Assembly (NCBI GenBank): GCA_020621405.1
Contig: JAHRYN010000011.1
Span: 1 to 40,405, forward strand
Reading direction: 5' to 3'
Length of the DNA: 40,405 nucleotides
DNA from: Betaproteobacteria bacterium
GTDB taxonomy: Bacteria; Pseudomonadota; Gammaproteobacteria; Burkholderiales; Rhodocyclaceae
In this document: piece by piece, positions 1 to 40,405 of the stretch
Layout of the letters: each line of letters starts with the position of its first letter
How positions within the stretch are numbered: the stretch's first letter is position 1
Position numbers and translations under genes: made by a program
The notes under the pieces: model-generated
The model's input: the letters and a program-made list of their open reading frames with translations, nothing else
Told to the model about the DNA's origin: nothing
Database searches by the model: none

Positions 1-688
1 CCATGCCGGCGCAGTCGCCGACGTTGTCACCGACGTTGTCGGCGATCACCGCCGGATTGCGCGGGTCATCCTCCGGAATGCCGGCTTCGACCTTGCCCAC
101 CAGGTCGGCGCCGACGTCGGCACCCTTGGTGAAGATGCCGCCGCCCAGCCGCGCGAAGATCGAGATCAGCGACGAGCCGAAGCCCAGTCCGATCAGCGGA
201 TGGATCACCGCGTCGATGGCTGCGCCATGCGCGGCCGAGCCCCTGAGGATGGCGAAGTAGCCGGCGACGCCGAGCAGGCCGAGACCGACGACCAGCATGC
301 CGGTGATCGCGCCGCCGCGGAAGGCCACGTCGAAGGCTTCGGACACGCCCTTGCGCGCCGCCTCGGCCGTGCGCACATTGGCGCGTACCGACACGTTCAT
401 GCCGATGTAGCCCGCCGCACCCGACAGCACCGCACCGATCACGAAACCGGCGGCCGTCGATGTGCCTAGGGTGAGCCAGAGCAGGATGGTGAGTACGACG
501 CCGACCATGGCGATCGTGCGGTACTGCCTGTTCAGGTAGGCCTTGGCGCCTTCCTGCACGGCATCGGCAATTTCGCGCATGCGCGCGTTGCCGCCAGGTT
601 GGGCAAGAATCCACTTGCTTGAGATGGCGCCATAGACAATGGCCACCACGGAACACACCAGCGCGAACACCAGACCGTAAGACGACAT
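1..688 (-). CDS. hppA: Proton-translocating membrane pyrophosphatase, N-terminal part (cut by window edge)
   Basis: This enzyme couples PPi hydrolysis to ion pumping across the cytoplasmic membrane. The 229 visible residues start at an ATG behind a strong GAGGAGGGG ribosome site. They contain several hydrophobic segments (about residues 2-22, 52-68, 74-95 and 115-140). The family signature [14 protein letters not shown] is at 186-199, the DDPRNPA motif at 207-213, and DNVGDNVGD at 217-225; these bind Mg-PPi. The rest of the protein (family length about 670-700) lies beyond base 1, so the residues that separate K+-dependent from K+-independent types cannot be read. It lies 169 bp downstream of pfp on the same strand. 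As known for some methylotrophs, PPi-dependent phosphofructokinase and this pump can be functionally paired. Identity is secure. Confidence 0.96.
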
Positions 689-775
689 CACCCCTCCTCT
701 TGTTTTGACTGCGTGCTACGAAGGAGCGGTGCCATGACGCCGCCCCCGGAAGCTGCTGCGATCTGCCCGATCGCC

Positions 776-798
776 GGACTGCAGCGCCGCTGCAGTCC
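776..798. repeat. Perfect 11-bp inverted repeat between pfp and hppA
   Basis: Two 11-base arms (GGACTGCAGCG and its exact complement) are separated by one base. The hairpin lies in the 169-bp gap between the pfp stop and the hppA start. Neither strand has a T-tract after it, so it is not a standard intrinsic terminator. It could be an mRNA-stabilising or pausing hairpin, or a protein-binding palindrome. Function is unknown. Confidence 0.6.
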
Positions 799-857
799 CG
801 GTAAGTCATCCGCACGCCTTGCGGCGCGCGGCTACAAGTGGTGCGTCCTGCCCAATG

Positions 858-2114
858 TCAGCCGGCGAAGGGCGGCAGCGTGCGTGCCACGCTTTCGTTC
901 TTCAGGCTGACATAGGCCGGCAGTCCATCGACATAGGGCGGATAGTCCTCGCCCGCAATCAGCGGCTGCAGGTAGTTCCGGCAGGCTTCGGTAATGCCGA
1001 AGCCGTCGGCCGAGATGAAATCCCTCGGCATCATCTTTTCGTGATTGGCCACGTCCTTCAGCTGCGCCACGCCGATGTCCCATGCATAGGGCCTGTCGGC
1101 GGTGCGCACGATGCCGGGCATCACGGCGTTGCATCCTTCCAGCGCCAGCTCGACCGCGCGGCGGCCCAGCGCGTGCGCCTGCGCAGCATCGGTGGCCGAG
1201 GCGACATGGCGCGCGCTGCGCTGCAGGTAGTCGGGCAGCGCCCAGTGGTATTTATGGCCGAGCCGGCCCTTGATCAGTTCGGCGACCTGCTGGCCGACGC
1301 CGCCCAGCTGGGCATGGCCGAAGGCGTCACGGGTACCCGATTCCGCCAGCAGCTTGCCGTCAGCGCCACGCAGGCCTTCGGACACCGCGATGGCGCAGAA
1401 ATCGTGTTCGCGCACGCAGGCATCGACCCGCGCCAGGAAGGCTTCGGGATCGAAGGTTATTTCGGGGAACAGCAGGATGTGCGGTGCCTCGCCGGTCGAC
1501 CGCGCGGCCAGTCCGGCGGCTGCGGTGATCCAGCCGGCATGGCGGCCCATCACTTCCATGACGAATATCTTGGTCGAGGTGCGCGCCATCGACGCGACAT
1601 CGAGACCGGCTTCCATCATCGACACCGCAACGTACTTGGCCACCGAGCCGAAGCCGGGGCAGTTGTCGGTACCGACCAGATCGTTGTCCACCGTCTTGGG
1701 AACGCCGACGCAGACCAGCGGGTAGTTCAGCCTTTCCGCGATCTGCGACACCTTCCACGCGGTGTCCATCGAGTCGTTTCCGCCGTTGTAGAGGAAGTAG
1801 CGGATGTCGTGCGCACGGAACACCTCGATCAGCCGCTCGTACTGCGCGCGGTTCTCGTCGAGGCCCTTCAGCTTGTAGCGACAGGACCCGAAGGCGCCGC
1901 CCGGCGTGTGGCGCAGGGCGGCGATGGCCGCATCGGTCTCGCCGGAGGTGTCGATCAGGTCTTCGTGCAACGCACCGAGAATGCCGTTGCGCCCCGCGAA
2001 CACCTTGCCTATCCGGTCGCCATGTTCACGCGCAGCCTGGATGACGCCACAGGCCGTCGCGTTGATGACGGCCGTGACGCCCCCCGACTGCGCATAGAAC
2101 AGGTTTGCCTGCAT
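858..2114 (-). CDS. pfp: PPi-dependent 6-phosphofructokinase
   Basis: It phosphorylates fructose 6-phosphate with pyrophosphate, reversibly, in the cytoplasm. The 418-residue protein has GGNDS at 111-115, where the Asp replaces the glycine of ATP-dependent enzymes. It also has PKTVDND at 139-145, with Lys in place of the Gly of the ATP form. By established family rules both changes mark PPi use. MGRHAGW, the sugar-phosphate binding motif, is at 189-195. The gene begins 5 bp after the adk stop, so the two are almost surely cotranscribed, and hppA follows downstream. The adk-pfp-hppA order groups PPi-linked energy genes. No ATP-dependent phosphofructokinase is visible in the window. Identity and donor assignment are strong; kinetic direction is not inferable. 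Confidence 0.95.
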   Translation of the reverse strand: MQANLFYAQSGGVTAVINATACGVIQAAREHGDRIGKVFAGRNGILGALHEDLIDTSGETDAAIAALRHTPGGAFGSCRYKLKGLDENRAQYERLIEVFRAHDIRYFLYNGGNDSMDTAWKVSQIAERLNYPLVCVGVPKTVDNDLVGTDNCPGFGSVAKYVAVSMMEAGLDVASMARTSTKIFVMEVMGRHAGWITAAAGLAARSTGEAPHILLFPEITFDPEAFLARVDACVREHDFCAIAVSEGLRGADGKLLAESGTRDAFGHAQLGGVGQQVAELIKGRLGHKYHWALPDYLQRSARHVASATDAAQAHALGRRAVELALEGCNAVMPGIVRTADRPYAWDIGVAQLKDVANHEKMMPRDFISADGFGITEACRNYLQPLIAGEDYPPYVDGLPAYVSLKNESVARTLPPFAG

Positions 2115-2119
2115 CTGGA

Positions 2120-2872
<753 letters not shown>

Positions 2873-2924
2873 TCAGCCGGCGCGAACTTACCGCCAATGC
2901 GCAGCGCGGTCAAACCGCAGTGCG

Positions 2925-3689
2925 TCAGATTCCGCCCGCGGCGAACAGCGCACGCATGCGTTCGAGATCTTCCGGCGTATCGACACCGGCGTGCGGCATG
3001 GCCACGTCGCCCACCACGCGGATGCGATGGCCGTGCCACAGCGCACGCAGCTGCTCCAGCGCTTCGCACTGTTCCATCGGCGCCGCCTCGAGGCGCGCGT
3101 TCTTCTGCAGGAAGCGGACGCGGTAGGCGTAGATGCCGATATGCCGCTGGGCACCCAGTCCGGGCGGCAGCGTGGCGCGGTCGCGTGCGAAGTCATCGCG
3201 CGCCCACGGAATCGGCGCCCGCGAGAAGTACATCGCACGGCCCTGCGCATCGGACACCACCTTCACCACGCCGGGATTGAAGAAGTCGGCGGCGTCGGTG
3301 ATGGCGCTGCTGGCAGTCGCGATCGACGACTCGGAATCCTGATCGAGCGCCAGTGCCACCGCGCGGATCAGGTCGGGATCGATCAGCGGCTCGTCGCCCT
3401 GCACATTGACCACCACGCTGCCGGCCGACCAGCCGAGCTGTTCGGCCACTTCGGCGATGCGGTCGGTACCGGTCGAGTGGTCGGTGCGCGTCATCACCGC
3501 CTGGAATCCATGGGCCGCGACCGCTGCGGCGATGTCGGCGTGGTCAGTCGCGACCACCAGCGCCTCGGCACCGCTGCGGGCAGCCTGCTGCGCCACGCGC
3601 ACCACCATCGGCAGCCCGCCGATGTCGAGCAGCGGCTTGCCAGGCAACCGGGTCGATGCATGCCGTGCCGGAATGACGATCTTGAACAT
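2925..3689 (-). CDS. kdsB: 3-deoxy-manno-octulosonate cytidylyltransferase (CMP-Kdo synthetase)
   Basis: It activates Kdo with CTP to give CMP-Kdo for the LPS inner core, releasing PPi. The 254-residue protein starts [20 protein letters not shown], the nucleotide-binding N-terminus of the family. NVQGDEPL, the metal/nucleotide-binding motif, is at about 95-102. The chosen ATG has a GAGGTAGG ribosome site. An upstream alternative start at 3737 would run into ycaR and adds non-conserved residues. The gene lies 10 bp after ycaR and downstream of lpxK, forming the usual betaproteobacterial lipid A/Kdo operon. Confidence 0.97.
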
Positions 3690-3699
3690 GATGCCTACC

Positions 3700-3921
3700 T
3701 CAAGCCGGCGCAGCGCCGCGACCGGCGGCCGGATCACGCAGCGCGGCCGCTTCTTCCTCGCTCATTTCGCGTGCTTCTTCTTCGAGCATGACCGGAATGC
3801 CGTCACGGATCGGATAGGCAAGGCGGCTGGCCTTGCACTGCAGCTCGTTGCGCGTCCGGTCGAGCACCAGCGGTGCCTTGGTGACCGGACAGACGAGAAT
3901 TTCAAGAAGACGGGGATCCAT
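3700..3921 (-). CDS. ycaR: Trm112/YcaR family small protein
   Basis: This 73-residue protein begins [20 protein letters not shown], the typical start of the bacterial YcaR/Trm112 family. Its single CP at residues 11-12 replaces the zinc-knuckle cysteines of eukaryotic Trm112. The tail is acidic then Ala/Gly-rich ([12 protein letters not shown]). The first 20 bases overlap the end of lpxK, and kdsB follows after 10 bp, so translation is probably coupled. Family members are commonly found between lpxK and kdsB. Their exact role in bacteria is unclear; a methyltransferase-partner role is known for the eukaryotic and archaeal relatives. Confidence 0.92.
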
Positions 3922-4918
3922 GCATCAACTCCACGAGGCGGGCCGATACACGACCCGCCAGATCTGGGTCGAGGTGTGCCTCGACCGGTAATACCCACAC
4001 AGGGGTGTCCGACAATCCGTGACATTTTACCGCGTCCTTCTCGGTCATCAGCAGCGCATCGCAGTCGGCGAATGTCAGATCCTGTGCCGTGTACGCCTGA
4101 TGGTCGGCGAAGGGATGGGCGATGAAGTCGAGTCCGAGCGCGCGCAGATGATCGAAAAAACGCGCCGGCTCGCCGATGCCGGCCAGCGCATGCAGGCGCA
4201 GGCCACGCAGGTCGGCCGCGTGCGCCGTGACCTGCGGCTGTCCGAGGCGGTGGAACAAGTCTCCGCGCAGCGTCATCCGGTACGACTGCGCACCGGCGAA
4301 CGACATCGCATCCGGCCCGTTAAGCACGACGGCATCGACTTCGGCCAGTCTCGACACCGCTTCGCGCAGCGGGCCAGCCGGCAGATGGAAACCGTTCATC
4401 AAGCCACGCCGGTCGATCACCGCGATCTCGACATCGCGCGCCAGCGCGTAATGCTGCAGGCCGTCGTCGCACAGCACGACATCGCACTCCGGGTACTGCG
4501 CCAGACCGGCGCGCGCCGCGTCGGCACGCCTGCGCCCGACCCATACCGGCACACCGCTGCGCCGCGCCAGCAGCACTGCCTCGTCACCGCACTCAGCGGC
4601 ATCACCATCGGGCGACACCTGCCGCGCATCGTCGCGTGTGCCGCCATAGCCGCGCGACACGATGAGCGGACGGTGACCGAGGGCGCTCAGCGCCTGCGCG
4701 AGATGGAGTGTCAGCGGTGTCTTGCCGGCACCGCCGGCGATGATGTTGCCGATCACGACGACCGGCACCGGCAACCGCTGCACCGGCAGCAGGCCGTGAC
4801 GAAAGGCTGCGCGGCGGACGCACGACACCAGGCGGAACAGCAGTGACAGCGGCCACAGCAGGCAGGCGAGCGGCCCGCGGCGGCGCCAGTGTTCGGGCAG
4901 CGCGCGCGCCGCGCTCAT
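3902..4918 (-). CDS. lpxK: Tetraacyldisaccharide 4'-kinase
   Basis: It phosphorylates the 4' position of the lipid A disaccharide precursor at the inner face of the cytoplasmic membrane. The 338-residue protein has an N-terminal membrane-associating hydrophobic stretch (about 18-33). A Walker A loop, [12 protein letters not shown], is at 57-68, and the conserved [12 protein letters not shown] is at about 150-161. The ATG overlaps the exbD1 stop in an ATGA arrangement, and its own end overlaps ycaR by 20 bases. The order exbB-exbD-lpxK-ycaR-kdsB is a recurring betaproteobacterial operon. No missing key residue was seen. Confidence 0.96.
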
Positions 4919-5343
4919 CGACCGGCTGACGTGTCTGACTGTGTGGCGAAGGAAATGCCGGCGATGCCGGCCTTCTGCGCTGCCTGCATGACGTCGATCG
5001 ACGACTGCAGACGCGCCTCGCGGTCCGACGAAATGATGACCACCGGATCCTGTTTGCCCGTCGCCGCCTTCGCCAGCGCATTGCGCAGCGCATCGGCGTC
5101 GCCGGCGCCCACCGGCTGGCGGTTGATCATGATTTCGCCGCGCGCGGTAATCAGCACACTGATCTCCCGGTCAACCGGCTCCGACTCCGGCGCCTGCGCA
5201 CTCGGCAGCGTGATCTCGAGCCCGGCCGTCTTGGAGTAGGTCGTGGTCACCATCAGGAAGATCAGGATGACCAGCAGGACGTCGATCAGCGGAATCAGGT
5301 TGATTTCCAGATCTTCGCGGCCGCGGCCGCGTCGGAAGTTCAT
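4915..5343 (-). CDS. exbD: ExbD/TolR biopolymer transport protein (first copy)
   Basis: This is the proton-channel partner of ExbB, with one membrane helix and a periplasmic domain. The 142-residue protein has a cytoplasmic stub (MNFRRGRGREDLEIN), then NLIPLIDVLLVILIFLMV. In that segment Asp21 matches the essential proton-carrying aspartate. The periplasmic domain follows. It starts 9 bp after exbB1 and overlaps lpxK by 4 bases. Because it sits with lpxK and kdsB rather than iron genes, it may energise an envelope function other than iron uptake; that is inference. A second, unlinked exbD is at 13643. Confidence 0.93.
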   Translation of the reverse strand: MNFRRGRGREDLEINLIPLIDVLLVILIFLMVTTTYSKTAGLEITLPSAQAPESEPVDREISVLITARGEIMINRQPVGAGDADALRNALAKAATGKQDPVVIISSDREARLQSSIDVMQAAQKAGIAGISFATQSDTSAGR

Positions 5344-5352
5344 CGCCGCCCC

Positions 5353-5964
5353 CTACTTCGCCGCGCGCTCGCCGTGCGCGACCTCGACCAGCTTGATCGC
5401 CTGCTGTTCCATGTCGAGCACGAGATCGTCGACCAGGCCGCGGAAATAGCGGTAGAAGATCAGCGCCGGAATCGCGACCAGCAGGCCGCAGCCGGTGTTG
5501 TACAGCGCCACCGAAATGCCGCTGGCAAGCTGCTGCGGATTGCTGCCGGCGGCAGTCTGCGCACCGAAGATTTCGATCATGCCGACCACGGTGCCGAACA
5601 GGCCCATCAGCGGCGCCGCGGTCGCAATGGTGCCCAGCGTCGTCAGATAGCGCTCGAGATGGTGCGCCACGGCGCGACCTTCTTCCTCGATCGCTTCCTT
5701 CATCACTTCGCGCGAGCTGCGGATGTTGCGCAGACCGGCAGCGAGCACCCGGCCGAGCGGAGAATGACCGGCGACACGACGTATCATGTCGGGCGCCGGC
5801 TGTCCGCCCTTGAGATCGGACAGGATGGATTCGAGCAATCCGGGCGGCACCACCTTGCTGCGTCGCAGGCTGGCCAGGCGTTCGAAGATCAGCGCAAGTG
5901 CGATGATGGACGCGGCAATCAATGGCCAGATCGGCCAGCCGGCCGCGCGGATGATGTCAAACAC
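5353..5964 (-). CDS. exbB: ExbB/TolQ-type proton channel protein (first copy)
   Basis: It is the multi-helix subunit of a proton-motive-force energiser. I place the start at a GTG preceded by GGGGAG; translation then opens MFDIIRAAGWPIWPL, which fits the family. A longer frame reaching 6087 would begin inside the DnaA-box palindrome and is rejected. The 203 residues carry three membrane spans: about 10-27; the region around TAAPLMGLFGTVVGM; and the region around GCGLLVAIPALIFY. It heads the operon exbB-exbD-lpxK-ycaR-kdsB and is divergent from xseA, with 243 bp between them. Confidence 0.93.
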   Translation of the reverse strand: MFDIIRAAGWPIWPLIAASIIALALIFERLASLRRSKVVPPGLLESILSDLKGGQPAPDMIRRVAGHSPLGRVLAAGLRNIRSSREVMKEAIEEEGRAVAHHLERYLTTLGTIATAAPLMGLFGTVVGMIEIFGAQTAAGSNPQQLASGISVALYNTGCGLLVAIPALIFYRYFRGLVDDLVLDMEQQAIKLVEVAHGERAAK

Positions 5965-6078
5965 GTGCGCTCCCCTTCTGAACAAGCGGCGAACTGTAGC
6001 CTGCGGGGCCGACGCGGGCAACCCTGTGCCCCGGAACGCCGGATCGGCGTCGCGACCGGGAATGGAGACCGGGTATGG

Positions 6079-6103
6079 GTTATCCACAGAAATTGTGGAT
6101 AAC
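6079..6103. promoter_or_regulatory. Perfect inverted pair of DnaA-box-like 9-mers
   Basis: The arms GTTATCCACA and TGTGGATAAC are exact complements separated by five bases (GAAAT). Each contains TTATCCACA, which matches the DnaA-box consensus TTATNCACA. The palindrome lies in the divergent promoter region between exbB1 (start 5964) and xseA (start 6208). There is no dnaA, dnaN or AT-rich unwinding region nearby, so an origin is unlikely. A DnaA-controlled promoter or a titration site is possible, as is another regulator that binds the same palindrome. Confidence 0.7.
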
Positions 6104-6207
6104 TGTGTGAGTTACGTCCGGACACATCTGCTAACTCGACCCGGGGCAAGCGTTTTTCTTACGCCGATCAAAAATTAGGCTTCCCTGACCCGAGGGTCGG
6201 AAACCTT

Positions 6208-7590
6208 ATGCACGACTGCGCACATATCGATATGAACGAAAACATGTTTCCCGCCGGCGGCGACACCTGCATCCCGGTATCCGAGCTCGCGCGCCGGGCA
6301 AGGCTGGCGCTGGAGCGCAGCTTTCCGGTGCTGTGGGTCGGCGGCGAACTGTCGGGCGTCACCCGCGCGGCGTCAGGCCATTTGTACTTTTCGCTGAAGG
6401 ATGAAAGCGCCCAGGTGCGCTGCGTGATGTTCCGCAATCGCAGCCAGCTGCTGCCGTTCGAGCCGAAGGCCGGGCTGCGCGTCGAGGTGCGTGCCCAGGT
6501 GTCTCTGTACGAGGCGCGCGGCGATTTCCAGCTGACCGTCGACGCCATGCGGCGCTCGGGCGTCGGTGTGCTGCACGAAGCCTTCCTGCAGCTCAAGGCA
6601 CGGCTGGAACGCGAAGGTCTGTTCGACCCGTCGCGCAAGCGCCAGTTGCCTGCGCTGCCGGCGCGTCTGGCCATCGTGACCTCGCCGACGGCGGCCGCGC
6701 TGCGCGACGTGCTGGCGACACTGGCCCGCCGCGCACCGCACATCGCCATCACGCTGCTGCCCTGTCTGGTGCAGGGCGTGGATGCGCCAGCACAGGTTGC
6801 GGCAGCAATCGGACGCGCCGGCGACGCCGGCTGCGACGCACTGATGGTGGTGCGCGGCGGCGGTTCGGCGGAAGACCTGATGGCCTTCAACGACGAGCGG
6901 GTCGCGCGCGCCATCGCCGCATGTCCGGTACCGGTGGTGACCGGCATCGGGCACGAAACCGACTTTTCCATCGCCGACTTCGTGGCCGACCTGCGCGCCG
7001 CGACACCGACCGCCGCGGCCGAACTGCTCAGCGCCGGTCATGTCGAAGCCGGCCGCCAATTGTCGGCATTGACTGCGCGGCTGTCGCGCGCCGTGCACGC
7101 ACGGCTCGATGCCCGTGGCCAGAAACTGGACGATCTGGCGGCGCGCCTGCATCCGCCGGCCCGGCAACTGTCGCTGGCGCGCGAGCGGCTGCAACTGCTG
7201 CACGAACGCATGCGTCGCGCACAACAGGTGAAGCAGGCGCGCGACAGCCGTCACGCCGACGTCCTCGCATTGCGGCTGCAGGCGGCACGTCCTGCACTGG
7301 CGCTCAGACAGGCCAATCTTTACCGGCTGGCTGAACGCCTGAATGGCGCGGTGCATGGAGCCTTGGAATCGGCACGCCATCGCGCCGATCTGTCGGCCGC
7401 ACAACTGGCGCAACTCGACCCGACCGCGGTACTGGCGCGCGGCTTTTCCATCGTCCGCGATGGCGAGGGCCGCATCGTGCGCGACGCTGGAACGCTGGCG
7501 GCCGGACAGGGTCTCCATCTGCAGTTCGAGCATGGCGGCGCCGATGTCGACGTCCGTCGTGCCTATCCGGACGCTGGCGCGGGTGGCTGA
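6208..7590 (+). CDS. xseA: Exodeoxyribonuclease VII large subunit
   Basis: This is the catalytic large subunit of the single-strand exonuclease that works with XseB (not in this window). The 460-residue protein has an N-terminal OB-fold (about 20-115: IPVSELARRARLALER through the LTVDAM region). The catalytic core contains VVRGGGSAEDL and TGIGHETDFSIADFVAD at about 243-259. A long helical coiled region follows, and then a C-terminal segment (LDPTAVLARGFSIV). The start is uncertain: ATGs at 6208, 6232 and 6244 are in frame, and none has a strong ribosome site. It is divergent from exbB1. Confidence 0.95.
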   Translation: MHDCAHIDMNENMFPAGGDTCIPVSELARRARLALERSFPVLWVGGELSGVTRAASGHLYFSLKDESAQVRCVMFRNRSQLLPFEPKAGLRVEVRAQVSLYEARGDFQLTVDAMRRSGVGVLHEAFLQLKARLEREGLFDPSRKRQLPALPARLAIVTSPTAAALRDVLATLARRAPHIAITLLPCLVQGVDAPAQVAAAIGRAGDAGCDALMVVRGGGSAEDLMAFNDERVARAIAACPVPVVTGIGHETDFSIADFVADLRAATPTAAAELLSAGHVEAGRQLSALTARLSRAVHARLDARGQKLDDLAARLHPPARQLSLARERLQLLHERMRRAQQVKQARDSRHADVLALRLQAARPALALRQANLYRLAERLNGAVHGALESARHRADLSAAQLAQLDPTAVLARGFSIVRDGEGRIVRDAGTLAAGQGLHLQFEHGGADVDVRRAYPDAGAGG

Positions 7591-7687
7591 AGCCGCCCGG
7601 ATTTTGCCCGGCGTGTGCCTTGTGCTGGCCGATGGCCGGCCATAAACTCACGCCCTTGACTTTGAACCGTACCGACTGGGAGAAAAC

Positions 7688-8275
7688 ATGGAACACACCC
7701 TGCCCCCGCTGCCCTACGCGCTCGACGCGCTGGCGCCGCACATTTCCCGCGAAACGCTGGAATTCCACTACGGCAAGCATCACCAGGCCTACGCCACCAA
7801 CCTGAACAACCTGATCAAGGGCACCGAGTTCGAGAACCTCGACCTCGAAGCCATCATCAAGAAGGCACCGGCTGGCGGCGTGTTCAACAATTCGGCCCAG
7901 GTCTGGAACCACAGCTTCTTCTGGAAGAGCCTGAAGCCGGCCGGCGGCGGCGCACCGACCGGTGCGCTGGCGGCGGCCATCGATGCCAAGTGGGGCAATT
8001 TCGACGAGTTCAAGAAGGCCTTCAAGACCTCTGCCGTCGGCAATTTCGGCTCCGGCTGGACCTGGCTGGTCAAGAAGGCCGACGGCACGCTGGACATCGT
8101 CAACACGACCGGTGCCGGCACGCCGCTGACCTCTGACGCCAAGGCGCTGCTGACGATAGACGTGTGGGAACACGCCTACTACATCGACTACCGCAACCGT
8201 CGTCCGGACTTCGTCGACACCTTCCTCGCCAGCCTGGCGAACTGGGACTTCGCCGCCGCGAACTTCGCGTCCTGA
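7688..8275 (+). CDS. sodB: Superoxide dismutase, Fe type
   Basis: It dismutates superoxide in the cytoplasm. The 195-residue protein has all metal ligands: His27, His75, Asp158 and His162 ([13 protein letters not shown]). The active-site Gln71 in [11 protein letters not shown] lies before the second histidine, which is the iron-type arrangement. GSGWTWL is at 121-127. Length fits the family. A GGGAG ribosome site precedes the ATG, and an upstream TTGACT may be a -35 element. It lies 97 bp after xseA and before the pterin dehydratase gene. Metal preference is inferred from sequence. Confidence 0.97.
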
Positions 8276-8415
8276 TGCACAGCCGGGGCATGCCCCGGCA
8301 AGCGACGCCGATGCGCGCTGCCTCGTCCGGCCGGTCCGGAAGATGCAGCGCGTTTTGTTTGAACACGCCCGGGCGCGGCGCGGTCGAACCCTCCACCCAC
8401 CTCAGGAGCAGCACC

Positions 8416-8805
8416 ATGTCGCAATGGAGAAAAGCCGGTCCGAACGAAACCTTCACGCCGGAAGAGATCGACGCCCGCCTGAAGGCCGAACTGCCGAAGT
8501 GGACCTATGAGGACGGCTGGATAAGGCGCAAGTACAGGACCAGCGGCTGGAAGGGCACGCTGATGGTGGTCAACACGGTCGGACATCTCGCCGAGGCGGC
8601 CTTCCATCACCCGGATCTGGCGGTGTCGTACGCCTTCGTGATCGTCAAACTGGTCAACCATGAAGCGAAGGGCGTGACCGAACGCGACTTCCAGTTGGCG
8701 AAGAAGATCGAGGAAGTCGTCATGTGGCAGCCCGCGCTCGAAGACGGCAGCGCGCTCGCCGGCACGCCGGACGATCCGCGCTTCAAGTACATCAAGTACG
8801 ACTGA
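8416..8805 (+). CDS. 4a-hydroxytetrahydrobiopterin dehydratase (pterin carbinolamine dehydratase)
   Basis: The family dehydrates the 4a-carbinolamine form of tetrahydropterin during recycling. The 129-residue protein carries the active-site pattern: HHPDL at 64-68, then Tyr72, His82 (NHEAKG) and Asp91. The start is the ATG after CAGGAGCAGCACC; the upstream in-frame sequence is not family-like. It has about 20 extra residues at the C-terminus (DGSALAGTPDDPRFKYIKYD) compared with short family members. No aromatic amino acid hydroxylase is nearby, so a role with a pterin-dependent enzyme elsewhere, or in pterin salvage, is open. The next gene starts immediately after its stop. Confidence 0.92.
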   Translation: MSQWRKAGPNETFTPEEIDARLKAELPKWTYEDGWIRRKYRTSGWKGTLMVVNTVGHLAEAAFHHPDLAVSYAFVIVKLVNHEAKGVTERDFQLAKKIEEVVMWQPALEDGSALAGTPDDPRFKYIKYD

Positions 8806-9933
8806 GTGAGTAGCGGCACGCTGCGCCTGGCGCGCCATGCCTCGATGTCGACGTTCGACGCCGGGCAGTGGGACAGTCTCGCCGGCGGACATGCGACGCT
8901 GTCGCACGCCTTGCTCGACGCGTTCGAGACGTCGGGCTGCGTGACGGCTGCATCCGGCTGGCAGCCCGACCATTTCGGCCTGTACGACGGCGACCGGCTG
9001 GTGGGAGCCCTGCCCGGCTACATCAAGAGCCACAGCTACGGTGAATACGTGTTCGACTGGGCCTGGGCCGAAGCGCTCGAGCGTTCCGGCCGCGACTACT
9101 ACCCGAAGCTGCTGTGCGCCGTGCCCTTCTCGCCGGTCCCCGGACCAAGGCTGCTGGCGCACGACGATGCGACGCGCAGGCACTTGCTCGACGCCTGGCT
9201 CGGGCACGCACGCACGAGCGGCGTGTCGTCGGCACACCTGCTGTTCCCCGATGCTGCCGGACTGGAGGTACTGCAGGCGACGCCGCTTCATCTGCGGGAA
9301 TCGGTCCAGTTTCACTGGCACAACGCCGGCTACCGGAGATTCGACGAATTCCTGGCGTCGCTGGATCGGGACAAGCGCAAGAAGATCCGTCAGGAACGCC
9401 GACGCGTCAGCGACGCCGGCGTGTCGCTGCGCCGCATCGACGGCGCCGACATTCCGGATGCCCTGCTGGACCTTTTCGTGCGCTGCTACCGCAACACCTA
9501 TGCGGTGCGCGGCCAGCGGCCCTACCTGAACCGGCGCTTCTTCGAACTGCTGCGCGAGCGCGTGCCGCAGTCGCTGATGCTGGTAGTGGCGACGCTGGAC
9601 GGCCGGGACATCGCCTGCGCCTTGAACCTGCGCGACGAGAAGCGCCTGTATGGCCGCTACTGGGGAGAGATCGAACACGTTCCCTGCCTGCATTTCGAGG
9701 CCTGCTACCACCAGGGCATCGAATACGCGATCGAACGCGGGCTCGAGGTGTTCGAGGGGGGCGCACAGGGGGAACACAAGATGGCGCGGGGCTTCACGCC
9801 CCGGCGCACCTGGTCGGCACACTGGCTGCGCGACCAGGATCTTTCGGATGCCGTGGCGCGCTACCTGGAACGGGAGCGCGCCGGCATGGCACTGCACATC
9901 AGCGAACTGGAAGAGCGCACGCCCTACCGCTGA
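8806..9933 (+). CDS. FemAB-like / GNAT-fold acyltransferase family (COG3146, DUF482)
   Basis: This 375-residue protein belongs to a family annotated as peptidoglycan biosynthesis/recognition-like acyltransferases with GNAT folds; the true substrate is unknown. Typical family stretches are LSHALLDAFETSGCV, YIKSHSYGEYVFDWAWA, YYPKLLCAVPFSPVPGPRLL and FEGGAQGEHKMARGF. I start it at a GTG that directly follows the stop of the preceding gene (TGAGTG), which implies coupled translation. An ATG 39 bases further in is the alternative. It is convergent with ppa. No signal peptide is seen, so it is probably cytoplasmic. Confidence 0.85.
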   Translation: MSSGTLRLARHASMSTFDAGQWDSLAGGHATLSHALLDAFETSGCVTAASGWQPDHFGLYDGDRLVGALPGYIKSHSYGEYVFDWAWAEALERSGRDYYPKLLCAVPFSPVPGPRLLAHDDATRRHLLDAWLGHARTSGVSSAHLLFPDAAGLEVLQATPLHLRESVQFHWHNAGYRRFDEFLASLDRDKRKKIRQERRRVSDAGVSLRRIDGADIPDALLDLFVRCYRNTYAVRGQRPYLNRRFFELLRERVPQSLMLVVATLDGRDIACALNLRDEKRLYGRYWGEIEHVPCLHFEACYHQGIEYAIERGLEVFEGGAQGEHKMARGFTPRRTWSAHWLRDQDLSDAVARYLERERAGMALHISELEERTPYR

Positions 9934-9967
9934 CGCGACGGGGCATCGGACGCTCGGTAATTCGACC

Positions 9968-10516
9968 TCAGTAGTTCGGCTTTTCTTCGGCCTGCTGGTA
10001 ACGGTCGACGCCGGTCATGATCTCGCGCTTGGCATCCTCGATGTCGCCCCAGCCCTGAACCTTGACGAACTTGCCCGGCTCGAGATCCTTGTAGTGCTCG
10101 AAGAAGTGCGAAATCTGGTCCAGCAGGATCTGCGGCAGGTCGCGCGGGCTCTGCACCGAGCGGTACATAGGCGTGAGCTTGTCGACCGGCACGGCCAGCA
10201 GCTTCGCGTCCTCGCCCGCCTCGTCGACCATCTTCAGCATGCCGATCGGACGGCAGCGCACCACGACACCCGGCGGCAGCGCGAACTGCGACATCACCAG
10301 CACATCGACCGGATCGCCATCGCCGGCGATGGTGTGCGGGATGTAGCCGTAGTTGCAGGGGTAGTGCATCGCGGTCGACATGAAACGATCGACGAAAACC
10401 GCGCCCGACTCCTTGTCGACCTCGTACTTGACCGGGTCCGAATGCATCGGGATTTCGATCACAACGTTGAAATCGTTGGGCAGATCCTTGCCCGACGGAA
10501 CTCGATCCAGACCCAT
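9968..10516 (-). CDS. ppa: Soluble inorganic pyrophosphatase, family I
   Basis: It hydrolyses cytoplasmic PPi to phosphate with Mg2+. The 182-residue protein carries the family signature DGDPVDVLV, with metal-binding Asp66, Asp68 and Asp71, plus [10 protein letters not shown] at 51-60. Length is normal, and the ATG has an AGGAGTG ribosome site. It is convergent with the FemAB-like gene. A soluble pyrophosphatase beside a PPi-phosphofructokinase and a PPi-driven proton pump raises the question of how the cell avoids wasting PPi. Regulation of ppa may matter, but nothing regulatory could be read upstream. Confidence 0.97.
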
Positions 10517-10738
10517 GTCTCACTCCTTTGGAAAAGTCGGCAATTATATCGATTGTTGCGGCGCAACAGAAGAGACGTACGACAGGTCTCCACCGGATAC
10601 CTCGTCAGCCGATGACGGGATGTAGCGGACCCGCCCGGATTACGCCCACCGGGGGCAGGCGCGACGACCGAAAACGGATGCCATGCCCGCTGGCATGTCG
10701 ATGACTGGCAGGACAGCCCGGCGACCCGGTAAATCCTG

Positions 10739-10783
10739 TTGACAGCATCCGGCGCTTCTGTATTAATGCGAACCATTCTCATT
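10739..10783 (+). promoter_or_regulatory. hemP promoter overlapped by a Fur-like box
   Basis: A perfect -35 TTGACA (10739-10744) is spaced 16 bases from a -10 TATTAA (10761-10766). The 19-bp box AATGCGAACCATTCTCATT (10765-10783) overlaps the -10. Its arms AATGCGAA and TTCTCATT match at 7 of 8 positions as an inverted repeat, which resembles Fur-binding sites. The layout predicts iron-dependent repression of hemP and bfd. The Fur assignment rests on family knowledge and gene context. Confidence 0.75.
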
Positions 10784-10800
10784 CGTATATATATTGGCAA

Positions 10801-10983
10801 ATGAACCAGCCCGCCACGGTGCCGCAGCAACAAGCCCGCCAGCCGACGCCCGCCGACGCTGCAAGACCGGCCATCGACTCCGCCCGGCTGCTGGACGGAC
10901 ATACGCAGGTGACCATCCTCCACGGCAGCGAATCCTATTCCTTGCGCCTGACGAAGAACGGCAAGCTCATCCTGACCAAGTAG
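10801..10983 (+). CDS. hemP: Hemin uptake protein HemP
   Basis: This 60-residue protein has the HemP pattern in its C-terminal half: DSARLLDGHTQVTILHGSE, then YSLRLTKNGKLILTK to the end. The N-terminus is Pro/Ala/Gln-rich and not conserved. HemP proteins accompany haem-uptake and other iron genes in proteobacteria and are repressed by iron; a regulatory role is known in some relatives. The Fur-like promoter just upstream fits. bfd starts 9 bases after the stop, so the two are probably cotranscribed. No clear ribosome site is visible. No haem receptor gene lies beside it here. Confidence 0.88.
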   Translation: MNQPATVPQQQARQPTPADAARPAIDSARLLDGHTQVTILHGSESYSLRLTKNGKLILTK

Positions 10984-10992
10984 GACTTCTCC

Positions 10993-11208
10993 ATGTACAT
11001 CTGCCTTTGCGAGCCGGTCACCGACCGCGACATCAGGACCGCCGTGCAATCCGGTTGCCGCAGCGTGCGGGAGGTGGCCGGCCGGCTGGGATGCTGCCGT
11101 GACTGCGGCCGCTGCGTCCGTGCCGCCAGAGAGGTGGTCGAGGCAGCACGCGTCGAATTCAACGCCATCCGGGTGGCCGATGATCGCGCTGCACAGTGCG
11201 CGGCCTGA
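10993..11208 (+). CDS. bfd: Bacterioferritin-associated ferredoxin
   Basis: This [2Fe-2S] protein delivers electrons to bacterioferritin so that stored iron can be released. The 71-residue protein has cysteines at 4, 6, 38 and 41 (CLC at 4-6 and CGRC at 38-41). This is the exact cluster spacing of E. coli Bfd. Extra cysteines at 22, 34 and 35 are not part of the standard set. It follows hemP by 9 bp and precedes bfr by 81 bp, so ferredoxin and its ferritin partner are adjacent. Iron repression through the hemP promoter would make mobilisation rise when iron is scarce. Confidence 0.94.
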   Translation: MYICLCEPVTDRDIRTAVQSGCRSVREVAGRLGCCRDCGRCVRAAREVVEAARVEFNAIRVADDRAAQCAA

Positions 11209-11289
11209 AATGCTGCCACGCAGCACGACTCTGCCTAGAATGAAACCGGGAGTCGTGACCATGACTCCGCCTTATCCGGGAGACCGCAA

Positions 11290-11769
11290 ATGAAAGGCGA
11301 CAAGAAGGTACTGCAGTTCCTGAACAAGCAACTGGTCAATGAACTGACCGCCATCAACCAGTACTTCCTGCATGCGCGCATCTACAAGAGCTGGGGCCTG
11401 AAGAAGCTCGGCGAGCACGAATATCGCGAATCGATCGAGGAGATGAAGCATGCCGACCTGCTGATCGAGCGCATCCTGCTGCTTGAAGGCCTGCCCAACC
11501 TGCAGGATCTGCACAAGCTGCTGATCGGCGAGAACGTGCCGGAAATGCTGGCGTGCGACCTGAAGCTGGAACATGTATCGCATGCCACGCTGAAGGATGC
11601 GATTGCCTGCTGCGAGACCGCCGGCGACTACGTTTCGCGCGATCTGTTCCGCGAAATCCTCGACGACACCGAAGAACATATCGACTGGCTGGAAACCCAG
11701 ATCGACCAGATCGACAGGATGGGCCTGCAGAACTACACGCAGACCGCGAGCGGGGAGATCGGGAGCTGA
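11290..11769 (+). CDS. bfr: Bacterioferritin
   Basis: This haem-containing iron-storage subunit assembles into 24-mers. The 159-residue protein aligns without gaps to the E. coli protein I recall. Glu18, Glu51, His54, Glu94 and His130 of the ferroxidase centre are present, and Met52 is the haem ligand. Position 127, the bridging glutamate in E. coli, is threonine here (DDTEEH, 126-130), with Glu128 and Glu129 next to it. I recall similar DTEEH segments in other betaproteobacterial bacterioferritins. A ribosome site GGGAG precedes the ATG, and TAGAAT upstream could be a -10. It sits next to its ferredoxin gene bfd. Confidence 0.96.
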
Positions 11770-11844
11770 CCCCACGGGACGGAGCGGACCGGTCGGCTGC
11801 TGACCGCATCCGGCCCGGTCCGCTTCAGGCTGCCGCACGCACCG

Positions 11845-11970
11845 ATGAATGACACGACACCCGATCCGACGCCTGCAGACGCTCCCGGCTATTTCGACAT
11901 CCTGCCGTCGATAGCCGTCTGCGTAGCCGCGCTGTCGCTGCTGCTCGTCGCACACTGCAATGTCGCCTGA
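11845..11970 (+). CDS. Possible 41-residue single-span membrane peptide
   Basis: The frame reads MNDTTPDPTPADAPGYFDIL, then one hydrophobic span (roughly SIAVCVAALSLLLVA), ending HCNVA. It lies between bfr and tonB and ends 36 bp before the tonB start. Base composition at third codon positions resembles the genes around it. There is no strong ribosome site and I recognise no family. It could be a tonB leader or an accessory peptide, or it could be chance. Confidence 0.35.
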   Translation: MNDTTPDPTPADAPGYFDILPSIAVCVAALSLLLVAHCNVA

Positions 11971-12006
11971 ATCCCTCCCATCCAGCCGCCGAACCGGAGC
12001 ACACGC

Positions 12007-12780
12007 ATGAACGCCGTCCTGTCAGCACACCCCGCGAACGTCGCCGGCAGCAGGATGCGGCCGGCAACCGCCGCTCTTGCGACGCCAGCCGGTTCCGGTG
12101 CCGCGAACGCCGGACTCTCGCTGCAGACGCTGGCCCTGAGCATCGCGCTGTCGCTGCATGTACTGGTGCTGCTGTGGCTGGCCTTCAATCCGGTGGTCCC
12201 GGCGGCCGAACCACGGGTGATGCAGGGCACCCTGATTGCCGCCCCGGTCGCCCCGGAACCCGTCTCGACCGTGCCGGCAGCGCCAGAACCGACGGCAAGA
12301 CCTGCCGAGCGGCGCCCCGTGCGAAGCAATGCGGCATCACAGCAGCTGACTGCCGCCGCCGATGCGCCCAGCCGCTACGACGCACCGCCGACTGAACCCC
12401 AGGACGTACAGGCGGTCACTGCCGATAACGCGCCAACGGCGGTCCGTGCCCCGTCGCCCGCTGCTGCACCGGCACCGCAGCCGGTACCGGCTCCGCTTAC
12501 CGCACCCCGCTTCAGTGCCGACTACCTGATCAATCCGGCGCCCGCATATCCGGCGCTGTCACGTCGCATGAACGAGGAAGGACGCGTGCTGCTGCGGGTG
12601 ACGGTCGATGCGGACGGCAATCCGTCGGCACTCGAGATCCATACCTCGAGCGGCTTTCCCCGCCTGGACCAGGCGGCGCTCGACGCGGTACGCCGGTGGA
12701 AGTTCATTCCGGCACGCCGTGGCGACGAGGCGGTCGCCGGCGCCGTCAACGTCCCGATCGACTTCCGCCTGCGCGGATGA
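12007..12780 (+). CDS. tonB: Energy transducer TonB
   Basis: It transmits proton-motive force from ExbBD to outer-membrane receptors. The 257-residue protein has a cytoplasmic N-terminus of about 40 residues, longer than usual. One membrane helix (about 42-60, SIALSLHVLVLLWLAF) follows, with His51 inside it. Then come a Pro/Ala-rich periplasmic spacer (about 62-165) and a TonB C-terminal domain (about 170-257). The last includes YPALSRRMNEEGRVLLRV and AVRRWKFIPA. exbB2 and exbD2 follow immediately. With receptor genes 5 kb away, iron-siderophore uptake is the likely job. Confidence 0.94.
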   Translation: MNAVLSAHPANVAGSRMRPATAALATPAGSGAANAGLSLQTLALSIALSLHVLVLLWLAFNPVVPAAEPRVMQGTLIAAPVAPEPVSTVPAAPEPTARPAERRPVRSNAASQQLTAAADAPSRYDAPPTEPQDVQAVTADNAPTAVRAPSPAAAPAPQPVPAPLTAPRFSADYLINPAPAYPALSRRMNEEGRVLLRVTVDADGNPSALEIHTSSGFPRLDQAALDAVRRWKFIPARRGDEAVAGAVNVPIDFRLRG

Positions 12781-12854
12781 TTTGACCCCCGCCACCGCAG
12801 GCGTACACTGCGCGGCGGCCAGTTTTTGCATGGCTTCCATCAGGAGAATGTTTA

Positions 12855-13628
12855 ATGAATGATTCACTGGGTTTTGCGCACTTTCTGTCGAATGCGGACG
12901 GTGTCGCACTCACCATCATCGTGCTGATGGCTTTCGCTTCGGTGGGCACTTGGTTCCTCATCGCGCTCAAGGGCATCGTCGCGCTGCGCCAGCGCGGCGC
13001 CAGCAGCCGCTTCCTCGACCGGTTCTGGAACGCACCGTCGCTGGAGGATGTCGCGCGCGACATGCGGGCCAACGGCGTCACCGATCCGTTCTCCCATCTG
13101 GTGCACGAAGGCTTCAGCGCGATCGAGACGCTGCGCAACGGCAAGGCCGGGGCGCGTGGCCTGATCGCCACCGGCAGTCCCGACGAATTCCTGACCCGTG
13201 CGCTGAAACGCTCGATCGAGCGTGACCGCAGCCGCATGGAGTACGGCCAGACCTTTCTGGCTTCGGTCGCGTCCAGCGCGCCGTTCATCGGCCTGCTCGG
13301 TACCGTCTGGGGCATCTACCACGCGCTGCTGGCGATCGGCATGTCCGGTCAGGGCACGCTGGACAAGGTGGCCGGTCCGGTCGGAGAGGCGCTGATCATG
13401 ACTGCCATCGGTCTGGCGACCGCGATTCCGGCGGCGCTCGCCTTCAACTTCTTCGCCCGCTCGACGCGCAACGTGATGGCCGAACTGAACAGCTTCGCGC
13501 ATGACGTGTTCGTGATGCTGTCCACCGGCATCAAGGACAGCGGCTCGCACGACCCGAAGGCGACCGGCGACCGCGTGCTGTCGCTGGTCGAGCATGGCCG
13601 CGAGGCCGCGCGTACCGCGCCGCACTGA
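12855..13628 (+). CDS. exbB: ExbB (second copy, TonB-linked)
   Basis: This 257-residue proton-channel subunit has a first membrane span at about 15-37 (LTIIVLMAFASVGTWFLIAL). A long cytoplasmic segment follows, then two spans around APFIGLLGTVWGIYHALL and EALIMTAIGLATAIPAALAF. These are the conserved pore-lining regions. The ATG follows AGGAG at a suitable distance. It lies 74 bp after tonB and 14 bp before exbD2, forming a dedicated TonB-ExbB-ExbD set. It is clearly distinct from the shorter exbB1 at 5353, whose context is lipid A synthesis. Confidence 0.95.
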   Translation: MNDSLGFAHFLSNADGVALTIIVLMAFASVGTWFLIALKGIVALRQRGASSRFLDRFWNAPSLEDVARDMRANGVTDPFSHLVHEGFSAIETLRNGKAGARGLIATGSPDEFLTRALKRSIERDRSRMEYGQTFLASVASSAPFIGLLGTVWGIYHALLAIGMSGQGTLDKVAGPVGEALIMTAIGLATAIPAALAFNFFARSTRNVMAELNSFAHDVFVMLSTGIKDSGSHDPKATGDRVLSLVEHGREAARTAPH

Positions 13629-13642
13629 CCGGGAGCCCAGCC

Positions 13643-14059
13643 ATGGCCTTTGCAAGTTTCGAACAGGACGACGACGGCCCGATGGCGGAAATCAACATGA
13701 TTCCGCTGATCGACGTGATGCTGGTTCTGCTCATCATCTTCATGGTGACGGCACCGCTGCTGACCCACGCGGTCAAGGTCGATCTGCCCAAGGAATCGAC
13801 GGCCGCCAATCAGCTGCCACCGGAAAACATCCAGATCGCGATCGGTGCCGACGGCCAGCTCTACTGGGCCGGCGAGAAGATAGACGACGCGATGCTCAAG
13901 CAGCACCTGCAGGACGCCGCTGCGCGCGACAACACGGCGGAAATCCAGCTCCGCGCCGACCAGAACGTCCCCTACCGCTCGGTTGCCCACGTGATGAGCG
14001 AAGCCGCCCGTCTGGGACTGACCCGCATCGGTTTCGTCACTGACCCGGCGTCGAAATAG
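13643..14059 (+). CDS. exbD: ExbD (second copy, TonB-linked)
   Basis: This 138-residue protein has one membrane helix (about 20-41, IPLIDVMLVLLIIFMVTAPL). Asp24 is at the essential position. The periplasmic domain ends in a segment typical of the family (VAHVMSEAARLGLTRIGFVT). It follows exbB2 after 14 bp with a GGGAG ribosome site, and a strong terminator lies 40 bp downstream. It completes the tonB-exbB-exbD operon. Confidence 0.95.
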   Translation: MAFASFEQDDDGPMAEINMIPLIDVMLVLLIIFMVTAPLLTHAVKVDLPKESTAANQLPPENIQIAIGADGQLYWAGEKIDDAMLKQHLQDAAARDNTAEIQLRADQNVPYRSVAHVMSEAARLGLTRIGFVTDPASK

Positions 14060-14099
14060 ACGCCCGGAACCGCGACAATCCCAGCTGCCAGCCCCCGAA

Positions 14100-14125
14100 G
14101 GCCGCTCCACCGGAGCGGCCTTTTT
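14100..14125 (+). terminator. Intrinsic terminator of the tonB-exbB-exbD operon
   Basis: A 9-bp stem GGCCGCTCC / GGAGCGGCC with a 3-base loop is followed by TTTTT. It starts 40 bp after the exbD2 stop on the same strand, a textbook intrinsic terminator. Confidence 0.93.
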
Positions 14126-14449
14126 CATTTGCGCGTCCCGGCAGCCCGCACACTCCTGAACAGAACTTCATATTTTAGGCGCGGCGTCCGGCTGCCAGAA
14201 TGAGCCGTTCACGGCATGCACGCGCCGTGAGGAAGACGGAAAACGAAACAGTCGTTACAGGCCTGAACACCGCCCTGCACCGCAACTGGACACTCCAGCC
14301 GCAGCATCGACCGTCATGCCCGACGAATGCGACGGGACAGCCGGCTGAAGCGTCATTCCGGCGACATGGCTCACCTCTTGCTGTGAAATTCTGGCCGGAA
14401 CGGGCACAACGACGGGCAGCAGCCGACCGCACACACCGAATCCTGATAC
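14126..14449. other. Intergenic stretch without a recognisable gene
   Basis: These 324 bp lie between the exbD2 terminator and the DUF779 gene. Short open frames exist on both strands but have no ribosome sites or family resemblance. The AT-rich patch TTCATATTTTAG near 14168 could belong to a promoter, but no convincing -35/-10 pair was found. Confidence 0.5.
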
Positions 14450-14851
14450 ATGCCGCATTCTTCAGATCCAGACTGTCTCGGTACCGCGAGAGAATCCGTT
14501 GACTGCCCGTCTCTCGCGGGCAGCATCGACGCAGTGATGCTCATCATCCGACTGTCCGCCCGCCACGGTCCGCTGATGTTCCATCACGGCCGGGCGACGG
14601 ACACCGCGCAACCACTCTGCCGCCCGGTCGGCTCGATCAGGATCGCCGACGACAATATCAAGCTGGGTGACGTCGCCGGCTGCGAATACTGGATAGAGCA
14701 GGATGTTCTGGAACGGCTCGGAGGCGGAGCACTCCTGCTCGACGTAGTGGACAAGGAAACATCGACCGGAACAGCACCCGACCTGACCCGACGCTTCGTG
14801 CTGCGTCGTTTCGAGGAACTATCGGATACGGCTCTGGATCGTCAGCCCTGA
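14450..14851 (+). CDS. DUF779-like protein with a degenerate cysteine motif
   Basis: This 133-residue protein matches my memory of the DUF779 family. It has ARHGPLMFHH (37-46), LCRPVGSIRIADDNIKLGDV (56-75), EYW (79-81) and LLLDVV (95-100), and then a C-terminal RRF segment. Family members usually have a GGCCDG cluster after the FH motif; here that place reads GRATDT and only Cys57 remains. DUF779 genes often neighbour aldehyde dehydrogenases, but none is here. The start is uncertain: the ATG at 14450 gives a longer N-terminus than usual, and the ATG at 14537 would be short. Function is unknown. The loss of the cysteines suggests a diverged or non-metal-binding variant. Confidence 0.68.
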   Translation: MPHSSDPDCLGTARESVDCPSLAGSIDAVMLIIRLSARHGPLMFHHGRATDTAQPLCRPVGSIRIADDNIKLGDVAGCEYWIEQDVLERLGGGALLLDVVDKETSTGTAPDLTRRFVLRRFEELSDTALDRQP

Positions 14852-14912
14852 CGGAGTACGAGCGCGTATCGTGCGGCGCTCCGCCGCCGATCTGCCCGAT
14901 TGCCGGATCGGC

Positions 14913-15104
14913 TCAAGAGCAGCCACCTGACCCCGGGCGATCACCCGTGGTACGTCCGTTTGCACCGCACTGCGTACATGCACCGCACTTGCCGGCGGCC
15001 GGCGCAGTGAGCGCGCGCAGCCATGCCCGGATCGCGCCGCCAACCTTCCACGCCGCAACGGCGACCAGAAGGCATGCGACAAGATCAGTCGGTGCGAAAT
15101 TCAT
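14913..15104 (-). CDS. FeoB-associated Cys-rich small membrane protein
   Basis: This 63-residue protein has one N-terminal membrane span (about 7-22, DLVACLLVAVAAWKVG). A basic stretch follows, then a cysteine-rich tail with CGACTQC at 40-46 and a final GCS. Its ATG overlaps the feoB stop (ATGA). It resembles small Cys-rich partners encoded after feoB in many proteobacteria, which may bind iron or help assemble the transporter. Cotranslation with feoB is strongly suggested. Its exact role is inference. Confidence 0.78.
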   Translation of the reverse strand: MNFAPTDLVACLLVAVAAWKVGGAIRAWLRALTAPAAGKCGACTQCGANGRTTGDRPGSGGCS

Positions 15105-16972
15105 GAGCAGCAGGCGAGCGCGACGCGATAGGTGACGAAGGACGCGAGATAGGCCAGACCGAACAGATAGCCGGCCATCAGCAGCGGCGCCCTCCAGCCG
15201 CCGGTTTCCCGGCGCACGGTGGCCAGCGTCGACAGGCACTGTGGTGCGAACACGAACCAGGCGAGCAGCGACAGCGCGGTCGGCAGCCCCCAGCTTGCCG
15301 AAATCAGCGGCGCCAGCGCCTGCGCCGTGTCCTCGCCGGTCGCTGACAGCGCATAGACCGTACCCAGCGCACTGACCGCCACTTCGCGTGCCGCCATGCC
15401 CGGCACCAGAGCGACCGCGATCTGCCAGTTGAAACCTATCGGTTCGAACAGCGGCAGCAGCAGATGGCCAAGCATTCCGGCGAAGCTGTACTCGATCGCC
15501 GGTCCGGCGGCATCGACCGGTGCCGAGGGATAACTGGCCAGAAACCACAGCAGCACGGTCAGCGCGAGGATGATGCCGCCGACGCGCCGCAGGAAGATCA
15601 TCACGCGCTGCCACAGTCCGATACCCAGATTGCGCAATGACGGCCAGTGGTAATCCGGCAGTTCCATCATCAGCGTCTGGTGCATGTCGCGTGCACCGAA
15701 GCGCTTGACCAGCCAGGCGATGCCCACCGCCGACACGATGCCGGAGAGGTAAAGCGCGAACAGCACGAGTCCCTGCAGTTCCAGCCCGCCAGCGACGGTC
15801 TGCCGCGGAATGAAGGCACCGATCAGCAGCGCATAGACGGGTAGCCGCGCCGAACAGGTCATCAGCGGCGCGATCATGATGGTGACCCAGCGGTCGCGTG
15901 GATTCTGGATCGTGCGCGTGGCCATGATGCCCGGGATGGCGCAGGCGAAGCTCGACAGCAGCGGGATGAACGAGCGGCCGGACAGCCCGACGCCGCCCAT
16001 CAGCCGGTCGAGCAGGAAGGCGGCACGCGGCAGATAGCCGGATTCCTCGAGCAGCAGGATGAAGAAGAACAGGATCACGATCTGCGGCAGGAATACCAGC
16101 ACGCCACCCAGACCGGCGACGATGCCATCGACCAGCAGGCTGCGCAGCATGCCTTCGGGCAGCAACGCCCCGACGGCTTCGCCCAGTGCCGATGTCGCGG
16201 ACTCGATCAGGCCCATCGGTGCTTCGGCCCAGGCAAATACCGCCTGGAAGATCAGGAACAGCAGCGCCAGCAGCAGCGTCGGTCCGGCCAGCGGATGCAG
16301 CAACACACGGTCAGCCCGGTCGGTGAAGGCATGCGCTTCGAGCGCATCCAGACCGAGCGCCCGCAGGATTTCGCCGACCCGGCGATGATCCTCGGCCAGA
16401 CTTGCATCGCCGGACGAAGAAGCTCCGGCACCGACCGGCACCGTATCAAGCAGCTGCAGCAGTGCGTCCGCACCGCCCGAACGCACCGCCACCGTGGACA
16501 CGACCGGCAGTCCCAGCTCCCGCGACAGCACGCCGGTATCGACCTCGAAGCCGCGCGCGCGCGCCAGATCCGTCATGTTGAGCGCAACCACGACCGGCAG
16601 GCCGAGCCGTTTGAGGCCAAGTACAAGGCGCAGCTGGCGCGCCAGGTGGGTCGCATCGACCACCGCCAGCACCAGATCCGGACGCCGCTCGCCGGCCAGC
16701 CGGCCCGCGAGTACGTCGCAGGTCACCTTCTCGTCCGGCGAATGCGGCGTCAGGCTGTAGGTACCCGGCAGATCAAGCACGCTCAGCCGCCGACCGGACC
16801 CGGTACGCAGCAGGCCTTCCTTGCGCTCGACCGTGACTCCGGCGTAGTTGGCCACCTTCTGCCGGCTGCCGGTCAGCAGGTTGAACAGCGCCGTCTTGCC
16901 GCAATTCGGATTGCCGACCAGCGCCAGCATCGGCGGCTGCAGCAGCGCAGTATCAACCGCCGCCTGCGTCAC
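15101..16972 (-). CDS. feoB: Ferrous iron transporter FeoB
   Basis: It imports Fe2+ through the inner membrane using an N-terminal GTPase-like domain. I start it at a GTG that overlaps the feoA stop (GTGA), giving 623 residues; Met15 is the alternative. G1 GNPNCGKT is at 20-27, G3 DLPGTY at 67-72 and G4 NMTD at 132-135. The membrane part carries two gate-type regions, including SFACAIPGIMATRTI with its conserved cysteine. It is shorter than E. coli FeoB (about 773). It sits between feoA and the Cys-rich partner, with overlapping stop/start on both sides. The Fur-like box upstream of feoA predicts iron repression. Confidence 0.95.
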   Translation of the reverse strand: MTQAAVDTALLQPPMLALVGNPNCGKTALFNLLTGSRQKVANYAGVTVERKEGLLRTGSGRRLSVLDLPGTYSLTPHSPDEKVTCDVLAGRLAGERRPDLVLAVVDATHLARQLRLVLGLKRLGLPVVVALNMTDLARARGFEVDTGVLSRELGLPVVSTVAVRSGGADALLQLLDTVPVGAGASSSGDASLAEDHRRVGEILRALGLDALEAHAFTDRADRVLLHPLAGPTLLLALLFLIFQAVFAWAEAPMGLIESATSALGEAVGALLPEGMLRSLLVDGIVAGLGGVLVFLPQIVILFFFILLLEESGYLPRAAFLLDRLMGGVGLSGRSFIPLLSSFACAIPGIMATRTIQNPRDRWVTIMIAPLMTCSARLPVYALLIGAFIPRQTVAGGLELQGLVLFALYLSGIVSAVGIAWLVKRFGARDMHQTLMMELPDYHWPSLRNLGIGLWQRVMIFLRRVGGIILALTVLLWFLASYPSAPVDAAGPAIEYSFAGMLGHLLLPLFEPIGFNWQIAVALVPGMAAREVAVSALGTVYALSATGEDTAQALAPLISASWGLPTALSLLAWFVFAPQCLSTLATVRRETGGWRAPLLMAGYLFGLAYLASFVTYRVALACCS

Positions 16973-17253
16973 CGTGCCGCTCCCGGCACCGCAGCGACCA
17001 GAACGCAGGCCGCCTCGGCCCGACGCAGTGCGAAGGTGCATACGCCAACGCGTACGGCCAGCGGCTCGTTGCCCGGCTGCCCGCGACGCAGCACGCACAC
17101 GGTCTCGCCATCGATGAAACCGAGTTCGCGCAAACGCTGCGCCCACTCGGGCGCGTGACGATCTTCAAGCACCTCGATCACCGTCATCGGCGTACCGGTC
17201 TGCGCCTCGCTCAAGCGCATGGAATCAGCGACGGTACCAGTCCGCGCATTCAT
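16969..17253 (-). CDS. feoA: Ferrous iron transport protein FeoA
   Basis: This small SH3-like cytoplasmic partner of FeoB has 94 residues from the chosen ATG, which has GGGAG seven bases upstream. An inner ATG at 17220 (MRLSEAQTG) matches the usual family start but lacks a ribosome site. Conserved parts are MRLSEAQTG, RLRELGFIDGE and FALRRAEAACVLV. Its stop overlaps the feoB GTG. Iron regulation is likely from the palindrome at 17376-17392, 123 bp upstream. Confidence 0.92.
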   Translation of the reverse strand: MNARTGTVADSMRLSEAQTGTPMTVIEVLEDRHAPEWAQRLRELGFIDGETVCVLRRGQPGNEPLAVRVGVCTFALRRAEAACVLVAAVPGAAR

Positions 17254-17375
17254 GAACGATCTCCCGCCAGGATCTGCCATGGAGCGAAGAAAATCGAAAG
17301 CAGTGCATCGATTGCAGGGCAGCAGAACGCAGACGGCATGAAAACCTTAAGGTGCTTCGGCGCACCTGGAAGTTG

Positions 17376-17392
17376 AGAATGGTTTCCATTCT
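17376..17392 (-). promoter_or_regulatory. Fur-like palindrome upstream of feoA
   Basis: AGAATGG and CCATTCT form an exact 7-bp inverted repeat around TTT, within a sequence resembling Fur sites. It lies in the 354-bp divergent region between feoA and the siderophore receptor gene, nearer feoA. Fur identity is inferred from the iron genes on both sides. A small hairpin (AGGTGC/GCACCT, 17350-17367) lies between it and feoA. Confidence 0.68.
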
Positions 17393-17477
17393 ACTCCTGT
17401 ACCTGCAATACCGGCAGAGGCAACCGGCGGTCTGGGTCAGCGCCGATCTGGCCTCCGGCATCCCGAATAGCAACAAC

Positions 17478-17506
17478 TTGTATCAATAACGATTCTCGTT
17501 TACGAT
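17478..17506 (+). promoter_or_regulatory. Promoter with embedded Fur-like box for the siderophore receptor
   Basis: TTGTAT (17478-17483) and TACGAT (17501-17506) are separated by 17 bases. Between and across them, ATAACGATTCTCGTTTA (17486-17502) is an inverted repeat with 6 of 7 paired positions. A repressor bound there would block the promoter. It is 102 bp upstream of the receptor ATG. Together with the palindrome at 17376 it gives the divergent genes one iron-responsive control region (inference). Confidence 0.6.
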
Positions 17507-17607
17507 TGCATCGCGAGCCCGGACAACGACGCACTTCACCGGGCCACGGACAAGCCAGCCGCCTTGCAAGCCAGTCCTCATGACCACCCAACCAGGACTG
17601 CTTGCAC

Positions 17608-19779
17608 ATGAAACGAACCACTCCACAGCAACCGCTGTCGCTGGCGGCTGCCATGCTGATGGCGCTGTCGACGACAGCCGTCGCCGAAGACGCGAACCCC
17701 GCGGCCACCCAGACCGCGGATACAACGGCCACCACACTGCCCGAAGTCAGGGTGCGCGATGCCCGCGAGCGCCCGAATTCGCCGAACAGCGGCTATCAGT
17801 CCGGCATCGTGACGTCGGCCAAGACGAAACAGCTGGCCAAGGACATCCCGCAGGCGATCACGACGGTAACCGAACAGCTGATGCTGGACAGCAACGCCGA
17901 CACCATGAAGAGCGCGCTGCGTCACGTCGCCGGACTCACCTTCAACTCCGGCGAAGGCGGACGCATCGGCGACAACATCATGCTGCGGGGTTTCTATTCC
18001 TTCGGCGACCTGTACCTGGACGGCATCCGTGATGTCGCGCAGTACAACCGCGAGGTCTTCCATGTCGAGCAGATCGACGTACTGCGCGGTTCGGCCGCCA
18101 TGCTGTTCGGCCGCGGTCAGGCCGGTGGTGTCATCAACCGGGTCAGCAAGCAGCCCGGACTGGTCGACCACACGACGGTATCGACCACGGTGGGCAGCTA
18201 CGCCTACCGTCGCGTCACCGCTGACACCAACAAGGTACTCGGCGAAAACGCGGCACTGCGCATCACGGCCATGAAGACCGACGCCAACAGCTCGCGCAAG
18301 GGCGTGGAAACCGACCGCGAGGGCCTCGCGCCGACCCTGCGCTGGGGCATAGGCACCGCCGACGAATTCATCCTCAGCTATCTGTATCTGTATACGCACA
18401 ACGTGCCCGACTACGGTGTGCCCTTCTTCAACCATCGGCCGCTGGACGTACCGGCCAGCCGTTTCTACGGCACATCGAAGGACTACGAGAACAACCGGAC
18501 GAACATGTCCACCGGCACCTACATCCACCGCTTCTCACCGGACACCGAACTCAAGACGGTGCTGCGCTTCGCCGACTATGACCGCGACCTGTGGGCGGTG
18601 GCACCCCGACTGGCCGCCGGCACCACGGTGGTCACCGACGCGACGCTGGTCACCCGTGGCCGGCAGGCACGCGGCGGCACGGAAAGCACGGTCACCAGCC
18701 AGACCGACCTGTCGACACGCTTCCTGACCGGCCCGCTGAAGCACGAGGCACTGGTCGGGTTCGAGTGGCTGAAGGAGAAGGCCAGCCGGTGGAGCTACAA
18801 CGCACTGACGAATTCGACTGCCGGCAGCACGACAGTCGGCGATCCGGACACCAATGCCGGCATTCCGGTGAACTACGGCAACCGCGTGCGCAATACGATC
18901 GCCAGCTACGAAGGCATCACCACCGGTGTCTACGCGCAGGACCAGATCGAATTCCTGCCCGGCTGGAAGCTGCTTGGCGGCGTACGTCGCGACAACATGA
19001 ACGCCGACTACAGCAACGGGGCGCGCGTCGACTACGGCGAATGGAGCTATCGCAGCGGCCTGCTGTTCCAGCCGGACGACCTGTCGACCTACTACTTCGC
19101 CTGGAGCGACTCGTTCAATCCAACCGCCGATCTTTACCAGCTCACCGCCGCCGCCGCGATCAATCCGCCGGAGCGCAGCAGGACCATCGAATTCGGCACC
19201 AAGTGGGAGCTGCTCGATGGCGCGCTGTCACTGCGCACCTCGATCTACCGCGGCACCAAGACCTGGGAACGCAATACCGACCTGGAACAAGCTGGCGTAC
19301 AGCTGCTGTCGAAGAAGCGCCACACCGACGGCATCGAGATCGAGGCCGCCGGGCGCATCACCGCCGACTGGGAGGTATTCGCCGGACTGGCGCTGATGCG
19401 TGCCCGCATCGACGAGGCGGCGCCGGGCAACAACCCGAACATCGTCGGTCTGCGGCCGCGCAATGCTCCGCCCTACACCTTCAATGTGTGGACCACCTAC
19501 CGGCTCGACGGCAACTGGCGCATCGGCGGCGGCGCCGAAGCCAAGGGCAGGCGCCAGGTCTATGGCGTCGGCGGCACGGCGGCCATCGTGCCGAACGTCG
19601 CACCTGACTACGTGCGCTACGACGCCATGCTGGCCTACGAACAACCCCGCTACGCCTTCAAGCTGAACGTGCTGAACCTGTTCGACAAGCGCTATTACGA
19701 AGCGGTGTACGAGAACGGCGGCTTCGCGGTGCCCGGTACCGAACGGGCCATACAGCTGACCGCCGACCTGAAGTTCTGA
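17608..19779 (+). CDS. TonB-dependent siderophore receptor (Fiu/PiuA-like)
   Basis: This outer-membrane receptor most likely takes up a catecholate-type ferric siderophore. The 723-residue protein has a signal peptide (about 1-26, MKRTTPQQPLSLAAAM then ALSTTAVA). A TonB-box-like segment, TLPEVRVRD, lies shortly after. The plug domain spans about 50-170, with IMLRGFYSFGDLYLDGIRD and VLRGSAAMLFGRGQAGGVIN. A 22-strand-type barrel ends in a C-terminal Phe (LTADLKF). The ATG at 17608 follows AGGA. The piuC/ybiX-type hydroxylase gene follows after 52 bp; this receptor-hydroxylase pairing is characteristic of Fiu and PiuA. TonB-ExbBD for energy are encoded 4-6 kb upstream. Confidence 0.93.
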   Translation: MKRTTPQQPLSLAAAMLMALSTTAVAEDANPAATQTADTTATTLPEVRVRDARERPNSPNSGYQSGIVTSAKTKQLAKDIPQAITTVTEQLMLDSNADTMKSALRHVAGLTFNSGEGGRIGDNIMLRGFYSFGDLYLDGIRDVAQYNREVFHVEQIDVLRGSAAMLFGRGQAGGVINRVSKQPGLVDHTTVSTTVGSYAYRRVTADTNKVLGENAALRITAMKTDANSSRKGVETDREGLAPTLRWGIGTADEFILSYLYLYTHNVPDYGVPFFNHRPLDVPASRFYGTSKDYENNRTNMSTGTYIHRFSPDTELKTVLRFADYDRDLWAVAPRLAAGTTVVTDATLVTRGRQARGGTESTVTSQTDLSTRFLTGPLKHEALVGFEWLKEKASRWSYNALTNSTAGSTTVGDPDTNAGIPVNYGNRVRNTIASYEGITTGVYAQDQIEFLPGWKLLGGVRRDNMNADYSNGARVDYGEWSYRSGLLFQPDDLSTYYFAWSDSFNPTADLYQLTAAAAINPPERSRTIEFGTKWELLDGALSLRTSIYRGTKTWERNTDLEQAGVQLLSKKRHTDGIEIEAAGRITADWEVFAGLALMRARIDEAAPGNNPNIVGLRPRNAPPYTFNVWTTYRLDGNWRIGGGAEAKGRRQVYGVGGTAAIVPNVAPDYVRYDAMLAYEQPRYAFKLNVLNLFDKRYYEAVYENGGFAVPGTERAIQLTADLKF

Positions 19780-19831
19780 TTCCAACCACTGTGGCCGGTC
19801 CGTTCGGGACCGGCCCGAAACGGACATTGCC

Positions 19832-20515
19832 ATGCTGATCCACCTTCCCGAAGTGCTGACTGCCGACGAACTCGCCCGCGTGCGCGACATCCTCGACCAT
19901 GCGCCGTGGCAGGACGGGCGCATCACCGCCGGCAGCATCGCCGCCCAGGCAAAGAACAACCTGCAGCTCGACGATTTCTGCGCCGAATCGGTCGCCGCGC
20001 GCGACATCGTGCTCGGCGCGCTGGAACGCAACGCCACCTTCTTCACCGCCGCGCTGCCCAAACGCATCTTCCCGCCGCTGTTCAACCGCTACACCGGCGC
20101 GTCCAACTCCTTCGGCAACCACGTCGACAACGCGGTGCGCACCATACGCGGCACCACGCAGCGCGTGCGCACCGACCTGTCGGCAACGCTGTTCGTCGCC
20201 GATCCGGCCGACTACGACGGCGGCGAACTGGTGATCGACGACACCTACGGCACGCACACCGTCAAGTTCGCTGCCGGCGACATGGTGCTCTACCCGTCGA
20301 GCAGCCTGCACCGCGTCACGGCGGTCACGCGCGGCACCCGGACGGCCTGCTTCATGTGGATGGAAAGCATGGTGCGCGACCTCGACAAGCGCCGCCTGCT
20401 GTACGAAATGGACATGAACATCATGGACATGCGCGCCGAAGTCGGCGACATCGAGCCGGTAATGAAGATGACCTCGGTCTATCACAACCTGCTGCGCATG
20501 TGGGCCAGCACCTGA
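19832..20515 (+). CDS. piuC: PKHD-type Fe(II)/2-oxoglutarate hydroxylase (PiuC/YbiX family)
   Basis: This 227-residue member of the dioxygenase family is encoded next to catecholate siderophore receptors. The iron ligands are His97 and Asp99 (NHVDN) and His160 (SSSLHRVT); Arg170 is placed to bind 2-oxoglutarate. Other family stretches are AQAKNNLQL (38-46) and YDGGELVIDDTYG (128-140). It is 52 bp after the receptor gene and probably in the same operon. The substrate is not established; modification of a siderophore or its breakdown product is the usual guess. Cytoplasmic: no signal peptide. Confidence 0.93.
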   Translation: MLIHLPEVLTADELARVRDILDHAPWQDGRITAGSIAAQAKNNLQLDDFCAESVAARDIVLGALERNATFFTAALPKRIFPPLFNRYTGASNSFGNHVDNAVRTIRGTTQRVRTDLSATLFVADPADYDGGELVIDDTYGTHTVKFAAGDMVLYPSSSLHRVTAVTRGTRTACFMWMESMVRDLDKRRLLYEMDMNIMDMRAEVGDIEPVMKMTSVYHNLLRMWAST

Positions 20516-20587
20516 GCGCCGGCGTGGCTTGATTCGGACATGGCCGGATGGCGCCATAACCGTGGCGCGGTGCACAACCCGCAGACG

Positions 20588-20593
20588 TATAAT
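20588..20593 (+). promoter_or_regulatory. Candidate -10 element upstream of the DUF3683 gene
   Basis: A perfect TATAAT lies 29 bp before the ATG at 20623. No good -35 hexamer is seen at the proper distance, so only the -10 is claimed. The implied transcript leader would be short. Confidence 0.45.
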
Positions 20594-20622
20594 GCCGACC
20601 CGAACAGCAATCTGGCTTGTTG

Positions 20623-23600
20623 ATGGAATCCGCTACAGCGCTCATCGATTTGCAAGCTTCGCGCGACCCCACCCGACTGCGCGAAATACCCTACAACTAC
20701 ACCTCCCTGTCCGATCGCGAGATCGTGATCAGGCTGCTGGGCGCGCCGCTGTGGGACACGCTGGCCAGCCTGCGCAGTGAACGGCTGACCGGGCGTTCCG
20801 CCCGCATGCTGTATGAGGTGCTGGGCGACATCTGGGTCGTGCAGCGCAATCCCTACCTCGAGGACGACCTGCTCGACAACCCGAAGCGGCAGGACGCACT
20901 GGTCGGCGCGATGCACCACCGGCTGCACGAGATCGAGTTGCGGCGCAAACCGGATGGCGACGAGGCGGCGCGCGAACGCGACCGCAAGGTCGGTGTGCTG
21001 CTGGCGGCGGCGCGCGACGCGGTCGACGCCTTCGCCGCGCACTTCGCGGACATTCGCGCGCTGCGCAAGCGCATCCAGAAGGTGCTCGGCCGCCACACGC
21101 GCGATGCCAACATCGCATTCGACGGTCTGGCGCGCGTGTCGCACGTGACCGACGCCACGGACTGGCGCGTCGAATACCCGCTGGTCGTGCTCTATCCGGA
21201 CACCGAGGAAGAGATCGCGCCGCTGGTGCGCGGCTGCATAGAACTCGGCCTGACCATCATTCCGCGCGGCGGCGGCACCGGCTACACCGGCAGCGCCGTA
21301 CCGCTGACGGCGAAGTCGGCGGTCATGAACACAGAAAAGCTGATCGACCTCGGACCGGTCGAATCGACCGTGCTGCCGGGCCTGTCGACGCCCTACGCAA
21401 CGATACGCACCGGCGCCGGCGTGGTCACCCGCCGCGTCATGGACGCCGCCGAGAACGCCGGCCTGGTGTTCGCCTGCGATCCGACCTCGGCGGACGCTTC
21501 CTGCGTCGGCGGCAACATCGCCACCAATGCCGGCGGCAAGAAGGCCGTCCTGTGGGGCACCGCGCTCGACAATCTGGCCAGCTGGCGCATGGTCGATGCC
21601 GACGGCTGGCCGCTGGAAATCACGCGTCTGGACCACAATCTGGGCAAGATCCACGACGCACCGCTGGTGCGCTTCTCAGTCCAACGCTATGAAATGGACG
21701 GCCGCACGCCGCGTGGCGAGGCCGAGCTGATCGAGGCGCCGGGCAGCCGCTTCCGCAAGGAAGGCCTGGGCAAGGACGTCACCGACAAATTCCTGTCCGG
21801 CGTGCCCGGCGTGCAGAAGGAAGGCTGCGACGGCCTGATCACCAGCGCGCGCTGGATCCTGCACAAGCTGCCGCCGGTCACCCGCACCGTCTGTCTCGAA
21901 TTCTTCGGCCAGGTGCGCGAAGCCGTGCCGGCCATCGTCGAAATCAAGGACTACCTCGACAATCTGCCGAAGGCAGGCAATGCGCGTGTGCTGCTCGCCG
22001 GCCTGGAACACCTCGACGAGCGCTACGTGCGTGCAGTCGGCTACGCCACCAAGGCGCGCCGCCACGGCCGCCCGAAGATGGTGCTGATCGGCGACATCGT
22101 CGGCGACGACGAAACCACGGTGATGGCCGCCGCCTCCGAAGTGGTGCGGCTGTGCAACCAGCGCGGCGCCGAAGGCTTCATCGCGGTGTCGGCCGAATCG
22201 CGCAAGACCTTCTGGCTGGACCGCGCGCGCACCGCCGCCATCGCCCGCCACACCAACGCGTTCAAGATCAACGAGGACGTGGTGATTCCGCTGCCGCGCA
22301 TGGGCGACTACTGCGACGGCATCGAACGCATCAACATCGAGCTGTCGATCGCCAGCAAGCTGCGGCTGTGCGACGCGCTGACCGGCTTCCTGCACGGCGA
22401 ACTGCCGCTGCACGCGGGCGACGCCAACGTCGATGCCGACGAGCTGCTGGGCGACCGGCGCACGCAGGCGTTGCAGCAGGTGGCCGCCGTGCGTGGACGC
22501 TGGCAGTGGCTGCTCGACAATCTGGACATGCCGCTGGACCGTGCCGAAGACCTCGCACGCGCGCTCGGCGTCGAAGTCGGCCCGCTGCTCAACCGCGCCG
22601 CCTCGCCGACGCTGTTCCACCGGCTGCAGGACTATTCGGTCCGCGTGTCGTGGAAGCGCGAACTGCTGCCGCTGCTCGAGGAAATCTTCGACGGCTCGAC
22701 CTACCGCCCGGTGCTCGACCGCATCGCCGCCATCCACAAGGAGGTCAAGCGCGGTCGCGTGTTCGTGGCGCTGCACATGCATGCCGGCGACGGCAATGTG
22801 CACACCAACATCCCGGTCAATTCGGACAACTACGACATGCTGCAGGAGGCCAATGCAGCGGTCGCCCGCATCATGGCGCTGGCACGTTCGCTCGGCGGCG
22901 TCATTTCCGGCGAACACGGCATCGGCATCACCAAGCTCGAATACCTGACGACCGAAGAACTCGCGCCCTTCGTCGATTACAAGCGGCGCGTCGACCCGGA
23001 CGGCCACTTCAACGCCGGCAAGCTGCTGCCCGGCGGCGACCTGACGCGCGCCTACACGCCGTCGTTCTCGCTGCTGGGCACCGAGTCGCTGATCATGGAA
23101 ATGAGCGACATCGGCCAGATCGCCACCTCGATCAAGGACTGCCTGCGCTGCGGCAAGTGCAAGCCGGTGTGCTCGACCCACGTGCCGCGCGCCAACCTGC
23201 TGTACTCGCCGCGCAACAAGATCCTGGCCACCTCGCTGCTGATCGAAGCCTTCCTGTACGAGGAGCAGACGCGGCGCGGCGTTTCGCTGCGCCACTTCGA
23301 CGAATTCAGCGACGTCGCCGACCACTGCACGGTGTGCCACAAGTGCGAGAAGCCCTGCCCGGTCGACATCGACTTCGGCGACGTGTCGATCGCAATGCGC
23401 AACGCGCTGCGCAAGCAGGGCAAGCGCAAGTTCAACCCGGGCACGGCCGCGTCGATGGCCTTCCTGAACGCGACCGATCCGGCCACCATCAAGGCGCTGC
23501 GCATGGCGATGATGGGTGTCGGCTACAAGGCGCAGCGGCTCGGCCACAAGGTCGGCAAGGCGCTCGGCCTGGTCGACCGGCAGACGAAGAATCCGCCACC

Positions 23601-24558
23601 GACGCTGGGCCGGCCGCCAGTCAAGGCGCAGGTGATCCACTTCATCAACAAGCCGATGCCGGGCAAGCTGCCCAAGCGCACTTCGCGTGCGCTGCTCGAC
23701 ATCGAGGATGCAGCCGTCGTACCGGTCATCCGTGACCCGCAGCGCGCGTCGGACGATCAGGAAGCGGTGTTCTATTTCCCGGGCTGCGGCTCGGAGCGGC
23801 TGTTCTCGCAGGTCGGGCTGGCCACGCAGGCCATGCTCTATCACGTCGGCGCACAGACCGTGCTGCCGCCGGGCTACCTGTGCTGCGGCTATCCGCAGAC
23901 CGCCGGCGGCAACGAGGAAAAGGGCCAGCAGATCAGCACTTCGAACCGCGTGCTGTTCCACCGTGTCGCCAACACGCTGAACTATCTCGACATCAAGACG
24001 GTGATCGTGTCCTGCGGCACCTGCATGGACCAGCTGCAGCAGTACGAATTCGACAAGATATTCCCCGGCTGCCGGCTGCTCGACATCCACGAATACCTGA
24101 TGGAAAAGGGCGTCAAGCTGGAAGGCGTCGAGGGCGTGCGCTACATGTATCACGACCCCTGCCACACGCCGATGAAGACGCATGCGCCGATGAAGGTCGT
24201 GAACCAGCTGATCGGCACCGCCGACGGATCGAAGGTCACGCTGAACGATCGCTGCTGCGGCGAGAGCGGCACGCTGGCGGTCAGCCGGCCGGACATTTCG
24301 ACCCAGGTGCGCTTCCGCAAGGAAGAGGAAATGCGCAAGGGTGCCGAGGTGCAGCGGGCGGACGGCTTCAAGGGGGACGTGAAGATACTGACCTCGTGCC
24401 CGTCCTGCCTGCAGGGCCTGTCGCGCTACGACAACGACAGCTCGACGCAGGCCGACTACATCGTGGTCGAGATGGCGCGCCACCTGCTGGGTGCCGACTG
24501 GGCCGAGCGTTATATCGAACAGGCCAACAACGGCGGCATCGAACGCGTACTGCTGTAG
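20623..24558 (+). CDS. DUF3683 / FAD-linked oxidase / iron-sulfur CCG-domain fusion oxidoreductase
   Basis: This 1311-residue fusion resembles GlcD joined to GlcF. Residues 1 to about 180 form the DUF3683-type N-terminus. A PCMH-type FAD-binding domain runs from about 183 ([11 protein letters not shown] near 205). The FAD-linked oxidase C-terminal domain has [14 protein letters not shown] near 718 and GEHGIGITK near 763. Two 4Fe-4S motifs follow: [11 protein letters not shown] near 840 and [12 protein letters not shown] near 902. Two CCG domains come last, with FPGCG near 1050, CCGYP near 1087, DPCH near 1176 and CCGES near 1210. By family logic it oxidises a 2-hydroxy acid such as lactate or glycolate and passes electrons to the quinone pool or another carrier. 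The substrate is unknown. It has no signal peptide. Confidence 0.9.
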
Positions 24559-24568
24559 GACGGAAACT

Positions 24569-24591
24569 CCGGCTGCCCGGGCGGCAGCCGG
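24569..24591. terminator. GC-rich hairpin between convergent genes
   Basis: A 9-bp perfect stem (CCGGCTGCC / GGCAGCCGG) with a 5-base loop lies 10 bp after the DUF3683 stop and 15 bp from the stop of the convergent gene. There is no T-tract on either side, so it may act as a weak bidirectional terminator or protect 3' ends. Confidence 0.5.
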
Positions 24592-24606
24592 ACATCCCTC
24601 GCCGGA

Positions 24607-25155
24607 TCAGCGACGGCGGGCCGCAGCCCGGCCGCGGCCCAGTTCTTCCATGAAATCCTCCAGCACGGCTTCGTCGCTCTGGCGGCGCGGCACCCGCTGC
24701 AGCACCACCGCCGAGTCGCCGGCCGTCTGCTCGGGTGCGCAGGTCCGCTGCGCCAGCATGCCGCCGTAGTGTTCGGAGCGTCCCCGGCTGGTCAGATAGG
24801 TGTTCTGCACGCGATAGGCTTCGCGCTCCGACTGCAGCGTGGCAAGGCAGTCGCGTTGGTAGCCGTCACCCTTGGCATGCGCTTCGAGCACATGCACGAA
24901 TTCGTGGACCAGAAAGGAATTGTCGGCCGCTTCCTGCAGGTCGAGATCGGCGCGGATCAGGATGTAGTCGTGCTGGCGGTCGTACAGCGCGACCAGCTTT
25001 TCGCATTCGGCCGGTGCGTCAGGACAGGCCTCCCGCACCAGTTCGGCCACCGCCAGCGGGCGCACTGCCGGCATGTGTCCGGGCGGCAGAGGCGGATAGC
25101 CGGACAGCGACGATGCCACGCCCAGCAGATAGGTCAGCAGCACGGCATCCGGCAT
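24607..25155 (-). CDS. Putative HExxH zinc metallopeptidase-like protein
   Basis: I do not recognise a named family. The 182-residue protein starts after a clear GGGGAGA ribosome site. A weakly hydrophobic N-terminus (LLTYLLGVASSLSGY) may be a signal or anchor. The central segment SFLVHEFVHVLEAHAKGDG holds HEFVH at 84-88, a zinc-binding HExxH motif. QSEREAYRVQNTYL follows at 108-121, where Glu112 is placed to be a third ligand. Cysteines at 44, 51 and 103 could form disulfides if it is exported. The C-terminus is Arg/Ala-rich. It is convergent with the DUF3683 gene and lies downstream of serB. Peptidase activity is inferred from the motif only. Confidence 0.68.
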   Translation of the reverse strand: MPDAVLLTYLLGVASSLSGYPPLPPGHMPAVRPLAVAELVREACPDAPAECEKLVALYDRQHDYILIRADLDLQEAADNSFLVHEFVHVLEAHAKGDGYQRDCLATLQSEREAYRVQNTYLTSRGRSEHYGGMLAQRTCAPEQTAGDSAVVLQRVPRRQSDEAVLEDFMEELGRGRAAARRR

Positions 25156-25282
25156 CGCGAGTCTCCCCGAACGGGCACGCCGGGTGGCGCAGCCCTGCTT
25201 CAGGCACTATAGACAGCGCACGAACGAATTGTTCCGAGACCTGCAGGCACGCCTGCAACGACGGGCCGATGCCGCTACGGTT

Positions 25283-25960
25283 TCAACCGAGCAGCAGCGA
25301 CACGCGATCCAGTTCGGCCGGCGTCGCCAGCAGGCGGACGACCTCACGCAGGTCGGGCTTGTCGATGAAGTGGTGCGCGCGGCTGGCGACCGCCTCGCGC
25401 CGCACGACGCCGCCGAAGCCGATCACCATGGCACCGGCGGCTGCCGCTTCCATGTCGGTGATGCCGTCGCCGACCATGACGGCCGAATCCACCTGCGCCA
25501 TCACCTGACGGCACACTTCAGCCTTGCCACCATTGCGCGCCAGCGGCGACGACAGGTCGAAACCCGCGTACCGGCCATCGGCGTCGAAATCGAGGTGCAC
25601 CGCATGGACCCGTTCGTCAGGCACGCCGAGATGGCTGGCCAGTTCGACCACCGCCTGGCGGATGCCGCCGCTGACCACGTGTACCTGCCAGCCGAGCGCG
25701 CGCAGTGCATTCACCGCTTCGGCCGCGCCCTCGACCATGGTGTCCACATAGTGCTGGCCGAGCCAGTCGATGACCGCGCGGTCCGGTTTGATCAGATCGA
25801 GCCGGGCCGCGTAGGCCTCCTCCAGCTTCAGGCGTCCGTCCATCGCGGCGGTGGTCAGCGGCACGACCTGATCGACCACGCCGGCGCGTTCGGCCAGCAC
25901 GTCAATGCCTTCGATGGTGGAAAGGGTGCTGTCGCAGTCGAACAGGATGGCGCGCATCAT
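25283..25960 (-). CDS. serB: Phosphoserine phosphatase (HAD family)
   Basis: It performs the last step of serine synthesis, removing phosphate from 3-phosphoserine. The 225-residue protein has the HAD motifs FDCDST (Asp8 nucleophile, Asp10), SGG at 97-99, Lys146 in NGGKAEV, and GDGITDME at 164-171. It lacks the ACT-like N-terminal extension of E. coli SerB. Two adjacent ATGs (25960 and 25957) are equally possible starts. It is 26 bp downstream of serC, giving a serC-serB operon, so phosphoserine is the likely substrate. Confidence 0.88.
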   Translation of the reverse strand: MMRAILFDCDSTLSTIEGIDVLAERAGVVDQVVPLTTAAMDGRLKLEEAYAARLDLIKPDRAVIDWLGQHYVDTMVEGAAEAVNALRALGWQVHVVSGGIRQAVVELASHLGVPDERVHAVHLDFDADGRYAGFDLSSPLARNGGKAEVCRQVMAQVDSAVMVGDGITDMEAAAAGAMVIGFGGVVRREAVASRAHHFIDKPDLREVVRLLATPAELDRVSLLLG

Positions 25961-25986
25961 GGCAGTCGGTCTTGTTGTGTGGAGGA

Positions 25987-27150
25987 TCAGGCCGAAGCCT
26001 GCTTGACGGTCGCCCAAGCCCAGTCCAGCCAGGGCGTCAGCGCCTCGACGTCGGCCGCATCGACGGTCGCACCGCACCAGATGCGCAGGCCCGGCGGCGC
26101 GTCACGATAGGCCGCGATGTCGAAAGCCGCGCCTTCCTGTTCGAGCAGCGCGCACATGCGCTGGATGAAGGCCCAGCCTTCGGCCAGCGGCAGCGCGGAA
26201 AACCACGGATCGACGATCTTCAGGCAGACCGAGGTGCTGGAACGGGTATCGGTGCGCTCGGCCAGGAAGTCCACCCAGTCGGTCGCGGCCACCCAGCGTT
26301 CGAGCGCCGCGCAGCTGGCGCGGCTGCGCGCCATCAGCGCCGGCAGTCCGCCGATGGATTGCGCCCAGCGCAACGCGTCGATCTGATCCTCGACGCACAG
26401 CATGGACGGCGTATTGATCGTGTTGCCGGCGAACAGGTCTTCGCTCAGCTTGCCCTTGTTCATCAGCCGGAACACCTTGGGCACCGGCCAGGACGGCGTG
26501 TGACGCTGCAGCCGCTCCACCGCGCGCGGGCCGAGCACGATCATGCCGTGCGCCGCCTCGCCGCCAAGCACCTTCTGCCAGGACCAAGTGGTGACGTCGA
26601 GCTTGTCCCAGGGCAGTTCCATCGCAAAGGCGGCGGAGGTCGCGTCGCAGATCGACAGGCCGGCACGGTCATCCGGAATCCAGTCGCCGTCGGGCACGCG
26701 CACGCCGCTGGTCGTGCCGTTCCACGTGAACACCACGTCGTGGCTCCAGTCCACCGTCGACAGGTCGGGCAAGCTGCCGAATGGTGCCTTGACGACGCGC
26801 GCACCGGCCAGCTTCAGCACCGAGTCAACGTCGGTCACCCAGTTTCCGCCGAAGGTTTCCCAGGCCAGGCAGTCGACACCGCGTTCGCCGAGCAGCGTCC
26901 ACAGCGCCATTTCGACGGCGCCGGTGTCCGAACCGGGCACGATGGCGATGCGGTGGGTATCCGGCACGCCGAGTACCGCGCGGCTGAGGTCTATCACCTC
27001 GGCGAGCTTGGCCAGACCGTCCTTCGCGCGATGCGAGCGGCCGATGAAGGCATCGGCCAGCGCATCCAGCTTCCAGCCCGGACGCTTCACACAGGGGCCG
27101 GAAGAGAACTGGGGACGTGCCGGACGAGTTGCTGGCTTGAGGACGGTCAT
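25987..27150 (-). CDS. serC: Phosphoserine aminotransferase (Methanosarcina/alphaproteobacterial type)
   Basis: This PLP enzyme converts 3-phosphohydroxypyruvate and glutamate to 3-phosphoserine. The 387-residue protein opens with [15 protein letters not shown]. It has [13 protein letters not shown] (72-84) and [13 protein letters not shown] (141-153). The PLP lysine is probably Lys193 in [11 protein letters not shown]. This sequence type differs from the classic E. coli SerC and matches the form found mainly in alphaproteobacteria and Methanosarcina. serB follows on the same strand. The ATG has no strong ribosome site in the upstream GC-rich sequence. Confidence 0.92.
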
Positions 27151-27307
27151 GGCGCAGGGCGGAAAAGCGCAAAGCGCGGGAGTATAGCCGCAGCATCGTT
27201 GCGGCGCAGCACAGGCACTGCAGAGGATCGATTACCCGCCCTGCACGCGAGGCTCGTGGTCGGGAGCCTTGACGTGAGACAAGGGCGGGCGCGGATCAGA
27301 CGTGCCT

Positions 27308-27330
27308 TCGCGAGCATGGCTCGCTCCTAC
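27308..27330. repeat. REP-like palindrome, unit 1
   Basis: The unit begins TCGCGAGC, has loop ATG, then GCTCGCTCCTAC. The stem GCGAGC/GCTCGC is perfect over 6 bp. It matches unit 2 at 20 of 23 positions. Sequence and layout resemble the REP elements of Pseudomonas and related bacteria (GCTCGCTCCTAC end). Confidence 0.7.
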
Positions 27331-27409
27331 CTGAACACACCGCAGAGGCGGAATGGCTCGCCGCGACTGTCTCTTCGTCACACAACGTGGATCGATGATC
27401 GGTGTGCTG

Positions 27410-27432
27410 TCGCGAGCAATGCTCGCTCCTGC
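27410..27432. repeat. REP-like palindrome, unit 2
   Basis: This has the same architecture as unit 1 (TCGCGAGC, loop AAT, then GCTCGCTCCTGC), in the same orientation, 102 bp downstream. Only the loop and one base near the end differ. No RAYT transposase gene is in the window. Confidence 0.7.
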
Positions 27433-27547
27433 AGAAAAACGTCGCGCTGGCGGGATGGAGTGAGGCAGCGCTTGCGCCACGTCATCACCGCGGACATCGG
27501 CTCATGCCAGACTGCCGTCCTCACGGATCTCGGGACGACGCGGCATC

Positions 27548-28171
27548 GTGCTGGTCATTGAACTGTTCATCGTGTGCGCCACACTCGGCGTCAGCCTTCC
27601 GCTTCGGCCCTGGCGCATGCTGGCGGGGCCGCTGGGCGCCCCGTGGGCGGCGTCGCTGGTGGTGCTGTCGCTGCTGTGGGGCCTGCCGCAGATGCTGCCG
27701 GCGGGCATTTCGATACAGCTGTCGGGCGCCTGCCTGCTGGTGCTGATGTTCGGCTGGCCACTGGCCGTGATCGAACTGGTGCTGATCGCGCTTGTTGTCG
27801 GCATCTTCGGCCGCCTGGGCTGGCAGGACGTGATGTCGCAACTGGTCTGGATAGGTCTGGTGCCGGCCACGCTGTCGCTCGCGCTGGGCGAGGCACTGCG
27901 CCGCGGCCTGCCGGCCCATCCCTTCATATACGTGCTGGGCCGTGCCTTCATCGGCACCGCGCTCAGCATATTCTTGGCGGGGATCGCCTACGAATTCGCG
28001 CACCACCTGCTCGGTGGCGTCGCGGTCGAGCACGCACTGGTGGCGCGCTGGCTGATGGCCTGGGGCGACGCCTTCCTGACCGGCATGCTGGTGGCGATAT
28101 TCGTGGCTTTCGTCCCCGAATGGCTGGCCACCTGGTCGGACCGGCGCTACCTCGGCCCGCCGCCGGACTGA
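27548..28171 (+). CDS. CbiM-like energy-coupling factor membrane protein
   Basis: This 207-residue protein is almost wholly hydrophobic, with about six membrane spans. It resembles the CbiM/NikM substrate-binding membrane components of cobalt/nickel ECF transporters (GISIQLSGACLLVLMFGWP and GDAFLTGMLVAIFVAF regions). The start is a GTG; no better upstream start exists. Canonical CbiM proteins have an N-terminal metal-binding MHIxxG loop; here the protein starts MLVIELFIVCATLG, so that loop is absent. No ATPase (CbiO) or CbiQ gene is nearby. It may be a single-component or repurposed relative. The family call is moderately sure; the substrate is unknown. Confidence 0.6.
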   Translation: MLVIELFIVCATLGVSLPLRPWRMLAGPLGAPWAASLVVLSLLWGLPQMLPAGISIQLSGACLLVLMFGWPLAVIELVLIALVVGIFGRLGWQDVMSQLVWIGLVPATLSLALGEALRRGLPAHPFIYVLGRAFIGTALSIFLAGIAYEFAHHLLGGVAVEHALVARWLMAWGDAFLTGMLVAIFVAFVPEWLATWSDRRYLGPPPD

Positions 28172-28205
28172 GTGGCCGGGGCGGCCGGGATTCCCCGGTC
28201 CGGTC

Positions 28206-28457
28206 TTACTGCTGGTAGGCGATCTCGATGTCGGTGTCGAGCTCGGTCACGCAATCCAGCACCTTCGCGGTGAGTTCCTGGTCGTCGTCGCTCCACATCG
28301 CCTCCGGGTCATCTTCGCGCGTGGACAGCGGCGTGATGTCGAAGTCGACGAACTGGTCGCCGATCTTGAGCACCGGCACGCCCGATGCGTGGTCGACCAG
28401 CGTCCATTCGTCGGGCACCTGCAGCTCGACGGTGAGGTGTACGGTCAGTGTTTTCAT
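28206..28457 (-). CDS. Conserved-looking acidic small protein, unknown function
   Basis: This 83-residue protein starts after a good AGGAGA ribosome site. It reads MKTLTVHLTVELQVPDEWTL and continues through a hydrophobic-polar alternating segment, probably beta-rich. An acidic tail follows (REDDPEAMWSDDDQEL, ELDTDIEIAY). It has no cysteines beyond one near the C-terminus, no signal peptide and no membrane span. It is convergent with the CbiM-like gene and divergent from the esterase gene. I do not recognise the family. Confidence 0.7.
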   Translation of the reverse strand: MKTLTVHLTVELQVPDEWTLVDHASGVPVLKIGDQFVDFDITPLSTREDDPEAMWSDDDQELTAKVLDCVTELDTDIEIAYQQ

Positions 28458-28620
28458 TGCGATCTCCTGTTGATGTGGCCGCACTGTAGCGCGCCGGCGC
28501 CGCGGCAGGGCGATCCGTCGGCAGACAGGCAATCTTCGATACGATGTCGTACCGGTGGGCAGTGTGTCGCCCGCGCCGCTTGCGACCTGATTTCAATCCC
28601 CTCTTTCCGGAAACTCCCGC

Positions 28621-29286
28621 ATGGCCGTCAATCTGATCGAACTGGAATCCGGCGACACGCCTGCCGCGACCATTATCGTGCTGCACGGACTGGGTGCGGA
28701 CGGCAGCGACTTCGTGCCGGTCTGTCACGCGCTCGAGCTCGACGCCGTCGGTCCGGTGCGTTTTCTGCTGCCCGATGCCCCCGAACGGCCGGTCACGCGC
28801 AACGGCGGCTACATCATGCGCGCCTGGTATGACCTGTTCGAGCCCGGTTCGGGCATCGACGACGAAGCCGGCATCCGCGCTTCGCAGACCATCGTCGAAG
28901 CGCTGATCGCGCGCGAGGTGTCGCGCGGGATACCCGCCTCGCGCATCGTGCTGATGGGTTTCTCGCAGGGCTGTGCCATGGCGCTGGTGGCCGGCCTGCG
29001 CCACGGCGAGCGCCTGGCCGGCATCGCCGGGCTGTCCGGCTACCTGCCGCTGGCCGGGAGAACGGCTGCCGAACGCAGCCCGGCCAACCGCGACGTACCG
29101 CTGTTCCTGGCACACGGCACGCACGACGGCGTGGTCACGATAGACCGCGCGCTGGCCGCGCGCGAGGTGTTCGACGCGCTCGGCATTGAACACGAATGGC
29201 ACACCTACGACATGGATCACGAAGTGTGCATGGACGAAATCGCCGAACTGAACCGCTGGCTGCTGCGCGTGCTGGCGCTGTCCTGA
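28621..29286 (+). CDS. Carboxylesterase / phospholipase-type alpha/beta hydrolase
   Basis: This 221-residue serine hydrolase of the YpfH/EstB carboxylesterase family has LHGLGADGSDF at 21-31 (oxyanion region). The nucleophile Ser115 is in GFSQG. Asp169 (THDGVV) and His200 (DMDHEV) complete the triad. Length is typical. No signal peptide is present, so it is cytoplasmic. It probably acts on short-chain esters or lysophospholipids; the natural substrate is unknown. Confidence 0.93.
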   Translation: MAVNLIELESGDTPAATIIVLHGLGADGSDFVPVCHALELDAVGPVRFLLPDAPERPVTRNGGYIMRAWYDLFEPGSGIDDEAGIRASQTIVEALIAREVSRGIPASRIVLMGFSQGCAMALVAGLRHGERLAGIAGLSGYLPLAGRTAAERSPANRDVPLFLAHGTHDGVVTIDRALAAREVFDALGIEHEWHTYDMDHEVCMDEIAELNRWLLRVLALS

Positions 29287-29623
29287 CGCCGCCCCCCTCT
29301 TCCGTCACGTCGCCCCGCCAATGGCAGAATGCCCCGAGACGCGCAAGCGTGTGGGCCGCAGCTTCCTGCCGTGTCGGATTTCCCGGGCTTCACGCCCCGC
29401 TCTCCGGGTGAAGCGCCGGCATTCCCGGAATGCATCCGGTCGAAGCACTTCATGCGATCCGGCCTCGGCAGGGCCACAATGCGCGGTGCCGGCATGTCGA
29501 ACGACCTTACACCCTTAAGGGCAGCGCCGAGCCTGACACAGATTTTTTCATTCCAATCAATCTGATGCCTGCGGGGCCCGTTTCTTGCACGCACAACCGG
29601 ACCGATCCGCAAAGGAGACTCCG
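29287..29623. other. Intergenic region with palindromes upstream of the PEP-CTERM-like gene
   Basis: There is no convincing gene in these 337 bp. Perfect small palindromes are GCATTCCCGGAATGC (29419-29433) and CCCTTAAGGG (29513-29522). A longer imperfect stem pairs GCTTCAC near 29389 with GTGAAGC near 29408. An AT-rich patch (ATTTTTTCATTCC, about 29542-29555) lies 70-80 bp before the next start and may contain its promoter. No sigma-54 site was found. Confidence 0.5.
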
Positions 29624-30313
29624 ATGAAGAAACTGCTCATGTTCTCGATGTGGCTGTTCAGCAGCCTCGCCCACTCGGCAGCACAGACGATCGATTTCGA
29701 CGCGCTGCTGCCCGGCACTTTGGTCACCGATCAGTTCGCGTCACAGGGTGTGCTCATCTCGTCATCCTTCGGCGACGTCAGGGTCTTCAGCGGCTGCTGT
29801 TCGGACAGCGGCACGAATTCGCTCGACGGCGGCCAGTTCCGCGAGGTGGTGATCACCTTCGTCGATCCAGCCGATGCGCTGCGGCCGGCGACGACCGATT
29901 TCTTCAGCATGACGCTGGGCGACGTCGATATTCCGGGCAACGGCATGACCGCCTACGACGTTCTGGGCCGGCAGATCGCCCGGGTCGTCAGCAGTTGCGC
30001 GGCTGATTTCGCTTGTCCGGGCGACTCGCTGTACGAAACTCTGAGCCTATCGGTGGCCGGCATGCACCGCATCGTGATCGCTGCTGGCGGCCAGCTGTCG
30101 AACGCAGAACCACGTAGCGAAGCCACGGTCGACAGTTTCGTATTCAATCAAGTGGTTGCACAGGTGCCGGAACCGTTGCACGCACAGATGCTGGCAGCCG
30201 GTCTGACCTTGCTGCTGGCCGTCGCCGTCCGTCGCTCCAGGCTGTCGCGCGTGTCGCAGCGCAGCCGAGGACGAGGAATGTCCGCTGCTACACTCGCTTC
30301 TCCCCGCGGGTAA
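29624..30313 (+). CDS. PEP-CTERM-like exported protein
   Basis: This 229-residue protein has a signal peptide (MKKLLMFSMWLFSSLAHSA). The body, rich in beta-strand-like sequence (about 20-178), has four cysteines in CC (58-59), VSSC and ACPG. The tail resembles the exosortase sorting signal: VPEP at 181-184, a hydrophobic span (about 188-202) and basic AVRRSRLSR. Unusually, about 27 residues follow the first arginines, whereas typical signals end within a few. The start has AAAGGAG. The SGNH hydrolase gene begins 22 bp after the stop. If the tail works, the protein would be exported and processed by an exosortase encoded elsewhere. Confidence 0.78.
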   Translation: MKKLLMFSMWLFSSLAHSAAQTIDFDALLPGTLVTDQFASQGVLISSSFGDVRVFSGCCSDSGTNSLDGGQFREVVITFVDPADALRPATTDFFSMTLGDVDIPGNGMTAYDVLGRQIARVVSSCAADFACPGDSLYETLSLSVAGMHRIVIAAGGQLSNAEPRSEATVDSFVFNQVVAQVPEPLHAQMLAAGLTLLLAVAVRRSRLSRVSQRSRGRGMSAATLASPRG

Positions 30314-30335
30314 GCGCCGGGCCGGAGATCCCGAC

Positions 30336-30983
30336 ATGAAACAAATCCTCGTCTACGCCGATTCGCTGTCCTGGGGCATCGTGCCGACCACGCGGCGGCG
30401 CCTGTCCTTCGACCAGCGCTGGCCAGGCGTCATGGAAAATGCGCTGAACCGCGGCGGACGCACGGTACGCGTGATCGAGAACTGCCTGAACGGTCGCCGC
30501 ACCGTGTGGGACGATCCGTTCAAGCCGGGCCGCAACGGCCTGGCCGGTCTGGTGCAGTGCATCGAAATGCACGCGCCGCTCGCGCTGGTGGTACTGATGC
30601 TCGGTACCAACGATTTCCAGTCCATGCACCCCCACACCGCCTGGCACTCGGCTCAGGGCATCGCTTCGCTGATAGCGGCAATCCGCGGCGCGCCGATCGA
30701 ACCCGGCATGCCGGTGGCGCCGGTGCTGGTGGTCGCGCCACCGCCGATCGGTACGCCGAAAGGCCCCGCCGCTCCGAAGTTTGTCGGCGGCGACGTCAAG
30801 TGCGCCGGTCTTGCCGACGCTTTCCGTGCGGTATGCGCCGATCTGGGCTGCCACTTCTTCGACGCCGGGAGCGTGGTGACCTCGAGCGTGCACGATGGCG
30901 TTCATCTCGATGCGGACCAGCACGCGGTGCTGGGTGCCGAGCTGGCAAAGGTGATCGCCGCGCTGCCGCTCATCGACGCCTGA
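30336..30983 (+). CDS. SGNH/GDSL-family hydrolase (arylesterase-like)
   Basis: This 215-residue hydrolase has the catalytic blocks of the SGNH superfamily. Ser10 is in VYADSLSWG (block I, with Ala in place of the usual Gly). NGRRTVWDDPFKPGRNG at 52-68 is typical of this subfamily. Asn92 is in GTND (block III), and Asp187/His190 are in DGVHLD (block V). There is no signal peptide. It follows the PEP-CTERM-like gene by 22 bp and may share its transcript. Esterase or deacetylase activity is likely; the substrate is unknown. Confidence 0.9.
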   Translation: MKQILVYADSLSWGIVPTTRRRLSFDQRWPGVMENALNRGGRTVRVIENCLNGRRTVWDDPFKPGRNGLAGLVQCIEMHAPLALVVLMLGTNDFQSMHPHTAWHSAQGIASLIAAIRGAPIEPGMPVAPVLVVAPPPIGTPKGPAAPKFVGGDVKCAGLADAFRAVCADLGCHFFDAGSVVTSSVHDGVHLDADQHAVLGAELAKVIAALPLIDA

Positions 30984-31171
30984 CACGACGGCGCAGCCGC
31001 GTCGGCGCGAACCATCGTTACCGCAAAGACTTTTGCCCTGCCCGCGGCACATCCGCGCTCAGGCTTTCCGGAATCCGGCCGCTACCTGATTCAGCGCCTG
31101 CACAACGACGTGCGGGCACGGATCGCGCCGGGCACCTGCCCGGACGGATCCATCCGGACAGGGGAATCGAC

Positions 31172-31462
31172 ATGGGCGCGGCAGATTGCAGGAGATGTGA
31201 GGGCCCGGGCGCTCGCCACCATTCCGGCGACGACGACACCAATCGGACAACGGTGCCGGCCGCTGCGCCACCGGGAGCCGGCACGACATTGCGCATGCGC
31301 AGCGTGTCGCCCGACGACCGCGTCGCAGACGTGATCGCACTGGCCATGAGCGAGCGCCTGCGGGTGGTGACCAATGGCAGCCGGTTCGCGCTGTGTTCGG
31401 TGATTCCCGCCGGCTGGCGGCCGTTCGGATCCGACGCATACACACCCGGCTCCGGCCACTGA
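31172..31462 (+). CDS. Hypothetical 96-residue protein
   Basis: The frame opens at an ATG with a good AGGGGAA ribosome site five bases upstream. The N-terminal third is polar and irregular, with MGAADCRRCEG at the start giving CxxC. The rest looks structured, with SPDDRVADVIALAMSERLRV, then VVTNGSRFALCSVIPAGWRP. Third-position GC fits the genome. I recognise no family. Overlapping antisense frames look weaker. Moderate confidence only. Confidence 0.42.
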   Translation: MGAADCRRCEGPGARHHSGDDDTNRTTVPAAAPPGAGTTLRMRSVSPDDRVADVIALAMSERLRVVTNGSRFALCSVIPAGWRPFGSDAYTPGSGH

Positions 31463-31791
31463 GTCAGGATTGTTTCCCCGCGGGATCACGTGAGACCGCC
31501 GCAAAGCGGCATCTTCCTTTTGCGCCTCTTCCACGCCTGCGCGTCACGGCTTGGCCGGTTCAAGAACAGTACGGACGGAGTCATAGACGGTGCCTGCGAA
31601 AGCCCGGCGATCGACTGGAGCGATCAGGCTGGTCCAGCCGGTACGGCGGGTCCGTTTCCGGCAAAAAGCAGTCTGCGGACATGATCTGACGCAAAAAAAC
31701 CTCGCATCCACCCCGGATTTGCAAAAGTTTGGGCGCCTTCGTCCGTTCACAAGTCTGTCGAAACACTTTGAATCTTCAGCCGGGGCCTCAC
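31463..31791. other. Intergenic region upstream of the chemotaxis receptor gene
   Basis: No gene was recognised in these 329 bp. The stretch near 31690-31730 (GCAAAAAAACC, TTTGCAAAAGTTTGG) is AT-richer than the surroundings and could be promoter-bearing. I could not place a reliable -10/-35 pair. Confidence 0.45.
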
Positions 31792-33036
31792 ATGAATCTG
31801 ATATCGCGCAGCATTCGCAACAAGCTTCTGGTCATCTGCGGCGGCGGCACGACCGCACTGCTGATCGCTGCGGTGCTCGGCCTGGCGGTCGAATGGTCGG
31901 CCATCGACACGCTGTCCGGCGACATCACGCACGTGCAGGCGCTGGCTGTCCGCGATGCCACGATGAACAAGCTGATGGTGATCGGTGCAGCATTCGCCGT
32001 GGTGGTGCTGCTCGCCTTCGTCACATTCCTTTGGGCCCTGCAGTGTTCCATCATCGGCCCGGCAAAACGCCTGTCGGCGGACCTTGAGCGCCTCGCCAGC
32101 GGCGACTTTCACCAGCCGGTCGCCTGCACCACGCAGGACGAACTCGGTGCCATCGCGCTGAGCGCCGAGCGCATCCGGCGCGATCTGGGCGAACTGGTAT
32201 CCCAGCTGAAGACCTCTGCACATTCACTGGTGGAGGCATCCCACATGGTCAGCGGCGAGTCGCTCCGGGTAGCCGAAGCTTCCAGCACGCAGAGCCATGC
32301 GGCAAGTTCGACCGCCGCGTCGATCGAGGACGTGACGGCCGGCATCCGGACGGTGTCGACCAACGCCGGCAATGCAGCGCATCAGGCCGACGAGTCGCTC
32401 GATCAGTCGGCACGCGCGCAAAACCATCTGACCGAACTGCGCAATTCGATCGGCCGCACCGCCAGCGTGATGAACGAGGTATCGAGCGCCGCCGGCGAGT
32501 TCGTCGAGAACACCCGGCAAATTTCGCAGATGACGCGCGAAGTGCGTGAAATTGCGGACCAGACCAATCTGCTGGCGCTGAATGCCGCAATCGAGGCGGC
32601 ACGCGCCGGCGAGCAGGGCCGCGGCTTTGCGGTGGTGGCCGACGAAGTGCGCAAGCTGGCGGAAAAATCCGCCCGCTCGGCCGGCGCGATCGACACCATC
32701 ACGCTCGCCCTGTCCGGACGAGCCGCCAACCTTTCGGCCGCACTGGCGCTCGGACAGGACGCCGTCGGCGTTGCCGAGACATCGAGCGATTCGGCGACCG
32801 GCGTGATCTCCGCTGCACACCAGGCGGTATCGGTTGCCGCAGGCGAAGTCCGTGCGATCAACGATGCACTGGAACAGCAGAGCCGTGCCGCCGGCGAAAT
32901 CGCCGACCACGTGGAACGCATTGCCGGCATGTCGGAACAGAACCAGTCGGCGGTCAACAACCTCGCCAGTTCGGTCACCCACCTGCAGGACCTCGCGCAG
33001 GCGCTGAACGAACTGACCGGACGTTTCCGCCTGTGA
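31792..33036 (+). CDS. Methyl-accepting chemotaxis protein with minimal periplasmic region
   Basis: This transmembrane receptor signals to CheA/CheW. The 414-residue protein has two membrane spans (about 12-34 and 62-84). They are separated by only about 27 residues, too short for a standard ligand-binding domain. A HAMP-like linker follows (about 88-140), then an MA signalling domain. The hairpin tip [19 protein letters not shown] (residues about 247-265) continues as [20 protein letters not shown]. There is no C-terminal CheR-tethering pentapeptide. It may sense an internal or membrane state, or a signal through a partner. No che genes are next to it. Confidence 0.92.
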
Positions 33037-33162
33037 TTGCCGGAACCGGCTCCGGGCGGTAGCCGGCCTGGGGTCCAAGTACGATCGTCGTGGCACCCGG
33101 CCCGATCCTGTCGCTAACCCATCCGGTTCCGCTGACAGCGGATGCCGTCCTGCCAAGCACTG

Positions 33163-33849
33163 ATGACACCACTATTCATCGCCGCCATCGTCGTACTTGC
33201 GCTGATCTGTGCCAGGCAGTGGCGGCGGCAGCAGGCATTGAGCAGGGAAAGCCACATCCGCAGCTTCCCGCTTCCGCACGGCGTCTTTGAAAAGCTGCGC
33301 AAGCGCCATCCGCAGCTGACACAGAAGGACTGCCAGCTCGTCGCCCAAGGACTGCGGCAGTTCTTCCTGGCCTATCTGAAGGGCGGCAAGCGCTATGTCG
33401 CGATGCCATCGCAGATCGCAGACGACCTGTGGCACGAATTCATCCTGTGCACGAAGAACTACCAGACGTTCTGCGACAAGGCCTTCGGCGGTTTCCTGCA
33501 CCACACCCCGGCAGTTGCGCTGCGCGGCAGCACACCTGACGATGAAGGACTGCGCCGCTGCTGGCGGCAGGCCTGCCGCGACGAAAACATCAACCCGCAA
33601 CGACCGGCACGGCTGCCTCTGCTGTTCGCACTGGATGGCAAGCTTGGCATCGTGGACGGCTTCCGCTACGTCCCGGACTGCAGCGGCGTCAGGCGCGAGG
33701 ACAAGCGCAGCGACAGTGGCGGTGCTGTCCACTGCGGCAGCGATTTTTCGAGCACCGACGCAGACGGTGGTAGCGACGGTCCGGACGACGGCGGCAGTAC
33801 CGACGGCGGCGACGGAGGTGGCTGCGGCGGCGGTTGCGGCGGCGACTGA
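33163..33849 (+). CDS. Membrane-anchored protein with Gly/Cys tail, unknown function
   Basis: This 228-residue protein has one N-terminal membrane span (about 3-18, PLFIAAIVVLALICA). A soluble domain follows (about 30-175) with FEKLRKRHPQL, ADDLWHEFILCTKNYQTFC and FGGFLHHTP. The linker is Asp/Ser/Gly-rich, and the tail ends GGDGGGCGGGCGGD. The middle domain resembles what I recall of glycine-rich-domain (GRDP-like) proteins, with WHEFIL as a typical stretch. An in-frame ATG at 33142 is another possible start; neither has a clear ribosome site. Cys-Gly tails of this kind occur on several bacterial membrane protein families of unknown role. Confidence 0.7.
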   Translation: MTPLFIAAIVVLALICARQWRRQQALSRESHIRSFPLPHGVFEKLRKRHPQLTQKDCQLVAQGLRQFFLAYLKGGKRYVAMPSQIADDLWHEFILCTKNYQTFCDKAFGGFLHHTPAVALRGSTPDDEGLRRCWRQACRDENINPQRPARLPLLFALDGKLGIVDGFRYVPDCSGVRREDKRSDSGGAVHCGSDFSSTDADGGSDGPDDGGSTDGGDGGGCGGGCGGD

Positions 33850-33901
33850 CGGTGATCCTGCCTCCCCGCGACGGCGCCGCCACGGTCGTCCCGGCTTCGA
33901 G

Positions 33902-33925
33902 AAAAAACGGGCGCCGAAGCGCCCG
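33902..33925 (-). terminator. UUCG-tetraloop terminator, copy 1
   Basis: On the minus strand a 7-bp stem CGGGCGC / GCGCCCG closes a TTCG loop and is followed by six T. It lies 19 bp after the stop of the PEP-CTERM gene at 33945. The C(UUCG)G loop is an exceptionally stable RNA tetraloop. The same 18-base hairpin recurs at 34738 and 37966. Confidence 0.93.
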
Positions 33926-33944
33926 TCGAAGACAGCAGGCCCGA

Positions 33945-34562
33945 TCAGATCGTCCGGCGACGTGCAACCATGCCCAGAAGGCCCAGCCCAGCCAGGAACA
34001 GCGCGTAGCCTTCCGGCTCAGGTACCGGCGCCGCCGCGATGGGCGTTGCGCGGAAGCGGAAGTTGTCCATCGCCAGGTGGTCGTAGTCGTCGTTGTCGAA
34101 GCCGAACGTCATGCCATCGATCGGACCCGCATAACCGGGTGTCAGCAGCGACGGCGTACCGAAGAAGCGCATGCGGCCATCGTTGCCCAGCAGATTACCC
34201 TGATAGACCGTCTGTCCGTCGTGATAGAGGACGAAGAAGAAATCGCCATTGGCGTCCAGTCCGCGGCGGCTCCAGAAATCCGCGCCATCGAAGTAGAAAT
34301 CCGCATCGTCACCGCGGCGGATGAAGGTACTGCCGATGGTCGAGGTGGCAAGGAAGTGCTTTTCCTGCGCGACGCCCTGGGTCATGTAGTACCAGCGGTC
34401 GCCCCAGTCGAAACCGCCATACCCATCCGGCAGATGCACACCGGTCGGGCTGGCGCCGAGTTCCTCAAACCCGAGTACGCCGGCAACCGGATCGGCGGCG
34501 TTGGCAGCAACCGATGCCGCGAGGCTGCCCGCAGCGAGAAATGTAAGAAGCGCTCTGCGCAT
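33945..34562 (-). CDS. PEP-CTERM exported protein (short)
   Basis: This 205-residue protein has a signal peptide (MRRALLTFLAAGSLAASVAA). The secreted body has GVLGFEELGASPTGVHLPDG and many aromatic/Gly/Asp-rich strands. The middle (DFYFDGADFWSRRGLDANGD) and later LAMDNFRFRATPI suggest a beta-sandwich, possibly Ca2+-binding. The C-terminal sorting signal is VPEP (180-183), a hydrophobic span and RRRTI. It would be processed by an exosortase, which is not in the window. It has its own upstream 19-bp operator-like motif (34629-34647) and its own terminator. It is unrelated in sequence to the two long PEP-CTERM proteins nearby. Confidence 0.9.
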   Translation of the reverse strand: MRRALLTFLAAGSLAASVAANAADPVAGVLGFEELGASPTGVHLPDGYGGFDWGDRWYYMTQGVAQEKHFLATSTIGSTFIRRGDDADFYFDGADFWSRRGLDANGDFFFVLYHDGQTVYQGNLLGNDGRMRFFGTPSLLTPGYAGPIDGMTFGFDNDDYDHLAMDNFRFRATPIAAAPVPEPEGYALFLAGLGLLGMVARRRTI

Positions 34563-34628
34563 GGTTGGAGTTGTCCCTTGAAATGTTGGTGACGGATCGC
34601 GCTGATCGATCCCGAAAAACCCTAAATC

Positions 34629-34647
34629 GTGTGAAATTATCCCACAC
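34629..34647 (-). promoter_or_regulatory. 19-bp palindromic motif, copy 1
   Basis: GTGTGAAATTATCCCACAC (plus-strand reading) lies 67 bp upstream of the PEP-CTERM start at 34562. Arms GTGTG/CACAC are perfect. It aligns without gaps with 37801-37819, 39272-39290 and 39313-39331 (rough consensus GTGNGRAAATWTTYCCCAC). It is probably a regulator binding site shared by the cluster. Confidence 0.65.
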
Positions 34648-34729
34648 AAAGATGAATGGCGTTCATCCGTCGTGCCGCAATAGATGAATTTTTCACGGGT
34701 CAGTCAGGGCATCCCTGCTGCGTGCCTGC

Positions 34730-34755
34730 AAAAAAAACGGGCGCCGAAGCGCCCG
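34730..34755 (-). terminator. UUCG-tetraloop terminator, copy 2
   Basis: The same 18-base hairpin as copy 1 (CGGGCGC, TTCG loop, GCGCCCG on the minus strand) is followed by eight T. It lies 21 bp after the stop of the long PEP-CTERM gene at 34777 and ends the fccA-fccB-PEP-CTERM unit. Confidence 0.94.
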
Positions 34756-34776
34756 TTTCGATTCGCAAGCAGCAGT

Positions 34777-35889
34777 TCAGCGCATGCGGCGACGCGCGAT
34801 GCCAGCCACCACGGCCATACCGGCAATCAGCATTGCGTAGGTGTCGGGCTCGGGCACGACGGCCGCGACATTCAGATTGGCTGCCGCGTTCTGTGCCCCC
34901 ATGTAATTGCCGAGTTCGATCGGGCGCCCCGAGTCATAGCCCGGCAGATCGGGATGGTTCGGGTGCGAGTCGCTGCCAACCAGCGCTTCGTGGTTTTCCG
35001 GGTCGTATTCGCCCGAATAGCGGTAGAACTCATAGCGGCGAATGATCGAGGCGGCGTTGGGCCCGACCGGCACGCCGTAGCCTCTTTCCAGCTGACCGGC
35101 GTCGGGGTTACCCGGATCGGTCTGCAGCAGCTGCCATTCGATTTCGGTATGCAGCTTGGCCTCTTCGATGACCGGGTTGCCGCCGATCAGGTCTTCCAGC
35201 TTGGCGTCGTTCTCGAGTTCGGTCGTGAACACCTTGACCCAGATGGCTTCGCCGAACTGCGCTTCGTTTTCCGCCTTCGGCGCCTGGATCTGCGCCACGA
35301 CCACCGGCGGATTGCCGGCCACAGGAGCCGGGTTAACCACCCAGGCCGGCGCCGGCAGGCTGACCGTGCCGTTGGTCAGGGTGCCGGGCGTGCCGGTTTC
35401 GAGCAACCAGCTGTAAATGGTCTTGGTCGCGTTCTTGGTCGTGCCGACGCCGAAGTGGTCGCACGGCGTGCTCGCACCGTAACCGACACCACCGCCCGAC
35501 CAGCAGTTGTCGCCCGGCGTCACGAAGGTGCCGCTCGGCGTGCCGTAGTCCCAGTTGCTGCCGTCGAACAGGCCCATATAGGTGACCTTGGTGCCGAAGG
35601 TCGTGCCGTTGTTGTATTCGGTGATGGTCGGTGCGCCATAGCGCTGCACGCTGGTCAGCGGATCAAAGCCGCGGCCGCTCGGAAATCCGCGACCGGCTCC
35701 ACCGAAGGTATCGGTGATGTCACTGCTGTACAGGCCCTCCAGGTCGATCTCGAAACCGTGCGCCGTGCTGCCGGTGTCGTTGATCACGTCGAAATTGCCG
35801 AGAAAGCCGATGACGCCGGCGGAACTGACGCTTGGCGCAAGCGCCATGGAAATGGCAACCGCCATCGCCGAAAGTGATGCCTTTTTCAT
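34777..35889 (-). CDS. Long PEP-CTERM exported protein, paralogue A
   Basis: The 370-residue protein has a signal peptide (MKKASLSAMAVAISMALA through SSA). A long secreted body begins GVIGFLGNFDVINDTG, and VPEP (345-348), a hydrophobic span and RRRMR form the exosortase sorting signal. It shares long identical blocks with the protein at 38005: DTFGGAGRGFP, SVQRYGAPTITEY, DNCWSGGGVGYGAS, STPCDHFGVGTT and GAQNAA. The two cysteines in the NCW and TPCD blocks are conserved in both and may pair. It starts 92 bp after fccB and appears to be the third gene of that operon. I recognise no domain beyond the sorting signal. The body may bind a surface ligand or polysaccharide; this is unknown. Confidence 0.9.
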   Translation of the reverse strand: MKKASLSAMAVAISMALAPSVSSAGVIGFLGNFDVINDTGSTAHGFEIDLEGLYSSDITDTFGGAGRGFPSGRGFDPLTSVQRYGAPTITEYNNGTTFGTKVTYMGLFDGSNWDYGTPSGTFVTPGDNCWSGGGVGYGASTPCDHFGVGTTKNATKTIYSWLLETGTPGTLTNGTVSLPAPAWVVNPAPVAGNPPVVVAQIQAPKAENEAQFGEAIWVKVFTTELENDAKLEDLIGGNPVIEEAKLHTEIEWQLLQTDPGNPDAGQLERGYGVPVGPNAASIIRRYEFYRYSGEYDPENHEALVGSDSHPNHPDLPGYDSGRPIELGNYMGAQNAAANLNVAAVVPEPDTYAMLIAGMAVVAGIARRRMR

Positions 35890-35981
35890 ATGCCTGACCC
35901 CTTTATCTAAACTGCTGTCTGAAACCGGTCTGATGGGCCCGTTGCGGTGCCCGCCCTGTCCGGCATGTGCTGCACCAAAAT

Positions 35982-37280
35982 TCAGGCAAACGTATCGTCG
36001 AAAAGGCGGTTTGCCCACTTGAACATCTGCTCGAAATTCTTCTTGCTGGGCGTGCCGGCCTCACCGAAGGACGGCTCGACACGCTTCATCATCCGCGTCG
36101 CCGGATCGTAGGCAAATACCGCGTTCAGCCACGACGCCGTGTCGTAGGTGATCGGACTGAAGCAGGCGGAATTGACCACGACACTATCCATGCGCGCCGG
36201 CTCGTCGATCGGCCAGCCATTCAGCAGACGCACCACCGCGTCGGCACAGACCTTGGCTTCCGAATTCGCGATATGGCCGGCCTTCGGCAGGCCGGTGCCC
36301 TGGGCGTCGCCGATCACGTGTATCCGCGACGCGGCGGTGGACTCGAAGGACAGCGGATTCACGCCGGCCCAGCGACCTGCAACATTGGCCAGACCCAGCT
36401 GATGGACGACCGGCGCAGCCGTGTTGCGCGGAATGTGGTTCAGCACGTCACAGCCGTAGGACACCTCGCCGGCACCATCGCGTACCCATGCCAGACGGCG
36501 CGCGCCCTCGAAGCTGACGCGGACGACCTCGGCATTCGGCACATAGGTCAGCCGGCCGGCATAAGTGATGTTGAAGGCGTTCAGGAAGGTCGCCACTTCG
36601 GCCTGGATGCCGGGATTGGCATCGAGCACGATGATTTTCGACTTGGGTTTCTTGCGCTTGAGGTAATCGGCAATGACGCAGGCGCGCTCGTACGGCCCGG
36701 GCGGGCAACGATAGGGCGCCTTCGGAATGGTCATGATGACCGTGCCGCCATTGCGCATGTTCAGCAGCTGACTGCGCAGTGTCAGCGTCTGGTCTCCCGC
36801 CACCCACGCGTGCGGCACCATCGCCTGAAGTGCCGGCGTCTCGAGACCGGGCACCGGGTCGAAGCCGATGCCCGGCGCCACGATCAAGCGGTCGAAATCG
36901 ACCGAACCGCCGCCGGCCAGGTCCAGCTTGCCGGCCACCGGGTCGGCGGCCACAGCGCGGTCGCGCACCAGTTCGATGCCATAGCGCTGATTCAGGCGCG
37001 CATGGCTGAAATTCAGTGCCGAGTACTGCACCCGGTCATTCAGCACCAGATTGCTGAGGATGCAGGACACGTGCGACGCGTTCGGTTCGACCAGCGTGAC
37101 CGACACGCCCGGTCCGCCCCACAGTGCGACGTACTTCGCCGCGGTCGCGCCGGCGAAGCCGCCGCCGACCACCACGACGCGCGAAGCCACGGCGGCACGC
37201 GCACTGCCCACGCTGCCGAGCAGCGGCAGGCCCGCTGCGCCGGTCGCTGCTTTCAGAAACATTCGACGATCAATGGTCAT
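35982..37280 (-). CDS. fccB: Flavocytochrome c sulfide dehydrogenase-like flavoprotein
   Basis: This periplasmic FAD enzyme of the FccB/SoxF type would oxidise sulfide or a related thiol and pass electrons to its cytochrome partner. The 432-residue protein has a twin-arginine signal (DRRMFLKAATGAAGLPLL). The FAD loop VVVGGGFAG is at 36-44. Cys73 is in SCILSN, where Allochromatium FccB has its flavin-linking Cys42. Cys192 (YRCPPGPYER) and Cys373 (SACFSPITY) match the redox-active disulfide pair. C-terminal residues about 365-430 form the FCSD flavin-binding domain. It follows fccA by 13 bp. Sulfide as substrate is inferred from family only. Confidence 0.92.
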   Translation of the reverse strand: MTIDRRMFLKAATGAAGLPLLGSVGSARAAVASRVVVVGGGFAGATAAKYVALWGGPGVSVTLVEPNASHVSCILSNLVLNDRVQYSALNFSHARLNQRYGIELVRDRAVAADPVAGKLDLAGGGSVDFDRLIVAPGIGFDPVPGLETPALQAMVPHAWVAGDQTLTLRSQLLNMRNGGTVIMTIPKAPYRCPPGPYERACVIADYLKRKKPKSKIIVLDANPGIQAEVATFLNAFNITYAGRLTYVPNAEVVRVSFEGARRLAWVRDGAGEVSYGCDVLNHIPRNTAAPVVHQLGLANVAGRWAGVNPLSFESTAASRIHVIGDAQGTGLPKAGHIANSEAKVCADAVVRLLNGWPIDEPARMDSVVVNSACFSPITYDTASWLNAVFAYDPATRMMKRVEPSFGEAGTPSKKNFEQMFKWANRLFDDTFA

Positions 37281-37293
37281 GACAGGCGTCCTT

Positions 37294-37782
37294 TCAACGA
37301 TGGCCGGCAAGCAGTTTCAGTTTCGCCCGCTGCAGTGCAGTAAGCGTGTTTTGGGAAGACTTCGGTCGATCATCGTTTGACGATTCCTTTTTGCCGGTCG
37401 TACCGGTCGCCGCCGCACTGCTGACCGCAGTGGTCGCTGCAGCGCCTGCCGGAGCGGTACCCGCACTGACAGCGAACCAGCGCGCGATGCGCTGGATCTG
37501 CGCATCGCTGTAGCCTCGCGCCTGCAGATGCATGATGTTTCCGCCCACAGCCTTGCTGCGCATTTCGGACATTTCTTCAGCGATCTCGGCCGCCGATTCG
37601 CCATTCAGTCGCTCGAAACCGCCCTTGCCAGTCGCATCGGCGGCATGACAGCCCAGACACTGCGAAGCCAGCAGTCGGTCGTCCTCGGTCGCGGCGAGCG
37701 CCAGCCCTGCCATCAACATCGTCGCGCCGAGCCCGCAGGCCATCAGCCTGCGTACGCTTGATCGGTACTTTTCTGTCGTCAT
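37294..37782 (-). CDS. fccA: Monohaem c-type cytochrome subunit of the flavocytochrome
   Basis: This 162-residue periplasmic cytochrome has a signal peptide (about 1-31), the haem-binding CLGCH at 42-46, and likely axial Met84 (NIMHLQARGYSD). It resembles the single-haem cytochrome partners of FccB; the Allochromatium subunit has two haems. After the cytochrome domain (to about 107) it has an Ala/Thr/Ser-rich linker. The basic amphipathic end (TALQRAKLKLLAGHR) is not part of a haem domain. The ATG follows AAGGGGG. A 19-bp palindromic motif is 18 bp upstream of the ATG. It is cotranscribed with fccB and probably the PEP-CTERM gene at 34777. Confidence 0.9.
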   Translation of the reverse strand: MTTEKYRSSVRRLMACGLGATMLMAGLALAATEDDRLLASQCLGCHAADATGKGGFERLNGESAAEIAEEMSEMRSKAVGGNIMHLQARGYSDAQIQRIARWFAVSAGTAPAGAAATTAVSSAAATGTTGKKESSNDDRPKSSQNTLTALQRAKLKLLAGHR

Positions 37783-37800
37783 CGTTGGCCCCCTTAATAA

Positions 37801-37819
37801 GTGAGGAAAATTTTCCCAC
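37801..37819 (-). promoter_or_regulatory. 19-bp palindromic motif, copy 2
   Basis: GTGAGGAAAATTTTCCCAC has the perfect inner palindrome GGAAAATTTTCC. It lies just upstream of the fccA ribosome site. Minus-strand TTAACC and TATTAG spaced 17 bases would place the promoter just upstream, so a protein bound here would sit at or after the transcription start, as a repressor does. Confidence 0.7.
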
Positions 37820-37847
37820 TCAACTAATAGCCGTACATTAAATAAGG

Positions 37848-37864
37848 GTTAATTCAACATTAAC
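37848..37864 (-). promoter_or_regulatory. LysR-type-like inverted repeat upstream of fccA
   Basis: GTTAATTCAACATTAAC has perfect 6-bp arms around a 5-bp centre and fits the T-N11-A pattern of LysR-family sites. It lies 66-82 bp before the fccA start, upstream of the proposed -35. No LysR gene is in the window, so an activator site is only a suggestion. Confidence 0.5.
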
Positions 37865-37961
37865 TTTCGGACAGGTTTCGGCAGCCGGACCGATGACCGA
37901 TACCGCACGAAGCACCGTAGTCCACGACCGGCGACGGCCCCGCAAGGACGCACCACAAATG

Positions 37962-37983
37962 AAAACGGGCGCCGAAGCGCCCG
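37962..37983 (-). terminator. UUCG-tetraloop terminator, copy 3
   Basis: The identical 18-base hairpin (CGGGCGC, TTCG loop, GCGCCCG on the minus strand) is followed by TTTTCATTT. It lies 21 bp after the stop of the PEP-CTERM gene at 38005, separating it from the fccA unit. Confidence 0.92.
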
Positions 37984-38004
37984 TTCCCGGTAACGTCATC
38001 GCGA

Positions 38005-39135
38005 TCAGTTCACCCGGCGTCGCACCATCAATCCAAGCACGCCGAGGCCGCCGAGCATGGACAGCCAGGTCGACGGTTCCGGCACCGCCACCGCTGCAGC
38101 AACATCGAAATTCACCGCGGCGTTCTGGGCACCGAGATAGATGCCCACATCGCCCGGCCCCGGATGGCCGTCGCCGAAACCCTTGGCGAAATCGGCTTCG
38201 TGGTCCTTCTTGTAGTCGCCGGCAAATTTGTAGAACTCGTAGCGGTACAGGATGGCTTCGGAATTCTCGCCAATGCCGACGTTGACGCTCTCGAAACGCC
38301 CCGACAGCGGATTGCCGATTTCCTTCTGCAGCAGCAACCATTCGATCTCCAGTTCGGCTCCATCAACCTTTTCGTTGCCGCCGATCAGTTCTTCCAGCTC
38401 GACGCCAGCCTGAAGCTCGGTCTTGAATATCTTGATCCAGATTGCATCGCCGAATTTGGCGCTGTCCTCAGCTCCGGCAGCATCCGCCACCGGATCCGGC
38501 GCCTCGATCACGGCCACCACACGCTGCGGCGGCAGTGCAGGCTGACCGACCGGTGCGGGCACCGCGGCGGGTTCGACGACCCACACCGGAGCGGGCAGCG
38601 TCACGCCGTTCTTGGTCAGCAGGTCCGAATTCGGCTGGGTTTCGAGCAGCCAGCTGTAGATGGTCTTGCTCGCGTTCCGGGTCGTACCGACACCGAAGTG
38701 GTCGCACGGCGTGCTGGCGCCATAACCGACGCCGCCACCGGACCAGCAGTTGTCACCCGGAGTCACGAATCCGCCGCTGGGTGTGCCGTAGTCCCACGAT
38801 CCGTTGCTGAACAGGCCCATATAGGTGACACGGGTACCGAATACCGCACCGTTCACATACTCGGTGATGGTCGGCGCGCCATAGCGCTGGACGCTGGTCG
38901 CCGGATCGAATCCCCTGCCGGTCGGAAAGCCGCGCCCCGCTCCGCCGAAGGTGTCGGTGATTTCGTAGCTGTGCAGGCCTTCGAGCTCGATCTCGAAACC
39001 GTGCGCCATCGACCCGGTGTCGTTTACGACATCGAAGTTGCCGAGAAAGCCGATGACTTCGGCCGATCCGATCGCCGGTACAAACGCCAGGGAGAGCGCC
39101 ACTGCAATCGCCGGAAGGTTCTTTTTTATGATCAT
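38005..39135 (-). CDS. Long PEP-CTERM exported protein, paralogue B
   Basis: This 376-residue paralogue of the protein at 34777 has a signal peptide (about 1-24). EVIGFLGNFDVVNDTG opens the mature part, and the shared blocks DTFGGAGRGFP, QRYGAPTITEY, DNCWSGGGVGYG and STPCDHFGVGTT follow. The sorting signal is VPEP (351-354), a hydrophobic span and RRRVN. The middle part (about 195-240) is the least conserved and is Pro/Ala/Val-rich. It forms its own unit with two 19-bp motifs upstream and a terminator. The start has AGGAG nine bases upstream. A hairpin with arms GAGGCGC/GCGCCTC (39161-39187) lies in its leader. Function is unknown; it is probably exported and processed by an exosortase. Confidence 0.9.
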   Translation of the reverse strand: MIIKKNLPAIAVALSLAFVPAIGSAEVIGFLGNFDVVNDTGSMAHGFEIELEGLHSYEITDTFGGAGRGFPTGRGFDPATSVQRYGAPTITEYVNGAVFGTRVTYMGLFSNGSWDYGTPSGGFVTPGDNCWSGGGVGYGASTPCDHFGVGTTRNASKTIYSWLLETQPNSDLLTKNGVTLPAPVWVVEPAAVPAPVGQPALPPQRVVAVIEAPDPVADAAGAEDSAKFGDAIWIKIFKTELQAGVELEELIGGNEKVDGAELEIEWLLLQKEIGNPLSGRFESVNVGIGENSEAILYRYEFYKFAGDYKKDHEADFAKGFGDGHPGPGDVGIYLGAQNAAVNFDVAAAVAVPEPSTWLSMLGGLGVLGLMVRRRVN

Positions 39136-39271
39136 TGAATGACTCCTGTATCAAATGGATGAGGCGCGCGTGCCCGACGGGCGCCTCCAGCCTGAGCACT
39201 GAATGGGATCACCGGGACAATTCCGCCTGACCTTCGGCGACCCCGACCCGACGTTCCCGCAGCCACCAAAT

Positions 39272-39290
39272 ACGAGGAACTTTTTCCCAC
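39272..39290 (-). promoter_or_regulatory. 19-bp palindromic motif, copy 3 (weaker)
   Basis: ACGAGGAACTTTTTCCCAC matches the fccA copy at 15 of 19 positions. It lies 137 bp upstream of the PEP-CTERM start at 39135 and 41 bp (about four helical turns) from copy 4, so a regulator could bind both on one DNA face. Confidence 0.5.
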
Positions 39291-39312
39291 GGACAGAGCA
39301 ATGATACATGGA

Positions 39313-39331
39313 GTGGGAAATATTTACACAC
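39313..39331 (-). promoter_or_regulatory. 19-bp palindromic motif, copy 4
   Basis: GTGGGAAATATTTACACAC lies 178 bp upstream of the PEP-CTERM start at 39135 and just before the terminator of the next gene upstream. It is the same motif as the copies at 34629 and 37801. Confidence 0.6.
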
Positions 39332-39352
39332 AACTTTTCTGATTCCGCAAAC

Positions 39353-39378
39353 AAAAAAGCCGGGCTTGAAGCCCGGCT
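39353..39378 (-). terminator. Intrinsic terminator of the outer-membrane protein gene
   Basis: An 8-bp stem AGCCGGGC / GCCCGGCT with a 5-base loop is followed on the minus strand by six T. It lies 37 bp after the stop of the gene at 39415. It is unrelated to the UUCG terminators. Confidence 0.92.
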
Positions 39379-39414
39379 CGTTTTGACTATGCCTTCAACC
39401 CCGGCGGTCTGCGC

Positions 39415-40176
39415 TCAGAAGACCCTTCCGACGATCACGCCGGAGCCCCAGTCGGCGCTGGCATCGGAATAGCCGGTCACGGCATAGGCCTGAACCTTCC
39501 ATTCGTCCGACAGGCGATGCGTGACGAAGGCGGTCATTTCGCGGATCGGATCAGAAGTCGGACGCAGCCGGTCGCGCCAGTCGTACGACAGGCCGACCGT
39601 CGTCGCTGAGCCAATCTTGTGGGCAAGGCCGAGCGATGCAAACACCGGATTCTTGAACGTGATGCCATCAGGGTCACCCATGCGCTTGTAACCCACCGTG
39701 CCGAATACGGACGCCGGACCGAAGCTGCGATAGACATCCGCCTGCACCGATACGTCGTTCTCGCCGGTGCCCAGGCCGCGCGACGAGCTTCCGGTGCCGA
39801 ACTTGACCTTGCCGCCGACATCCACGACCCAGCCACCCTGCTCGAACACCGTGTAGGTTGCGCCCGCCACGATGTCGCCGAGGCCGGATTCGGTGGTGCG
39901 TCGCGTACGGGTGACACCGTCGATGGTCACTCGATCACTGCCCGAACCCACAACACCACCCGGACCGGTGATGCTCACCCAAGGCACGGTCGCACGTACG
40001 GTCCAGTTGCCGACCTCGTACTTGGCGATGACCGGGACATACACCGTATCGGTGCTCTGCGATGAACCGTATTTGCCGGTCGAAAAATCCAGGCCGCTGC
40101 TCATGGTCAGCGTTCCTTCGGCGCATGCCAGACACGGCATCAGCGCCGCCCCAATCACCAAGCCCACCCTCGACAT
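39415..40176 (-). CDS. Outer-membrane beta-barrel protein, transporter-like
   Basis: This 253-residue protein has a signal peptide (MSRVGLVIGAALMPCLACA). Alternating amphipathic strands follow to a C-terminal Phe (VIVGRVF), the signature of proteins inserted by the BAM complex. Segments such as GNWTVRATVPWVSITGPGG and GLGDIVAGATYTVFEQGGW resemble the DUF3187/phenol-degradation-type porin group, without a specific match. I prefer the ATG at 40176, preceded by a G-rich stretch. A GTG at 40203 would add nine residues ahead of the signal peptide. It has its own terminator. Confidence 0.82.
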   Translation of the reverse strand: MSRVGLVIGAALMPCLACAEGTLTMSSGLDFSTGKYGSSQSTDTVYVPVIAKYEVGNWTVRATVPWVSITGPGGVVGSGSDRVTIDGVTRTRRTTESGLGDIVAGATYTVFEQGGWVVDVGGKVKFGTGSSSRGLGTGENDVSVQADVYRSFGPASVFGTVGYKRMGDPDGITFKNPVFASLGLAHKIGSATTVGLSYDWRDRLRPTSDPIREMTAFVTHRLSDEWKVQAYAVTGYSDASADWGSGVIVGRVF

Positions 40177-40262
40177 CAACCGCCCCCCGCCGTTGAACTG
40201 CACCTGAACCCGGAGGCGCTCATCTTCCCGTCCGGTACTTCTGAAATCCGTTCCCGAAGCGA

Positions 40263-40405
40263 CTAGGGCTTTTCGACCTTTTCGACCTTTTCGACCTTTT
40301 CGACCTTTTCGACCTTTTCGACCTTTTCGACCTTCTCGACCTTCTCGACCTTCTCGACTTTCTCGACTTTCTCGACTTTCTCGACTTTCTCGACTTTCTC
40401 GACTT
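40263..40405 (-). CDS. 3' end of a gene encoding Val-Glu-Lys repeats (cut by window edge)
   Basis: On the minus strand a frame enters from the window edge and ends at TAG (40263-40265). The last 46 codons are a pure VEK triplet repeat, ending VEKVEKP. The rest of the protein is not visible, so the family cannot be named. Lys/Glu/Val-repeat tails occur on coiled, nucleoid-associated and granule-associated proteins. No terminator was found right after the stop. Confidence 0.72.
   Translation of the reverse strand, partial: VEKVEKVEKVEKVEKVEKVEKVEKVEKVEKVEKVEKVEKVEKVEKP
40269..40405. repeat. 15 tandem 9-bp units (coding VEK)
   Basis: On the plus strand there are 7 copies of CTTTTCGAC (40269-40331), 3 of CTTCTCGAC (40332-40358), 5 of TTTCTCGAC (40359-40403), then two bases at the edge. 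All three variants encode Val-Glu-Lys on the minus strand and differ only at silent third positions. Confidence 0.97.

Follow-up and report, generated by a model that had tools for sequence, protein, structure and literature searches.

The 40,405-nucleotide stretch analysed here (hereafter the window), from a betaproteobacterial genome of 3.80 Mb in 12 contigs, places PEP-CTERM genes beside genes resembling those of a flavocytochrome c, and raises the question of whether these genes are controlled together and, if so, by what. Open reading frames and Pfam searches located three minus-strand units as claimed in a preliminary description made from the sequence alone. The first consists of long PEP-CTERM gene B (38005..39135; 376 aa; PF07589, 2.6e-7). 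The second comprises fccA, encoding a mono-haem cytochrome c subunit (37294..37782; CLGCH; best PDB relative 5n1t_B, 1e-10), fccB, encoding the flavoprotein subunit (35982..37286; PF21706, 1e-31; 5n1t_A, 2e-70; 1fcd_A, 6e-66), and, as third gene, long PEP-CTERM gene A (34777..35889; 370 aa; PF07589, 1.2e-5). The third is short PEP-CTERM gene C (33945..34562; 205 aa; PF07589, 1e-6). All three PEP-CTERM proteins exceeded the Pfam cut-off for the C-terminal domain, and an exosortase is encoded in the same genome (two PF09721 matches, 246 and 241 bits). The two long proteins share 63% identity; a structure model of B was beta-rich (pLDDT 77), with no match in the PDB at E 0.001.

As had also been described, each unit is preceded by one 19-bp palindromic motif and closed by the same UUCG terminator, all on the minus strand. 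Upstream of long PEP gene B lie operator 1, GTGTGTAAATATTTCCCAC (39313..39331; one mismatch to the motif), and a weaker operator 2, GTGGGAAAAAGTTCCTCGT (39272..39290; three mismatches); short PEP gene C is preceded by GTGTGGGATAATTTCACAC (34629..34647; one mismatch), and the fccAB unit by GTGGGAAAATTTTCCTCAC (37801..37819), which was located by genome-wide motif and promoter-overlap scans and lies inside TTGAGT-18-TATTAA, the only site in the window with a clean promoter overlap. The palindromes are imperfect, with 6-7 of 9 arm positions pairing in a by-eye count. At up to three mismatches, the window contains four matches to the motif versus 0.31 expected, and the whole genome 29 versus 8 for the reversed pattern; only the three unit sites have 0-1 mismatch genome-wide, a rank that is partly circular because the pattern was derived from them. 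The 22-base terminator, CGGGCGCTTCGGCGCCCGTTTT, was sought by motif scan of the genome, which allowed up to two mismatches and revealed three copies, all exact and all in this region (37962..37983, 34734..34755 and 33904..33925, for units 1 to 3), and by 100 shuffles of the window, which gave none.

Upstream of long PEP gene B, also on the minus strand, are Up262 (39415..40203), encoding an exported protein that is barrel-like by analogy only, and, by direct reading, the C-terminal KVEK-repeat tail and stop codon of a DUF5666 protein (40263..40405), the start of which probably lies on another contig, C7 (L069:3-1775). Up262 had no Pfam or NCBIfam match and is a recurrent neighbour of DUF6502 genes, 11 of 40 compared stretches, the window's among them, containing members of its cluster. 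KVEK-coding repeats end the window and, in the same orientation, KVEKADK-coding ones open C7; the start of C7 probably adjoins the window end across the contig break. Towards the window, C7 carries genes for a ClC channel, a DUF6502 protein, a DUF5666 protein, a divergently encoded small KE-rich secreted protein, and again a DUF6502 and a DUF5666 protein. Its DUF6502 proteins scored 95.8 and 108.4 bits against PF20112 (cut-off 27); their genes lie about 3 and 5.5 kb, plus the contig gap, upstream of long PEP gene B, and weaker copies of the palindrome lie upstream of them (C7:2615, two mismatches; C7:5083, three mismatches). In genome G311, a single contig (L083) has the order DUF6502-DUF5666-DUF6502-DUF5666-Up262-long PEP-short PEP, with a palindrome site before the long PEP gene and a homologue of short PEP gene C (8867-9493) adjoining it; gene calls here, as for the long PEP neighbours, the cluster comparison and the sites elsewhere, were made with a rough script that set some frames wrongly. 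Because the KVEK repeats match across the break and G311 has this order on one contig, the units in the window very probably continue a DUF6502 cluster.

The regions upstream of DUF6502 genes form the independent part of the evidence for the motif. In a first sample of 32 loci, from the order or genus plus the Zoogloeaceae MAG L035 and the Chromatiales MAG L037 (source genome left out, several loci being close relatives), a site with at most three mismatches was found upstream of DUF6502 in 22, the consensus having been read off these upstream regions and then scored on them; the controls gave 0/32 downstream, 0/32 internal stretches and 1/640 dinucleotide shuffles. In a later phylum-wide sample, with the consensus fixed beforehand, the site was present in 8 of 21 upstream regions (3 of the 21 genes being from an already represented genome), versus 0/21 downstream and 2/420 shuffles. 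Upstream regions below the threshold numbered 10/32 and 13/21, respectively; G164 (L099), in the first sample, had no site upstream of DUF6502, and six misses of the later sample (L205, L206, L215, L220, L221 and L225) had related palindromes by eye. Of 300 genomes of the order, 48 contain the family, as do 21 of the 398 in the phylum sample; the DUF6502-DUF5666 pair recurs in Alpha- and Betaproteobacteria. In addition, 75 plasmid records had a DUF6502-like match, and three of the five examined carried the site: an exact operator copy in Azospirillum lipoferum and two or three copies in Methylocystis iwaonis and Pseudoroseomonas cervicalis, with no site in two Rhizobium records. In Methylocystis, a gene annotated as encoding an outer membrane beta-barrel likewise has two sites in front of it. 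One scan of viral contigs with one peptide pattern found no DUF6502. The palindrome switch thus very probably belongs to the neighbouring DUF6502 family, with DUF6502 most likely acting as an autoregulated DNA-binding protein and the three units as its targets. We put the probability that the three units form the local regulon of a DUF6502 protein at roughly 0.8; the earlier suggestion of one regulon is very probably right, the operator being that of the neighbouring DUF6502 genes.

Sites also track the family between genomes. Allowing up to two mismatches to GTGGGAAAWTTTCCCAC, we found 48 sites in 23 genomes with DUF6502 versus 5 in 16 without it (reversed control, 7 and 0), the genomes being hand-chosen and the counts not independent because the genomes are related; by hand count, DUF6502 itself accounts for 22 of the 48 and other places for the remaining 26. 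For sites before long PEP genes, 27 genomes, 12 of them with DUF6502, were compared, loci L041, L059 and L060 of the 30 being left out. With a palindrome score devised after the sites had been viewed, and thresholds fixed before that run, 6/23 rows with DUF6502 had a palindrome versus 0/24 without at 0.75 (p = 0.009; shuffles, 7/940), and 3/23 versus 0/24 at 0.85 (p = 0.11, not significant). The score misses L083 and L088, both of which pass the consensus rule. A post hoc hand count, which combined a threshold of 0.6 with the consensus rule and merged the second rows of L035 and L053, gave 11/22 genes with DUF6502 versus 0/23 without; L084 and L041 were omitted from both counts as copies of L040 and L079. 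Nine loci from DUF6502 genomes (L037, L039, L046, L050, L078, L082, L086, L087 and L157) had no site before the long PEP gene. Elsewhere in the source genome, a gene (L070 7320-8168) whose product ends in VPEPGSVSLFLAGLCLLGFAARRRA, a putative PEP-CTERM-like tail, has a site with three mismatches to the 19-bp pattern 117 bp in front of it. A further site is found 87 bp upstream of a gene (L193 2800-4317) that looks RTX-like by eye; relatives of this gene neighbour DUF6502 in L144 and L146 and follow a site in G274. Some motif matches (L187 and L190) fall within apparent coding regions and look like chance.

Within several single genomes, DUF6502 and PEP promoters carry matching operator variants: both are of GTGTAA type in G312 and G319, TTGGGA in G324 and AATGNGTGT..GCACATT in G322; in G325, G327 and G328 they share the outer letters of the palindrome only. 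From the motif, its conservation, gene order and co-occurrence, we infer that a DUF6502 dimer would bind GTGGGAAA-W(1-3)-TTTCCCAC palindromes in the promoters of its own gene and of its targets, and would repress until relieved by a signal. The targets would be exported proteins, namely PEP-CTERM proteins as exosortase substrates, FccAB and, probably, the RTX-like protein encoded elsewhere in the genome. Contact with DNA would be through a helix-turn-helix around SRxSLLTGVHRKDVKRLR, read from the sequence and from predicted helices because the family has no recognisable relative of solved structure and its model is poor: helices 72-80 and 84-95 are predicted at the expected place (pLDDT 48.6), and a profile search of the PDB gave no credible relative. 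As regards helix-turn-helix membership, a conserved palindromic operator at its own promoter was found for DUF6502. The helix-like segment has the sequence TG[VI]HRK in most proteins whose sites are GTGGGA; in L125 to L128 it is [ST]GL[ST]RK, and there TTGGGA or ATGGGA sites lie close upstream (L125-L127) or a site lies about 0.75 kb away (L128); such covariation is as expected if the segment reads the site, with relatedness as a confounder. Repression is considered the likelier mode because the fccA site fills the -35/-10 spacer. More widely, 19 of the 48 sites lie within such a spacer versus 204 of 1920 shifted positions, and 10 of the 19 have a TTGACG -35 element and a 17-base spacer. This overlap lends moderate support to repression by blocking of RNA polymerase; within the window it is confined to the fccA site.

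The alternative that the preliminary description had favoured is a dedicated, conserved surface redox structure built from FccAB and long PEP-CTERM proteins. FccB passes FCSD_central (109.9 bits; cut-off 27) and falls below the cut-off for FCSD-flav_bind, the C-terminal domain (18.8 versus 26 bits), for which reason we claim an FccAB-like pair only; FccA has one CxxCH, its cytochrome c matches being all sub-threshold, and the start of FccB, DRRMFLK, is twin-arginine-like by eye. FccB residues 194 and 375 are Cys in 8/8 sequences compared and align with the active-site cysteines of 1fcd, C161 and C337, which we take to be its redox-active pair. The site before fccA is kept at the same place in G311 (three mismatches), although 0.4 Mb separates fccAB from DUF6502 in that genome, and is eroded at this place in G307 and G308 (six mismatches; FccB identity 81-82%), in which no DUF6502 match was found; in G301, which has fccAB and a distant DUF6502 (70 bits), the site is absent. 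In L035, a perfect palindrome, AATGTGCAATTTGCACATT, is followed by DUF6502-DUF5666-fccA-fccB-long PEP, all in the same orientation and apparently forming one operon, suggesting that the link is not always a matter of chance; fccAB is also near a long PEP gene in a distant Verrucomicrobiaceae MAG, and among genus genomes with a long PEP gene fccB lies within 5 kb in three of eight (G000, G307 and G301). Against such a structure, 28 of 30 database loci lacked fccAB in the stretch compared, which was short at several (the exceptions being L035 and L058; 29 of the 30 lie outside the genus), and fccAB and the long PEP gene are 0.4 Mb apart in G311. By the refuting condition proposed with it, the long PEP genes lie mostly away from fccAB, and a dedicated structure, which finds partial support, appears doubtful; general FccAB-long PEP linkage was dropped as the main account because of the database counts. 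Of the 38 loci compared, some with short flanks, no more than 5 shared any one conserved neighbour of the long PEP genes.

Other explanations dispense with DUF6502 as the regulator. An unlinked transcription factor might bind the palindrome, with DUF6502 merely one of its targets, for example as a partner of DUF5666, a reading favoured by the poor model of DUF6502 and by its search of the PDB, which gave no credible relative. It is unlikely, however, given that sites track DUF6502 presence, that within a genome the PEP promoters carry the operator variant of the DUF6502 promoter, and that proteins with GTGGGA sites have another helix-like segment than those with TTGGGA sites. Copies of the motif and terminator could also be remnants of tandem cassette duplication without shared regulation, in line with the paralogy of long PEP A and B, the identical terminators found nowhere else in the genome and the duplication of DUF6502-DUF5666 itself. 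Nevertheless, sites precede non-homologous genes here and in other genomes, and the G311 stretch has the site yet no terminator, which makes such remnants very improbable. Control by sigma-54 and PrsK-PrsR, reported for other PEP-CTERM genes (PMC1569441, PMC9850573), is scarcely credible here, since -24/-12 sites show no excess in the window (16 versus 23.8 expected), both matches in this region fall inside fccB, and the palindrome differs; no -24/-12 promoter with up to two mismatches was found upstream of the three units.

Control of the three units by DUF6502 would, if true, give this family its first proposed function and DNA target, namely the control of exported proteins; no paper on DUF6502 was returned when the full text of 5.39 million open papers was searched. 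We see an even chance that the DUF6502 proteins of Proteobacteria are autoregulated transcription factors, forming a family not recognised before and having an operator code of their own, and that they switch a cell's exported set on one signal, which FccAB or DUF5666 proteins may report from the envelope. This set would comprise exosortase PEP-CTERM substrates, DUF5666, barrel and RTX-like proteins, and periplasmic or multihaem redox proteins.

Among the matches listed in open-access text, no described system had this composition, in agreement with the preliminary description. The closest parallels concern PEP-CTERM regulation: a sigma-54-linked site with PrsR is described as common to many PEP-CTERM genes of Proteobacteria (PMC1569441), one PEP-CTERM gene of Aquincola is RpoN-dependent (PMC9850573), and in Desulfovibrio enrichment of a response regulator was seen at five PEP-CTERM targets (PMC3333781), the passages on these systems making no mention of DUF6502. 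The PrsK-PrsR regulon, as described there, resembles the present one in consisting of PEP-CTERM genes, mostly in single-gene units with long upstream regions, under one site and one regulator, and is distinguished by its response regulator and by a site that accompanies a sigma-54 promoter. The window differs in that a 17-19 bp palindrome is paired with DUF6502 and also precedes non-PEP genes. Another parallel is Zur, which belongs to the Fur family. In Anabaena this metal regulator, acting in the cytoplasm, controls the exoprotein ZepA, and the term PEP-CTERM occurs 12 times in the paper concerned (PMC10957091). For DUF6502 (PF20112) and DUF5666 (PF18914), membership was assigned by curated cut-offs and Pfam gives no function, the operator and targets being those proposed here. 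Finally, FccB is homologous over most of its length to flavocytochrome c sulfide dehydrogenase (1fcd, 5n1t), with both active-site cysteines aligned, and the mono-haem FccA is closest to 5n1t_B; unlike that enzyme, the FccAB-like pair of the window is proposed to be co-regulated with PEP-CTERM genes.

By visual comparison, the surroundings of the flavocytochrome c-like pair fccAB in three stretches from other genomes of the genus (L075, L076 and L078) appear to have gamma-glutamyltransferase and YlqF-like genes in common with contig C7 of the window's genome; ClC-like genes are apparently shared in part among the same regions, and L075 and L078 also seem to have a BLUF-like protein in common. 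A distant relative of the long PEP-CTERM family (about 30% identity) lies 2.3 kb from fccAB-like genes in a Verrucomicrobiaceae MAG (L058), in whose genome no DUF6502 match was found. Within the window, the product of the convergent gene at 33142-33849 ends in a Gly/Cys-rich tail, GGDGGGCGGGCGGD, and a family search with this product gave nothing above its cut-off.

Small secreted proteins made up of KVEK or ERTERPE repeats are encoded in two genera (L069:2749-2973, on C7, and L132:7751-8242), both genes being transcribed away from DUF6502, and a repeat of the same kind forms the C-terminus of the DUF5666b protein. On two Rhizobium plasmids (L184 and L185), flagellar hook genes are followed by DUF6502-DUF5666 and then by a chemotaxis receptor gene, and the palindrome is absent at DUF6502-DUF5666 of both. 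In both L127 and L129 the vicinity of DUF6502 holds a gene resembling response regulators together with a member of another shared family (clusters c80 and c81); a site lies upstream of this gene pair in L127 and between it and DUF6502 in L129.

Homologous proteins with nine CxxCH motifs are encoded near DUF6502 at L133:11505-13736, with a site upstream, and at L152:9431-11707, and may possibly represent redox targets in other genomes.
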